DNA of 64,000 bases, taken from Desulfurococcales archaeon (GTDB taxonomy: Archaea > Thermoproteota > Thermoprotei_A > Sulfolobales > WAQK01). The translations under genes were made by a program, and so were the position numbers. Below, in pieces: positions 1-64,000 of the stretch. The notes beneath the pieces are model-generated. The model did not search any database and was not told the origin of the DNA. It saw only the letters and a program-made list of their open reading frames with translations. Location: contig JALWQH010000043.1 of the NCBI GenBank assembly GCA_027083135.1, positions 62,001 to 126,000 on the forward strand. Direction: 5' to 3'. Within the stretch, counting starts at the first letter, position 1. Each line of letters opens with the position of its first letter.

Positions 1-198
1 CGTGTAAGAGAGGCCTATAAGGGTGAGAGGATGATAACCATTGATGGAGTTAAGATAATAGGCGAGGATTACTGGGTGCTTGTGAGGCCCAGCGGCACAG
101 AGCCTGTTCTAAGAATAATGGCTGAAGCTAAGAGCAGGGAGAAGGTGGAGAGGATCGTAGAGGAGGTTAAGAAAATAGTTCTAGGTGGGGCTCGGTGA
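1..198 (+). CDS. Phosphoglucosamine mutase/phosphomannomutase, C-terminal fragment (5' truncated)
   Basis: Frame 1 open from window start to TGA at 196-198; '..WVLVRPSGTEPVLRIMAEAKS..' is the C-terminal phosphohexomutase signature. Confidence 0.85.
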   Translation, partial: RVREAYKGERMITIDGVKIIGEDYWVLVRPSGTEPVLRIMAEAKSREKVERIVEEVKKIVLGGAR

Positions 199-578
199 GA
201 TACAGGCTTCTCGACCTCCTAGCATGCCCCATGTGCAGGCATTTCCCCCTGAAGCTCATAGTATTCAAGGAGAGGATAGATGAAGGAGCCGAGCTTCCAG
301 GCAAGCCTCCCCTCTGCGAAATATACTGCGCCTACAGGGGGAAGAAGCTGGAAGACATGGGGGAGAAGCCTCCATGCGGAGAATGCATAAAACACGATGT
401 GGAGGAGGGGCTTCTATACTGCCCGGCTTGCGGTAGATGGTACCCGATAATGAACGGCATACCGCGCATGCTTCCAGACGACCTGAGACCTGAGGAGGAG
501 TTCAGACGCTTCCTTGAAAAACACCTCGAAGAAATACCAGAGGATATTAGGAGAAAGATCCTCAGCGTGAAATCCTAG
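195..578 (+). CDS. Trm112-like zinc-binding protein
   Basis: 127 aa, 'LLDLLACPMCRHFPLKL...LLYCPACGRWYPIMNGIPRMLP'; GTG start overlaps upstream stop. Confidence 0.8.
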   Translation: MRYRLLDLLACPMCRHFPLKLIVFKERIDEGAELPGKPPLCEIYCAYRGKKLEDMGEKPPCGECIKHDVEEGLLYCPACGRWYPIMNGIPRMLPDDLRPEEEFRRFLEKHLEEIPEDIRRKILSVKS

Positions 579-615
579 GATATGTTAATTAGAGCCGAAC
601 CTACCCTGAGAGGCG

Positions 616-1038
616 GTGGAATCCGTGTCCTCTGTTTCAGGATTCATGGGTAACCTTGATGAATGGGTGGAGATGCAGAGAAGGGTGCTGAGAGCCCTCG
701 AAGACATGGATGTGAAGCTTAGGGAGGGGGATAGGCTAGAACTAATAGTTGCGTCTAGAGCAGTATTCCAGCATCTGATAAGAACATTGAAGGCCTTCGA
801 CCAGTGGCTCCAGGATCCCGTGATAACCAGCCATATGCCGCGTGAAATGCTGGTTGACGTGTGGGGAACCATGCTTCAGGCAGCCAGACTTGTATTAGAG
901 CTTGACATAAGGCATACAAGCGGGTTCAAGGAGCATTTCGAGAAGCTTGCAAGGGAGGGTAAGCTGAGCCCCCTGGTTACATGGAGGCAGGAGAAGAAGG
1001 AGAGGGGCAAACAGGTTCTCCCGACAACCACTATCTAG
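616..1038 (+). CDS. Conserved crenarchaeal protein (DUF2153-like)
   Basis: 140 aa intact ORF, crenarchaeal-type helical protein; family by recognition only. Confidence 0.55.
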   Translation: MESVSSVSGFMGNLDEWVEMQRRVLRALEDMDVKLREGDRLELIVASRAVFQHLIRTLKAFDQWLQDPVITSHMPREMLVDVWGTMLQAARLVLELDIRHTSGFKEHFEKLAREGKLSPLVTWRQEKKERGKQVLPTTTI

Positions 1039-1045
1039 CCTTATC

Positions 1046-1528
1046 CTAGAATCTCCTACGCCTACGCCTACCCCCTCTTCCAAGCATTGTAGCCAGCTCC
1101 ACCTCAGCGTCTATGGCTGAGATCTTAGGTCTAAGTTCTTCTACAAGTTCTCTAAGCTTCTCAGCCTCCTCCTCGGGGATCTTCTCGGATGGAAGGAACT
1201 CCTCTAGGGCGGTGCTGGTGAGCCGTAGCTTCTTGTTCCTAGGGTTGGTTTCAAGTAGACCTGTGTAGAGCAATGCTATGAGGCTGTCCCTCAGAGGCCT
1301 GCTTGAAGGAACTCCTCCTATAAGGCTGAACTCGTATCCTATGTTGAAGCCCTTCTGCTTAAGCTCATACACAAGGTATTGAAGAGCCTTCTCAGTTATC
1401 TCTCCGTATAGCCTTATGATGTGGAGAAGCCTTACCTTATCTTCATCTCTCCTTATATCGTCCAGCGTTATGGGATGTCTTGTCACTATTCTAAGCTCCT
1501 TGCCGCTTTTACCCTGCTGGCTTGACAT
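1046..1528 (-). CDS. Conserved hypothetical, winged-helix-like with polybasic C-terminus
   Basis: 160 aa ORF ending GRGGRRRRRRF. Confidence 0.55.
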   Translation of the reverse strand: MSSQQGKSGKELRIVTRHPITLDDIRRDEDKVRLLHIIRLYGEITEKALQYLVYELKQKGFNIGYEFSLIGGVPSSRPLRDSLIALLYTGLLETNPRNKKLRLTSTALEEFLPSEKIPEEEAEKLRELVEELRPKISAIDAEVELATMLGRGGRRRRRRF

Positions 1529-1580
1529 GATACCACCTCAGAATATGAGGGGAAGCCGCTCTATTTAAAGCAAGCCTGAC

Positions 1581-2450
1581 CTATCCTCCAAGCTCGCGGA
1601 GCCTACGCATCATAGCCTCCTTCCTTGAGAGCCCTGTACGTGTAAGCGTGCTTATATCATACTCAAGCATGGTTCTCCAGTGATCACCGTATAGCTTCAC
1701 ATACTTCTCCCTAAGCTTGGAGAAAAGCTCATCCTCGCTCATAGATATAGCTTCAACCTCGGCCCTCCTCCCCATGGCTTCAAGCTGGGGAAGCATGATT
1801 GATACCCTCCTAGACGATAGGCCCAGATATGCCAGCAGAGCTGCAAGCATCCCCGCCCCATCAATACTCATGATGCTTAGTGGAGGGAAAGCCGCCAATA
1901 TTATGCATCCACCGATGATCACTGATGCCAGCGACAGTCTTGGCGAGAGAGAGGATGCTGCAGCCCCTGAAGCTAGGAAGACGAAGCCTAATGTTGAGGC
2001 AAGCATTCCTAAAAGACTACTACTAGTGCTCAGCAAAGCCGCCACAGATACTGTTAGAGCAGCTATGATCACCGGGGCCTGGAAGCCGATCCTATACCTA
2101 GACGCCTCCTCAAGCAGAATGGTGTGAGTGTTTCTAAGCGTGGCTGATAAGAGCTCGGCGTACTGCCTGGCCTCAGATGCCCTTCCAGCCTCCAACGCCT
2201 CCTTAAGCCTTCCTGACGCCTCCTCAACCCATCCTCTAAGCCTCGACAACACGTAGCGTATAGTGGGTGATGGCGGTGTACGGCTAGCCCATATGGATGC
2301 TGTAGAGGAGGCTTCGCGGAGAGAGGAGATAATTCTCCCTGTAACCTCGTCTTCCATGCTGAGGCTTGCAGTAAGATAAGTGAGGCTGACGATTCTTTCC
2401 CAAATACTTATCGCATCTCTTGCAGCGGGATCCATGTTCTTGCCCAACAC
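1581..2450 (-). CDS. Conserved hypothetical membrane protein
   Basis: 289 aa with several hydrophobic segments. Confidence 0.55.
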   Translation of the reverse strand: MLGKNMDPAARDAISIWERIVSLTYLTASLSMEDEVTGRIISSLREASSTASIWASRTPPSPTIRYVLSRLRGWVEEASGRLKEALEAGRASEARQYAELLSATLRNTHTILLEEASRYRIGFQAPVIIAALTVSVAALLSTSSSLLGMLASTLGFVFLASGAAASSLSPRLSLASVIIGGCIILAAFPPLSIMSIDGAGMLAALLAYLGLSSRRVSIMLPQLEAMGRRAEVEAISMSEDELFSKLREKYVKLYGDHWRTMLEYDISTLTRTGLSRKEAMMRRLRELGG

Positions 2451-2509
2451 TCGTCACTCAGGGCTGAAGCCCCGTGTAATTTAATATTTCTCCCCGTTCT
2501 TTAGGATGA

Positions 2510-3871
2510 ATGGTGTACGTCATGGCTGAGATAAGGGAGGTTACCGCGGGTTTCAGGAGGATAGGTGCTCACAGCCATATAAGAGGCCTAGGCCTAGATG
2601 AGAAGGGGAAAGCGAAGAAGATTGGGGCAGGCCTCGTAGGCCAGACGGAGGCAAGAGAGGCTGCAGGAATAGTCGTGCAGATGATCAGGGAGGGAAGGAT
2701 GGCTGGCAGAGGAATACTGCTTGTAGGTCCTCCAGGCACGGGTAAGACAGCTATAGCTGTAGCCATAGCCAAGGAGCTCGGCGAGGATACTCCCTTCGTA
2801 GCGCTAAGCGGCTCGGAGATCTATTCAGCAGAGGTGAAGAAAACCGAGGTTTTAATGCATGCTGTCAGGAAGTCCATAGGTGTGAGGATAAGGGAGCATA
2901 GGAAGGTATATGAAGGCGTGGTGAAGGAGCTTAAAGTTAGGAGGGCTAGACACCCCCTAAACCCATACGTCCTTATACCCCGCGAGGCAAGAATAACCCT
3001 GGCGACAAGGGACGATGAGCTTACCATAAGTGTGGGTGAAGAGATAGCTGCCCAGCTCCTCCAGATGGGTGTCAGGAAGGGAGATGTAATATGGATAGAC
3101 GCTGAGACCGGAAGGGTTTACAGGGAGGGTAGGGCGCGTGGCTTCGAGGAGGCTAGACGCTATGACGTGGAGGCTGAGAGATACGTGGAGATGCCTAAGG
3201 GCACGGTTAAGAAGGATAAGGAGATAGTGAGGGTGTTCACCCTCCATGATCTCGATATAGCAGCTCAGCAGAGCTCTATAACAGCCCTCCTAGGATTCTT
3301 CGCTGAACGTGAGATAAGCCCTGAGGTGAGGCAGAGAGTTGACGGAGAGGTTAGGAAATGGGTTGAGGAGGGAAGAGCAGAGATCGTGCCAGGAGTGCTC
3401 TTCATAGATGATGCACATATGCTTGACTTAGAGGCCTATAGTTTCCTTACAAGAGCTATGGAGAGCGAGCTTGCACCCATAGTGATCCTAGCAACCAATA
3501 GAGGCCTAACCAAAATACGGGGCGCTGACATAGAGTCTCCTCACGGTATGCCGCTTGACCTGCTTGACAGGCTCCTAATAATACCGACAAGGCCGTACAC
3601 TGAGGATGAGATAAGGGAGATCATTAAGATAAGGGCGGCTGAGGAGGGAGTAGAGATGAAGGATGACGCGTTGGAGAAGCTCACGAAGATAGGTGTGGAG
3701 ACAAGCTTGAGATACGCTGTCCAGCTCCTAGAGCCTGCCCGCATAATAGCGTCACGCAATAATAGGGATGCAATAATAGCGGAGGATGTGGAGGAGGCTA
3801 GAAGGCTCTTCACGGATGTTAAGCAGAGCACCGCGTATATAAGGAAATACGAGGAACTCTGGATGAAGTGA
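2510..3871 (+). CDS. TIP49/RuvB-like AAA+ ATPase (TBP-interacting protein homolog)
   Basis: Walker A '[21 protein letters not shown]', Walker B '[11 protein letters not shown]', sensor 'ATNRG'; TIP49 N-terminus '[14 protein letters not shown]'. Confidence 0.93.
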
Positions 3872-3875
3872 CTGC

Positions 3876-5030
3876 TTAGGGCAGTGTTAATGCAAGCAGG
3901 TTGACGCCGGCCATGACGGCAACTGCTGCTCCTCCAAGCAGGCCTGCTATTTTCCCAGCATTCTCCCTGTATAGCAGGTAGACTGCTAATCCAGGTATCC
4001 ATGCAGTCATACTGACAACTATAGAGGCGGCCTCAATGATTCTAGTGGGGCTCCATACGCTCAGCATAGCTAGAGAAGCCATGTAAATCGCCGTTAACAT
4101 TAGTCCACTTAGCTTGAGATAACTAGATGCCTCAGCCTCAACTGCTGGGTGCCTGAAGGACGCGTTAACCATTATTATAGCCGTGATTGCCAGCAGCCCT
4201 GAAGCCATTACTCCTATCATTATGAGCGAGGAGCCAGGCAAACCTGCTGCGCTTCTGCCTACAAGGCATAATGGGCTTCTACACCCTCCTATCATGGAGG
4301 GTGCGGCTAGGAGTATTGAGGCTCCTATGAGCAGGGAGAACATCATGCCTACGCCGACGTTAAGCATCTCTGCCCTAACATCGCTTCCACTACTTGTGGC
4401 CAGGCTGTCGGCTTGAAGTACGAGGCTATAAGGGGCGGCTGAGGCTCCAAATACAGCTATGATGAGCAGGGCGTCATCACGGCCTTCAGGCAGGCTTACA
4501 CGCAGCCCGTTTAAGACTTCTTGGAGGCTGGGCGGATCCCTGAGAGCTGCGGCCACGAATACTAGGAGCACTATGCTTAGAGCTAGCAGTATTTTCTCAG
4601 CGTTCCTGCGGTTCTCTGCAGAGTATGTGAGGATCCATGAAGCCAGCATGACTATGAGCAGGGCAGGCCTCCACCCTATTCCAGCGAATACTGCGAGAAG
4701 TACTGCCAGCCCTGCAGCATTCATGATGGCTGTAGCCATATTAGCTGCATATAGGCTCCACGCAGGTATTAGTGCCAGCCTCCCATACTGCTTGTAGATC
4801 TCCTCTAAAAGCCCTCCACCCCTAATCTTAATCCCCACTACTGCAGCCATCTGCTGCATTATTGAGGCAATCATGAGTGATAGGAGCACAGCCCACAGCA
4901 TACGGGCACCGTGAAGCAAGCCTGCCAATGCAAAGATGCTGAGATTAGATACCTCGAATCCTGCGGCAGCTGAGAATAGTCCAGGCCCCAGTATATAGGC
5001 GAGTCCTCTATGCTTCAGCCTCCTCTGCAC
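3876..5030 (-). CDS. NRAMP-family-like integral membrane transporter
   Basis: 384 aa, ~11 TM; NRAMP-like 'LGPGLFSAAAGFEVSNLSIFALAG' (TM1) and 'FGASAAPYSLVLQADS' (TM6). Confidence 0.6.
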   Translation of the reverse strand: MQRRLKHRGLAYILGPGLFSAAAGFEVSNLSIFALAGLLHGARMLWAVLLSLMIASIMQQMAAVVGIKIRGGGLLEEIYKQYGRLALIPAWSLYAANMATAIMNAAGLAVLLAVFAGIGWRPALLIVMLASWILTYSAENRRNAEKILLALSIVLLVFVAAALRDPPSLQEVLNGLRVSLPEGRDDALLIIAVFGASAAPYSLVLQADSLATSSGSDVRAEMLNVGVGMMFSLLIGASILLAAPSMIGGCRSPLCLVGRSAAGLPGSSLIMIGVMASGLLAITAIIMVNASFRHPAVEAEASSYLKLSGLMLTAIYMASLAMLSVWSPTRIIEAASIVVSMTAWIPGLAVYLLYRENAGKIAGLLGGAAVAVMAGVNLLALTLP

Positions 5031-5292
5031 GGCTCACCACGCCTACAATGCTATCCCCCCCTATTAGCGCCTCAAGCTCCTCCAGGTCTATTCTCCTAGG
5101 CTCAACTACAACGTAAAGTCCCCTAGCCTCAGTGCCGCCTGCCTTACGATTATTCTCCAGTTTTCTCGCAGCCTTATAGTTATATATTAAGGGGATGAGG
5201 CCTAGGGCTCCATATATTAGTATAGAGGCAGCAGCTTCTCCATCCATTATTCCCACCCCCTTCACATTACCGGGCAGGATCCCTGCACCCAC
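5008..5292 (-). CDS. Hypothetical protein, N-terminal TM segment
   Basis: 94 aa ORF overlapping the NRAMP-like gene start. Confidence 0.45.
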   Translation of the reverse strand: MGAGILPGNVKGVGIMDGEAAASILIYGALGLIPLIYNYKAARKLENNRKAGGTEARGLYVVVEPRRIDLEELEALIGGDSIVGVVSRAEEAEA

Positions 5293-5396
5293 TACTAGTT
5301 ATCCAGAGGGTAGTTGAGTTAAAAGAAGCTGGACTAAGTTTCAGGCCTACCAGATCAGATGATACATCCAGGTATATCTCCCTGTAATACTGCTTT

Positions 5397-5549
5397 CCCT
5401 AACCATATTAGGGTGAAGCTAAATGCAGTGATGACGTGTGGTTATTAGCACTGCAGGATTATGTGTTCATGAATGGCCGCCACGAGTAGTGGCGTACAGA
5501 ATGCTTTTAAGATGAATCCTGCGGGGCTTGGAGCCCTATCTAGGCCTAG
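5397..5549. other. Structured intergenic region (candidate ncRNA)
   Basis: Perfect inverted repeats: CCCTAA/TTAGGG (5397-5402/5408-5413), GCAGGATT/AATCCTGC (5453-5460/5515-5522) enclosing CGCCAC/GTGGCG (5478-5483/5489-5494), GGGCT/AGCCC (5524-5528/5532-5536), CTAGGCCTAG (5540-5549). Confidence 0.3.
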
Positions 5550-5637
5550 GTGGACTTCACAGTAATTATAAGTGTGTGATGAAGCTTGTTGAATCTTCAA
5601 GTGTATGGAGGAATATAACTCAATAGTTTCTGCAATG

Positions 5638-6306
5638 CTATTTATACTTGGCAATAATGTCTGCTATTCTCCTGGCAGCCTCGCCTGGATCACTGGATCT
5701 CGTTATAGCTGATCCCACAACCACTATATCGGCTCCTGCATTCAGCACTGCTTCCACGTTATCCTCCCTAAGCCCTCCTGCAACGGCTACAGGTCCCTTA
5801 AATGAATCCTTGACTCGTGACACTAGGCTTGCCTTCTCCGCCGCTGTTAAGACATGCTTCTTCTGGACATCTATGCCTACATGTATTCCAACTATGTCTA
5901 CACCTATGTCTCTAAGCTCTGCAGCCCTAGCTGGGGGGTCGGGGTGATTCATGAGGTCAGCTTCTAGGAGCATACCTCTCCTATGAGCCTCCTCTACAGC
6001 ACTCATAATGGTTGCATCATCCGCCAGCCCCATGACTGTAGCTATGTCTGCTCCATTAGCTCCTGCTAGGCCTGCTTCAAGCCCCCCTGTATCAAAGGTC
6101 TTCATATCGGCCAGTATAACAGCCTCTGGGAATATTCTTCTAAGCATTCTTACAGATACCATTCCAACGCTCTTTATGAGGGGGGTTCCAGCCTCAAGTA
6201 TATCCGCGCCATTCTCCCATACCTTTAAAGCCACTACAAGGGCTTTCTCAAGGCCTGTGAAGTCGAGGGCTACTTGTAGGGCAGGGTATTTCCCAATACG
6301 GGGCAA
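5638..6306 (-). CDS. 3-hexulose-6-phosphate synthase (OMPDC suprafamily)
   Basis: 222 aa, 'LQVALDFTGLEKAL...WENGADILEAGTPLIKSVGM...LADMKTFD'. Confidence 0.85.
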   Translation of the reverse strand: MPRIGKYPALQVALDFTGLEKALVVALKVWENGADILEAGTPLIKSVGMVSVRMLRRIFPEAVILADMKTFDTGGLEAGLAGANGADIATVMGLADDATIMSAVEEAHRRGMLLEADLMNHPDPPARAAELRDIGVDIVGIHVGIDVQKKHVLTAAEKASLVSRVKDSFKGPVAVAGGLREDNVEAVLNAGADIVVVGSAITRSSDPGEAARRIADIIAKYK

Positions 6307-6348
6307 TTAGTCCACCTCTTATGAAATAATAGGGGCTATGGGTTTTAA

Positions 6349-8362
<2,014 letters not shown>

Positions 8363-8389
8363 CTACAAGCTAAAAACACAGGTTCACTA

Positions 8390-8406
8390 ATAAACATTTT
8401 GTTTAT
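8390..8406. promoter_or_regulatory. Palindromic operator candidate at the ArsR-type gene promoter
   Basis: ATAAAC-atttt-GTTTAT, overlaps a TATA-like TTTATTA on the minus strand upstream of 8362. Confidence 0.4.
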
Positions 8407-8489
8407 AAGTCTGTCTAGGCATACTATAAGTTGTATCATAACCACTTATAAATGGTATTCCACCTATCATTCCCTAGGGGAGTACACTA

Positions 8490-9386
8490 GTGAGGCTGGC
8501 AATACTATACAAGCAACTGTCAGCTAATGACTTCAAAGTACTCAGTGCACTGGAGAAAGGACTCAGAGAGCATGAATACGTTCCCGTGGAGATTATAGTT
8601 GGGAGGACGAGGCTACCTGAGCATCAAGCCTACCTCTCCCTAGGCAAGCTCAACAGGCTGAAGCTCATTAAGCGCTATACAGGCCGCTACGTGGGCTATA
8701 AGCTCACATTTAGGGGGCTAGACTGCCTAGCCCTTAGAAGCCTAGTGTCTAGGGGGATCATAGAGGCTTTAGGCGACAAGCTCGGCGTAGGGAAGGAGAG
8801 CGATGTTTACCTTGCCCTCACTCCCACTGGAATAAGAGCCACCTTGAAGCTCATGCGTGTTGGGCGTACAAGCTTCAGGCAGACTAAAAGGGTAAGGACG
8901 TATGTGGAGGGAGGCTCACCATCATCATGGCTGATACAGGCTAAGATAGCTGGCGAGAGGGAGTATAAGGCTCTTGAGGAGCTGTATAGGCTTGGAGCAA
9001 TGGTTCCGAAGCCTCTTGGCTGGAGCCGCCACGCAGTAGTGACGGAGTATTTGGAGGGCCTGGAGCTCTACAAGGTTAGAAGCCTCAGCGATCCTGAGGC
9101 AGCGTTAACCATGATCCTTGAAACCATGAGGATAGCGTACCTTAAGGCTGGAATAGTGCATGGAGACCTAAGCGAATACAATATCCTGGTGACACCTGAG
9201 GAGAAGGCGTATATTATTGACTGGCCTCAATACGTTTACAGAGATCACCCTTCAGCGGAACGTCTTCTGAGGAGAGATGTAGACTATGTGGTTAAGTTCT
9301 TTAGGAGGAGGTTTAAGATACAGGTTAGTGAGCTGGACGCCCTCCGATATGTGAAGGGGGAAACTAATGGCATCAGGCGGTCCTAG
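8490..9386 (+). CDS. rio2: RIO-type serine/threonine kinase Rio2
   Basis: N-terminal wHTH, 'GVGKESDVYLAL', 'GIVHGDLSEYNILV', 'YIIDWPQ'. Confidence 0.93.
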   Translation: MRLAILYKQLSANDFKVLSALEKGLREHEYVPVEIIVGRTRLPEHQAYLSLGKLNRLKLIKRYTGRYVGYKLTFRGLDCLALRSLVSRGIIEALGDKLGVGKESDVYLALTPTGIRATLKLMRVGRTSFRQTKRVRTYVEGGSPSSWLIQAKIAGEREYKALEELYRLGAMVPKPLGWSRHAVVTEYLEGLELYKVRSLSDPEAALTMILETMRIAYLKAGIVHGDLSEYNILVTPEEKAYIIDWPQYVYRDHPSAERLLRRDVDYVVKFFRRRFKIQVSELDALRYVKGETNGIRRS

Positions 9387-11388
9387 GATAGTAATGGGCG
9401 TGGATATTTTCAGCGGTAACCCCTCCTCAAGGGAGGAAGCCTTATACTCAGTGGTTATTCTTAAGGGAGGCTCGATTTACGCTGAATACGAGTCTGTATC
9501 GCTCAGCAGGCTTGTAAGGCTGTCCTGGGAGCATAGGCCTGAGACCATAGGTATTGATAATATCTATGAGTTGGGAAGCAGTGAGGAGGATGTAGCGAGG
9601 ATAGCCTCACTCCTCCCCCCCGACACTGTTCTCAGACAGGTTACCCTCTGGCCTGAGGGATTCATCACGCTACGCGAGGCTGCAAGACGTGTAGGCATAA
9701 ATCTCCCTCAAGCCAAGCTAAGCTCGATCGAAACAGCACGTGTAGCCGCCGAGCTGGCGTATAGGGGTGTAGGCTCAAGGATCAAGGTTGTCGAGGAGAA
9801 GACCAGGATAATTGTTGCCCGGGGGCATAGGGGAGGCAGGCCTGGAGGCATGAGCAGCCAGAGATATAACCGCAGAGTCAGGGCCGCTATTCTGAGAATG
9901 ACTAGGGAGATTAGGAGGAGATTGGATTCCAACGGCTTTGACTACGACCTAGTCTTCAGGAAATCGGAGGGCGGGTTGGAGCGCGCAGTCTTCATAGTCT
10001 ATGCCCCTAGAAGCAGGCTTCAAGGAATAGTTAGAAGCATGAATAATATTGACATTAGAGTGGAGGTCAGACCCATATATTCATCTAGACTGGAATTCGA
10101 GTATCCGCGGACCTTGAGGAAGGCAGGATACCTGATAGTTGGAATCGATCCAGGCGTGACGCTGGGCCTAGCATTACTGGATCTAAGTGGAAGACCCGTG
10201 CTGCTGTCAAGTTACAAGGAGTTTGATAGGACGGAGATCATAAGCGTTGTGGAGAGAAGCGGTGTGCCTGTACTTATGGCTACTGATGTGCGCAGTGTGC
10301 CTGAAGCTGTTAAGAAGCTTGCAGCAGCATTCAACGTCCCCATATTCTCTCCTCCCCAGGATCTCTCAACCATGGAGAAGCATGAGATAGCTCAAAGCTA
10401 TGCAGCCAAGTACGGTGTAAAAATACCTGACACACATGTGAGAGACGCTCTTGCAGCAGCAGTTAAGGCCTATAGAAGCGTGGAGCAGAAATTAGCCCAG
10501 GCCGAATCATACTTATCCAGGATAGGCCTAGATCTCTCTAAAGACATGATCAAAGTCGCGATAATAAGGGGTAAGACGATAGCTGAGGCCCTAGAGGAGG
10601 AGATCGAGCGCTTAATGTCATCTACGCCCCGCGAACCTCATCACGTTCAGCCACACCTGGAGGAAAAGGCGAGAAGCGAGGATTATGGGAGGGAGCAGAG
10701 GCTTGAAGAAGAGATCCGCAGGCTGAAGCTTGAGAAGGCCAGTATGGCTAGGAGGATAAAGGAGCTGAGATGGAGGATCGAGGAGCTAGAGCAAGCGCTT
10801 AACGCGAGGAGCAGAGAGCTGAACATAGAGCTGATCAGGGATAGAGAGATAGAGAATCTTAGGGTCCGGAATAAGGGGCTGGCTGAAAAGATAAGCGAGC
10901 TAGAGGAAAAGATCAAGCAGCTAGAGGAAAAGATAGGCGAGCTGAGGGAACTGTTATCCATGACTGCCAAAGGAGAAGTCGTACCGGTAACCATGATTGA
11001 CAAGCTAACTACTACGGGCCTGCAACGCCTGGGCAGGAAGCCTGGTAAGGGGGAAATAGTGTATGTGGCTAACCCAAACATCTATGAGGCTGAAGCAGTG
11101 GCAGGCCTAGCTGAATCGGGTGTAGCGGGTGTGCTTGTGGATCAGGCTGAAGGCGGCGGGCTCCTAGACGTGCTTAGGCGTAGTGGAATACCCGTTCTAA
11201 CCCTACATGACTACCTGGTATACATGGATGACTCAATACTCCTAGTTGATCCAAGGGTGAGGGAGGTGGCGAAGGAGGAGAAGAGGAGGTTGAGGGAGAT
11301 GAGGAGGAAGCTTGATCTAGCAAGGCTCATCGAGGAATACAGGGTTAGAAGGAAAAAGCGCATGGGAAGCCGGGTGGAGGGGGGTTAG
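9367..11388 (+). CDS. DUF460-family protein (RNase H-like fold plus coiled coil)
   Basis: 673 aa, '[23 protein letters not shown]', long coiled coil, C-terminal basic domain. Confidence 0.75.
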
Positions 11389-12608
11389 ACTATGCTTATC
11401 TCACCCTTCACGAATAGCTCGGTTAAGTCTGCCACATTATCAAGCTCCTCGCCTGCTATGGCTTCAGCCTCCCTGACGAAATCAGCGCTTAAACCATTAC
11501 TGTCGTGGGGTACAACCTTTATGCTTGCTGCAAGGGGATCATTTATGGGTCTACCTATCTGGCTGAGAAGCTCGACATACACCTCTATTGCCTCGTCAAG
11601 CTCCTCGTAGATCCTCTTAGCAATCCTCTCAGCTATAACATTGTATAGTTTGCCCACATGGCTCACCGGGTTCTTACCTGCCGCTGCCTCTAAGCTCATA
11701 GGCCTCATAGGTGTTATAAGGCCGTTAACCCTGTTCCCCCTGCCCGTAGCTCCGTCATCCCCATGCTCGGCTGATGTCCCAGTAACAGTCAGGTAGACTA
11801 ATCCTTTCTCAGGCCTGTCAGCAGTATTTATGTATACTACAGTATCATGGTTAGGTGCGATTTTCGAGGCTAGGTCTAATATACTCTCCCTTATCTCCTC
11901 CTTAACGGAGAGGTAGTGGTCTACATCGGTTACAAGGTGGGATATCATTGCTGCAGCTATGGTTAGCTCTAGTGTGCTGTCTCTCCTCAGCCCCATTACC
12001 TTGACGTCCTCGCCGAGTTCAGGCACCTTTTTCTTAAATTCCCTTGAGTTAAGCATTCTCTCAGTCCTGTATACCAGGTTCTCCAAGGTGGATAGCGGGG
12101 CATACCCTACTCCCAGAGAAGTATCATTAGCAAGCGGAACCTCTTCGCCAAGACCATATACTCCGACGAGATCAACGCTCCCCTTACCTATCCTGTAATC
12201 CACTATGACATGCCTATCAGGATCAAGGAAGCGGAAATTCCTACGTATCCACTCTTTAACCGCTGATACAACTATGCGTCCAACGGGCACAGGCTCTATT
12301 CTGCCATTCCTTATAACCTCGGTTGTAGCCCTGCCTGAGACAACAATGTATATTGGGTGAATGAGCTCACCTCCCCCAAACCGGGGATTAGCCTGCCCTC
12401 CCACAAGCAGGACTTTATCCAAATTATGATGCAATATTGACCCGTACCTGCTCAAATAATATTTCGACAACTCTCTGCTCGAAGCCTCTGCAACCGAGTC
12501 GGCTATGTAGTCGGGATGCCCTAACCCCTTCCTCTCGACAAACTCTATGCGGAACTGCTCAATAGGCTTCCTCACAATAGGCTCCACGTAAATATTCTTG
12601 CTGCCCAT
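11385..12608 (-). CDS. mat: Archaeal S-adenosylmethionine synthetase; start re-assigned to 12608
   Basis: '[28 protein letters not shown]', '[27 protein letters not shown]'; BRE/TATA-like GGAAAACAGTTATAAC near 12642-12656 fits a start at [10 protein letters not shown] rather than the longer ORF start 12659. Confidence 0.93.
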
Positions 12609-12640
12609 GCCTATACCCATATGGGCTAAGAATACATACC

Positions 12641-12656
12641 GGTTATAACTGTTTTC
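12641..12656 (-). promoter_or_regulatory. Putative BRE/TATA promoter of mat
   Basis: Minus strand GGAAAACAGTTATAAC about 35-45 nt before the re-assigned start. Confidence 0.45.
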
Positions 12657-12672
12657 CAATTCCGCCTATAAT

Positions 12673-12693
12673 CTAATTACTCTCAGTAATTAG
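12673..12693. promoter_or_regulatory. 9-bp perfect inverted repeat between lsm and mat
   Basis: CTAATTACT-ctc-AGTAATTAG overlapping the lsm stop and upstream of the mat promoter. Confidence 0.5.
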
Positions 12694-12968
12694 GAAGCAC
12701 CGGTATAGTCGACGAGTATGTAGAGTATGGTGCTTCCCCTGATGAGCACTCTTCCATACTTGGCTATGGGCTCTGAGCCTCCCTCCTTAACCTCCACGCA
12801 CTCCGATAATATTAGGTTCATTGTATTGTCGCTTACCTCAAGCTTCCCTACATACTCGCTTCCATCCTTGAGTTTTACAAGTATTCTGTTCCCCTTAGAG
12901 TCCCTCAGCATCTTTAAGGGGCTTATGGTCTTCTGCACGGGTGTCCTGGACATCTCGTCCACCGCCAT
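12690..12968 (-). CDS. Lsm/Sm-like RNA-binding protein
   Basis: 92 aa with Sm1 'RILVKLKDGSEYVGKLEVSDNTMNLIL' and Sm2 'GRVLIRGSTILYI'. Confidence 0.9.
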   Translation of the reverse strand: MAVDEMSRTPVQKTISPLKMLRDSKGNRILVKLKDGSEYVGKLEVSDNTMNLILSECVEVKEGGSEPIAKYGRVLIRGSTILYILVDYTGAS

Positions 12969-13011
12969 CCTTCAAGTCTTCGATAAGCCTATTATAAAAA
13001 GCTTTAGCGGG

Positions 13012-13854
13012 CTAGCCTCCACGCTTCTCCTCAGAGTATTTGCGCCCCTTGTTCCCATTATCCGCCGCTGCGCCTGTGGTTCCCTTACCCTCATATGCCT
13101 CTAGTCCTCCCTTCCTCCTCTCCCACACCCTCTTATATAATCTCCTCAAACTTATCTTCTTATACTCCAAGCCAAGCGTGCTGAGCAGGCGTAAGGCATC
13201 GCTGCTTATACTGGGTGCTGCGAGTATGCCTCTAGGCTTCACGCCTAGTTCTCCTGAGAAATAATCCACGTATCTTTTCAGCTGTATAACTGCTTCTCTG
13301 CTTGCACGAACTCTCTTCAACTCCACTATCACGGGTTTTCCCTTAGAGTCGACTCCATAGAGATCTATGTAGCCGTTTCTAACAGCCTTCTCCTTCTCAG
13401 TTATCCTTAATCCTTTCTCCAGGAGCCAGGGCTCCTCTGCCAGGAGATCCCGTATCAGGTGTTCATCCATATACTCTATGAACTCAGCGTCATCAACCAT
13501 GCCTCCTATAAGCACGAGCATCTCTACATGGTTGAAATGTACTTCAAGTATCTCACGGGGCCTGCTTCTCACAGCCTTTATTCTCAGCCCCTCGGAGTCC
13601 CCTATGGCCTCTATGATGCTCGTAGACGGCTGCCAGTTTACTGGGGAGTAGCCTGAAGGCCTGTGGAGAAGCACGGATCCATCCTCCTTGATTATTAGAA
13701 GCCTATCCCCCTCACCCAGGCTGCTTGTGCTTCTACCCTGATACCTAGCGGTGCATCTCCCTACCACTATGGCTACCATGTGTTCAGCTATGCTTCTCTT
13801 CAAAGCTTCAGCAGCCTCCTGGAAGGATGGTTTTCCAAGCACCTTCACCCTCAA
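13012..13854 (-). CDS. nucS: Endonuclease NucS
   Basis: 280 aa, 'GYIDLYGVDSKGKPVIVELKR', 'VVGRCTARYQGRSTSSLGEGDRLLIIKEDGS'. Confidence 0.9.
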   Translation of the reverse strand: MRVKVLGKPSFQEAAEALKRSIAEHMVAIVVGRCTARYQGRSTSSLGEGDRLLIIKEDGSVLLHRPSGYSPVNWQPSTSIIEAIGDSEGLRIKAVRSRPREILEVHFNHVEMLVLIGGMVDDAEFIEYMDEHLIRDLLAEEPWLLEKGLRITEKEKAVRNGYIDLYGVDSKGKPVIVELKRVRASREAVIQLKRYVDYFSGELGVKPRGILAAPSISSDALRLLSTLGLEYKKISLRRLYKRVWERRKGGLEAYEGKGTTGAAADNGNKGRKYSEEKRGG

Positions 13855-13924
13855 TGCAGCCGCACCGCCCTTATATTGAGCCGAATATTAGATTAGGCTT
13901 TGCATTGATACAAGGTCTTGATCA

Positions 13925-14791
13925 GTGTTGATGGTAAGGGTGCTCGCCGCTGAAAGCATGGGTGTGCGCTCGATGGCCACGGTTGTTGAGACAAGGGATG
14001 CTAGGATAATGATTGATCCAGGTGCAAGCTTGGCCCCACGCCGCTACGGGCTTCCCCCGCATGAAGCAGAGTATAGGAGGCTTGAGGAGAAGCTTGAGAT
14101 CATAAGGGGGGAGATGAGGGATTCCGATATAATAGTCATCACGCATTACCACTATGATCATTATCTCCCAAGCCCTGATGACTCAGAGCTATATAGGGGT
14201 AAGCTGCTCCTAGTCAAGGATCCAAGGCATAATATTAACCGTAGCCAAGCTGTAAGGGCCTGGAAGCTCTTCAAGCTTAACGGTGTGGCTGACAAGGCCT
14301 CCCAGATCATTATCGCCGACTCCCGTATACTGGAGTTCGGCGGCACTAGGCTTATATTCTCCCATCCCGTCCCCCACGGGGAGCCTGGAACCAAGCTGGG
14401 ATTCGTCATCATGGTGCTCATAGAGGATTCTGAAGGCAGATTCGCCTACACGTCTGACGTTCAAGGCCCAATAGATGATGACGCCTACTCCCTGCTCGCA
14501 GCCTGGAAGCCCAGCATGATTCTTCTCGGAGGGCCCCCCACATACTTCGCGGGCTACAAGGTGAGCAGGGAGTCTGTTGAGAAGGGGCTTAGAAACATGT
14601 CAAGGGTTTCCAGGATACCGTCGCTTCGAAGCCTTATAGTTGACCATCACTTCCTAAGAGACCTGGATTACAGGAGATATATGGAGGAGTACCTGGTGGG
14701 AGGGGCTCCAGCCCTAACCGCTGCGGAATATATGGGTAGGCCTGTAGAGCAGCTTGAGGCTAGGAGGCGGGAGCTGTGGGGAAGAGCATAG
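13925..14791 (+). CDS. Metallo-beta-lactamase-fold hydrolase (UPF0282-like)
   Basis: 'IVITHYHYDHYLPS', 'TSDVQGP', 'IVDHHFLRDLDYR'. Confidence 0.8.
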   Translation: MLMVRVLAAESMGVRSMATVVETRDARIMIDPGASLAPRRYGLPPHEAEYRRLEEKLEIIRGEMRDSDIIVITHYHYDHYLPSPDDSELYRGKLLLVKDPRHNINRSQAVRAWKLFKLNGVADKASQIIIADSRILEFGGTRLIFSHPVPHGEPGTKLGFVIMVLIEDSEGRFAYTSDVQGPIDDDAYSLLAAWKPSMILLGGPPTYFAGYKVSRESVEKGLRNMSRVSRIPSLRSLIVDHHFLRDLDYRRYMEEYLVGGAPALTAAEYMGRPVEQLEARRRELWGRA

Positions 14792-15399
14792 CATTCGTGA
14801 TAGAGCACTTAGAGCCCGTGATCTCTCACTGGATGCTGCTCGAATACAGGCATGCGTCGAGAATAGTGGGCTCCCATAGGCTAGTCTTCACTAATATTGC
14901 TCGGAGCAGATGGCGTAGGATGCTTGAACCCTTAGGAAGGGTCATGGAGGAGAGTGTTGCCGAAGCCTACAAGGGGCGAAGGCTACTGGTACTTGACCCC
15001 ACTGCTGACACTCTCCTATCCCCTCATGACTATGAGGACGTTGACGCCGTGGTTGTCGGGGGAATAATGGGTGATCATCCTCCAAGGCATAGGACGCGGA
15101 GCCTGCTGACCAGCAGGCTTAGGAATTCTTCGACTAGAAGCCTGGGAGGCAGGCAGCTGAGCATAGATGGAGCAATCTACGTTGCATACATGGTTATGCA
15201 GGGATCAGAGCTGCACAGTATACCCCTAGTAGAGGATGTTGAGATAAGGCTTCCAGAGCTTCAAGGCGTGGAGAGAAGCATTAGGCTGCCCTACGCCTAC
15301 CCCCTCGTTGACGGCAGGCCTCTCATTACCCCTGGCTTAGAGGAGTATTTGAGAAACATGATGCCCTACGGGGAAGCATTAGGGCTGGACAAGTATTAG
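14776..15399 (+). CDS. SPOUT methyltransferase, SFM1/DUF431 family
   Basis: 'FVIEHLEPVISHWMLLEYRHASRIVG', 'VDAVVVGGIMGDHPPRHRTRSL', 'SLGGRQLSIDGAI' closely resemble yeast Sfm1. Confidence 0.8.
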   Translation: MGKSIAFVIEHLEPVISHWMLLEYRHASRIVGSHRLVFTNIARSRWRRMLEPLGRVMEESVAEAYKGRRLLVLDPTADTLLSPHDYEDVDAVVVGGIMGDHPPRHRTRSLLTSRLRNSSTRSLGGRQLSIDGAIYVAYMVMQGSELHSIPLVEDVEIRLPELQGVERSIRLPYAYPLVDGRPLITPGLEEYLRNMMPYGEALGLDKY

Positions 15400-15704
15400 T
15401 GATGTAAGCCGTAATTATATAGCACGGTCCATGTGAGAAACCATGAGAGATAGTATCCTATGATCCCCTTGAAGACAAGGTAGCTTGCAGAGAAGCCTGC
15501 ACCCGCCTTCCAGCCATAGAAGAGCGGTATTGTGAAAGTATAGAAGACTGATGCAACACCGAAGGATAGGAGGGTTGAATCATAGCCGCTTAGCCCGCCG
15601 ACAAGATAGTCTACTAGGGCCATGAATACTCCTACAAGCATTCCAGCTATACTCCTGTAGACATACATCTTGTCCCCTATATCCAAGGCTCCTCCACGGT
15701 TCAA
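15396..15704 (-). CDS. Small integral membrane protein
   Basis: 102 aa, hydrophobic. Confidence 0.5.
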   Translation of the reverse strand: MNRGGALDIGDKMYVYRSIAGMLVGVFMALVDYLVGGLSGYDSTLLSFGVASVFYTFTIPLFYGWKAGAGFSASYLVFKGIIGYYLSWFLTWTVLYNYGLHH

Positions 15705-15745
15705 CTTAATACTATGCTGGGACTATAAACTCCGCGGGTTCACGC

Positions 15746-17692
15746 TTGAAGAAAAGCATGAGCAGCCTGGACATAGCGTCATGGATCGCGGGGTCGGCGT
15801 CAAGGCTCATAGGCATGAGGGTTGGAAACATATATGCTTCGGGGCCGGATGTAATTGTATTCAAGTTTAAGGGCATGTCCGAGGAGCTGGTGGTAGAGCC
15901 TGGTAGGAGGATCCATCTAACACGTAGGAGAATGAGGTTTGGGAAGCTTGGAATAACCGCGCAGATTCTGAGGAAGCATCTTAGGGGCAGGGTGGTTGGA
16001 GAGGTAAGGCAATACGGGTTTGAGAGGATAGTTGAGTTGGCCTTTAAGCCCGGTGGGGTGAGGCTCGTAGTGGAGCTTCTTCCCAGGGGGGTGGCTGTAC
16101 TCCTGGATCCTGAGGGGCGGATAATCTATGCTACACGGTACGCTGAGTATAGGGATAGGGCTGTGAGGAGGGGTGAGCCTTACACGCCTCCTCCTTTAAG
16201 AGCACTTGATCCGAGAAGCATTGATGCGGGAACACTGGCTGAGAGGCTGGTAGGCGCGCCTGATGTTGTCAGGGGGCTTATACGGAATGCTGGGTGGCCT
16301 CCCGAGCTTGCCGAAGAGGCGCTGCGCCGCGCAGGGGTGAGTAAGACTCTGACTCCCAGCAGTCTTAGAGTAGAGGATGTTGAGAAAATAGTAGTGGAGG
16401 CTAGGAGAATAATTGAAGAGTGTTTGGAGAGGCCTGAGCCAACCATAGTATACAGGGATTCTGAGCCTCTTCTAGTGGCTCCCTTCAAGCCAAGCTTCAT
16501 TGAGGAGCCTGTTAGATATGAGTCGTTCGCCACGCTTGACGAAGCCTTAGACCATTATTTCTCACTCATAAGCAGCTCTAAAGGGGTAGATGAAGAGGAG
16601 TCTAGGCTTATGAAGGCGTTAGAGGATGCTAGGAGAAGTGCCGAGGAGTATGCTAGGAGAGCCGTGGAGCTTAGGAGGCTCGCCGAGAAGGCTTCTCAAA
16701 ACATACTGGTATTAGAGGAGAAATTAGAGTGTGCTAGGAGGGTGAGGAAGGAGGAGGGGTGGGGCAGGGTTGCTTCAGAGTGTGGTGTAAGCAAGGTGGA
16801 GCCTAGTAAAGGCTTAGTTCACGTTGAACTGGACGGAGACGAGGTGATCCTTGATATAAGGCTCTCAGCAAGCAAGAATGTGCTTGAACTATATAGGAGG
16901 GCGGGGGAGCTTGAAGCCAAGGCTAAGCGGGCGGAAAAAACACTTAGCAGCGTTGAGGATAGGTTAGAGGAGCTGAGGAGGAAGAGGAGGCTTAGGGAGC
17001 TTAGGGATAAGATAAAGGCTAGGCCTAAGGAATGGTACGAGAAGTACCACTGGATGATCAGCAGCGAGGGCTTCCTGGTTATCGGGGGGAGAAACATTGA
17101 TCAAAATGAAAGCATAGTGCGCAGATACCTTGAACCCCACGACATATTCATGCATGCCGACATACATGGAGCGCCAGTAGTCATTATTAAGACAGAGGGT
17201 AAGACGCCTGGGGAAGCCACCCTCAAGGAGGCCGCAGTGATCGCTGCAGCCTACTCTAAGGCTTGGAGAGAGGGGCTAGCATACCTCGACGTATACTGGG
17301 CTTGGGGAAGCCAGGTATCCAAGACCCCTCCGCCAGGCGAGTATCTCCCTAAGGGAAGCTTCATGATTTACGGTAAGCGGAGCTATCTGCGTGGAATACG
17401 CGTGTATTTAGCCTTAGGCGTAGAGGAGCATGGAGGATATCCCAGGATAACTGTAGGTCCCGAGAAGCCTGTAGAGACAAGAACACTCGTATACGCCATA
17501 CTTGTACCAGGCTCCCTTAAACCCTTAGATGCCGCCAGCAGGATTCAGAAAGAGTTCGCCAGAATCGATAAGGCTAACACCATGATCTATGAGGCCATGG
17601 ATCCCGGAGAAATAGCTGAAAGAATACCAGGCCCTTCCAGAATACTCTCAGTAAGACATGGTGAAATCGAGAAGAAATTAGAAGGAGATTAG
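15746..17692 (+). CDS. RqcH/Rqc2/NEMF (NFACT) family protein
   Basis: 648 aa, N-terminal FbpA domain, coiled coil, NFACT-R 'FLVIGGRNIDQNESIVRRYLEPHDIFMHADIHGAPVVIIK'. Confidence 0.92.
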   Translation: MKKSMSSLDIASWIAGSASRLIGMRVGNIYASGPDVIVFKFKGMSEELVVEPGRRIHLTRRRMRFGKLGITAQILRKHLRGRVVGEVRQYGFERIVELAFKPGGVRLVVELLPRGVAVLLDPEGRIIYATRYAEYRDRAVRRGEPYTPPPLRALDPRSIDAGTLAERLVGAPDVVRGLIRNAGWPPELAEEALRRAGVSKTLTPSSLRVEDVEKIVVEARRIIEECLERPEPTIVYRDSEPLLVAPFKPSFIEEPVRYESFATLDEALDHYFSLISSSKGVDEEESRLMKALEDARRSAEEYARRAVELRRLAEKASQNILVLEEKLECARRVRKEEGWGRVASECGVSKVEPSKGLVHVELDGDEVILDIRLSASKNVLELYRRAGELEAKAKRAEKTLSSVEDRLEELRRKRRLRELRDKIKARPKEWYEKYHWMISSEGFLVIGGRNIDQNESIVRRYLEPHDIFMHADIHGAPVVIIKTEGKTPGEATLKEAAVIAAAYSKAWREGLAYLDVYWAWGSQVSKTPPPGEYLPKGSFMIYGKRSYLRGIRVYLALGVEEHGGYPRITVGPEKPVETRTLVYAILVPGSLKPLDAASRIQKEFARIDKANTMIYEAMDPGEIAERIPGPSRILSVRHGEIEKKLEGD

Positions 17693-17923
17693 CACAGCAC
17701 TTAGGGGCCAGGAAACATTAGGTTGTAGCTTTCTGTATCGAGTCAGGTCTTTTTATGCCTCTGAGGGCTAGCGGGAAGAATAGGAGACTGCCTGGCCAAG
17801 TAGAGCATTCTATGAGTAGCGGTTTTAAACAACCATGCAGTACTAAGCAGACGTTTACCCTCATCACCATCAACATTAAACGGTAGTGTAAGCGTCATGT
17901 AATTCATATCGGGGACTCCCCAA

Positions 17924-17937
17924 ATAAAAAATTATAA
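17924..17937 (+). promoter_or_regulatory. Putative BRE/TATA for the downstream ncRNA candidate
   Basis: AAAAAATTATAAG; predicted TSS ~25-28 nt downstream near GGTGACC (17962). Confidence 0.4.
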
Positions 17938-17961
17938 GCTCTAGAGGTTATAAATCTAAAT

Positions 17962-18160
17962 GGTGACCTCGGGGTTCCTGAGGGGAGTCGTGAAGGCTCC
18001 CGTAGGCGGCCCCGAGGAGACCGTGATGAGCCTAACCGTGCCTGATACGGTATGATACAATATTGATAAATGAAGACACGGTTCGGGTGAACGGCTTAGT
18101 GGATCCTGGTAAAATAGATGATTTCAGGTATGGTTAAAGGGGGCTAAGGAGCCGGGTAGG
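17962..18160 (+). ncRNA. Candidate structured non-coding RNA / cis-regulatory leader (unassigned family)
   Basis: CCTCGGGG/CCCCGAGG (17967-17974/18010-18017) enclosing CCT/AGG and GGGAGTC/GGCTCCC (17983-17989/17995-18001, GTGAA loop); then TGAGCC/GGCTTA and AACCGTG/CACGGTT (18034-18040/18077-18083), with competing ACCGT/ACGGT (18035-18039/18047-18051) and GTTC/GAAC (18081-18084/18089-18092). Confidence 0.5.
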
Positions 18161-18254
18161 CGGAGACATGCCATTATTGCTTGGGTGGGAAACACACTAT
18201 TTTTAGGCCACCATATTCATATAGTCTGATCGGCTGGTTAGCTATACTTGGAGT

Positions 18255-18692
18255 GTGGCGTCGATGAGCGAGATCGAGGATCTAAGGGTTGAGGACATAA
18301 TGACCGCCAACGTGGTGACGATGGGTTCAGAGGAGTCAGCCTACATGGCGGCCAAACTCATGTCTGAGAAGAAAGTCGGCAGCGTGATCGTTGTGGATGA
18401 TGAGGGGAAGCCTGTAGGCATCATAACAGAGGAGGATCTTATAAGGAGGGTTTTAGCGTCGAGGCGTGACCCTGAGACCACTAGGGCCAGGGATATTATG
18501 AGCCACCCCCTCATAACGGTTGATAGCGGTATGAGTTTAAGGGAGGCTGCGGAGCTGATGGCTCGCAGGGGGATAGGGCATCTACCAGTAGTTAAGAAGG
18601 GCAGGCTTGTAGGGATAGTGGCGGAGTTCGATATAATTACAGTGGCCCCCGACCTCCTAGAATTAATTCATATTAGGGGTACGAAGGAGTAG
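18255..18692 (+). CDS. CBS-domain protein (two CBS)
   Basis: 'VEDIMTANVVTM...GSVIVVDDEGKPVGIITEEDLIRRV...ARDIMSHPLITV'. Confidence 0.9.
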   Translation: MASMSEIEDLRVEDIMTANVVTMGSEESAYMAAKLMSEKKVGSVIVVDDEGKPVGIITEEDLIRRVLASRRDPETTRARDIMSHPLITVDSGMSLREAAELMARRGIGHLPVVKKGRLVGIVAEFDIITVAPDLLELIHIRGTKE

Positions 18693-18759
18693 CTAGCCGT
18701 GCCTTGAAGCCCTAGCGGCGGATGCTTTAATTCCCGTGCATACGTATTAATAATATGGG

Positions 18760-19551
18760 GTGGCATGCATCCCTATAGTTAAGAATATACTTAATGAAAA
18801 ACACCCCTACGTCTACCTCGACGACACTGCTACTCATGCACGATCAGTTATGAGGGAGACAGGGGTCAGAATTCTCCCAGTAATAGACCCGGATTACAGG
18901 GTGAGAGGTGTTCTGGGAAGAGTAGAGGTTCTCGGAATAACTGCTACCCGCTCAAACCTCCTAGTCAGAAACCTCATGTCTCCCCCGCTAATAGTGCTGG
19001 ACGTGGAGGATGAGCTGCACGAGGCTGTGAGAAGGATGCTCAGCATAGATGAGTGGTACGCGCCTGTGGTTAGCGGGGATAGGTATGCAGGGGTGGCAGG
19101 CCTCGACGGGTTTCTCGCCTTATACTTAAAGAAGGCTCCAGGCCGCCTAGAAGAAGTAAGGGTCTCTGAGGCTATGTCTAGAAACGTGGTCTACGTGCAG
19201 CCCGAGGATCATGTGGGCAGAGTATGGATGAAAATGCTTAAACACCGCTATGCAGGCCTACCCGTCATCGACGGTAAAGGCAGGGTTCTAGGCATAATAA
19301 CGCAGATCGACCTGATAAGAAGAGGGTTTACTAGGCCTGCGCTTGAATCAGAGTCCTCTCCTAAGAGGGGTCCTTCAGCCAGGGAGATAATGGTGGCATC
19401 CCCCATAATACTAGGCCCCGACGCCAGCCTCCTAGAAGCAGTTAGACTTATGCTGGACAGGGATATTGGAAGAATAATTATATGTGGGCCTGACAGGAAA
19501 TTACTAGGCATACTTGACAGGGAAGATGCAGCACGCATCCTCCTAGAGTAG
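18760..19551 (+). CDS. CBS-domain protein (four CBS motifs)
   Basis: 263 aa, repeated CBS signatures ('SEAMSRNVVYV', 'GLPVIDGKGRVLGIITQIDLIRRG'). Confidence 0.88.
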   Translation: MACIPIVKNILNEKHPYVYLDDTATHARSVMRETGVRILPVIDPDYRVRGVLGRVEVLGITATRSNLLVRNLMSPPLIVLDVEDELHEAVRRMLSIDEWYAPVVSGDRYAGVAGLDGFLALYLKKAPGRLEEVRVSEAMSRNVVYVQPEDHVGRVWMKMLKHRYAGLPVIDGKGRVLGIITQIDLIRRGFTRPALESESSPKRGPSAREIMVASPIILGPDASLLEAVRLMLDRDIGRIIICGPDRKLLGILDREDAARILLE

Positions 19552-19563
19552 AGGGTGGTGTGA

Positions 19564-20505
19564 ATGGCTTACAGAGGAACTCCTAGAAGGCCTGAGGGCA
19601 TAAGGTGGCTTAGAAGCGACGGTAAACCCAACTTCTCCACACGCCTCTACCGCAGGGAGGGGGAGCTTAAGATACTCGCCACAAGGCCCGTAATCCATGT
19701 GGCCCCTACAACCCCCTTCGGCGAGGCCCTTGAGACCATGGCTAAACATAATGTGAGGGCCCTGCCCGTAGCGCAGCCCAGTGATAAGGCTCTTGCAGGC
19801 CTCCTCAAGCTATCCAATATTGTAAGCTATCTTGGAGGAGGAGAACTCTACAACATCGTTGTTAACAGGTATGGGGGATCGATATATAAGGCTATGGAGG
19901 AGCCTGTAGACAGCATAATGGATAGACACCCCTTCACAGCAACCATTATGGATAGGCTGACCGGAGTGCTGGAGAGAATGGTGCTTGAAGGCGTAGGCGT
20001 GGTCGTCGTAGTTGACTCTGAGGGCAGGCTCTACGGCATTCTAACGGAGCATGACATTGTTAGAAGGCTCATGGAGAAGAAGGTGGGGGTAAGGGTCTCG
20101 GAGGTGATGGCTAGGAACGTGGTAACAATTGATGTTGAGGCTAGCCTCATGGATGCTGCTAAAAGAATGATAAAGTACAGGTTCCGCAGGCTCCCAGCAG
20201 TTGATCCTGCAGGCGATGTTAAAGGCATGCTGACAGCCAAGGATATAGTCAGGTTCTTTGGAACACATCAGGCATACATCCATGTGACCAGAGGGTTGGT
20301 GGAGGAGGCTATGAGCGTCCCCGTGTACGAGGTCATGAGCCCAGTGTTCTACACTGTGCCGCCCGACATGGATGTAGGTGACGCGGCAACTCTTATGGCT
20401 GAGAAGGGTGTCAGCAGCCTACTGGTCGTCAAGGGTGGGAGGCTTAAGGGAATAATAACTGAGAGGGACGTCCTCTTCGCATTAGCTGCCAATAAGCCTA
20501 GCTAG
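19564..20505 (+). CDS. CBS-domain protein (four CBS motifs)
   Basis: 313 aa; 'VSEVMARNVVTI', 'VSSLLVVKGGRLKGIITERDVLFAL'. Confidence 0.9.
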   Translation: MAYRGTPRRPEGIRWLRSDGKPNFSTRLYRREGELKILATRPVIHVAPTTPFGEALETMAKHNVRALPVAQPSDKALAGLLKLSNIVSYLGGGELYNIVVNRYGGSIYKAMEEPVDSIMDRHPFTATIMDRLTGVLERMVLEGVGVVVVVDSEGRLYGILTEHDIVRRLMEKKVGVRVSEVMARNVVTIDVEASLMDAAKRMIKYRFRRLPAVDPAGDVKGMLTAKDIVRFFGTHQAYIHVTRGLVEEAMSVPVYEVMSPVFYTVPPDMDVGDAATLMAEKGVSSLLVVKGGRLKGIITERDVLFALAANKPS

Positions 20506-20580
20506 GCATAGATTATTTTACACCAGGCTTAGATTCATATGTGATGAGGTGTGGGCATCTAGGCTTCAGGGTGATGAATA

Positions 20581-21384
20581 ATGGCCGTATATGTTACCGT
20601 GGGAGACATAATGATCACTGATTTCCCATACGTGGATAAGAATGACAGCATACATCACGCCGTCAGGCTCATGGATAAACACGAGCTGGATAGAGTTCTC
20701 GTCACAGAGTCTGGGAGGCTTGTAGGCGTGGTAACCAAGAAGGATATAATAGTTAAACTAGGCGCTGCGCGTAGGAGGAGGCTGAGCCCCGGTAGAATGA
20801 GGGTTTCAGGCTTCATGACTATGAACCCCCTGACAGTGGAGCCCAGCACACCTATACCTGAAGCAGCCTCAATTATGGCTGAGAGAAATATCAGCGGCCT
20901 GCCTGTCCTGGAGGATGGGAGGCTTGTAGGGCTTATCACCAAGTGGGAGCTGCTCAGAGTGGTGGAGGGCGATAATACCCCTATCTCAGCCCTCTCAGCA
21001 ACAATGCCTATGGCTCTACGGACAAACGACACAATACTTCATGCTAGGAAGATGCTGCTGGACAATGATCTCCTTCTCCTACCAGTACTCGATGAGGAGA
21101 ACAGGGTTGTGGGAACTGTGAGCATAGATGAGGTGGCAGACGTGTTATTCGCCTTCTACGAGATTGTTCCAGCCAAGTATAGGAGGGAGAGGATACACAG
21201 CATACTTGTATCAGACTTCATGAGGCTTAGGCCTCCACTCATGCCTGGAGAGGCAAGCATAGGCGAGGCTGCAGGCCTGATGAGGGAGAGGAAGCATCGA
21301 GGAGTTATAGTGGTGAGCGGGGAGACTCCAACAGGCCTTATAACGCTGAACGAGGTGACACTATACGTAGCCAGGCGGGCCTAA
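20581..21384 (+). CDS. CBS-domain protein (four CBS motifs)
   Basis: 267 aa; 'VGDIMITDFPYV', 'VSGFMTMNPLTVEP', 'ISGLPVLEDGRLVGLITKWELLRVV'. Confidence 0.9.
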   Translation: MAVYVTVGDIMITDFPYVDKNDSIHHAVRLMDKHELDRVLVTESGRLVGVVTKKDIIVKLGAARRRRLSPGRMRVSGFMTMNPLTVEPSTPIPEAASIMAERNISGLPVLEDGRLVGLITKWELLRVVEGDNTPISALSATMPMALRTNDTILHARKMLLDNDLLLLPVLDEENRVVGTVSIDEVADVLFAFYEIVPAKYRRERIHSILVSDFMRLRPPLMPGEASIGEAAGLMRERKHRGVIVVSGETPTGLITLNEVTLYVARRA

Positions 21385-21878
21385 TGCCTAGATACAGGTT
21401 TCTAGCAGACGCTATGCTTGGCAGCCTAGCAAGATGGCTTAGGATGCTAGGCTACGATACGCTTTACGCAGGCAGTCTAAGCGACTACTCTATCCTAGAG
21501 ATGCTGGGAAGAGATGACGGCAGAATACTTTTAACGAGGGATAGAGGGCTGTGCAGGAGGGCCCTAAACAAGGGGTATAGATGCATACTTCTCAGGGAGT
21601 TCAGCGTGGAGGACGACCTATACATCCTGGCACGTAAGCTTAAGCTAGAACTACGGGTCGACCCTTCCAGAAGCAGGTGCCCAGTATGCAATGCTCCGCT
21701 ACGCGAGGCGAGGAGAGAAGAAGTCGAGGGAAAAGTCCCGCCAAGCATACTCAGGCTTCACGACAAGTTCTGGATATGCACAGGGTGCGGCAAGGTGTAT
21801 TGGAGAGGCGGGCATTGGAGAGGGATAGAGGAGGTGTTAAAGAGGGTGAAGCTAAGGATCAATGGGGAGGAGAGTTGA
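21384..21878 (+). CDS. Mut7-C RNase-domain protein (PIN-like plus Zn ribbon)
   Basis: 'FLADAMLGSLARWLRMLGYDTLYAG', 'RILLTRDRGLCRRA', 'CPVCNAPL...WICTGCGKVYWRGGHW'. Confidence 0.88.
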   Translation: MPRYRFLADAMLGSLARWLRMLGYDTLYAGSLSDYSILEMLGRDDGRILLTRDRGLCRRALNKGYRCILLREFSVEDDLYILARKLKLELRVDPSRSRCPVCNAPLREARREEVEGKVPPSILRLHDKFWICTGCGKVYWRGGHWRGIEEVLKRVKLRINGEES

Positions 21879-22537
21879 GCAGCCCTATACATCCATCCGA
21901 GGTCACGTTTGAGGAGGGAGTATTCCTGGTGAGGCTTTCAAGGAAAGCTGTCGAACAATTATTGAGGAGTAATGAGAGGATAAGCGCGCCTAGCAGCACG
22001 CCTCCCAGCCTCAGGAGGCCTGGAGCATCATTCGTCACAATTGAAACATTCATAGACGAGGATCACAGGGAGCTTAGGGGATGCATAGGATTCGTAGAGC
22101 CTGTGAAACCACTGGTAGACTCAGTCATAGATGCAGCCATAGAGGCTGCAATACATGATCCAAGATTCCCGCCGATGACTCCGGGAGAACTAGACCTAGT
22201 AACATTTGAGGTAAGCATACTATCCGTGAAGAAGCCTCTCCCCAGCAATCCTGAGGAGAGGCCTAAGAGCATAATTATAGGTAAGCATGGCCTAATAGTT
22301 GAGAAGGGCATATATAGGGGCCTCCTGCTCCCCCAAGTACCAGTGGAGTACGGGTGGGATGAGGAGACATTCCTAGCTGAAACCTGCGTTAAGGCAGGCA
22401 TGCATCCCACATGCTGGCTGGATCCCAATACAACATTCTACTCCTATGAGGCCAGAATATTCAGGGAGAAGAAGCCTAAAGGAGAGGTGGAGGAAAGAAA
22501 ACTGGAGGAGGAGTTTAGACGCCTAGTAGGAGCCTAA
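21875..22537 (+). CDS. AMMECR1-family protein (start corrected from the track)
   Basis: 'ELRGCIGFVEPVKPLVDSVIDAAIEAAIHDPRFPPM', 'GLLLPQVPVEYGWDEETFL'; in-frame TTG at 21875 overlaps the upstream TGA. Confidence 0.88.
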   Translation: MSSPIHPSEVTFEEGVFLVRLSRKAVEQLLRSNERISAPSSTPPSLRRPGASFVTIETFIDEDHRELRGCIGFVEPVKPLVDSVIDAAIEAAIHDPRFPPMTPGELDLVTFEVSILSVKKPLPSNPEERPKSIIIGKHGLIVEKGIYRGLLLPQVPVEYGWDEETFLAETCVKAGMHPTCWLDPNTTFYSYEARIFREKKPKGEVEERKLEEEFRRLVGA

Positions 22538-22545
22538 GGCAGCAT

Positions 22546-23130
22546 TCACAGCAGCTCAGCTATCCTTACGGGATGATGAGTTTTCTTGAGGGGCGTCTCA
22601 TGGTTAGTTGTTTTAGGGGGGTAAAGCTCCCCCCTCATGGCTGCCCTAATTATGCTGGCGGGCTGGAGGGGTGGCAGGCGGAGCATAATCCTGGAGCCAG
22701 GGGCGGAGGGCACCGTCTTCCTGTAGGCTTCCTCTAGGCTTACCCTCACCTGCAAGGCTCTGCCCCCCACTATTAGTATGGCTGGCGTAGAGCCAGGCAT
22801 TAGTGACTCGATAAGATCTAAGGCACCTTCCACTCCATGAATACTCGTAGATGTTGTGGGCAGGGCTCTGAGCACAGGCTTCAAGCTGGGCACTTCCACT
22901 CCATACCTAGCTTCCACTACAGGTATCCTCTTAGCCCCCAGCCTCTTGAGCGCTTCTACCCTGTGATGCCCGTCTATTATCATGTGGGATTTATGTTCAA
23001 CTATTATTGGCCTGAATAGGTAGCCTGTACGCATAATGCTGCTGGCAACCTCTAATACTCTGGGAGGTTGAGGCTCCTCGTGTGGCAGTAGGTCGCCTGG
23101 CCTGGCAAGAATGATCTCCACAATAGGCAT
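22546..23130 (-). CDS. serK: ParB/SerK-like protein, probable free-serine kinase
   Basis: 'IIDGHHRVEALKRLGAKRIPVV' and C-terminal 'RGELYPPKTTNHETPLKKTHHPVRIAELL', resembling the Thermococcus SerK C-terminus (RGEVFSPKTTRHVLP...); ATG shares its A with the trpB2 TGA. Confidence 0.75.
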   Translation of the reverse strand: MPIVEIILARPGDLLPHEEPQPPRVLEVASSIMRTGYLFRPIIVEHKSHMIIDGHHRVEALKRLGAKRIPVVEARYGVEVPSLKPVLRALPTTSTSIHGVEGALDLIESLMPGSTPAILIVGGRALQVRVSLEEAYRKTVPSAPGSRIMLRLPPLQPASIIRAAMRGELYPPKTTNHETPLKKTHHPVRIAELL

Positions 23131-24485
23131 CACCCCTTGATTCTTGGCAGGTAGCTTAGATCGATTGCCTCGGGCTCAGCATTCACCATTATTCCGGCTA
23201 GGTAGTCCTCGTAGCCTTTAAGGTCCAGTAGCCCGTGGCCGCTGAGGTTGAATAGTATGGTTCTCTCCTCCCCCTTCTTCTTAGCCTCTAAGGCCAGATC
23301 TATGACGGCTTTGACTGCGTGGGCTGATTCGGGGGCTGGCACTATTCCCTCCGCTCTCGCGAACATTACTGCTGCGTTGAAGACCTCTGTCTGCAGGTAC
23401 GCCCTAGGCTCCACGAGCCTCTCTTCGACGAGCACTGTGAGTGTGGGTGCTAATCCATGGTATCTTAGGCCTCCTGCATGGATGGGTGGGGGGATGTAGC
23501 GGTGGCCTATAGTATACATTTTTATTAGGGGGGTTAGGCCTGCTGAGTCCCCGTAATCGTAGGCTACCTTGCCTCTGGTCATGCTTGGCACCGCCCTAGG
23601 CTCCGCTGCAATGAATTTTGCTTCCAGCTTTCCCTTGAGCTTCTCCCTCATGAAGGGGTATGCTAGGCCAGCATAGTTGCTTCCACCCCCCACGCATCCT
23701 ACAATATAGTCTGGCTGCATGTCGATTGCCCTCATCTGCATTAATGCCTCCTCACCTATGATTGTCTGGTGTAGGAGGACGTGGTTGAGGACTGATCCAA
23801 GGCTGTATTTTGCATTAGGGTCGGATGCAGCATCCTCCACTGCTTCGCTTATGGCTATTCCCAGGCTTCCAGGATTGCTTGGATCCTCCTCCAATATTCT
23901 GCGCCCAGCCTCTGTGAGCCTGCTTGGACTTGGAACCACTTCTGCACCATAGGTCTCCATCAATACTCTGCGGTAAGGCTTCTGCTCGTAGCTTACTCTC
24001 ACCATGTATACTCTTAGCTTAAGCCCGTAGAGCGCTGCCGCTAGGCTTAGAGCGGAGCCCCATTGCCCCGCCCCAGTCTCAGTTGTCAGCCTCTCCACAC
24101 CCTCCAGTGCATTATAGTAGGCTTGAGCCGCAGCAGTGTTTATCTTATGGCTTCCAGTAGGCATAGCACCCTCATACTTATAGTATATTCTTGCAGGCGT
24201 ACCCAGCTTCTCCTCAAGCCTCCTAGCCCTGAGCAGAGGTGTAGGCCTCCCTAACTCGAGGTACGTCTCCCTAAGCTCTCCTGGAATATCCACATACCTC
24301 TCCTGGGAGAACTCCTGCTCCACGATGCTTCGGGGGAAGATTACCTCTAGGTCTTCGGGTCTAACAGGCTTTCCGTCAGGCCTTCTTGGAGGCGGAAGAG
24401 GCTTGGGAAGGTCAGGCACAATATTATACCATTGCTTTGGGAGAAGGGATTCCTCCTGAGGCGCCCTTAGAGGCGCAGACCCCAT
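23130..24485 (-). CDS. trpB2: Tryptophan synthase beta chain, TrpB2 type
   Basis: 451 aa; '[14 protein letters not shown]', '[16 protein letters not shown]', '[16 protein letters not shown]'; long TrpB2-type N-terminus. Confidence 0.9.
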
Positions 24486-24691
24486 TGGCGCATATTCTCA
24501 CCGGCACCCACAATGACCCCACAATGTTATTAATAAACGTTTTCATTCAGCTGTGCTGAGCTTGCAGGCTAGGTGAAACATTGGCTATAATTATCATGGC
24601 GTCTCTGGCAGCCTTGAATACATGGTGTGACCAGAGTATTTGGCGGCGGGTTAAAGCCTAGTTACACAGCCTATTGTTTCTTACATGCTTC

Positions 24692-24711
24692 CTAGCATCA
24701 TGGCATGCTAG
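24692..24711. repeat. 7-bp perfect inverted repeat CTAGCAT-catggc-ATGCTAG
   Basis: Direct reading, intergenic downstream of rpl35ae. Confidence 0.4.
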
Positions 24712-24755
24712 AAGAACTTGTTTATGGTGAAAAGTATGCAAGGATGGATGCCTAG

Positions 24756-25055
24756 CTAAGGTTGCTTCTCTTCTTCCCGCAGTATTCTTACTTCCCTGCC
24801 TATGGCTTGCCCCGGCAGGTGTGGCTTAAAGGATGCCCTGACTACGCCCTTGCCTCCATGCACCCCTATTATCCTGCCTCTATACGTGTTGCCTTTATCA
24901 TCAACGTATACCGCCTTCAACCCCACCAGTCTTGAAGCCTCCCTCCTGCTTGACACGCCGTGAACATATAGGAGCACCTCGCTTGGATACTGGGTGTTGC
25001 CCCCACGCCTATACCCCATCACTACCCCTCTAAATTCCACCATCGCATCCATCAC
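24756..25055 (-). CDS. rpl35ae: Ribosomal protein L35Ae
   Basis: 'VVMGYRRGGNTQYPSEVLLYVHGV...GKVV-type HGGKGVVRASFKPHLPGQAIGREVRIL'. Confidence 0.85.
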   Translation of the reverse strand: MMDAMVEFRGVVMGYRRGGNTQYPSEVLLYVHGVSSRREASRLVGLKAVYVDDKGNTYRGRIIGVHGGKGVVRASFKPHLPGQAIGREVRILREEEKQP

Positions 25056-25358
25056 CCGCAGACATCAACTCTACAACTAACTATAATTCTTTACCCATAG
25101 AGCACCCAGTGCTGGTGGATACTAGTAGTATATGCATGTTTTAGGATGCCTGTCTGAAGCCTCCTACCGCCTCAGCTACTAGGAGATTCATTATCTGACA
25201 CTCCTCATTCTCCTTAGCGATTATGCTTGGCCTGGCTAGGCTGGATAGCATGGCTCAGTTCGCCGTGTTACATCCCTGCAACCTGGTTGTAGAGGGTGCA
25301 ACCTAGTGTTAAGCTTTCCATGTTTCCTGGTCTTCGTATTTGCCTGTAAGGGTTGATG

Positions 25359-27152
25359 TTATGCTGGCTTCTCCTCTATTTTCCTTAGCTGTCTCCTATA
25401 CATTTCTAAGAGTTCGTGGGCTGTGGTTGCGTCTTCAGGCGCTTTGTCCGGCCTCCACTGGATGAAGCGTGGGAACCTTATGGATAATCCTGCTCCAGGC
25501 TTAACCGAGTCTGTGCAGCATGTGTGTAGGGGTGATAATGTTATCTCTGCTCCTATTATCTCAGCCACCTTGGATGGCACGAACCAAACGTCCGCCTGCA
25601 TCTTGGAGTCGACTCTAGGATGCTTGTGGGGCACCACTAGATCCTTAAACATTTCTGGAAGCTTGGCTAGATCCTCGTCTGTGAATCCTGAGCCGACCTT
25701 ACATACTGTGCGGAACATGTCTGCATCAGGATCATATGCAGCCATTATGAGCGCCCCGTATGTTCCCCCTCTACGCCCCCTGCCGTAGAATGCTCCCACC
25801 ACGACTAGGTCCACCGTGTCTATCATCTCGCTCTTATAGTCGCGCTTATACTTGATCCAAAGCCACCCCCTGCTGCCTGCCTGGTATACGGCTTGGCTGT
25901 GAGTAGCCTTGACGACTACCCCCTCAGCCCCCTCCGATATTGCTTGGAGGAAGAATTTTTCAAGCTCGTCTGGATCCTCAGTCTCAATATGCTCGGCCAG
26001 CCTGAACTCATCTGACTCGTCGACTATTTCCGAGAGCCTCCTCCTCCTCTCAGGCAGAGGCTTCACAGTATAGTCTTCCCCATCAACATAGAGGATGTCG
26101 AACAGCCTGACATGCACAGGGTACTCCTTCATGGCTACATGTATGTCATGCTTCCTCCTCCTATGCATGAGTTCCTGAAACGGCCTCAACTCCCCTGTCT
26201 CAGGGTTGACTGCCACTATCTCCCCTTCAACTATGGCTTCCTCAGCCTTGATCCTGCTTCTAGCATACTCCTGGACGTCTGGGTACATGTGGGTGATGTT
26301 TTCAAGCCTGCGGGAAAATATGATGACTGTGTCCCCCTTCTTATGTATCTGCCCCCTCTCACCATCATACTTGTACTCAACTATGGCGTGCCCTCCAACC
26401 TTCTTCAATATCTCCACGGGGTTGTTCAGCCTCTCAGCAAGCATGGGGCGTATGGGGACTCCTACCTCAGGCTTTATCCCCTTAAGCTCCTCTATCCCCC
26501 TGGATGCAAGTATCCTTGCAATCTCACCTAGATCCGCCCTGAGATTATAGGCTCTCTCAACCAGAGGTCTGAATCCAGCTGAGCCTGCATACACTGCTGC
26601 CAGGGCATCCATGATGGTTGCATCCCCCACGCCCAGCCTAAGGCGCCCCTCCACGAACCTGACAATATATTTAGCCTCCCTTGGAGTAGCATCCGCTATC
26701 AGCCCTGCAAGGAGCTTCAGCTTCAGATCCCTGCTACCCTCACCTGTAGCCATGGCAACCCTGCTTAGAGTCTCGTATACTTTCTCAAGGGTGAGCTTCT
26801 CCTCCCCGCCTCCGCCCATGAATGCTAGTAGGGAGGTCCTCTGAGCCTGCATTGATTTAAGCCTCTCTGCAGCTAAGCCTAGGTCTCCAAGCTTCTTGTA
26901 GAGGTCCTCTACCTCACGCTCGCTTCGATGAACAGCCAGTGAAACAGCCTTTATGAGCAGCTTCTCCCCAACCCCGAGTTCAGGCAGCCCCTTCCAGTCG
27001 GGCCAAAGCTTACCCATAAGCAGGTATACAACCTTATCCACAAGCTCAGGCGGAGTCTTCTTAAACAGCTCTACTAGAACCATGGTCATCTGAGTCCTAG
27101 CTGAGACCGCCTCAAGCTCCTCGAAAGCCTCAGCCACTACCTCGAACTCCAC
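25359..27152 (-). CDS. lig: ATP-dependent DNA ligase
   Basis: 597 aa, motif '[16 protein letters not shown]', '[30 protein letters not shown]'. Confidence 0.96.
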
Positions 27153-27197
27153 TCTCCATACCCTGTAACAAGATATATCATTACAGGCTTCTTAACT

Positions 27198-27421
27198 TAG
27201 CGTCCCCTTCGCGGCAGAGAACTCCGGGGGGTGGAGTGGATGATTAATTACCCCTCTCTGAGAAAAGAGTACACGGCTCCCCGGGCAATGAGGACTACCC
27301 GGCAAGAAGGATCAATGCATCCTGGTGAATGATCAGTGTTACGCCGATGCCCGGGGGGCAGAATACCCCCGTCCTCCTTGATGAGAATAAGTCGGCAATA
27401 TGCTGTTCCACAATGACGCTA
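27198..27421. other. Structured intergenic region (candidate ncRNA or decayed element)
   Basis: TAGCGTC/GACGCTA (27198-27204/27415-27421), CCCCGGGC/GCCCGGGG (27279-27286/27349-27356), GGAT/ATCC, GGGGG/CCCCC hairpin near 27354-27370. Confidence 0.25.
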
Positions 27422-27432
27422 CGCCCAGACCC

Positions 27433-27939
27433 TCACTCCCTCTTCTTCAAGTATCTCTTAGCATATAGTCTGACTCCTCTCCGAAGAGTCTCCTTTATCT
27501 CATCCTTGTCAAGCTCATCCGTTATGTTCCTCACCACGAGTTCCCTGAGATTATTCCTCTCATCAGCTATTATCTCATAGTCTATTATCTCATCCTTATC
27601 CCTGATATCTGTTTCAGCCTCATCGATCATTCTCCGCTTAGTCTCCTCGAGGAACTGTACGAGGTGGAGCTGCACAAGATTGGAGTTCAGGCTCATAGGT
27701 ATTAGGGGGACTAGCCTCACATGATTACTACCTATATACAGGTAGGCGAGCAGATCACCTGCACCCGACTTAACCGATATGGCCTCCTCCCCTGGCTCAG
27801 GCTTAGTCCGCATAAGGCCTCCCACAACCTTTGATTCTATTAGGCCTAATAGAAGCTCATAGAACTCCAGCTCCCTTTTAAGCTGATTCACCTTCTCCTC
27901 CAGGAACCGCTTGATCTCCTCTAGGCTCTCCTCACCCAA
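27433..27939 (-). CDS. Conserved hypothetical crenarchaeal protein
   Basis: 168 aa, helical, GINS-like in feel but not assignable. Confidence 0.5.
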   Translation of the reverse strand: MGEESLEEIKRFLEEKVNQLKRELEFYELLLGLIESKVVGGLMRTKPEPGEEAISVKSGAGDLLAYLYIGSNHVRLVPLIPMSLNSNLVQLHLVQFLEETKRRMIDEAETDIRDKDEIIDYEIIADERNNLRELVVRNITDELDKDEIKETLRRGVRLYAKRYLKKRE

Positions 27940-28045
27940 GGCCCCGCAGCCTCAACCCTACACTAATATGCCTGGAGAAGCCTAAAATAGGGTTTGGAGG
28001 CCTGGGAAGCTGTAGGCGGAGGCCCTGCAGGATGGGTGGAAGAAT

Positions 28046-29806
28046 ATGAGGAGAGCAGTGTTCCCAGCCCTGCCAGCAGTACTGCTGGTATTCATGGTGC
28101 TGTCCTCATCTATACCTACAGCCTACTCAGGCTCCACGAGCGTTAAGGAATCATACTTCCACCTAGTTGCTGTTGAGAAGGGAAGAGGGGAGGTCATGAA
28201 CGCTGCCGTGAAGGTTTATCTTAACGGTACAGGTAGGGTGGAGATCACTTCATGCTGCCGCATAGCCAGGGATACCTTATCCTCCCTTAGAGTAGCTTTG
28301 ATCGATGCAGGCCTTCTGCTTGGAATAGATCCCTGGACCATTAATGTCAGAGTCGTGATCAACACTTCTGCGAGGAAGCTGGAGGGACCCAGCGCTGGGG
28401 CAGCCTTCGCCCTGGCAATACTCCAGGCATTATCATCAGTGAAAACCCGCTCCTACGTGGCTACAGGCCAGATAACGCCGGAGCTCCTAATAATGCCTGT
28501 AGGCGGGATCGATGAGAAGCATGATGCTGCATGTAAGGAGAGGCTCCTATTCATCTATCCTGCAGGCAATGCTCTCTCCAACAAGAGCTTAGCCCTACCC
28601 GCAGCATCCCTGCCCCAGGCTTATAGGATATTGATAAACTCCACAGCCCCTCCACTCCTACCTTCAAGCATCCCTCCCTCACCCTACTCTAAGCTGTTTG
28701 AAGGAGAGGCGCGTAGACTCATGGAGAATGCATCAGCCGTTAATTCAAGCCTCATGGAAGAGGCGCGTGAAGCATACCGTGAGAAATACTACTATGCTGC
28801 TGCAAGCCTGGCCTTTAGAGCCAATGTGGAGCAGGCCTGGAGGAACGTGGAGAGCAAGGTTGGATCATCACGTAACCCAGGTGAGGCTGCTAGGAGAATT
28901 ATAGGTAAGGCTTCAAGCATAGTCTCAGAAGCTGAGAAAAAAGTAGGTAATGCCTCTCCAAGAGGCTTCCAGTCATTCATTCTTCTAAGCGAGGCGTCCT
29001 ACAGGCTATATGAGGCTGAAGACAGCCTACATGAGGCTGAAGCCCTCGTCTCAGAGAACCCGTTAGAAGCTGCCAAGCAGGCAGTATACGCTGAGCTTAG
29101 GGCTAGGACAGCTATCCTATGGGCAACCCTCTCCTCCAAGGTTTCAGGGCCAAGCATACGCCAAGACCTAGCAGCCTCCGTTGCATACAACTATTCATCC
29201 ATAATATACGGATATGCCGACTCAGTGGCAGCAGACTTCAATCAAACCACATGGCTCAAGGAGTATAGGGACTCGCTTAGAAGAATGTATGAGGCCCTCT
29301 CAAAAGCATATTCGGAGAAAAGATACGTGGAGGTTTACGGCTTATCCCTAGGGCTCTTGGAGAAAGCCTCCACCCTGCTTGACTTATCCATGGCTCCAGG
29401 CAACAGGAGCGCATCCTACCTCAATGCTTTATGGGAGATTTACAGCGTGCTTGGAGGAACATTAGCGTCTTTAGGGAGGCTTCCAGCATCATCCACCCTC
29501 TACGGAGAGTATGCCTGGTTTCTAAGAGGTAATTCGACGGAGGCTCTGGGAATACTCCTATCAGCTGTGGATAGACTTGTCCTAGAGAGACTGGTCTCCA
29601 TGCGGATCATAGCATCTGCTCCAACCCCCCTCACAACTACTCATCCAATCCAGGCATCTACCAGTGCACCTAAAGGTGAAAGCCCTGCAGCCGAAGTACT
29701 AGTGTATGGCGCCCTGATAGTGGCCCTCTCATCACTGATCCTGGGGGCAGTGCTTCTAGCAGGAGCATTCAGGAGGACTGGGAGAAATAGTCGAGCAGGC
29801 TCCTAG
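28046..29806 (+). CDS. Secreted/membrane-anchored Lon-like (S16) serine protease without AAA+ domain
   Basis: Signal peptide; 'KLEGPSAGAAFALAILQAL' (Ser) and 'MPVGGIDEKHDAACKERLLFIYP' (Lys); C-terminal TM segment. Confidence 0.85.
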   Translation: MRRAVFPALPAVLLVFMVLSSSIPTAYSGSTSVKESYFHLVAVEKGRGEVMNAAVKVYLNGTGRVEITSCCRIARDTLSSLRVALIDAGLLLGIDPWTINVRVVINTSARKLEGPSAGAAFALAILQALSSVKTRSYVATGQITPELLIMPVGGIDEKHDAACKERLLFIYPAGNALSNKSLALPAASLPQAYRILINSTAPPLLPSSIPPSPYSKLFEGEARRLMENASAVNSSLMEEAREAYREKYYYAAASLAFRANVEQAWRNVESKVGSSRNPGEAARRIIGKASSIVSEAEKKVGNASPRGFQSFILLSEASYRLYEAEDSLHEAEALVSENPLEAAKQAVYAELRARTAILWATLSSKVSGPSIRQDLAASVAYNYSSIIYGYADSVAADFNQTTWLKEYRDSLRRMYEALSKAYSEKRYVEVYGLSLGLLEKASTLLDLSMAPGNRSASYLNALWEIYSVLGGTLASLGRLPASSTLYGEYAWFLRGNSTEALGILLSAVDRLVLERLVSMRIIASAPTPLTTTHPIQASTSAPKGESPAAEVLVYGALIVALSSLILGAVLLAGAFRRTGRNSRAGS

Positions 29807-30392
29807 GCTTCTCAGACCTCTTGGCTGTGATGAGGTTTTTCAGCCTCCTGAAATCCTCTTCAAGCACTCCCCGCAACCCTGGATTATATAGTGCTGCAGC
29901 GGGATGGTAGGTTGGGAACAATATTACTCTCTCCCCGTTAACCACAGCCTCCACGGCGACTCCATGCTGCCTAGACATGCTGCGCCATTCAAGCCCAGCC
30001 TCGCTGAATAGGGTGCGCGCGGCATGTCTTCCCAGGGCAACTATGACGCGCGGCTCAACCAGTTTTATCTGTCTCCTCAGGTAGGGTAGGCAGGCTTTTA
30101 TCTCCTCTTCGCGGGGATCCCTGTTATGGGGAGGCCTACATTTAACTATATTAGTTATATATACGTCTCTACGCCTAAGCCCTATTCCCTCTAGGAGCTC
30201 TGTGAGAAGCTTCCCCGCAGCCCCGACGAAAGGTCTTCCCTCCTTATCCTCCATGGCTCCCGGAGCCTCTCCCACAAACATTACCTCCGCGTTCCTGTTA
30301 CCCTCGCCTGGCACAGCGTTGCGTCTAAACTTGTAGAGGGGGCATCTCCTACACCTCCTTATCTCCTCCTCTAGAACACCCCATTCATCCAT
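29769..30392 (-). CDS. Family 4 uracil-DNA glycosylase
   Basis: 'CRRCPLYKFRRNAVPGEGNRNAEVMFVGEAPGAMEDKEGRPFVGAAGKLL', 'FPTYHPAAALYNP'. Confidence 0.95.
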   Translation of the reverse strand: MDEWGVLEEEIRRCRRCPLYKFRRNAVPGEGNRNAEVMFVGEAPGAMEDKEGRPFVGAAGKLLTELLEGIGLRRRDVYITNIVKCRPPHNRDPREEEIKACLPYLRRQIKLVEPRVIVALGRHAARTLFSEAGLEWRSMSRQHGVAVEAVVNGERVILFPTYHPAAALYNPGLRGVLEEDFRRLKNLITAKRSEKPRSLLDYFSQSS

Positions 30393-30433
30393 ATTCTTCT
30401 CCGAGGAATCATTTTATCTACTAGCTATATTTT

Positions 30434-31198
30434 ATGCTCGGCGTGGCTGGAGGATGCTTTATGGTCGAGGTGGCTGCTCCTAGGAGGCTGTGCGGGAAGC
30501 TTAGGAGGATGGGGGTAAGAGTATCGGCCAATGCACCTATACTGGTCTACACGGCTGATAGGAGGGTTCTGGAGGCTGTGGGAGACCAGCCCCGCCGAAT
30601 AGTGGTGGAGGCTCCTAGAATAATAGTGATGATTGCAGGGCTTCTAAGACTACCTATAGCTGGGGAGGGCATAATAGCAGCTGACTGCAGGGCCGAGCAG
30701 TGCGGGGAGGCCAGGAAGCTGTCTTTAAGCCTCCTAGAGTTACTGAGGATCCTTGTGGACATGTTGATGTACACGGAGGTAGGCAGGATGGCTAGATTCG
30801 CGGTTGTAGGGGCTTCAGGGGTGCCTGTAAACCTGGCTGCATGGCTGCTGCTTGTAAGGGTGTTTCACATGGCTAGGCCTGGAGAGATACATGGCTACGC
30901 TCTGCCCGACCTCCTAGCCTCGGAGGTAGCAATACTCTGGAACTTCGCGTGGAATGAGTGGTGGACGTTCAGCGACCTTCAGCTTCCACGCAGCCCTGCC
31001 AGCATAGCTTCAAGGCTCATCAGATACAACGTTATAACGCTTATAGGGGTAGGGCTCCTAATATTGATCCACGGCCTATTAATGGAGCTTGGATTAAGCG
31101 ACGTGGACGCGTATTTGACGGCAATACTCCTAGTATTCGTGTTCAACTATGTGTTCAGCAGGCTTCTAGCATGGCGTGGAGGCGGGAGGCCTGGCTAG
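30434..31198 (+). CDS. GtrA-family membrane protein with extra N-terminal domain
   Basis: C-terminal 'ARFAVVGASGVPVNLAAWLLL...ILWNFAWNEWWTFSD'. Confidence 0.8.
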   Translation: MLGVAGGCFMVEVAAPRRLCGKLRRMGVRVSANAPILVYTADRRVLEAVGDQPRRIVVEAPRIIVMIAGLLRLPIAGEGIIAADCRAEQCGEARKLSLSLLELLRILVDMLMYTEVGRMARFAVVGASGVPVNLAAWLLLVRVFHMARPGEIHGYALPDLLASEVAILWNFAWNEWWTFSDLQLPRSPASIASRLIRYNVITLIGVGLLILIHGLLMELGLSDVDAYLTAILLVFVFNYVFSRLLAWRGGGRPG

Positions 31199-31251
31199 TG
31201 GTAAGGAAATAATACTGCCCCTCTATTCTAGGAAGACCTGGATGCATAGCT

Positions 31252-31944
31252 TTGCCCAGGATAAGCGTGGTGCTGCCAACCTATAATGAACGCGAAAACC
31301 TGCCCATACTTGTCGAGGAGCTTGACAGGTATTTGAGGGGCCTTAACTATGAGATCATAGTGGTTGATGATAACAGTCCTGACGGCACAGCCGAGGAGGC
31401 TAGGAGGCTTGCGGAGAAATACCCTGTCCGCGTGGTTGTCAGGAAGGATGAGAGGGGCTTGGCTTCAGCTGTTATAAGGGGGGCTAGAGAGGCGTCATCG
31501 CCTATCATAGTTGTTATGGACGCTGATCTACAGCATCCTCCAAGGGTTGCAAGGCTCCTAGCCCTCAAGGCTATGCAGGGGTACGACCTAGTAGTGGCAA
31601 GCCGCTATGCTCCTGGAGGAGGAGTGGAGAACTGGAGCATTGTAAGGCATATTGCAAGCCTCGGCGCCACACTGCTTGCAAGAATCATGGTTAGAGGTGC
31701 TAGGAGCATTAGGGATCCTATGAGCGGCTTCTTCGCCGCTAGGCGTGAACTCCTCCTAGACCCTAGGCTTAGGCCCAAAGGATTCAAGATACTCTTAGAG
31801 ATTCTTGGAAGAGTTGAGCCGAGCCGCGTGGCGGAGGTACCCTTCATATTTAAGACCCGTAGGGCCGGGGCAAGTAAGCTCAGCCTAAAGATCATAACAG
31901 ATATGGTGGAGCAGCTCCTACTTTTAGCATTGAGGCATGGATAG
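31252..31944 (+). CDS. Dolichyl-phosphate mannosyltransferase-like GT2
   Basis: 'ISVVLPTYNERENLPILVEELD', 'VVDDNSPDGTAEEA', 'VMDADLQHPP'. Confidence 0.92.
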   Translation: MPRISVVLPTYNERENLPILVEELDRYLRGLNYEIIVVDDNSPDGTAEEARRLAEKYPVRVVVRKDERGLASAVIRGAREASSPIIVVMDADLQHPPRVARLLALKAMQGYDLVVASRYAPGGGVENWSIVRHIASLGATLLARIMVRGARSIRDPMSGFFAARRELLLDPRLRPKGFKILLEILGRVEPSRVAEVPFIFKTRRAGASKLSLKIITDMVEQLLLLALRHG

Positions 31945-32197
31945 GTTTTTATTAGGGCTGCATGCCCACCCTAGCCTGAGGGCTGGGATAATGGGCGGCA
32001 AGCATGGGAAATACGCCTATGTGCAGAGGAGTGATGGATGGTATGTTAGGATACGCGTCATTAAGAGCAGGGCTGAGGATGATCCTGAGAGGTACGTTAT
32101 CCTGGGGCCTAAGGTTAGGGAACCCCCTATAACGTATCAGGTTATAAGGGAAGAGGAGCTGCCTGAGGAGATAGTCTACAAGTTATACCAGGTTTAA
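31937..32197 (+). CDS. Small conserved crenarchaeal protein (DUF5622-like)
   Basis: 86 aa; real start may be MGGKHGKYAYVQRSDGWYV. Confidence 0.5.
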   Translation: MDRFLLGLHAHPSLRAGIMGGKHGKYAYVQRSDGWYVRIRVIKSRAEDDPERYVILGPKVREPPITYQVIREEELPEEIVYKLYQV

Positions 32198-32203
32198 CAG
32201 CAT

Positions 32204-32875
32204 CTATATTTGAGGGCTCGTGGCATCCTGCCCGGCATTTATGCAGGGTTTTACATCAACTATGCATTTAGGCGGCACATACCCCACCAGGTAGACTGTG
32301 CTTGAAGCCCTGTAGATTTTATAGCCATTCATCCTCAAGCACTCTGCATCCACCTCGAGGTACATGGGCCTACCCTTATGCCTAGAGGCAGTCTCGCAGG
32401 CTGTCTCCATTGTCGGTGAGAGGTGCACGTAAAGCCTCTTCATGGATCTTAGGCCCTGGGTTAGAATCAAGTGTAGCCTGTTATCCGTGGTTCCATGGAA
32501 CAGCCGTTCAGCCAGGGTATCCTCAGGGTAGCTTATCTTCACTGGTACTGTGTGGCCGTATCTGGCCCTGATTAATCCTTCCTTCACCTCGAATCTACCC
32601 TTAGGATCCAGCAGTGCTACAGCTACCACATGGTCACGTGTCACCCATTGGTAGGCATCCCTGTTCCGCCACTTCTTCCTGATCGCCTCTACGAGTTCTT
32701 CTACGGGGATCCAGCCGCCGCTTCTTAGCTTGAGGCCTGCCTCACCCGGTATGTGTCTAAGGAGGGCTGACATGAGTTTGCTTAACCGTATCCTGCGGGC
32801 AGGGTCGAGGAGCAGTATGCATCCCCTGCCTCCGGATTCACTGTACCTGCCGCCACACTTATATATGGGCTTCAT
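32204..32875 (-). CDS. kptA: RNA 2'-phosphotransferase (Tpt1/KptA)
   Basis: 'RLSKLMSALLRHIPGEAGLKLRSGGWIPVEELV', 'LFHGTTDNRLHLILTQGLRSMKRLYVHLSP'. Confidence 0.93.
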   Translation of the reverse strand: MKPIYKCGGRYSESGGRGCILLLDPARRIRLSKLMSALLRHIPGEAGLKLRSGGWIPVEELVEAIRKKWRNRDAYQWVTRDHVVAVALLDPKGRFEVKEGLIRARYGHTVPVKISYPEDTLAERLFHGTTDNRLHLILTQGLRSMKRLYVHLSPTMETACETASRHKGRPMYLEVDAECLRMNGYKIYRASSTVYLVGYVPPKCIVDVKPCINAGQDATSPQI

Positions 32876-32981
32876 AGCCTGCCTCTCCTTCCACCGATAA
32901 TGCGTGGAAGATCCCGTAATAATTAATGATCATAGGCGGGAATTTTTATTAGGATCTGTAAGGCTACTTGGTTTCGGCGAT

Positions 32982-33088
32982 GGGCCCGTAGCTCAGCCTG
33001 GTAGAGCGGCGGGCTCTTAACCCGTAGGCCAGGCTAAGCCTAGGCTCCTGGGCGGAGGTCCCGGGTTCAAATCCCGGCGGGCCCGCCA
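32982..33088 (+). tRNA. tRNA-Lys(CTT), CCA encoded, intron ~33026-33055 (+/-3 nt)
   Basis: GGGCCCG/CGGGCCC acceptor, D-arm GCTC..GAGC, loop CTCTTAA, CCGGG-TTCAAAT-CCCGG T-arm; removing 30 nt between CCCGT and AGGTC gives a canonical 74-nt tRNA. Confidence 0.93.
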
Positions 33089-33153
33089 CACCCCTAAGCA
33101 TAGTCTCCTAAAGCCTAGGAGCCCTGTATACCCTTCTTCTCCAAGCAGCATCA

Positions 33154-33966
33154 ATGCAAGGCAGATTAGGAGGATCAGGCAGAATAGTTGGATGGGAACG
33201 AGTGTTGCTGAGAATACATGGCGATCTATGGATCGTGCCAGGCTATCCTGCACTATATGTGCCGAGCCTTAGATACATAGTGGTAGCTGATCTCCACTTA
33301 GGCTTCGAGGAGGAGATGGCGCAGAGAGGAGTATATCTCCCTAGAATCCAGCTGAACAAGCTTATCTCAATGCTCGAGGAGCTTCTAGACATGCTTGGAT
33401 CAAAGGTTGAAGGAATAATTATAGATGGAGATGTTAAGCACAGTTTCTCTAGGCTGACTAGGCAGGAGAGAGAGGAGGTGGATGAGCTCCTATCTTTCCT
33501 CAAGCGCCGCGGCTTGAAGGTGGAGGTGGTTAGAGGCAACCATGATAATTATCTTCCAATAGTGGCGGGTAGGTATGGAGTGGAACTTAAGGAAAGCATA
33601 ACTCACCTAGGCGTAATGTTCACGCATGGCCACAAGTACGTTGAGCCTCCAGGTCCAGGCGGAGCAATTGTTATAGGCCATGAGCATCCAGTGCTGGTTA
33701 TAAGGGACTCCATGGGATCCATTGTACGGCTTCCATGCTTCCTAGACGTGCCTCTAGATACTGGGGGTAGGCTGATAGTCATGCCTGCCGCAGGCCCTTA
33801 TCAGTCAGGGAACCCTGTAAGCATGGCACGCTCACAGTACCTCTCCCCGATAATCAGGAGGCACGGCCTAGTAGAGCATGCTAGGCCCTATGTTGTAGAC
33901 AAGGATATAGGTGTGCTTGAATTCCCCTCCCTGGGAGCCATGGCCGATCTCCTGGAGGCAGGTTAG
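33154..33966 (+). CDS. Metallophosphoesterase
   Basis: 'YIVVADLHLGFEEEMAQRG', 'IIIDGDVKH', 'VVRGNHDNYL', 'MFTHGHKY', 'VIGHEHP'; N-terminal start uncertain. Confidence 0.88.
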   Translation: MQGRLGGSGRIVGWERVLLRIHGDLWIVPGYPALYVPSLRYIVVADLHLGFEEEMAQRGVYLPRIQLNKLISMLEELLDMLGSKVEGIIIDGDVKHSFSRLTRQEREEVDELLSFLKRRGLKVEVVRGNHDNYLPIVAGRYGVELKESITHLGVMFTHGHKYVEPPGPGGAIVIGHEHPVLVIRDSMGSIVRLPCFLDVPLDTGGRLIVMPAAGPYQSGNPVSMARSQYLSPIIRRHGLVEHARPYVVDKDIGVLEFPSLGAMADLLEAG

Positions 33967-34053
33967 AGAGCCATGGCTTCGTGGACAGCATGCTGATAAA
34001 AGCATTTTTATATTGTCCTCATAATGCCCTTATAAGGCGGAGGATGAGTCCTT

Positions 34054-34611
34054 ATGCCTGCCAGGCCCACCTACCGAATAGAGAACATTGTTGCCACAGT
34101 GTCACTCGACCAAACGCTCGACCTATACGCTATTGAGAGGAACGTCGAGAACGTCGAGTATAATCCAGACCAGTTTCCAGGACTGATCTTCAGGCTTGAG
34201 ACGCCTAAGGTGACAGCCCTGATCTTCAAGTCGGGTAAAATGGTTGTCACAGGGGCTAAGAGCACCGAGGAGCTTATACGGGCTGTTAAGAGGATCATCA
34301 GGACTCTTAGAAGACACGGCATACTCATAACAGGCCGCCCTAAAATACAGATACAGAACATTGTCGCGTCGGCTAACCTCAACGTGGAGGTCAACTTGGA
34401 GAAGGCGGCCTTCCTCCTCGAGGACAACATGTATGAGCCTGAGCAGTTCCCAGGCCTCATATATAGGATGAGCCAGCCACGCGTAGTCCTACTGATCTTC
34501 AGCAGCGGTAAGATGGTTATAACGGGGGCTAAGAGGGAGGAGGAAGTGGAGGAGGCAGTATTCAATATTTACCGCAGGCTCAGGGATCTAGGATGCATTA
34601 GGGAGTACTAG
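34054..34611 (+). CDS. tbp: TATA-box-binding protein
   Basis: Two direct repeats '[16 protein letters not shown].../[16 protein letters not shown]...' with '[29 protein letters not shown]'. Confidence 0.98.
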
Positions 34612-34652
34612 TTTGTTTTGAGGCCCACGGCCTCCCCTAATCTTTCTAAGGA

Positions 34653-34712
34653 ATGCTCAGAGTGAGACTAGGGTCGTCACTAATCCCTGGCTGCCCACGT
34701 CATCATCGCATC
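34653..34712 (-). ncRNA. Candidate C/D-box sRNA
   Basis: Minus strand: GATGC-g-ATGATGA (C, 34700-34706) ... GTGACGA (C', 34674-34680) - 13 nt - CTGA (D, 34657-34660) - GCATT; 5-bp terminal stem; TATA-like ATTATTTTA near 34736-34746; D' box degenerate. Confidence 0.5.
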
Positions 34713-34795
34713 AGGCAGCCTATTGTAGGCGTGGAGTAAAATAATCTTCCCGTATAACAGCTAGCTTTGAGCAGTATTGAAGGGTGATGTAAGCG

Positions 34796-35224
34796 ATGCT
34801 AGTGGAGGGAACTATCGTGATGATGGATCTAGACAGGTTTGAAGAGATGACCGTGGAGAGAGGGTGGGATGAGTATAAGCCTAACATTGTGACAGGAACC
34901 CTCACAATGCTTGTGGAGCGCCTGGCATCCAGGTGGGGGGCGGTTGTCCTCTACGGGTTAGATAGGGTTAGGGGGACTGAAGAGGCTGTGCTCGAGGTGC
35001 CTGGAGTAGAGCCAAGAATGCTTGAAGAAGATCTCCGTGAAATCTACTGGGAGATTAGGAGGCTTGGAGCATGTATAACCATTGTAGCGGTAAAGGGCTT
35101 CATAGGGGGCCGTGCACCCGGCGATAGGAGAAGCGCCTATGAGGGAAGCAGCGATAGGAGAAGAGCTAAAAGAATCCTCAGCTCACTGAAGAGAAGAGGG
35201 GGATGCAGGATCTATGTCGAGTAG
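34796..35224 (+). CDS. Hypothetical protein, possible palm/GGDEF-like (GTP cyclohydrolase III-like) fold
   Basis: 'TIVMMDLDRFEEMTVERGWDEYKPNIVTGTLT'; distant resemblance only. Confidence 0.4.
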   Translation: MLVEGTIVMMDLDRFEEMTVERGWDEYKPNIVTGTLTMLVERLASRWGAVVLYGLDRVRGTEEAVLEVPGVEPRMLEEDLREIYWEIRRLGACITIVAVKGFIGGRAPGDRRSAYEGSSDRRRAKRILSSLKRRGGCRIYVE

Positions 35225-35732
35225 AAGGGAGAAAGCTGGAATAGTGGTATTTATCATAGGCATAATGCTGCTGCTCACAGGGCTGGCACTTGGAATAGCG
35301 TTAACCACAGGCGCATTCGCGCAGGAAATGAGATACGGATATAGCTATGCAGGCATCCTAACCGGAAAACAGGTAACCCTCCCCAAAGAGATGCCTGAGG
35401 ATATAAGTGAGGGGGAGACAGGCAGAGGGCTCATAGAGGCAGCACTAGTTAATGGAAGCGCAGTGGTAGCATTCAAGTATGATAACCGGACCAGAATAGT
35501 TGCCCTAAGCAGCGGTGAGAATAAGACCCTGGAGGTTTTCGGCATATGGAGAATATCATTTGCACCCCTCAATTATACAGGCTCCCCCAGAATAACATTG
35601 AAGTACACGCTCTTCGTGGAGACCTATCCACCCTACCTATACATAGTTGACGCGGCTGTAGCTGTTCTAGGAGCAGCATTAGCGGCTTCAGGTATGCCTC
35701 AGATAGTGAGAAGGCTTTCAAGGAGATATTAG
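35214..35732 (+). CDS. Membrane-anchored hypothetical protein
   Basis: 172 aa with TM segments at both ends. Confidence 0.5.
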   Translation: MSSRREKAGIVVFIIGIMLLLTGLALGIALTTGAFAQEMRYGYSYAGILTGKQVTLPKEMPEDISEGETGRGLIEAALVNGSAVVAFKYDNRTRIVALSSGENKTLEVFGIWRISFAPLNYTGSPRITLKYTLFVETYPPYLYIVDAAVAVLGAALAASGMPQIVRRLSRRY

Positions 35733-36727
35733 AGAGGCATCCCTATCAGTATTCCATCCTTATCCCTGATTATCCTCACTGGAACCCTATCCCCCGGCTC
35801 CAAGCCTCTGGAGCCAACTATTGTGACGAGCACGCGTTTCTTATAGGAGCCTATCATCTCCCCCCTCATCCATCCTGGAAGAACAACCTCGACTCTCACC
35901 TTATCCCCCCTCCTAAGAGACACAGGATATCTGGGAGCACTGCGGAAACCGAAATCCTCGGGCCTAGGCCTCAGAGACACTCCTACACGTCTCTCCAGCC
36001 TCTCCAGCCACTCGTAGAATTCATCCCACCCCACCTCCCTCACGCCTGGAGGCTTCCGGCCATACTTGTGTGCCACGTATTTCTGAATGCCGAAGGGAGG
36101 CCATTTCCTACCAGCACCTATCCTAAGCCCCCATTCAATGATCCTAGGTATCTCATCATCATTTAGTCCTGGAAGCCATAGCGGAGCAATGTGGAGATCA
36201 ATGCTTGTCTCCCTTGCAACATATTCTGCAGCCTCAACCACCCTCTCAACATTAAACCACCTTACTCCAGCTAATCTGCGGGCAAGCTCGGGGTTAAGAG
36301 CGTCAATGCTCAGGTTAATCCTATCCAGCCCCGCCTCCTCAAGCCTGTCTACAAGCCTCCTAGTTAGAAGGTACCCCCTAGTCTCCAAGGCTACGCTGCG
36401 GATGCTTCTAAGCCTTTTAAGCCCATCCACAAGCTCCACGATCCATGGGTATGTTAGAGGCTCCCCCACCCCATCGATAAGAGCCTCAACGCTTCCCTTA
36501 ATTGACGCTACCCTTCCAGCCCACTCCACAAGCTGTTCAGGCTCCCTTACAATGTATTCTGAGACTCTACGCTTAGAGTAGGGGCCTGCATCCACACTGC
36601 AGAAAACACAGTTTAAGCCGCATATACTGGTAGGTCTAACCTGGATCACACTTGTACCACGGTCAATGACTCCGAAGGCTATATGCCCTATGAGGGGTAG
36701 AGGGGGGTTAACGAAGACCACGCGCAA
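35729..36727 (-). CDS. Radical SAM protein
   Basis: 'CGLNCVFCSVDAGPYSKRR' (CxxxCxxC-like), 'INLSIDAL'. Confidence 0.85.
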   Translation of the reverse strand: MRVVFVNPPLPLIGHIAFGVIDRGTSVIQVRPTSICGLNCVFCSVDAGPYSKRRVSEYIVREPEQLVEWAGRVASIKGSVEALIDGVGEPLTYPWIVELVDGLKRLRSIRSVALETRGYLLTRRLVDRLEEAGLDRINLSIDALNPELARRLAGVRWFNVERVVEAAEYVARETSIDLHIAPLWLPGLNDDEIPRIIEWGLRIGAGRKWPPFGIQKYVAHKYGRKPPGVREVGWDEFYEWLERLERRVGVSLRPRPEDFGFRSAPRYPVSLRRGDKVRVEVVLPGWMRGEMIGSYKKRVLVTIVGSRGLEPGDRVPVRIIRDKDGILIGMPL

Positions 36728-36847
36728 AACACTATCCCAAGCCTAGGGCGTAGCATTGAGGGTAATGAGGCTTTACATCCAGGCACACTGATAGGTCAGC
36801 GTAATACTATTCGTCTAACATGAATAAGTCTTCACTCTCTATTAGCA

Positions 36848-36868
36848 TCAGTAATGCATTATTACTGA
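36848..36868. promoter_or_regulatory. 8-bp perfect palindromic operator candidate upstream of the dpp operon
   Basis: TCAGTAAT-gcatt-ATTACTGA, 15 bp upstream of TTTTAAAT (36883-36890). Confidence 0.5.
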
Positions 36869-36953
36869 CATATAATCGCTAGTTTTAAATAAGCCTATAT
36901 AGAAGGCTGTTGTGACTAATATATAGCTAAAGTGAAATGGAGGTAGATGTTGG

Positions 36954-39773
36954 ATGAAACCCTTTAAAATACTAGTTGCTGCCCTGATAATGGGCTTAAT
37001 GCTCGCCACACCCCTACTAGCACTCTCAGCGCACGCTCAGGGCACCCTGAGAGGCCCACCAACAGACCAGATAACCGTTGAAGTGAGAACCTCGCAGGAG
37101 ACAGGAGTCTACGACGTCATAAATGGGAAGATAGACATATTCCTATGGTCAGTGCTGCCAAAGATGATAAAAGGCCTGTCAGCCGATCAGCTCTCCAAGC
37201 TACGCCTCTACAAGACAGCCAACGTGTATCTAAGCCTAGTATTCAACCCTGTTGAAAACGTATATGTCAATGGGAAGCTGTTACCAGGCCTGGTGAACGA
37301 TACCAGCGGGGTCATCCACTTCAACCCCTTCGCCCTAAGAAAAGTCAGATTCGCCATGAACTTCCTGCTGGATAGGAAGCTGATAGTAGACAAGATCCTT
37401 GACGGTGGAGGACAGCCCATGTACACCATGATACAGCCCAGCAGCGGCTCATATAGATATATAGAGGACCTTGTCAGCCAGTTCGGCTTCACGCCTGAAG
37501 GAGACAAGCAGAAAGCTTCAAGCATGGCTATGGAAGCCATGCAGAATGCCGCCAATGTGCTAGCCCAGTACGGCTACAAACTAGAACTCAAGACTGATTC
37601 AAGCGGCCACAAGTGGTGGTACTTTAACGGCCAGCCAGTCACAGTAAAGTTCTTTATAAGAGTAGAGGATGAGAGGAAGGATGAAGGCATACAGATATCC
37701 AAGTGGATAGAGGACTACTTCTACATTAAAGTAGACCAGGAGATCAGGGACAGAAAGACCTGCATCTACACAGTCTACCTAACCAACCCTGCCGACTATA
37801 AGTGGAACATCTATACTGAAGGATGGATAAGCATGAGCGAGAACCCGCCAAGCGAGGACAAGTGGGCTGCAGCCCAGTTCTATGCCCCCTGGCTAGGATG
37901 GATGCCTGGACTACAGGTGGGAGGCTGGTGGCAGTATGAGAATAAGACCATAGATGAAGTATCCATGAAGATCATACAGGGCAGGGTTAAGAGCGTCGAC
38001 GAGTTCTGGAAGCTCTTCAAAGAGACAGTCAAACTGGGAGTAGAGGAGAGTGTAAGAGTAGGCGTAGCTGAGGAGTGGCAGTACTACCTTGCAAACAAGG
38101 CTAGAGTAGTGCAGATAGTGCCCGGCATTATCACAGGCCTATCCAACGCCTGGTGGGGTAGGACTCTAGTCACAGTTGACGGTAAGGCCAAGGTAGCGGA
38201 GTTCAGCGCCCAGGGAGCCCTCTTCATGAGCGAGTGGAACCCTGTACTAGGATTCACCGACGAATACAGCATGCTGCTGTGGAGTGTTATAAGAGACTAC
38301 GGCATGTATACTGATCCAAGCACAGGCAACTACATACCTGTGAGGACAACATACAAGATAGCTGAGAAGAAGTACCATCTGGATGAGAAGGGCAACATTG
38401 TAGGAGACCTTAACGTGCCAACCACGGCCATGATCTACAACAGCACCACTAAGAGCTGGGAGAACGTGCCTAAAGGAACAAAGGCTGCTGTAGAGGTGAT
38501 CTACAACTATAAGTTCAGCAACTGGCATGACGGACATCCAATGACCATGGCGGATGTACTGTACGAGTTTGCATTCATGTGGGAGTGGACGAAGAAAGAT
38601 GGACCCAACGATCCACTATATGATAGCCACTATGCCAGCCAGGTGCTACCCACAGTTGAGACATTCAAGGGCATACAGGTGATCAATGATACAGCAATAG
38701 CAGTATACGGCGATTACGTTGATCCTGTCATGGACTCCGTCACCGCGGCATGGTATGATGTGTGGCCAACCATACCATGGCAGGAGTATGAGGCAATGGT
38801 CTACTGTATAGTCAATAAGGGTCCTGAAACAGGCACTAAATATGCCTGGGAGACCAGGGAGAGCCTAGGCCTCAAGGGCATAGACATGATAGCCCCAGAC
38901 GACTCCAAAGACATAGCTGCAGCCTACGCTATACTATACTCAAAGAGATATGTGCCCAAGCCTCTCCAGCCTTACGTCTCACCCAGCGAGGCTGCTAAGG
39001 GCTACCTAGCAGGCATAAACTTCATCAAGAACCATGGCCATGCAGTAATAAGCAACGGGCCATTCGTCCTAGAGGAGTACATACCTGCCGCTAAGAGGCT
39101 GATACTGAAGGCTTTCAGAGATCCGACATATCCATTCGAGCCCAACTACTGGCTGAGAAAACTGAACGTGGCCAAGATAAGGATAGATAGCGTAGAAGCG
39201 CCTGAAACCATAGATGCAGGCAGCAGCATACCTGTAACCATAAAGATGACCACGGTGACACTGTATCCGAAGCACAGCGAAGAGCCTACGCAGAAAGGCT
39301 ACATAGAGGTTGTCCTTAAAGGACCTAAGGGCACCATTTACACAGCTGAAGCCACGATGAAGAGTCCTGGAACATGGACGGCTACCATACCGGGAGACGC
39401 GACGAAGGGGCTTGACGGAACCTATACAATCGAGATTCATGCAAGCCTAGTTAAGGGAGGAATACCGAGTGTAAGTAGTCTAAGCATAATAATAGCCGGA
39501 GTAACCACAACCACTACAACCTCAACGACCACGACTACAACCACTACAACCACTAAGACGACTACGACGACTGCTCCACCGCCAACAGCGCCAGGCATAT
39601 ACACTGTTACTAAGACAGCTACAGTGACTCATACTGTAGCAAAGCCCACCACCCTGACGCATACAGCCTTCCAGACAGTCTATAAGACCAGCACTGCGGT
39701 CATAGCAGTATTCATAGTAGTAGTGATAATAGTGGGCTTCGCAGCCTTCATCATAGGCAAACGTACAGCGTGA
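36954..39773 (+). CDS. Peptide ABC transporter substrate-binding protein, membrane-anchored via Thr-rich linker
   Basis: 939 aa, signal peptide, SBP_bac_5-type sequence ('VIYNYKFSNWHDGHPMTMADVLYEFAF'), poly-Thr then C-terminal TM. Confidence 0.88.
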   Translation: MKPFKILVAALIMGLMLATPLLALSAHAQGTLRGPPTDQITVEVRTSQETGVYDVINGKIDIFLWSVLPKMIKGLSADQLSKLRLYKTANVYLSLVFNPVENVYVNGKLLPGLVNDTSGVIHFNPFALRKVRFAMNFLLDRKLIVDKILDGGGQPMYTMIQPSSGSYRYIEDLVSQFGFTPEGDKQKASSMAMEAMQNAANVLAQYGYKLELKTDSSGHKWWYFNGQPVTVKFFIRVEDERKDEGIQISKWIEDYFYIKVDQEIRDRKTCIYTVYLTNPADYKWNIYTEGWISMSENPPSEDKWAAAQFYAPWLGWMPGLQVGGWWQYENKTIDEVSMKIIQGRVKSVDEFWKLFKETVKLGVEESVRVGVAEEWQYYLANKARVVQIVPGIITGLSNAWWGRTLVTVDGKAKVAEFSAQGALFMSEWNPVLGFTDEYSMLLWSVIRDYGMYTDPSTGNYIPVRTTYKIAEKKYHLDEKGNIVGDLNVPTTAMIYNSTTKSWENVPKGTKAAVEVIYNYKFSNWHDGHPMTMADVLYEFAFMWEWTKKDGPNDPLYDSHYASQVLPTVETFKGIQVINDTAIAVYGDYVDPVMDSVTAAWYDVWPTIPWQEYEAMVYCIVNKGPETGTKYAWETRESLGLKGIDMIAPDDSKDIAAAYAILYSKRYVPKPLQPYVSPSEAAKGYLAGINFIKNHGHAVISNGPFVLEEYIPAAKRLILKAFRDPTYPFEPNYWLRKLNVAKIRIDSVEAPETIDAGSSIPVTIKMTTVTLYPKHSEEPTQKGYIEVVLKGPKGTIYTAEATMKSPGTWTATIPGDATKGLDGTYTIEIHASLVKGGIPSVSSLSIIIAGVTTTTTTSTTTTTTTTTTKTTTTTAPPPTAPGIYTVTKTATVTHTVAKPTTLTHTAFQTVYKTSTAVIAVFIVVVIIVGFAAFIIGKRTA
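39503..39578 (+). repeat. Low-complexity ACN repeat encoding poly-Thr linker
   Basis: 'TTTTTSTTTTTTTTTTKTTTTT'. Confidence 0.85.
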
Positions 39774-39867
39774 TTGTAAACATACAACCCTAGATTTTTA
39801 TTTTTAACTTCGAGCAGTATATTTATATTAAATGTTTCTTTGAAGTGGAAGTGCCTTCACCCTGCCC

Positions 39868-40992
39868 GTGATTTATAAAATTTTTAAGGCCCAGGTACTA
39901 GAAATTATAGAGGCTCATTGCCCATTAAAAAGGTGGAGCATCATGGGCTTAGCCAGATTCGCAAGCGTCCAGATAATTAATGCGTTGATAGTGCTACTAG
40001 TGGTTCTCTTCATAGTAACAGCCTTATTCACAAACCTGGCAGACCAGGAGAAGAAGGCTGCTATAGAGGAAGCTGTAGCCCAGATGAAGCCTCCCGCCTC
40101 GCTCAAAACTAAGGCCGAGATACAGAAGTGGAAGGAGGAGCAGAAGCAAATACTCTATGAGAGGGAGGGCCTCACAAAGCCCTACTGGCAGAGGGTATTC
40201 GGCTACATGGTTGACGCCCTAGAACTAAACTTCGGTGAAGCCAACCACATGGCATCATTCAAAACCCAGTCTAAGAAGGTCAGCAGAATAATACTTGAAG
40301 CACTTCCAAACACGATAATACTGTTCACAACAGCCACACTGATAGTCATAGCTATAGGAATATACCTGGGAATGAAGGCTGCAAGGGCTGCAGGCAAACT
40401 GCTTGACAGGACCATATCCTTCCTAGCAATGCTCTCGGCAAGCCTGCCCATGTGGTGGGTGGGGATGCTGATGCTGCTGCTCTTCAGCTACAAGCTGAAC
40501 TGGTTCCCATCCAATGCAATAGATGTCTATGTGGCTATAAGGCATGCCTCAAACATATTGGTAGAGCTTAAGGACTGGATATATTATATGACTCTGCCGC
40601 TAATCACGGTGGTTCTAGTATCATTTGGAGGATTCGCCTATGTCACCAGAAATATAGTGTTAGGTGTTATGAACGAGGACTTCGTTATGGCTGCAAGGGC
40701 TAAGGGCCTGCCTGAAAGGAAGGTGATCTACGGCCACGTGCTCCGCACTGCTAGTCCACCCATAGTAACCATGAGTGCTTTGAGCATCATAGGGTCTCTT
40801 GGAGGAGCAATAATAACTGAGACCGTGTTCGGCTGGCCAGGCATGGGCAGGGTATACTGGGTAGCAATACAGGAGAACGAGACAGCGGTCATCCTAGGCG
40901 AAACCTTCGTGACGGTCTTTCTCTTCGTCGCAACCATAGCGCTGCTGAACTTCATATACGGGCTGCTGGATCCGAGAGTAAAGGTAGGGTAG
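39868..40992 (+). CDS. Peptide ABC transporter permease (DppB-like)
   Basis: 'DFVMAARAKGLPERKVIYGHVLRTASPPIV...GGAIITETVFGWPGMGR'; true start probably at MGLARFASVQ. Confidence 0.9.
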   Translation: MIYKIFKAQVLEIIEAHCPLKRWSIMGLARFASVQIINALIVLLVVLFIVTALFTNLADQEKKAAIEEAVAQMKPPASLKTKAEIQKWKEEQKQILYEREGLTKPYWQRVFGYMVDALELNFGEANHMASFKTQSKKVSRIILEALPNTIILFTTATLIVIAIGIYLGMKAARAAGKLLDRTISFLAMLSASLPMWWVGMLMLLLFSYKLNWFPSNAIDVYVAIRHASNILVELKDWIYYMTLPLITVVLVSFGGFAYVTRNIVLGVMNEDFVMAARAKGLPERKVIYGHVLRTASPPIVTMSALSIIGSLGGAIITETVFGWPGMGRVYWVAIQENETAVILGETFVTVFLFVATIALLNFIYGLLDPRVKVG

Positions 40993-41004
40993 AGGTGAGC
41001 CAGG

Positions 41005-42462
41005 ATGAGTGTAACCATGTCTGAGTGGGCTTATAAGCTCCGCAACTTCTGGAGGGAGTTTAAGAGGCAGAAGATAGGCCTCCTAGGCTTAGCCCTACTA
41101 ATAATCCTAGTGGTACTAGCAGTCGCCGCCCCCCTCATAGTCAACCCAGACTATGAGAAGAACTGGAATTTAGCCGAGTACTGGAAGGATAACCCCATAG
41201 ACGCTCCTCCCTGCTGGGTTCAAATATTCTCATCCAAGAAGTATGCCCCCCAGCGCGTTTACGTGTGGATGTCTAATGATACTAGGAAGCAGTCTCCAAA
41301 CATAAAGGTAGTATTAGTTAAGAAGGGTAGGGGATACGCTATCTACAATGTGTCAATGCATTACAACTATCTCTGGGATGTGCCGCCGAACAATATTAAA
41401 CTAGAGCTCTACGTACGGCATAAGACCAATTCAACCAAGTATCCTGTATTCGACTTATATCTAACTAGGCCTGATGGAGCAGTGCTCAAACTGGCTAATA
41501 GGCAGAGTATGACAACCAATATAACCAGCTCCTTATCCTCGATGAACCTAGGTCGAGACATACGATCAATACTTCTTGAATTCGCCTCACATTATGTTAA
41601 CACTACGGGGGTGCAGCCCTCCACCATAAAGCCCCTCCAAGTAATCTTCTCTAAGGCAGGTAAAGGCATGCTGGCAGGTAAGACGCCGCCTCTTAAAGGC
41701 GAATACACGTTCACATTCAAGATAATATTCACTGAACCTTCAGACAAGGTTGTTGAGGCTAGGATGGTTATAATGGGCTCCTGCTACGGGCTGCTTGGAA
41801 CAGATGCTCTTGGAAGAGACCTATTTGCAGGCATAATATTCGGGATCAAGTGGGCTCTAATCATCGGTGTACTCACAAGCGTGATAAGCGTGTTCACCGG
41901 CGTGTTCTACGGCATAGCAAGCGGGTATGCTGGGGGATGGACTGATGAAGCTCTCATGCGTTTAGACCAGGTAGTATACTCTATGCCTGTACTGCCATTA
42001 CTGATACTCATGGCAGCTATATGGAGGCCGAGCATATGGCTGATCATACTGTTCCTAGCAGCCTTCGGGTGGCCTGGAATAGCAATAGTTACGCGCAGCA
42101 TGGCTCTCCAGCTTAAGGAGGAGCTGTACGTTGAGGCTGCGAAAGCCATGGGTGCCAGCGGGTGGAGAATAGTGTTCAGATATATTGTGCCGCAGACCAT
42201 GCCATATGCGTTCGCCTCAATAGCTCTAAGCGTGCCTGGAGCAATACTGGCTGAGGCTGGGCTAAGCTACCTGGGGCTAGGGGACCCACTAGCAGTAACA
42301 TGGGGCAAGATACTTCACGATGCAAGCATGGCGAACGCAGTACTTAATAATCTCTGGTGGTGGGTGTTACCACCAGGGCTGATGATCGCCTTGGTGGGCC
42401 TAACATTCGTGTTCCTGGGCAATGCCCTGGACAGAGTCCTAAACCCCAGGCTGCAGAGGTGA
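41005..42462 (+). CDS. Peptide ABC transporter permease (DppC-like) with large extracytoplasmic insertion
   Basis: 485 aa, 'LGTDALGRDLFAGIIFGIKWALIIGVL', 'YVEAAKAMGASGWRIVFRYIVPQTMPY'. Confidence 0.9.
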   Translation: MSVTMSEWAYKLRNFWREFKRQKIGLLGLALLIILVVLAVAAPLIVNPDYEKNWNLAEYWKDNPIDAPPCWVQIFSSKKYAPQRVYVWMSNDTRKQSPNIKVVLVKKGRGYAIYNVSMHYNYLWDVPPNNIKLELYVRHKTNSTKYPVFDLYLTRPDGAVLKLANRQSMTTNITSSLSSMNLGRDIRSILLEFASHYVNTTGVQPSTIKPLQVIFSKAGKGMLAGKTPPLKGEYTFTFKIIFTEPSDKVVEARMVIMGSCYGLLGTDALGRDLFAGIIFGIKWALIIGVLTSVISVFTGVFYGIASGYAGGWTDEALMRLDQVVYSMPVLPLLILMAAIWRPSIWLIILFLAAFGWPGIAIVTRSMALQLKEELYVEAAKAMGASGWRIVFRYIVPQTMPYAFASIALSVPGAILAEAGLSYLGLGDPLAVTWGKILHDASMANAVLNNLWWWVLPPGLMIALVGLTFVFLGNALDRVLNPRLQR

Positions 42463-42467
42463 TGTGA

Positions 42468-43436
42468 GTGGCGGATGAGCTGCTAAGAGTTGAGAACCTC
42501 AAAACATACTTCTATACTCTTAGAGGGGTTGTTAAAGCTGTTGATAACGTTAGCTTCACGCTTAGGAAAGGAGAGGTTATGGGGCTGGCAGGCGAGAGCG
42601 GCTGCGGTAAATCTACAACAGCATACTCCCTCATAAACCTCGTCCCGCCTCCTGGAAGAATCGTCGGCGGCCACGTATATCTTGACGGCATGGATCTAGC
42701 CCAAATGTCTGAACATGAGCTTAGGAGGAAGGTGAGGTGGAAGAGGATAAGCATGGTTTTCCAGGGAGCAATGAACGCCCTTACACCTGTATACACTGTC
42801 GGCTACCAGATAGCCGAGCCAATGATCTATCATGCAGGCATGGATAAACAGAAGGCTATGGAGAGGGTGGAGGAGCTGTTATCCCTGGTAGGCCTGGATC
42901 CAGGCATAGCTAAGAGATATCCTCATGAGCTGAGCGGTGGCCAAAAGCAGCGTGTGGTAATAGCTATGGCGCTAGCCCTGAACCCCGACCTAGTGATAGC
43001 CGATGAGCCTACAACAGCGCTAGACGTCGTAGTGCAGGCGCAGATCCTCAACCTGCTCAAGGAGCTTCAGCGTAAGCTTAAGATGAGCATAATTCTCATC
43101 ACTCATGATCTAAGCATAATAGCTGAGCTGGCTGACAAGGTGGCAGTTATGTATGCAGGCAAGATAGTGGAGTGGGGTCCTGCAGACGTGATATTCACCG
43201 AGCCTAAGCACCCTTACACTCAGGCTCTGCTGAGAGCAATACCTAGGCTCCGCGGCCCGATAGATAAGCTCATCTGGATCCCAGGCACGCCGCCCGACCT
43301 CGTTGCACCTCCGCCTGGTTGCCGCTTCTACCCTAGATGCACTAAGGTTATGGACATATGTAGGAGGGAGGAGCCACCAATGATTGAAATAGGTAAAGAG
43401 CACTATGTTTCATGCTGGCTGTATGCTAAGAGGTGA
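42468..43436 (+). CDS. Peptide ABC transporter ATPase (DppD-like)
   Basis: '[17 protein letters not shown]', '[32 protein letters not shown]'. Confidence 0.95.
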
Positions 43437-43442
43437 CCGTGA

Positions 43443-44585
43443 ATGGCATCCATATCAGTAGAGGAGGAGAAGTTCAAGCTTGCAGCTGAGATGGCCGCGG
43501 ACGTCATACTGAGAGTAGATAATCTTAAGGTGTGGTTCCCTCTGAGAAGAAGCCTTACAGAGGTTCTCAAGAGGATGCCTCCACGCTATGTGAGGGCAGT
43601 GGATGGCATAAGCTTCGATATAAGGAGGGGTGAGACATTCTGCCTTGTCGGCGAGAGCGGCTGCGGTAAGACGACTACGGGGAAAGCTATACTCAGGCTG
43701 GTCGATATTCATAGTGGCAGGACATTCTATAGGGCGAAGCCTGAGACCGTAGAGGAGCTGGCTAAAACTGTGCCCTCAGCGGTGCACAGCGATATTGTTG
43801 AGGTTACAGCCATACCTGACAAGAGGCTTAAACCGATTAGAAGGGAGATGCAGATGATATACCAGGATCCATTCGGCAGCCTTAACCCGCGCTTCAAGAT
43901 AAAGACCATCCTAGAGGAGCCGCTGCTAATACATAAGATAGGTTCAACCAGGGATGAGAGGGAGGAGCTGATAGTCAAGGCGTTAGAATCAGTTAGACTA
44001 GTCCCCCCCGAGGACTTCATGAACAGGTATCCCCACCAGCTCAGTGGTGGTCAGAGGCAGCGTGTAGCCATAGCCAGGGCACTTATACTTAACCCCCAGC
44101 TCATAGTGGCCGACGAGCCTGTATCAATGCTCGACGTATCGATCAGGGCGGAGATACTTGACCTGATGATAGAGCTTCAGAAGAGGCAGAATCTAACCTA
44201 CATATTCATAACACACGACCTCGCAGTGGCTAGATATATCTGTGATCGGATAGCAGTCATGTATCTGGGCAAGATAGTGGAGCTGGCCTCAGGTACAGAG
44301 CTCATAGAGAAACCCTACCATCCATATACTAAGGCGTTAATAGCAGCTATACCTGAACCTGATCCAAGCAACAGGCTTAGAATGAGGGTTGTGCCAATAA
44401 AGGGAGAAGTGCCAAGCGCTGTAAACATACCTCCAGGCTGCAGGTTCCATCCTAGATGCGTTGCCTTCGACGAGCATAAGGAGGCTCTTAAAGACATGTG
44501 CCCTGTTCACGAACCCCCTCTGGTAGAAGTGGATAAGAACCACTATGCTGCCTGCTGGCTATACGAGACGTTTAAGAAGAGTTAG
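43443..44585 (+). CDS. Peptide ABC transporter ATPase (DppF-like)
   Basis: 'LVGESGCGKTTTGKAILRL', 'LSGGQRQRVAIARALILNPQLIVADEPVSMLD'. Confidence 0.95.
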   Translation: MASISVEEEKFKLAAEMAADVILRVDNLKVWFPLRRSLTEVLKRMPPRYVRAVDGISFDIRRGETFCLVGESGCGKTTTGKAILRLVDIHSGRTFYRAKPETVEELAKTVPSAVHSDIVEVTAIPDKRLKPIRREMQMIYQDPFGSLNPRFKIKTILEEPLLIHKIGSTRDEREELIVKALESVRLVPPEDFMNRYPHQLSGGQRQRVAIARALILNPQLIVADEPVSMLDVSIRAEILDLMIELQKRQNLTYIFITHDLAVARYICDRIAVMYLGKIVELASGTELIEKPYHPYTKALIAAIPEPDPSNRLRMRVVPIKGEVPSAVNIPPGCRFHPRCVAFDEHKEALKDMCPVHEPPLVEVDKNHYAACWLYETFKKS

Positions 44586-45285
44586 AGTAGACTAGTCTAT
44601 CTATTTTCTCCCTGAACTCATCATCCTCCTTGTATAGCCCCATATACACCTTATCTACCTTCAGCTTCTTCTCGAAGAGCATGTAGAACACGCCTTCCCT
44701 GAACGCATAGGGCCTCCAGAACAGCTGGTAGTCCATCACCTGAGGCCTACCCTCCTTGCCGAAAACATATTCGAAGAATCCTAATGCTAATCCAAGCTGC
44801 CTATACTCAGCCACTTCAGGTCTAGGGGGAGGAGGGTTTCTAAGCCTCATCAACACCTTCAGTCTATCGGTGAAGCTCATTGTAGGCGGGCTGACCCTAA
44901 TCTTCTCCCATAACTCTCTCCTACGCTGCAGGACTCTCTCATAGAGGCCGTAGATCGCTAGGAACGCCTCCCTCGGATCAGCGACAAGGGGTTTAAGGAT
45001 GATGTCGGATACATCGGCCTGCACTCCCTGGCTAAGCCTGCCTGCAGGCTTCCTAAGCACTAAGCCTAGGTGATCCCCCTTAACATACTTGTAGAAGTAG
45101 GCATCCAGGCTTATCCAGCGATCCATCAGGCCTCTGCCTCCCGGAAGCCTATAGCGAATATTGTAAAACGGTATCCACAGCGTCCTAGAATTCTCCGGGG
45201 GTTCTCTAAGCTTAGGCTCCCCGCTCCCCACAAGCCGCATAGTATCCCCACCATAGAGGAGGCTTCGAGGCTTAATCAAGCTCAC
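44572..45285 (-). CDS. Conserved hypothetical protein
   Basis: 237 aa intact ORF convergent with dppF, no recognised domain. Confidence 0.5.
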   Translation of the reverse strand: MSLIKPRSLLYGGDTMRLVGSGEPKLREPPENSRTLWIPFYNIRYRLPGGRGLMDRWISLDAYFYKYVKGDHLGLVLRKPAGRLSQGVQADVSDIILKPLVADPREAFLAIYGLYERVLQRRRELWEKIRVSPPTMSFTDRLKVLMRLRNPPPPRPEVAEYRQLGLALGFFEYVFGKEGRPQVMDYQLFWRPYAFREGVFYMLFEKKLKVDKVYMGLYKEDDEFREKIDRLVYSNSS

Positions 45286-45303
45286 GCCGCATACTTCGTC
45301 TAG

Positions 45304-45335
45304 AGTCTAAACACATTTTAGGCTAACGTTAGACT
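45304..45335. promoter_or_regulatory. Inverted repeat/palindrome in divergent promoter of mevalonate cluster
   Basis: AGTCTAA...TTAGACT enclosing palindrome CTAACGTTAG (45323-45332), abutting TTTAAA. Confidence 0.4.
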
Positions 45336-45385
45336 TTAAACTATCCTCACTACTATTAAGCATCGGTGTTGCGGAGGGGTGGTAA

Positions 45386-46447
45386 GTGCACCCAGAGGAT
45401 AAGACAGGTATAGTGGGGTGGGGAGCCTATGTTCCCCGCTACAGGCTTAAAGCCGAGGAGATTGTGAGGATATGGGGCTTCGAGAAGACCGTACCTAAGG
45501 GGTTATTCATAATTGAGAAGGCTGTTGGAGGCTCAGATGAGGATGCAGTAACCATTGGATGGGAGGCTGCTAGAAACGCGTTGATGAGGGCTGAGATAGA
45601 TCCCAAAGAGATAGGCGCAGTCTTCTTCGGAACAGAATCCAAGCCATACGCCGTTAAGCCAAGTGCAACGATCATAGCTGAGGCCCTAGGCATAACACCT
45701 GTAACAATGGCCTCCGACATGGAGTTTGCATGCAGGGCTGGCAGTGAGGGGCTTAGAGCATCCATAGGCCTGGTAGCCTCAGGCATGGTTAAATACGCTA
45801 TGACCATAGGCGCCGATACTGCTCAGGCTAATCCCGGAGACGTGCTGGAGTTCACAGCATCGTCGGGGGGAGCGGCATTCATAGTTGGGCCTCGAGAAGA
45901 AGCTGCAGCGTATTTTGAGGGATCCTACACGTATGTTACGGATACCCCTGACTTCTGGCGTAGAGCCCATAGCCACTACCCTCTCCACGGAGAAGGCTTT
46001 ACAGGGGAGCCAGCATACTTCAATCATATAATAAACTCCGTGAAGGGGCTGTTCAATAAGCTTAAGTTGACGCCCGACGACTTCGACTACGCTGTCTTCC
46101 ACCAGCCCAACGGGAAATATCCGCTTAGAGTTGGGAAGCGCCTAGGCTTCCCTAAGGAGAAGATAATGCCAGGCCTAGTAACACCGTGGATTGGGAACAC
46201 CTATAATGGCTCAGCCCTCATAGGGTTAGCCAAGGTCTTAGACCAGGCTAAGCCGGGGCAGCGGATCCTTGTAGCACCCTTTGGAAGCGGTGCTGGAAGC
46301 GATGCATACAGCATAGTTGTGACGGAGAGGGTGGAGGAGAAGCAGAGGCTAGCCCCCATGGTTCAGGAGTACATTGACGATAAGGTATACATAGATTACG
46401 GGCTCTACGCGAAGTACCGCGGCATAATAAGACGCATCACGGGGTGA
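45386..46447 (+). CDS. Hydroxymethylglutaryl-CoA synthase
   Basis: '[19 protein letters not shown]', '[18 protein letters not shown]'-like active site, '[19 protein letters not shown]'. Confidence 0.93.
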
Positions 46448-47607
46448 TAGTTGTGGAGAGCAAGGTATATGTTATAGGGGTAGGCCTAACCCGCATAGCC
46501 AGGCTCTACGATAAGGGGCTTACAGACCTATTCGCCGAGGCCTCGCTTAAAGCCTTAGAGGATGCCGGATGGCCTGAAGTAGACGCAGTGGTCGTTGGAA
46601 GCATGCTTCCAAGCATACATAACGAGCAGAGCAGCCTCGCATCCCTCCTAGCTCAGAGCCTCCCATACACCCGAGGGAAAATGGCTGTAGGGGTGGAGGA
46701 TGCAGATAACAGCGGCTTAGCAGCAGTGATCAAGGGTTACAGCCTCATAGCCTCAGGCCTTGCGAAAACAGTGCTTGTAGCAGGAGTGGAGAAGATGACA
46801 GAGTACCCGTCGGCAATGGCGATAAGAGCGTTATCTCAGGCTTGTAACGCGCAGCACGAGCTGTTCCACGGGGCAACGCTCATAAGCCTCCAGGCGCTCC
46901 TCATGAGGCTATACATGAACACCTATGGGATAGATAGGGACACTATGTCGGCATGGCCTGTCCTAATGCACAGCAATGCCTCTGAAAACCCCTATGCCCA
47001 GCTGAGATTCAAGGTAACCAAAGAGCAGGTTGCATCAAGCATGATGGTCTCCGACCCAATAAGACTGCTCGACTCCAGCCCAATAGGCGACGGTGCAGCC
47101 GCCATAGTGCTTGCGGCAAGCGATGCTGCTGGCAGCAGGAATAATGCTGTTGAGATAGCTGCGGTGGCTCAGGCCAGCGATACCGTGGGGATAGCTTACC
47201 GCGAAGATCCCCTTAGACTACTTGCAGCAGAGAAGGCTGCGCGCACAGCATATGAGAAGGCGGGAATAAAGGCCAGGGATCTAGACGTCGTCGAGCTGCA
47301 CGACACGACCACGATCCTAGGATTGCTGGGGCTGGAGGCTCTAGGACTCTCACCCCGCGGAAAGGCTGCAGTAATGGTTGATGAGGGAGAATTCTCCTCG
47401 AAGAGCAAGCCAAGCGTCAATCTGAGCGGCGGGCTTAAGGCTAGAGGCCATCCAGCAGGAGCTACAGGCGTCTACCAGGCGGCGGAGATAGCCCTACAGC
47501 TGAGAGGGGATTATCCTGGCAGGAGGGCGCCGGACCCCGAGATGGGGCTGGCTTTAGGCCTAGGAGGCCTAGGCTCCACTGCCTCCATAATAGTTATGAG
47601 GAGGTGA
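46444..47607 (+). CDS. Acetyl-CoA C-acetyltransferase (thiolase)
   Basis: '[29 protein letters not shown]', '[24 protein letters not shown]'. Confidence 0.93.
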
Positions 47608-47614
47608 AGGCAGA

Positions 47615-48034
47615 ATGGTGAGACTCTCCATATCAAGGCATTGGCGTGAGAAGGGCGCGTACTATAGGCTTGAGGGAATAGAGTGCCTGGACTGCGGTAA
47701 GCGTAGCTATCCTCCAGCACCAGTATGCCCCCACTGCGGCTCACGCAACGTTAGGAGAGTGAAGCTGCCTAGGACGGGAAGGCTCCTAAGCTACACTATA
47801 ACCTACTCTATACCTGAGGGATTCCGCGAGTATGCTCCAGTAATGCTGGGACTAATAGAGCTGGACGATGGAACTAGACTAGTCTCACAGCTGACTGACA
47901 CTAAGCCCGAGGAGCTTAGAGAGAACATGAGGGTTGAAGCAGTGCTGAGGAGAGTACAAGTGGACGGGGAGTACGGCCTAATACACTATGCATTGAAATT
48001 CAGGCCTCACAGGCCTGGAGGCAGAAAGGAATAA
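47615..48034 (+). CDS. DUF35 OB-fold/Zn-ribbon acyl-CoA-associated protein
   Basis: 'CLDCGKRSYPPAPVCPHCGSRNV', OB 'GRLLSYTITYSIPEGF'. Confidence 0.92.
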   Translation: MVRLSISRHWREKGAYYRLEGIECLDCGKRSYPPAPVCPHCGSRNVRRVKLPRTGRLLSYTITYSIPEGFREYAPVMLGLIELDDGTRLVSQLTDTKPEELRENMRVEAVLRRVQVDGEYGLIHYALKFRPHRPGGRKE

Positions 48035-48084
48035 CATGAAACCCAACACCCCTAATTTTTATCAAATAGTTTAGGGGAGGCTTT

Positions 48085-49368
48085 ATGCATTCCTCCCAGT
48101 ATGTTGAACACCTGGCAGACCTCGTGATTAAAGGAGAACTCGAGATGCATAGGCTGGATGAAGCACTAGGCAATAGTAACAATGCCACGCTTGTTAGGAG
48201 GAGGGTTATAGAGAAGAAGACAGGCGTGCTGCTTACAGCCATATCATCAACTATACTTGACTTCGAGGAGCTTGTAGGGAGGAATATTGAGAACCCTATA
48301 GGAGCTGTGCAGATACCTTTAGGCATAGCCGGGCCTCTAAGAGTGGTAGGGGACTATGCTAACGGAGAATACTATGTTCCACTAGCCACTACTGAAGGAG
48401 CACTGGTGGCAGGAATCAATAGGGGCTGCAAAGCTGTAAATATGAGCGGCGGCGTGCATGCAGCAATTATAAGGAACGCTATGACTAGATCACCGCTATT
48501 CTGGACTCCAAGCATAGGTGAGGCTAGGCGCCTAATAGCATGGGTGGACGAGCATCTCGTAGAGATTAGAAGGGTGGCAGAGTCTACTACAAGGCATGGC
48601 AGGCTTCTAGAGGTAAAGCCATTTATAACGGGCAACAATGTATGGCTACGCTTCTCCTATGATACGGGGGACGCTATGGGTATGAACATGGTGACCATAG
48701 CTACAGACAAGGTATGCAGATACATTGAGGATAATTTCCCTGGGGCTGCGAGATGCATCGCACTAAGCGGCAACATGTGCTCCGATAAGAAGCCCGCCCT
48801 GATCAACGCTCTCTGCGGTAGGGGTAAGACCGTTGTAGCCGAGGCAATAGTGAAGCGGGAAGCATCTTTAAAAGTGCTTAAAGCCGAGCCCAGCTTGATC
48901 CACGAGGTTAATGTCAGGAAGAACCTGCTGGGATCAGCCAGGGCTGGAAGCCCCGCATACAATGCCCACTACGCCAATATACTGGCAGCAATATTCATCG
49001 CCACAGGACAGGATGCTGCGCAGATCGTCGAGAGCAGCCTAGGGTATACTTGGACAGAACTCACGGAAGACGGGGATCTATACATATCGGTCACTCTGCC
49101 CAGCCTTGAAATAGGCACCGTGGGGGGAGGGACAAGGCTGCCAACCCAGAGGGAGGCTCTAAGCATAATGGGTGTTGCAGGGGGAGGTGATCCCCCCGGC
49201 GTCAATGCAGGCAGGCTGGCTGAAATAATTGCAGGGGCTGTGCTTGCAGGAGAGCTGAACCTCCTAGCAGCCCTTGCTGCAGGGCATTTAGCCGAGGCTC
49301 ATAGGAGGCTTGGAAGAGGACTACATGTAGGACCAGGCAGGCATTCCAGGGAAGGCAGGCAGCATTGA
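48085..49368 (+). CDS. hmgA: Hydroxymethylglutaryl-CoA reductase
   Basis: 'ENPIGAVQIPLGIAGPLRV', 'DAMGMNMVTIATDKV', 'GTVGGGTRLPTQREAL'. Confidence 0.95.
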   Translation: MHSSQYVEHLADLVIKGELEMHRLDEALGNSNNATLVRRRVIEKKTGVLLTAISSTILDFEELVGRNIENPIGAVQIPLGIAGPLRVVGDYANGEYYVPLATTEGALVAGINRGCKAVNMSGGVHAAIIRNAMTRSPLFWTPSIGEARRLIAWVDEHLVEIRRVAESTTRHGRLLEVKPFITGNNVWLRFSYDTGDAMGMNMVTIATDKVCRYIEDNFPGAARCIALSGNMCSDKKPALINALCGRGKTVVAEAIVKREASLKVLKAEPSLIHEVNVRKNLLGSARAGSPAYNAHYANILAAIFIATGQDAAQIVESSLGYTWTELTEDGDLYISVTLPSLEIGTVGGGTRLPTQREALSIMGVAGGGDPPGVNAGRLAEIIAGAVLAGELNLLAALAAGHLAEAHRRLGRGLHVGPGRHSREGRQH

Positions 49369-50265
49369 TCACTGCATCCTGAAGAAGAGCTCCCTACACA
49401 GGTTCATTAAGCCCTCGCCACGCATCCCTGAATACATGGAGAGATAATTATATGCTAGGCTGATGGCTTTCTCCCTCCTATACCCAGCCTCCCTAGCTGA
49501 TCTAGCTGAAAGCCATAGAACAGCGTCTAAGTGTAGGGGAGGGATACCTGAGGCATCGGCTACCAGGCGCCACGCCTGCCTAGCAACCCCAGGCTCTTTT
49601 TCATACACTATTCTCCAGACAGTTCTCCACGGCATATGGTTAACTATACCGCTTGTAGCCGCCAGCATAGAGATCCTGCTGTCAACAGGTATGTCTATAT
49701 GCATGGGTATGGTGGGATTAAGCCCCATAGCCCTGCATGCATAATAAGCCATCTTAACAGCGAACACTATGGTCTTAGCGCTGGGCCTAGCCCCCATGAC
49801 TGCTGAAAGCCTACGCCACAGGTCTTCCAGGTTACTGCAAGCCATACATACATCTCTAGGCGTGACCGCCACGCTCATCCTTCTAATCCTCTTCAGCTTA
49901 GCCTCCACGCCGATCCTATTACCACGGGATGATTGAAGGAACTCTTCGAAGAACACGGTGGGAGGGAGATCAGGGTTCTCCGAATACCGTCTTAAAGCAG
50001 TCCTGCTGAACTCCTCCCAATATTCTTCCCCGGGCCTGCTGAGCCTATAGCTTATAAGGGCGTTGCCCACGGCGAGCAGGGCGGCTTTACATTGATCACC
50101 TAGGCCTAGCACCAGTGTTGAGACGGCTTTAAACTGGGGGTCATGCTCCTCCACTCTGAGAAACACCTCTAAACTCAGCCTTGACACAGCCCTGGCGAGA
50201 CAGGCAACCCTCTCCTCAACTATCATCAATAAATCCACCCGCGTAACACTAGTGATGTGAGGCAT
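49369..50265 (-). CDS. Archaeal N-glycosylase/DNA lyase (AGOG 8-oxoguanine glycosylase)
   Basis: 'GVEAKLKRIRR', 'LSAVMGARPSAKTIVFAVKMAYYA', 'HIDIPVDSRISML', 'GIPPLHLDAVLWLSAR' as in Pyrobaculum AGOG. Confidence 0.88.
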   Translation of the reverse strand: MPHITSVTRVDLLMIVEERVACLARAVSRLSLEVFLRVEEHDPQFKAVSTLVLGLGDQCKAALLAVGNALISYRLSRPGEEYWEEFSRTALRRYSENPDLPPTVFFEEFLQSSRGNRIGVEAKLKRIRRMSVAVTPRDVCMACSNLEDLWRRLSAVMGARPSAKTIVFAVKMAYYACRAMGLNPTIPMHIDIPVDSRISMLAATSGIVNHMPWRTVWRIVYEKEPGVARQAWRLVADASGIPPLHLDAVLWLSARSAREAGYRREKAISLAYNYLSMYSGMRGEGLMNLCRELFFRMQ

Positions 50266-50288
50266 AGGTCATGTTAAGGGTGGCTTGA

Positions 50289-50507
50289 ATGCTGGAACTC
50301 CTAATATTGCTGCTCATAGTTGCCCTCCTGCTTAAGGGTCCCCGCATAATCTCCAATATAGTCTCCCTCATACTTCTAGCAGTAGCCCTTATGCTTCTCC
50401 TCACATTGAGAGCCGTGTTCTCAGCCATGGAGATCATAATATTAAGCCTCCTCGCAGTAATACTCATACTACTGCCCAGCTATTTTTCATCACGCTCCAA
50501 GCGATGA
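50289..50507 (+). CDS. Small hydrophobic membrane protein
   Basis: 72 aa, nearly entirely Leu/Ile/Val/Ala. Confidence 0.4.
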   Translation: MLELLILLLIVALLLKGPRIISNIVSLILLAVALMLLLTLRAVFSAMEIIILSLLAVILILLPSYFSSRSKR

Positions 50508-51409
50508 TAAGTCTCACTAACAAGCCTTAACGCGTCAGCCTGATCAGCTCCCATCAACTCAGCAACACGTGCGGCATCACTTGCAGCCTGAGCTGCAAGG
50601 TGGAGCAACCCTTGATCAACATGCACCCTATACTCCTCCAGGAATAATAAATAGGCCCCATTGAAATCCCTTTCAGCAAGGCTTCTTAGAGCCTCCTCAT
50701 AAACTCTCACTCCCTTATTAATAATCGTGGTAGGGGTGTAAGTGAAGCCCTGCTTCCCCCTAACCCTGGGATTATACTCGTCTCCCTGCCTAGTAAGATG
50801 GGTGAGGCTGCGTGGATCCCTGGAGAGAAGCTCCGCTGGAACAAGCCTCAGAGTGGAGGCAAGCCTAGCCGCATCACCTGCCCTAACCCTAAGCATATCA
50901 GCCTTAATCATACAGGCTCTCCTAAGCTTTCTCAGAAGCTCTGTGCTGTATGATCCCAGGAGGAATTCCAGCCTACCGTTACTCCACATAATTATTGAGG
51001 TGTCCACCTCTTCTCCACTTAACGTATAGTAGATGAGACTGTAGATGATTGATGCTGAAAGCCTCGGCATATCGCTCGGCACCAGCACTACATACCTGTA
51101 TCTCACCCTCCAAGCAGTAGCCATAGCACGTGGAGGCCCGCCGCAAGACATATCCTCATCCACTAGGGCCGGGAAGCCTCCGGAAATAGCTGAGAGTTCC
51201 GATGCCGTGAGGGGATCTGCTGCTGATATATATGTCCTTGGAAGACAGGAGGCTAGGGCAAGAGCTATTCTCCTTATAAGCGGGACTCCATCTATGGGTA
51301 GCCTCTGCTTAGGTTTTCCAAACCTCTTAGCAACTCCTCCGCCTAACACTACTCCAGCTGCCTCGGAAGCCCTCCTCATGCATAGACTGCTCAGCGATGC
51401 CTCCCACAT
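50480..51409 (-). CDS. MobA-like nucleotidyltransferase with C-terminal helical domain
   Basis: 'GVVLGGGVAKRFGKPKQRLPIDGVPLIRRI', 'VVLVPSDMPRLSASII'. Confidence 0.75.
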   Translation of the reverse strand: MWEASLSSLCMRRASEAAGVVLGGGVAKRFGKPKQRLPIDGVPLIRRIALALASCLPRTYISAADPLTASELSAISGGFPALVDEDMSCGGPPRAMATAWRVRYRYVVLVPSDMPRLSASIIYSLIYYTLSGEEVDTSIIMWSNGRLEFLLGSYSTELLRKLRRACMIKADMLRVRAGDAARLASTLRLVPAELLSRDPRSLTHLTRQGDEYNPRVRGKQGFTYTPTTIINKGVRVYEEALRSLAERDFNGAYLLFLEEYRVHVDQGLLHLAAQAASDAARVAELMGADQADALRLVSETYHRLERDEK

Positions 51410-51906
51410 ATTGCATCCGCCATGCTCTCAGCATTCTCATGGTAAATGAGGAGCCTCGGCCCACCTCCTATCCTGCCATCAGGGTAGGCTACCCGTAGCT
51501 TATCGGTAGGCAGGCCCCATCCAACCATGATGTGAGTCTCCCTGGCTAGACCATAGGATGCAAGTATCTCCATAAGCGAGCCAGCCCCCCCACCCATTGC
51601 TGCAAGGATATCGCCGCTTCTCACCAGGACGACATTCCTCCCCTTAAAGCTCATCCCCGTTGAAACAACTATGAGCTCTCTGGGGAAATCATCATCCTCG
51701 TATTCTACAGGTATGATGGCCACCACTGTTAGCCCCTGCCTTAAAGCCTCATCAACTATTGTCTTCATAAGGCCTCTATAGCCGCCTACGTATAGGTGAA
51801 GCTGCTCACCACACCTCTCAGCCAGGAAGCCTATGAAGCGCCTAGCCTCCTCCTCGAGGCTTGGGGGAGGCCTGCCACTATAGGCTGAAATAGCTACCCG
51901 CAGCAT
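51391..51906 (-). CDS. SLOG/TIGR00725-like (LOG or MoCo-carrier-like) Rossmann protein
   Basis: 'LYVGGYRGLMKTIVDEALRQGLTVVAIIP', 'ILAAMGGGAGSLMEILASY'. Confidence 0.65.
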   Translation of the reverse strand: MLRVAISAYSGRPPPSLEEEARRFIGFLAERCGEQLHLYVGGYRGLMKTIVDEALRQGLTVVAIIPVEYEDDDFPRELIVVSTGMSFKGRNVVLVRSGDILAAMGGGAGSLMEILASYGLARETHIMVGWGLPTDKLRVAYPDGRIGGGPRLLIYHENAESMADAICGRHR

Positions 51907-51932
51907 GTTCGTTCAGCCCTCCACATACTACG

Positions 51933-52673
51933 ATGCTTAAATCTAAATATATTGGCCGCTACTATGCAGGGTTGGTGCGGAGCTTGAATAATGATCCTGC
52001 GGAGATAAGGGTGGCTGCAGGTGTTAGGAGGCTGGGAGCATACGTGGTATACGCCGAGGTAGAGGGGGTGCGCGTAGAGCATGGTAGAATAGATGTGAGG
52101 GAGCATGGCCGCCGCGTAGTAGAGATGGTTAGGCTGACATATACTCTTGAAACACTGCGGCTAAACCCTATCATAAGGGCATATAGGGATTTCATGTGGA
52201 GGATAGGCATAGATCCCACTAAGATAAGGCCTAGCAGCGAAGCCCTGGTGAGAAGGATCCTGAGGCACGGAGTATTCCCCCACATAAACAACGTGGTTGA
52301 CACAGGGAATATTGCAAGCGTGGAGACCTTGGTATCCCTAGGCCTATACGATGAGGATAGGGTTGCAGGGAGCCTTGAGCTGAGATTCGCGCGTGGAGGC
52401 GAGGCCTTCAACCCTATAGGCAGGCATGGTGAAAGGCTCACTGGAAGCGAGGTTGTCTTAGTTGATGATGAGGGAAAAGTGCTTCACGTATACCCCTACA
52501 GGGATTCACGTGAAACCATGATCAGGGAATCCACGCATAGGGTGCTCATAGTAGGTGCAGGTGTTTCAGGCATCCCTAGAAGCACTGTGGCCGAGGCTGT
52601 GGAGAGGACGGGCAGGTATCTTGAAATATATGCTTACGGACATGTATCCAGCAGTCCTAGAGAGGCGTCTTAG
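51933..52673 (+). CDS. Stand-alone B3/4-domain protein (PheRS-beta editing-domain-like)
   Basis: 'YRDFMWRIGIDPTKIRPSSEALVRRILRHGVFPHINNVVDTGNIASVET'. Confidence 0.88.
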   Translation: MLKSKYIGRYYAGLVRSLNNDPAEIRVAAGVRRLGAYVVYAEVEGVRVEHGRIDVREHGRRVVEMVRLTYTLETLRLNPIIRAYRDFMWRIGIDPTKIRPSSEALVRRILRHGVFPHINNVVDTGNIASVETLVSLGLYDEDRVAGSLELRFARGGEAFNPIGRHGERLTGSEVVLVDDEGKVLHVYPYRDSRETMIRESTHRVLIVGAGVSGIPRSTVAEAVERTGRYLEIYAYGHVSSSPREAS

Positions 52674-52675
52674 CC

Positions 52676-53515
52676 GTGGCTTCCCCCAAGGATCTGAGGA
52701 GAATAGTTCTACGAATAGCAGGCGAGGCTGCAGGTCTTCTAAGGGATCTTAGAAGCACATCAACATATTCTGAGATCATAAAGGGGACGAGGAACGTGGA
52801 TGATACAACTATAAGGGCTGACTGGGAGGCTGAGCAGCTAATTATAGATAGGCTTAGATCGGAGGGCCTGAGAGGCGTGATGCTTACCGAGGAGAGGGGT
52901 AAAGTGGATCTAGGCGGAGGCCCATTGATCTTCATAGTTGACCCTCTAGACGGCAGTAAAAACTATCTCTCAGGAATACCATGGTCCAGTGTAAGCATAG
53001 CTGTGGCTGATACTACTCGTGGAACACGGCTGGACAGCGTGGTTGCAGGCGCCGTGGCACCTGTATTCCAGGAGCCTCCCTACAGCTTCTCCGTGGATGA
53101 AGGATGCTTCCAGGCGTCGAGGCCTGTGAGAAGGCCTGAAAACCCTCTCCCAATGATATTCAGCTACTTTGAGGCTCCAGGAGTAGCCAGAATAGTGGAA
53201 CTCTATCGCGCCGCCACAGGGCATAAGGGCCCTGTTAGAAGCCTTGGAAGCGCTGCCCTCGAAATAATATATACTGCTCTGGGAAGAGCAGAGGTGTTCA
53301 TGGATGCTAGGGCAAGGCTACGCATAGTGGACATAGCTGCCGCTACAGCATTCGCCAGGCTCTGCGGCTCACCTGTCTCCGATATAAGGGGGATTGATAT
53401 CAATCCTCCTGTAACAGAGATGAGCAGGATAAACAGCCTACTAGTAGCGTTCAACGAGGAGAAATGGAGGATCGCTGTGAAGGCAGGTGAAACTTATAGC
53501 GGCATGCCTCATTAA
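52676..53515 (+). CDS. Inositol monophosphatase/FBPase-family phosphatase
   Basis: 'LTEERGK...LIFIVDPLDGSKNYLSGIPWSSVSIAV', 'MDARARLRIVDIAAATAFARL'. Confidence 0.9.
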   Translation: MASPKDLRRIVLRIAGEAAGLLRDLRSTSTYSEIIKGTRNVDDTTIRADWEAEQLIIDRLRSEGLRGVMLTEERGKVDLGGGPLIFIVDPLDGSKNYLSGIPWSSVSIAVADTTRGTRLDSVVAGAVAPVFQEPPYSFSVDEGCFQASRPVRRPENPLPMIFSYFEAPGVARIVELYRAATGHKGPVRSLGSAALEIIYTALGRAEVFMDARARLRIVDIAAATAFARLCGSPVSDIRGIDINPPVTEMSRINSLLVAFNEEKWRIAVKAGETYSGMPH

Positions 53516-54671
53516 AATAGCTGGAACAGCAATGATACTTGAGGTGGAGCAAATGGTGGAACCCAAGCTCCATAAGCTGAGAAGCATACTTGAGAGAGAG
53601 GGCCTGGATGCTGCAGTCATAACTAACCCCTCAAACATACAGTATTTCACAGGGGTTAGCGTGGGCGGCAGCATACTGGTAACCCCGGTGGACGGCAGCT
53701 CGCAGCTCCTAGTCCCACCATTAGAGTATCACAGGGCTATGAGGCTGTCAAGGCTTAGAGACCTGGAGATACGTCCCTACTATAAGTATAATCTTAAGGG
53801 CTTCGAGGCTCCAGGACTTATTAGGAAGGGAGTTTACGAGGCCCTGGAAACAGTGGTTGAAGAGCTAGGGGCTAAGCGTATCGGCAGTGATTTATCGGCA
53901 TCTCCAGCAGCACACGCCGAGAGAGTAAAGGCCAGGCTAGGCAACAGGCTGGAGAAAGACATAGCCGAGGAGATAGCTAGGGAGCGGTCAGTAAAGGATC
54001 CTGATGAAATTGAAGCTATGAGGAATGCAGCTAGAGTGGCTGAGAAAGCATTATCCAAGGCTATAGGCGAGCTTAAAGAAGGTATAAGCGAGCTTGAACT
54101 TGCAGGACTCATAGAATACTATATGAGGATGAATGGGGCAGAGGAATACGCGTTTCCAATCATAGTGGCATTCTCCGAGAATGCAGCCTACCCTCACGCA
54201 ACACCCTCTGGAAGGAAGCTTAGAAGAGGAGACCTAGTCTTAGTTGACCTGGGGGCAAGGATCAACGGCTATTGCAGTGACATGACGAGGACGATAGTTT
54301 TCGGAGAACCTGCTAGGAGGACTAGGCAGATATATGAGGCGGTAGTCGAGGCTGTCGAGGAGGGGATCAACGCGATCAGGCCTGGGAAAACAGGATCAGA
54401 GGTGGACTCTCATTCGAGGAGGATACTGGAGAAATACGGGCTTTCAAAATACTTCATCCATGCCCTAGGCCACGGTGTAGGGGTGGATGTACATGAGGCT
54501 CCGAGGCTATCCCCAGGCTCCAAGGATACGCTTAAGGAGGGGATGATCGTTACAGTTGAGCCAGGAGTATATGTTCCAGGCCTCCTAGGCATAAGGGTTG
54601 AGGATATGGTGCTGGTCAGGCAGGAGGGGTCAGAGGTTCTTACAAGCCTTCAGAGAATATGGGTCGTCTAG
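53487..54671 (+). CDS. M24 family metallopeptidase (Xaa-Pro dipeptidase)
   Basis: 'RRGDLVLVDLGARINGYCSDMTRTIVFG', 'IHALGHGVGVDVHEAPRLSPGS', 'GMIVTVEPGVYVPGLLGIRVEDMVLV'. Confidence 0.95.
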   Translation: MKLIAACLIKIAGTAMILEVEQMVEPKLHKLRSILEREGLDAAVITNPSNIQYFTGVSVGGSILVTPVDGSSQLLVPPLEYHRAMRLSRLRDLEIRPYYKYNLKGFEAPGLIRKGVYEALETVVEELGAKRIGSDLSASPAAHAERVKARLGNRLEKDIAEEIARERSVKDPDEIEAMRNAARVAEKALSKAIGELKEGISELELAGLIEYYMRMNGAEEYAFPIIVAFSENAAYPHATPSGRKLRRGDLVLVDLGARINGYCSDMTRTIVFGEPARRTRQIYEAVVEAVEEGINAIRPGKTGSEVDSHSRRILEKYGLSKYFIHALGHGVGVDVHEAPRLSPGSKDTLKEGMIVTVEPGVYVPGLLGIRVEDMVLVRQEGSEVLTSLQRIWVV

Positions 54672-54691
54672 GTAGAATTCAATAATTCTGC

Positions 54692-55678
54692 GTGGAAGCC
54701 TTGGAGAACCCGATAATAATAACCCATATTGATCTAGACGGCGTGGCTGCAGCGGCAGTATACTGTAGGCTTAAGGGATGCAGGCCTGATAAGGCCAGAA
54801 TAATGTTCGCGGAGCCTGAAACCCTGCCTAGAGTTCTTGGAGAAGTGGCAGGCTGGATCAATGGGGAAACACTGGTTATATCAGACTTAGGGCCTAATGC
54901 CGAAAGCTTCGAAAACATTGTTGGTTCCCTTAGAAGAATAGTGGATAAGGCCTCTGAAGTACGGTGGTTTGACCATCACGTATGGGAAGAGGAGTGGACG
55001 AGGAGGATCAAGGAGTTAGGCGTGAAGCTCTATGTCGACAGGGATACCTGTGCTACAGGCGTGGTTGCAAGACATGTGGGTGCTGATGTAGACGAGGTTA
55101 CGCTTGAAATAGTGAGGGCCACGTGTGCCGCCGACATGTGGCTGTGGGATCATCCTCTCGCACCTAAGCTCTTCAGGATAATAGGCCGGTATAGGGGAGC
55201 TAAGGGTGATCAATGGAATAGGCGTATCCTCAGCCTCTTAGCGCAGGGCGTATTGTGGAGCGATGAGCTTCAAGAGGTTCTCGAGGAATATGTTGATCTA
55301 GAGTTAAAGGGATATGTGAAAGGGCTTGCAAGAACAGAGGTTCTCACGGTTAATGGCTGCAAGGTAGCCATCCTGGCAGGCTTTGGAGGCCCGCCAGGCA
55401 ACAGCCTCTTAGCGGCATATATTCTCTCACGTACAGGCGCTGATATAGCTGTAATTACGCGTAGATATTCCTCACTGTCACTACGCTCCAGGAGGATAAA
55501 TGTGAGGAGAATAGCCGTCGAGCTGGGGGGAGGAGGCCATCCGGCAGCCTCGGGGGCCATGGTGGCCATGCCCCTACATGTCAGGCTGCTGGGAATGATA
55601 ATACCCTTTGTTAAGAAAAGATGGTTTAAGAACCTGGTTAGAAAAGCTGTTAGAAGGGCTGGATGCATACCTCAATAG
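54692..55678 (+). CDS. DHH-family phosphoesterase
   Basis: 'IIITHIDLDGVAAAAVYCR', 'VRWFDHHVWEEEWT', 'ELGGGGHPAASGAMVAM'. Confidence 0.88.
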   Translation: MEALENPIIITHIDLDGVAAAAVYCRLKGCRPDKARIMFAEPETLPRVLGEVAGWINGETLVISDLGPNAESFENIVGSLRRIVDKASEVRWFDHHVWEEEWTRRIKELGVKLYVDRDTCATGVVARHVGADVDEVTLEIVRATCAADMWLWDHPLAPKLFRIIGRYRGAKGDQWNRRILSLLAQGVLWSDELQEVLEEYVDLELKGYVKGLARTEVLTVNGCKVAILAGFGGPPGNSLLAAYILSRTGADIAVITRRYSSLSLRSRRINVRRIAVELGGGGHPAASGAMVAMPLHVRLLGMIIPFVKKRWFKNLVRKAVRRAGCIPQ

Positions 55679-55774
55679 ATTACTTGTTACTTGGGAGAGC
55701 TTATTATTAGGAAGGCTGCCTAGATAACCTCTAGAACTAATTGCCCCCATGCGTGTAAGCGAGGTTTAGGGGAA

Positions 55775-56935
55775 ATGGTCACCAATCTCCCCGCCGAGGC
55801 TAGGGCTAAGTGGATAAAGGTCATGGAGGCTAAAACCCCCGAGGAGAAACTAGCGGCGCTCCAGGAGTTCTTATCCGCTGTCCCCAAACATAAGGGTACT
55901 GAGAACCTCGTCCTATGGGCTAGGCGCCGCATGGCGGTTCTAAGGGAGGAAATAGAGGAGAGGAAGAGGAGGAGGGGGGGAGGCTATAGTTTCTTCGTTG
56001 AGAAGGAGGGGGCAGCACAGATGGTGCTGCTAGGCCCGCCTAACAGCGGTAAGAGCAGTGTTCTTGCAAGGCTTACCAATGCTAGGCCCCTCGTAGCATC
56101 CTACCCCTACACTACTGTTAAACCTCAACCCGGCATGCTTACCTATAAGGACGTCCAGATACAGCTTATAGATACCCCTGCCCTCTCAGAGGAGGGTGGA
56201 GGGCTGAACTCCAGGATCATAGGTTTAGCTAGAAACGCGGACGGCATCATAATAGTTGTCGGGCTGGATGAGGGCTTCCTAGAGCAATACAGGCTTGTAG
56301 TCAGAAAACTAGAGGAGGCTAACATAGTTGTGAGGAAGCCTAAGGGGAGAGTCGTGGTGGAACGTATGAGGGGAGCAGGCGACGTAAAGGTCATTGTTTC
56401 AGGTAGGATGATAGGGTACACGGTAAGCGATGTTAAGGCCCTGCTACGCAGCTACAGGGTCTACAGTGCGCTTGTCAGAATCTATGGTGAGACGACGCTT
56501 GACGATGTTGAGAAAGCCATATTTGAAAACACCTCCTATAAGCCCACCATCGTTCTCGCGAATAAGGCTGACCTGCCGGGATCGGCCGTAAGGTTTAAGA
56601 GGCTTAAAAAAGAGGTTCCGCCTACAATCCCAGTGATCCCTGTCTCAGCGCTCAGGAACAAGGGGTTCGAAGTAGTAGGTGAAGCCATCTTTAATGTGCT
56701 AGGCCTAATACGCGTTTATACTAAGCAGCCCAACGGAGAGGTGGCAGACAGGCCTCTAGTGCTTAGGCAGGGCGCCACAATACTGGATGTTGCCAGAGCT
56801 GTCCACAGCAGGCTTGTCAGAAACTTCAGGTTTGCGAAAATATGGGGTCCCTCAGCAAAGTATCCGGGCGAGCGGGTTGGAATGGACCATGTGGTGATGG
56901 ATGGAGATATAGTGGAAATACATGCTAGAGGATAG
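55775..56935 (+). CDS. DRG/Obg-type GTPase with C-terminal TGS domain
   Basis: 'VLLGPPNSGKSSVLARLTNARPLVASYPYTTVKPQPGML', 'NKADLPGS', C-terminal TGS. Confidence 0.92.
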   Translation: MVTNLPAEARAKWIKVMEAKTPEEKLAALQEFLSAVPKHKGTENLVLWARRRMAVLREEIEERKRRRGGGYSFFVEKEGAAQMVLLGPPNSGKSSVLARLTNARPLVASYPYTTVKPQPGMLTYKDVQIQLIDTPALSEEGGGLNSRIIGLARNADGIIIVVGLDEGFLEQYRLVVRKLEEANIVVRKPKGRVVVERMRGAGDVKVIVSGRMIGYTVSDVKALLRSYRVYSALVRIYGETTLDDVEKAIFENTSYKPTIVLANKADLPGSAVRFKRLKKEVPPTIPVIPVSALRNKGFEVVGEAIFNVLGLIRVYTKQPNGEVADRPLVLRQGATILDVARAVHSRLVRNFRFAKIWGPSAKYPGERVGMDHVVMDGDIVEIHARG

Positions 56936-56963
56936 GTGTAATGATGCATGCTCTCCGGAATAC

Positions 56964-57401
56964 TCAGCGCCTAGGGATTATTACCTCAACTATCTTGTCA
57001 TGTGTCCTGATCTTCATATTTGCTGGATCAGCGTCTGGAGGCAAAGGTATGACCTTCCTATACTCGCTGAAAGACACGTGTCTCTGAATTGTGCCCCACT
57101 TCTCGAATTTTATGCTTGTCTGAAGCTTACATGAAACCACCAGCTTGTCTCCCCTAGCCTCGACTTGAAGGGTCCCTAGATCAGCTCCAGCCAGATCAAA
57201 TCTCAGCACATATGCCTCAGGAGCCTTATATATGGAGTAGAGGGGCTCAAGTTTGCCTGAAGCATCCCACATCGGCTCCTCATGCCCGAATACCCTCTCA
57301 GCCTCGCTGAACATATCTTCTATCTCCTTCTCCATGCGTTCAAACTCCTTCCTTATTCTCCGCCTAATCTCATCTATGAGGCTCATAGCTGATCCCCCCA
57401 C
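56964..57401 (-). CDS. Hsp20/alpha-crystallin-family protein
   Basis: 145 aa, 'EAYVLRFDLAGADLGTLQVEARGDKLVVSCKL'. Confidence 0.75.
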   Translation of the reverse strand: MGGSAMSLIDEIRRRIRKEFERMEKEIEDMFSEAERVFGHEEPMWDASGKLEPLYSIYKAPEAYVLRFDLAGADLGTLQVEARGDKLVVSCKLQTSIKFEKWGTIQRHVSFSEYRKVIPLPPDADPANMKIRTHDKIVEVIIPRR

Positions 57402-57402
57402 C

Positions 57403-58194
57403 TCAGGTATACATTAGGGGGATCTGCTGCTCATAGCCTTTCTGCATCTGGGCTAAAGCTTTCCGCGTATTCTTCATGAGTTCCCTTGTCTTTATCCTTA
57501 TAAGCTCCGCCTCGTCTAGCAGTGCTTTAACATTTATCTCGGCGCCAATGATCTTTGATAAGGCTTGGAGAACCTGTGCGGCAGCCTCGGGGTCGGGGAA
57601 ATCAGGGAAGGATTCCGATAGTATTATTATATTGTTCACTCTCCTCCTGCTAGCTTCCTTAAGTATTGCTGCATATGGGCCTACGAGGAAGCCCTCCACG
57701 AATCTCTCCGCCTCCAGTTTTCCTCCCAGCTCTACAGCCTTATCAGTATTGGCTATCCAGTATACTCTAAGCTTCTTCAACTCCAGCCTGTTAGGGACAG
57801 CCATTCCTAGGAGTGATACAATATAGTCTATGCCTCTCTTAGAAGCATAGTCGACTAAAGCATAGGATAACGGGTATATGGCGGAGGGGCTCATAGCGGT
57901 TTCTGAAACCATGGCTAACACATTATTCTTGGCAAAAAGCCTTACAGGAAGCCTCGGCTCGCCTTTATGGACAACTATCATTGGAGGGAAGAATCTATCG
58001 GAATCTATTCCCCCGATCTCCTCTAAGCCAAGGGTTCTTACCAAGTGGCTTGTAGCTATGGGGCCCACCAGCCCAGTATCCGGGAGGCCTAGTACTAGGA
58101 ATGACGGTTTCTCTAGCTCGTACTCCTTGTATTCATGGATGGCGAGGCCATCATACGACTCAGTGTAAATGGGCCTCTTCAAAGGGCACCTCAC
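57403..58194 (-). CDS. PAC2-family protein
   Basis: 'FLVLGLPDTGLVGPIATSHLVRTLGLEEIGGID', 'VNNIIILSESFPDFPDPEAAAQVLQALSKI'. Confidence 0.9.
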   Translation of the reverse strand: MRCPLKRPIYTESYDGLAIHEYKEYELEKPSFLVLGLPDTGLVGPIATSHLVRTLGLEEIGGIDSDRFFPPMIVVHKGEPRLPVRLFAKNNVLAMVSETAMSPSAIYPLSYALVDYASKRGIDYIVSLLGMAVPNRLELKKLRVYWIANTDKAVELGGKLEAERFVEGFLVGPYAAILKEASRRRVNNIIILSESFPDFPDPEAAAQVLQALSKIIGAEINVKALLDEAELIRIKTRELMKNTRKALAQMQKGYEQQIPLMYT

Positions 58195-58619
58195 CCTCCT
58201 TCAGCTTTCCGTATCCTCTCAGCATATTGCTGGGGTGTCAGCAGTTCATCATACTTGGATTTATCAGCTGGTCTTAACGCGAATATCCATCCCTCACCAT
58301 AGGGGTCATCGTTTATTAGTTCAGGTTGATCTAGAAGCTTCTCGTTAATGAGCTCGACTACACCGTCAAGGGGAGTGTAGATATCGGCTACTGATTTTAT
58401 TGACTCTACGACTGCTATGGATTCCCCTGCCTTTACCTCGGAGCCTGTTTCAGGAAGCTCTACTGATACTATGTCCTTCAGCTTCTTCTGCGCGTAGTCG
58501 GTTATCCCCACCTTCGCCAGCTCTCCTTCAAGCTTAACCCACTCATCGCTCTCCGTGTATCTTCTATCCGTAAGCACTAGGTATCCGTTGACCTTTATCT
58601 CCTCCAAACATATCACCAT
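58191..58619 (-). CDS. gcvH: Glycine cleavage system H protein
   Basis: 'VKLEGELAKVGITDYAQKKLKDIVSVELPETGSEVKAGESIAVVESIKSVADIYTPLDG'. Confidence 0.95.
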   Translation of the reverse strand: MVICLEEIKVNGYLVLTDRRYTESDEWVKLEGELAKVGITDYAQKKLKDIVSVELPETGSEVKAGESIAVVESIKSVADIYTPLDGVVELINEKLLDQPELINDDPYGEGWIFALRPADKSKYDELLTPQQYAERIRKAEGG

Positions 58620-58620
58620 A

Positions 58621-59718
58621 TTATTTCTTTAGTAATGGGAAGTCAAGTATTTTTGCCCTCTGAACTCTGCCTCTAATATCTATTTGCACCTCAAGGCCTA
58701 TTAATGCATGCTTGGATTCAACATACCCCATCCCTATGCCCCGCCTCAGCACAGGCGAGTAGTTGCCGCTGGTTATACGCCCTATCTCCTCTCCTTCAAC
58801 CAGTATCCTGTAATTCTCTCTGGGTATGCCTCTCTCTCCTTTCTTCATCTTCACAGCTACGCGCACCCTCTCCACACCCTTCCTAATGATCTCGCGGAGA
58901 GCCTCATATCCAACATAGTTGGTTTTGCCTGGAGTATATACCCAGTACCTAGCCTCAAGGGGATTGGTTTCCTCATCTATGTCGTGGCCGTAAAGCACGA
59001 ATCCCACCTCGAGTCTAAGGGTATCTCTTGCTGCAAGGCCTGCAGGCTTCACACCCATCTCCACCAGTCTTCTAAGCACCACTGCGGCGTTTCTGGGCTC
59101 AGCTATTATTTCGAAGCCATCCTCCCCTGTCCAACCGCTGCGGCTTACTAGGAAGGCTTTAGTGTCGCCGAGCCGTACATCCCGCTGGAATCTCAGCATC
59201 TTTAGGCCTAGTACGGAGTCATCTGCCCCCAGCTTCTCCACGTATTCCGAGGAGCGTGGGCCTTGGAGGGCAAGCATGACTAGCTTAGCCGTAGCATCCT
59301 CTATCTCCACATCGTATCCAAGCTTGGATCTCCATGACTTCAGCCATCCTAGAACCTTCTCAATGTTGGCTGCATTGCACACCAGCATCCACTCGTTTTC
59401 CCCGAGATTATATAGCATCACATCATCTCTGAACCCTGCATTCTCGTTGAGAAGCGCTGTGGGCCCCGACATCGAGCCTACGCTAACCTTGCTCAGACTT
59501 TTCGGAACCATGTATTCCAGGAAATCATATACATGGCTCCCCCTAAGCAGTATTCTACCCATGTGGCTTACATCGAACACCCCTGCATTGCTTCTCACAG
59601 CTAGATGCTCCTTCACCGTGCTCTCATAAATCATGGGTGTTTCCCATCCCTCAAACTCCCCGAACTCTGCTCCAAGCTCCTTATGCACCTCCCTAAGAGG
59701 AATCCTCCTCAAACCCAT
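58621..59718 (-). CDS. gcvT: Aminomethyltransferase
   Basis: 'EVHKELGAEFGEFEGWETPMIYESTVKEHLAVRSNAGVFDVSHMG'. Confidence 0.96.
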   Translation of the reverse strand: MGLRRIPLREVHKELGAEFGEFEGWETPMIYESTVKEHLAVRSNAGVFDVSHMGRILLRGSHVYDFLEYMVPKSLSKVSVGSMSGPTALLNENAGFRDDVMLYNLGENEWMLVCNAANIEKVLGWLKSWRSKLGYDVEIEDATAKLVMLALQGPRSSEYVEKLGADDSVLGLKMLRFQRDVRLGDTKAFLVSRSGWTGEDGFEIIAEPRNAAVVLRRLVEMGVKPAGLAARDTLRLEVGFVLYGHDIDEETNPLEARYWVYTPGKTNYVGYEALREIIRKGVERVRVAVKMKKGERGIPRENYRILVEGEEIGRITSGNYSPVLRRGIGMGYVESKHALIGLEVQIDIRGRVQRAKILDFPLLKK

Positions 59719-59797
59719 AGCTCACATCCACTATGATTTTCCACGCTGAGGATAAACAACTTATGGTTCACGGCTACAGGGCCTAGGCTCGAGAATG

Positions 59798-60337
59798 CTA
59801 TGTAACGGCACTATATATTCTGGGAAACACGTATACCTCAACAAAACCCCCTGCAAGGAAAAGCGCCACTGCTGCTAGGAGGCCTAGGATCAGGGCTCCG
59901 CGGCTCCCCCTAATATATGAGGCTACTCCCCCTCTTAGGGCAGCATAGAGGCCCAGCAGCTCGAGATACGTGTGGGGTGATAGGAGGAGGGCTAAATACG
60001 GTGTAATGGAGGAAAACCCTGCAGCCATCATGCTTGATGACAGTATGAGTAATGCTAGGGGGAATGCTAGGAGACCTGGCCTACGGCGCAGCGCCTCTCT
60101 AACCCTTTTATCGCGGCTTTCGAGGATCAGCAGCCTGGAGGCTGGGGCTATGCGCCTTACTGCGGCGTCACTGTATTTATCCATGCAGGGCGCACCCAAC
60201 GCTATAAATAATGAGAAACCCGTAGCTGTTGACGTGTTCGCTGACGCTATTATGAGGGCCTTCTCAACACATGCTTCAAGACGCTCAGCAATACCTAGCA
60301 GAAATGGGGAGAGGCTTATGGCTGCTATAAGGATCAT
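59798..60337 (-). CDS. SpoIIM-like (DUF95) membrane protein
   Basis: 179 aa, multiple TM, 'LSPHTYLELLGLYAALRGG'. Confidence 0.55.
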   Translation of the reverse strand: MILIAAISLSPFLLGIAERLEACVEKALIIASANTSTATGFSLFIALGAPCMDKYSDAAVRRIAPASRLLILESRDKRVREALRRRPGLLAFPLALLILSSSMMAAGFSSITPYLALLLSPHTYLELLGLYAALRGGVASYIRGSRGALILGLLAAVALFLAGGFVEVYVFPRIYSAVT

Positions 60338-60391
60338 TGATGCTGATAGGAGTAGTAGTATGCAGTTATCACGCTGTATCTCAAGGCACCT

Positions 60392-61288
60392 CTAGCTTCT
60401 AGCTTTAAATACTATTCTCATACCTGAATAAAGCTTCTCGAAACCCTCCCCGAACTCCTCGCTAAGCATCTTCTCAGCCTTGAAGCCCGTGCAGTGTCCA
60501 GGATATATTTTCTCCACTCCTAGTTCCTTCAGCTTCTCGGCGGTTTCCCTAATATCCTCCTCCTTGTAGGAGTGCATATGGAATCCTCCTAACACTGCAT
60601 ATACGTTATCGTTGAACAGCCTTGATGCATGGGAGGCAATATTAGCTATGCCTGAATGGCTGCATCCCCCCACGACTATTACGCCCAGCCCCTCAACCCT
60701 GACAGCTATCCCCGTATCGTCAGGGATATCGTCGGGTACAACCTCCCCTGTCTCCAGGATTGTGTAGAAGCCCCTCCTATACTGGGAGACATCCATATCC
60801 CCCTTTATTTCTCCTAGGTAAAATGTGTCTGGAGCTACTTTAAGAGGAGCCCTTGTTAACAGAAGCTTGGCGTTAAGTCTCTCCAGATCACCCCTAGAAT
60901 ACGGTATGCCTATGTCCAAGCTAACCCTGTTCTCACCCACATATAAGGCAGGCTTAAACAGCCATGGATGGCCTACTATGATAGGCCTCTTCCTCCCAGC
61001 CATCTGTTCTGCAGCGTGGAGGAGGCCTCCCGTATGATCATAATGTCTATGTGAAAGCACTATTACATCTATGCCTCCTAGATCTACTCCAAGCCTCTCC
61101 GCATTGTGTTTTAGGGTCTCTCCAGTCTGCCCCGTGTCGAAGAGGATGCTTGCCGATGAGCCGTCATCGAACTTTAAGTCTAGGTGCACTGATAAGCCGT
61201 GCTCGGCTAGCAGCCCCCTGATCCCTGCGTAGTTCTCTACAAGCATTGTGACTATAAGCCCGGTAATGCGGCGTGGCATAACTCTCAC
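60392..61288 (-). CDS. MBL-fold metallohydrolase (dihydropterin/RFA-P synthase-like)
   Basis: 'LFDTGQTGETLKHNAERLGVDLGGIDVIVLSHRHYDHTGGL', 'GCSHSGIANI', 'LGGFHMHSY'. Confidence 0.85.
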   Translation of the reverse strand: MRVMPRRITGLIVTMLVENYAGIRGLLAEHGLSVHLDLKFDDGSSASILFDTGQTGETLKHNAERLGVDLGGIDVIVLSHRHYDHTGGLLHAAEQMAGRKRPIIVGHPWLFKPALYVGENRVSLDIGIPYSRGDLERLNAKLLLTRAPLKVAPDTFYLGEIKGDMDVSQYRRGFYTILETGEVVPDDIPDDTGIAVRVEGLGVIVVGGCSHSGIANIASHASRLFNDNVYAVLGGFHMHSYKEEDIRETAEKLKELGVEKIYPGHCTGFKAEKMLSEEFGEGFEKLYSGMRIVFKARS

Positions 61289-61296
61289 CCTATAAA

Positions 61297-61319
61297 TTAT
61301 TCTCTTCCCAGCAGAATAA
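61297..61319. promoter_or_regulatory. Inverted repeat in divergent MBL/gcvPA promoter
   Basis: TTATTCT-cttcccagc-AGAATAA. Confidence 0.35.
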
Positions 61320-61391
61320 AATTATCTCCATAACCCTGTATAATAGTCCTGTTTTTATGCTCTGGCTTCCTTAGAACTATGTGGCTGATGC

Positions 61392-62780
61392 ATGTTGAGC
61401 TACCCCTGGATCCCGAACTCTGCAAGGGAGATCGAGGAGGAGCTTCTGAAAACCATAGGTGTTGAAAGCATAGAGGAACTGTTCTCCGATATTCCCGAGG
61501 AACTCCGCCTACATAGGCCTTTAAACGTAGGCTACGGCAAGCCTCTCAGCGAGGCTGAGGTTACAAGGATATTCCATGAGAAGTTTTCCAGGAACAAGGT
61601 TTTCACCAGTCCTCCTCCATTCATGGGTGGAGGAGTCTGCCCCCACCATGTGCCGAGCCTCGTATGGGAGGTGTTGAGGAGGGCTGAGTTCTATTCAGCG
61701 TACACGCCTTACCAGGCGGAAATATCGCAGGGCCTGCTGCAGGCTCTCTTCGAGTATCAAAGCCTCATGGCTGATCTGCTTGAAATGGATGTGGTTAATT
61801 CAAGCATGTATGATATGAGCACAGCGGTGGCGGAGGCCTTCATGATGGCTGCAAGGGTTACTAGGCGTAAACGAATACTTGTGCCTGAAACCATGAATCC
61901 CAGGCATCTGGAGGTTGCACGCACTATAACTCAGGGCCAGGGAATAGTGTTGGAGAAGGTTAGGAGCCTCAGGGATTCAGGCATGATGGATCTAGGTGAT
62001 CTTAGAGGCAAGATAGGCAGCGATGTTGCAGCGGTTTACGTGGAGAACCCCGGGTACCTAGGCTTCTATGAACAGCAGGTGGATGAGATATCCTCGGAGA
62101 CGCATAGGCACGGCGCATTATTTATAGCGGGGATAGAGCCGTTGAGCCTAGGCCTGGTAAAGCCTCCTGGATCATATGATGCCGACATAGCTGTTGGGGA
62201 GGGGCAGCCCCTGGGACTAGGCCTGAATTATGGGGGGCCTCTCCTAGGAATATTCGCTGTAAAATGGGATAGGCGTCTGGTTAGACAGATGCCTGGCAGG
62301 CTGATAGGCCTAACAGAGGATGCTGAAGGCAGGAGGGGGTACGCCATGATTCTTCAAACCAGGGAGCAACATATACGCAGGGAGAAGGCAACCTCCAATA
62401 TAACTACTAATGAATCCCTAATGGCCATAGCTGCAGCAGTACATCTCTCCCTGCTGGGATCTACGGGTATATGCGAGCTGGCTGAAGAGATAGCTAGGCG
62501 GGCGCAATATGCTTCGAGGAGGCTTGGAGAGATCGAAGGTGTTACATCTCCTCTATACAAGCCTCACTTCAAGGAGTTTACAGTAATATTTGATGAGGAT
62601 TACCGTGGGATACATGAATACTTGCTGAATAATGGTGTGCTAGGGGGACATAGCCTGAGAGAGGAGTTTCCAGGACTAGGTAATGCAGCCCTCTTCTGCG
62701 TCACCGAGCTCCACGGGAAGCAAGACATAGACATGCTGGCCTCGCTGGTCGAGGAATACATGTCTCATAGGGGGCGGTGA
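61392..62780 (+). CDS. gcvPA: Glycine dehydrogenase (decarboxylating) subunit 1
   Basis: 'NVGYGKPLSEAEVTRIFHEKF', 'FMGGGVCPHHVPSLVWEVL...TPYQAEISQGLLQALFEYQSLMADLLEMDVVNSSMYD'. Confidence 0.96.
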   Translation: MLSYPWIPNSAREIEEELLKTIGVESIEELFSDIPEELRLHRPLNVGYGKPLSEAEVTRIFHEKFSRNKVFTSPPPFMGGGVCPHHVPSLVWEVLRRAEFYSAYTPYQAEISQGLLQALFEYQSLMADLLEMDVVNSSMYDMSTAVAEAFMMAARVTRRKRILVPETMNPRHLEVARTITQGQGIVLEKVRSLRDSGMMDLGDLRGKIGSDVAAVYVENPGYLGFYEQQVDEISSETHRHGALFIAGIEPLSLGLVKPPGSYDADIAVGEGQPLGLGLNYGGPLLGIFAVKWDRRLVRQMPGRLIGLTEDAEGRRGYAMILQTREQHIRREKATSNITTNESLMAIAAAVHLSLLGSTGICELAEEIARRAQYASRRLGEIEGVTSPLYKPHFKEFTVIFDEDYRGIHEYLLNNGVLGGHSLREEFPGLGNAALFCVTELHGKQDIDMLASLVEEYMSHRGR

Positions 62781-62783
62781 GCC

Positions 62784-64000
62784 GTGTGGAGGCAGTCTAG
62801 ATGGGATGAGCCTCTAATATATGAGCTGGGGCATGAGGGGAGGGTAGGCTATATTATCCCCCGTGAGGCGAGGATAGAGGGTGAGCCTGAGGTTCCAGGG
62901 AATATTAGGAGGCCTGGTAAGCCTCCGCTACCACAGCTATCGGAGGTGGAGGTGGCGCGCCACTTCCTAAGACTATCTGAGATGAGCTATGGAGTCGATA
63001 ATGGTCCCGTGCCTCTTGGTTCATGCACCATGAAATATAATCCTAAGATCTCAGAGTTCCTGACAGGTGATCCCAGGCTATCGCTGCTACACCCGCTTCA
63101 AGACGAGGATACTGTTCAGGGGCTTCTAGAAATACTCTACACGCTTGAAAGATGGTTGGCGGAGATAACAGGCATGGATAAATGCAGCCTACAGCCGCCT
63201 GCAGGGGCTGCAGGCGAGCTTACAGGCACCTTGATGATAAGGAAATACCATATGGATCGCGGTGAAATCAGGGATGAGATGCTTGTCCCCGACTCAGCTC
63301 ACGGCACCAATCCTGCCAGCGCCACCATGGCGGGCTTTACAGTAGTCAAGATTCCCAGCAATAGTGACGGCGAGGTGGATATAGATGCCCTTAGATCATC
63401 CGTGGGCCCTAGGACAGCGGGAATAATGCTTACCAACCCTAACACGTTGGGAGTTTTTGAGAGCAGGATAGCTGAGATAGCAGGCCTTGTGCATGATGCG
63501 GGAGGACTACTATACTATGATGGAGCCAATCTCAACGGCATCCTCGGGGTGACGCGTCCAGGCGACATGGGGTTCGACATAGTGCACATCAATATTCATA
63601 AAACGTTCTCCACGCCACATGGCGGCGGAGGCCCCGGGGCAGGGCCTCTATGCGCTAAGGGGGAGCTGGTGGACTACCTGCCCCGCCCCTTGATCTCTGA
63701 GAAGAATGGTAAATACTACTGGGACTATAAGTGTGATAAGTGTATAGGGAGGATGCATGCCTTCACAGGCAACATCGTTCCCCTGGTGAAGGCCTTCATA
63801 TATATTGCTAGTCTAGGAGCCCAGGGTTTGAGAAGGGTGGCCGAGATCTCAACGCTGAATACTAATTACTTCATAGCACGTATGAGAGGGGTTAAGGGAT
63901 ATATGCTGCCCTACAATCCATCCAAGCCTAGGAAGCATGAAGTAGTTCTAAGCGCTAAACCCCTGGTTAGAGAGAAGCATGTTACAGCCGAGGATGTTGC
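62784..64000 (+). CDS. gcvPB: Glycine dehydrogenase (decarboxylating) subunit 2, 3' truncated by window end
   Basis: GTG start at 62784; 'PVPLGSCTMKYNPKISEFL', 'INIHKTFSTPHGGGGPGAGPLCAK'. Confidence 0.95.
   Translation, partial: MWRQSRWDEPLIYELGHEGRVGYIIPREARIEGEPEVPGNIRRPGKPPLPQLSEVEVARHFLRLSEMSYGVDNGPVPLGSCTMKYNPKISEFLTGDPRLSLLHPLQDEDTVQGLLEILYTLERWLAEITGMDKCSLQPPAGAAGELTGTLMIRKYHMDRGEIRDEMLVPDSAHGTNPASATMAGFTVVKIPSNSDGEVDIDALRSSVGPRTAGIMLTNPNTLGVFESRIAEIAGLVHDAGGLLYYDGANLNGILGVTRPGDMGFDIVHINIHKTFSTPHGGGGPGAGPLCAKGELVDYLPRPLISEKNGKYYWDYKCDKCIGRMHAFTGNIVPLVKAFIYIASLGAQGLRRVAEISTLNTNYFIARMRGVKGYMLPYNPSKPRKHEVVLSAKPLVREKHVTAEDV

Follow-up and report, generated by a model that had tools for sequence, protein, structure and literature searches.

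A structured RNA at the right end of a non-autonomous IS607-type element in a Desulfurococcales archaeon, a probable guide RNA for TnpB-like nucleases encoded elsewhere in the genome

Positions 17704-18094 of the window (the whole stretch of Desulfurococcales archaeon DNA analyzed here, 64,000 nt) are likely to represent an internally deleted, non-autonomous IS607-type element, the RNA of which would load a TnpB-like nuclease in trans and so guard the site of its own element. This RNA is probably a guide used by related nucleases that are encoded elsewhere in the genome. Comparison of copies in relatives showed the element, its insertion rule, the divergent gene and RNA, the fold, the end of RNA conservation at the end of the element, and the RNA-only copies. 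A structured RNA behind its own promoter was judged to be real from these comparisons, and it is presumably expressed in the window's host. The parts of the window copy are listed in Table 1.

Table 1. Parts of the element copy in the window
Feature	Position	Strand	Basis
Non-autonomous, internally deleted transposable element	17708-18094 (17704-18094 with the left-junction GGGG)		Full-length relatives of ~1.3 kb; element missing from the orthologous G001 locus
GGGG at the left junction, putative target site/TAM	17704-17707	+	Boundary from copy comparison and empty sites in G074
Left end of the element	17708-17770		blastn, 76-88% to left ends of other copies
Remnant of TnpB-like gene, first ~45 codons (MNYMTLTLPFNVDGDEGKRLLSTAWLFKTATHRMLYLARQSPILPAS)	17743-17907	-	76% identity to residues 1-54 of the L043 protein; ORFs
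C-terminal TnpB-like remnant, ...LRGIKRPDSIQKATT	17718-17876	-	Another frame than the N-terminal remnant; ORFs
TATA box of the RNA promoter (AATTATAAG)	17930-17938	+	Position and spacing kept across copies
Putative right-end guide RNA scaffold (omegaRNA/reRNA-like)	17960-18094	+	Model R1, covariation, fold z
Hairpin P1 (17967-17974/18010-18017) with P2 (17983-17989/17995-18001), matching Rfam Sso133	17967-18017	+	P1 changes on both sides; Sso133 alignment
Kink-turn hairpin	18021-18094	+	C helix paired in 99.2%; GA/GA visible in alignment A2
Kink-turn parts	C helix CCGU 18021-18024/ACGG 18091-18094; GAU bulge 18025-18027; GA 18028-18029 versus GA 18089-18090		
Stem of the kink-turn hairpin beyond GA/GA	Includes 18034-18040/18077-18083	+	
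Putative guide segment, flanking host DNA CTTAGTGGATCCTGGTAAAA	18095-18114	+	Conservation ends sharply at 18094; length by analogy

When the DNA of 59 relatives was searched, the complete genome G027 (1.67 Mb) yielded 12 near-identical copies, and further copies were detected in the window's own genome (G000) and in G001, G002, G003, G023, G026, G044 and G052. Promoter and RNA were common to the aligned copies. Similarity was lost at a single point, directly after ...GGTGAACGG, which is position 18094 of the window, and beyond it every copy had a different sequence. Copies other than that of the window adjoined unrelated genes.

All-against-all comparison revealed a full-length form of 1316 bp in G027 (L033:865-2180; also L036), and a full-length form was also present in G001 (L043:834-2151). 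The majority of the G027 copies were 312-bp internal deletions of the 1316-bp element. In the window copy, the internal deletion had joined the first ~45 codons of the nuclease gene to its last few. RNA-only copies were common, and in many copies the promoter and the RNA had been kept after loss of the gene. The sole gene inside the full-length copies was that of a TnpB/Cas12f-like RuvC nuclease; no transposase gene was found within them.

To define the insertion site, we looked in G074, which belongs to the same genus, for the sequences that flank the insertions of G027. Three clean empty sites were found (those of L031, L032 and L037), at which insertion had taken place directly 3' of GGGG with the right flank intact; L033, L038 and L041 were also compared and gave no clean empty site. 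The empty site reads GGGG followed by the flank, and the filled site reads GGGG, element body, AACGG and flank, which places GG at both junctions. GG preceded the element body in at least 35 of 46 left junctions, as tallied by an automatic boundary rule that undercounts. IS607 elements cross over at GG dinucleotides (PMC4058570), and a fixed GG belongs to the IS607 reRNA scaffold (PMC10711439). The GGGG of the window copy was assigned to the target from the empty sites of the other copies in G074, and its last GG is presumed to be the IS607-type crossover dinucleotide.

A complete IS607 element of G074, coding for a serine recombinase and TnpB, had an identical LE start (GGGGCAGAAACATT) and a similar RE (GTGAAACGG), the one clear case of shared ends with a tnpA-bearing element among the recombinase loci checked. 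This suggested that such a transposase could mobilize the family in trans. Candidates for a serine-recombinase helper were present elsewhere in G000 and in G074. The complete genome G027 gave no match to Y1 or to serine recombinase, and its helper may therefore have been lost, unassembled or unrecognized. The same finding, in a genome with 12 copies, is what raises the idea that the nuclease-RNA pair itself moves the element, which we regard as very improbable. Membership in IS200/IS605 had at first been assumed. It was dropped because Y1 transposase (PF01797) was absent from G000, G001, G027 and others (nearly all genomes examined) and GG was present at both junctions.

The gene in the full-length copies codes for a protein of 371 aa (family, ~370 aa) and lies on the strand opposite the RNA. 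In 30 homologues, 27-100% identical to the first sequence, D209 and E273 were invariant and D346 was nearly so (N in L128), so that the RuvC D-E-D triad is present; the catalytic motifs read GGVDVNVDR, LFLENP and GLDRHSASAY. The CxxC of the zinc finger (TNB) was missing, with no cysteines between RuvC-II and RuvC-III in the alignment of the 30 homologues (A3). Against curated family models, PF07282 and curated TnpB included, the nuclease scored below the cut-off. TnpB-related NCBIfam models matched 22 of the 30 members (best E 2.7e-7), and the canonical IS607 TnpB profile aligned to the C-terminal RuvC part over ~98 columns only (E 4.7e-7). A profile search of the sequences of solved structures gave no match, and a comparison of folds was needed. 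The AlphaFold2 model of the protein (pLDDT 85.7) was compared with the PDB by Foldseek, and Cas12k, Cas12f, Fanzor2 and the TnpB of ISFba1 (8iaz) were among the best matches for the predicted fold.

The nuclease family was found in 71 of 197 genomes of the order and in 50 of 398 genomes in other orders of the phylum. Named hosts include Vulcanisaeta sp. JCM 14467, several Thermoprotei MAGs and a Pyrodictiaceae MAG, G001, which is in one family with the window's genome. The window's own genome carries a TnpB-like protein at G000:C13:3980-5071. Three loci (L053, L058 and L059) had the same ends and RNA type but a nuclease whose N-terminal half was very different, the whole proteins being 27-34% identical to that of L043. 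Their sequences suggest that the nuclease has been exchanged within one element frame.

Gene and RNA were divergent and 48-116 bp apart in 29 of the 30 pairs on one contig. The same-strand layout of TnpB/OMEGA systems, with the RNA at the 3' end of tnpB, was thus not seen in these 29 pairs. The two occurred together in 53 of the 197 genomes (gene in 71, RNA in 73; Fisher p 2e-16, an optimistic value because the genomes are related). One genome, G026, had 17 RNA copies (such as L063, L065 and L171), some of only ~104 nt. No gene of the TnpB-like family was found in G026, which also had 26 canonical-type TnpB-domain matches. Genomes of this kind suggested that some of the RNAs may be without a partner.

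The RNA starts ~50 bp from the start codon of the nuclease gene, so that the two promoters may influence each other, and the antisense RNAs of S. solfataricus lie mostly opposite transposase genes (review PMC3432209). These facts would suit an RNA that serves transposition or controls the nuclease gene, as a structured end, an antisense RNA or an L7Ae-bound regulator, and not as a guide, with promoter and fold kept because the copies are young. We consider this unlikely. There is no overlap between RNA and gene, the RNA covaries over a set of homologues with widely differing proteins, and it persists after loss of the gene. Its end is the end of the element, with GG(G) on the other side, as expected from the geometry of a TAM and a guide. 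The arrangement GG(G)-element-flank therefore reads as TAM, element ending in RNA, and guide, which is the layout of TnpB and omegaRNA and favors the guide RNA.

The sequence-only reading of this region had proposed a promoter-preceded structured RNA, and this part of it held. The motifs on which it was based were all in place: the TATA-like element, the arms of P1 (CCTCGGGG and CCCCGAGG) and of P2 (GGGAGTC and GGCTCCC), GGTGACC at 17962-17968, ACCGTG at 18020-18025 and 18035-18040, and CACGGT at 18077-18082. The 135-nt RNA folded at -61.9 kcal/mol, compared with -41.7 +/- 4.1 for shuffled sequences (z = -4.9), none of 200 of which was as stable. In dozens of copies the TATA box stood ~25-30 nt before the RNA start, at a near-constant distance. 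A covariance model (R1) scored 105.8 bits (E 4.9e-27) on the window, which is one of its 30 source sequences, and gave 299 matches in the 73 genomes counted above.

Covariation was seen in the relatives. From 30 RNAs in a plain MAFFT alignment, RNAalifold recovered P1 together with the helix that closes the 3' hairpin, both showing compensatory changes. On the mixed alignment it returned only 11 pairs, because the lengths of P2 and of the distal stem vary between subgroups. In P1, all 7 of 7 pairs had changed on both sides among the 30 homologues. The covariation score with the named structure was 0.322, versus 0.140 +/- 0.012 for shuffled alignments and at most 0.119 for slid controls. The closing helix CCGU/ACGG, in which 99.2% of the cells were paired, also contained double changes. 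This outer helix closes exactly at the right end of the element. The kink-turn was called by inspection of the sequence, from GAU-GA/GA beside the closing helix; an assumed inner stem of three pairs was in a register that proved half wrong (51.7% paired). The kink-turn suggests binding by L7Ae, and S. solfataricus small RNAs have been recovered by L7Ae co-precipitation and by RNomics (review PMC3432209).

The mutually exclusive helices that had also been proposed gave way to mostly one fold. The second ACCGTG pairs with CACGGT, and the CCGT of the first (18021-18024) pairs with ACGG at 18091-18094, so that both copies are accommodated in one structure. A competing 5' GGU/ACC pairing showed no covariation. 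Two further hairpins of that reading, CCTG..CAGG and GGCT-aagg-AGCC, lie downstream of 18094, outside the conserved element, and were not conserved.

Scanning the window against Rfam at gathering and permissive thresholds placed only tRNA above threshold. RNase P and SRP, which the sequence-only reading had set aside, gave no match even at E 10. Within the segment of the RNA no family attained its gathering score, and the one notable match was RF02814 (Sso133) at 17950-18019, with 31.4 bits and E 2.9e-4, below the gathering score of 44. Homology was accepted despite this score because the gene neighborhood is shared. In Saccharolobus-like genomes, Sso133 matches of 44-100 bits were often located divergently upstream of the same TnpB-like family, and a covarying kink-turn hairpin then followed. 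The P1/P2 hairpin is common to both, and the Rfam model, 73 nt long, ends before the kink-turn hairpin. We interpreted the orphan Rfam family Sso133 (Sulfolobus sRNA133), from these alignments and neighborhoods, to be the 5' half of the same RNA in Saccharolobus. The claim of a new ncRNA thus stands as to an ncRNA, which is not wholly new. At three Saccharolobus-like loci (L131, L132 and L169), copies of the Sso133 RNA adjoin IS607 insertions (serine recombinase and TnpB), and at L131 and L132 the copies appear to be interrupted by them. This arrangement suggests that IS607 elements insert into RNA-bearing elements.

The Rfam matches to C/D, epsC, b55 and Na+ families were at chance level and were rejected. 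A methylation guide sRNA of the box C/D type could be imagined from the GTGATGA that resembles box C, from the weak C/D matches of 12-16 bits and from the kink-turn, a feature that box C/D RNAs share. All of these matches were far below the gathering scores, the opposite strand of the motif has GUGA/GGGA and not box CUGA, and P1/P2 and the element boundaries do not fit such an RNA, which makes this identity barely credible.

A structured RNA just upstream of a CBS-domain gene (18255-18692) had earlier been taken as a possible switch-like leader, and the position and the strong structure do recall a riboswitch. As a conserved function this was refuted by the comparison, and the chance that it is correct is close to nil. 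In G001 the orthologous CBS gene is separated by a gap of ~70 bp from its upstream gene and has no element. The copies are dispersed beside unrelated genes, conservation stops 160 bp short of the CBS gene, and the alternative helix does not covary. Given this gap at the orthologous locus, the element in the window is best taken for an insertion, not for a leader of ancestral origin. The window has four consecutive CBS-domain genes at 18255-21384 on the + strand, and at least the first is syntenic in G001 with its upstream NFACT/RqcH-like gene. An intron-bearing tRNA-Pro at 32982-33088 was called with anticodon AGG. This anticodon is unusual for archaea, and the placement of the intron in this tRNA may therefore be mis-called.

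The flank beyond 18094 bears on a further possibility, that the solo copy has been exapted as a regulator of a host gene, acting as an antisense RNA or through an RNP that it guides. There is a parallel in S. solfataricus, where RNA-257(1-4), promoter-bearing remnants of the ISC1904 family (resolvase gene, IS607-type), down-regulate the 1183 mRNA (PMC3674436). The first 18 nt of the guide segment had no other match with two or fewer mismatches in the window's own genome, and the two matches with three mismatches equaled the control count; we regard exaptation as distinctly unlikely. Plasmid and phage DNA databases gave no match.

A guide RNA that acts for the element would work as follows, by analogy with TnpB biology. 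Transcription would run beyond 18094 into host DNA, and the next ~16-20 nt would serve as the guide. Bound perhaps by L7Ae at its kink-turn, the RNA would load the TnpB-like nuclease of a full-length copy in trans. The RNP would recognize the GG(G) TAM followed by the guide sequence, that is, the empty insertion site, and cut it. Repair of the cut site from the filled copy would then restore the element. In this way the copy in the window, although decayed, could continue to protect the site that it occupies.

More broadly, these copies might form a crenarchaeal OMEGA system in which the guide RNAs have become genes in their own right. RNA-only mini-elements with their own promoters and differing host-derived guides would make up a distributed array of guides, a few TnpB-like nucleases without zinc fingers would serve it in trans, and L7Ae would be a subunit of the RNP. 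We put this forward tentatively, at somewhat less than an even chance. Sso133, an orphan among archaeal small-RNA families, gains an identity from the analysis. The TnpB-like family described here has its gene order inverted, a separate promoter for the putative guide RNA and a scaffold with a kink-turn. The analysis also makes it testable whether protein-less transposons can defend their insertion sites by guide RNA alone. A compact nuclease from hyperthermophiles, the guide of which would already be a separate gene, is of practical interest.

The logic of TnpB and omegaRNA, the separation of the IS607 reRNA from the coding sequence (PMC11061315) and gene-less IS607-type RNAs (PMC3674436) are already known. 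In the literature searched, mostly open-access, we found no earlier account of the inversion of the gene order, of this family without a zinc finger, of its link to Sso133 or of RNA-only mini-elements that have kept a complete guide-RNA gene.

The closest system is ISFba1, an IS607 element with a reRNA derived from RAGATH-18 (PMC11061315). As here, it has a RuvC nuclease of ~370-390 aa, a reRNA independent of the coding sequence in which a conserved scaffold is followed by a non-conserved 3' guide, and a G-rich TAM (AGGAG or GAGGG in ISFba1). A possible kink-turn has been noted in RAGATH-18, a likeness to the window RNA, and the Rfam scans gave no match to RAGATH-18. In ISFba1 the RNA lies downstream of tnpB, whereas in the window family the RNA is divergent from the nuclease gene and has a promoter of its own, the nuclease is without the zinc-finger cysteines, and the host is crenarchaeal.

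The TnpB-omegaRNA systems of IS200/IS605 (ISDra2 and SisTnpB1) share with the window family a TAM in the left flank, a guide in the right flank and a scaffold at the right end. Their omegaRNA overlaps the 3' end of tnpB in sense, and they have a Y1 transposase and another TAM, none of which applies here. RNA-257(1-4) of S. solfataricus (PMC3674436) are likewise promoter-bearing, gene-less and multicopy, and come from an IS607-type element, ISC1904. They differ in their origin, which is the distal end of the transposase gene of ISC1904, in sense orientation, and were reported as antisense regulators and not as guides; they may be stand-alone omegaRNAs of an IS607 TnpB. The MITEs and PATEs of IS200/IS605 are, like the window copy, internally deleted with both ends kept. 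The window family, in addition, retains a complete promoter and RNA gene, and its ends are like those of IS607.
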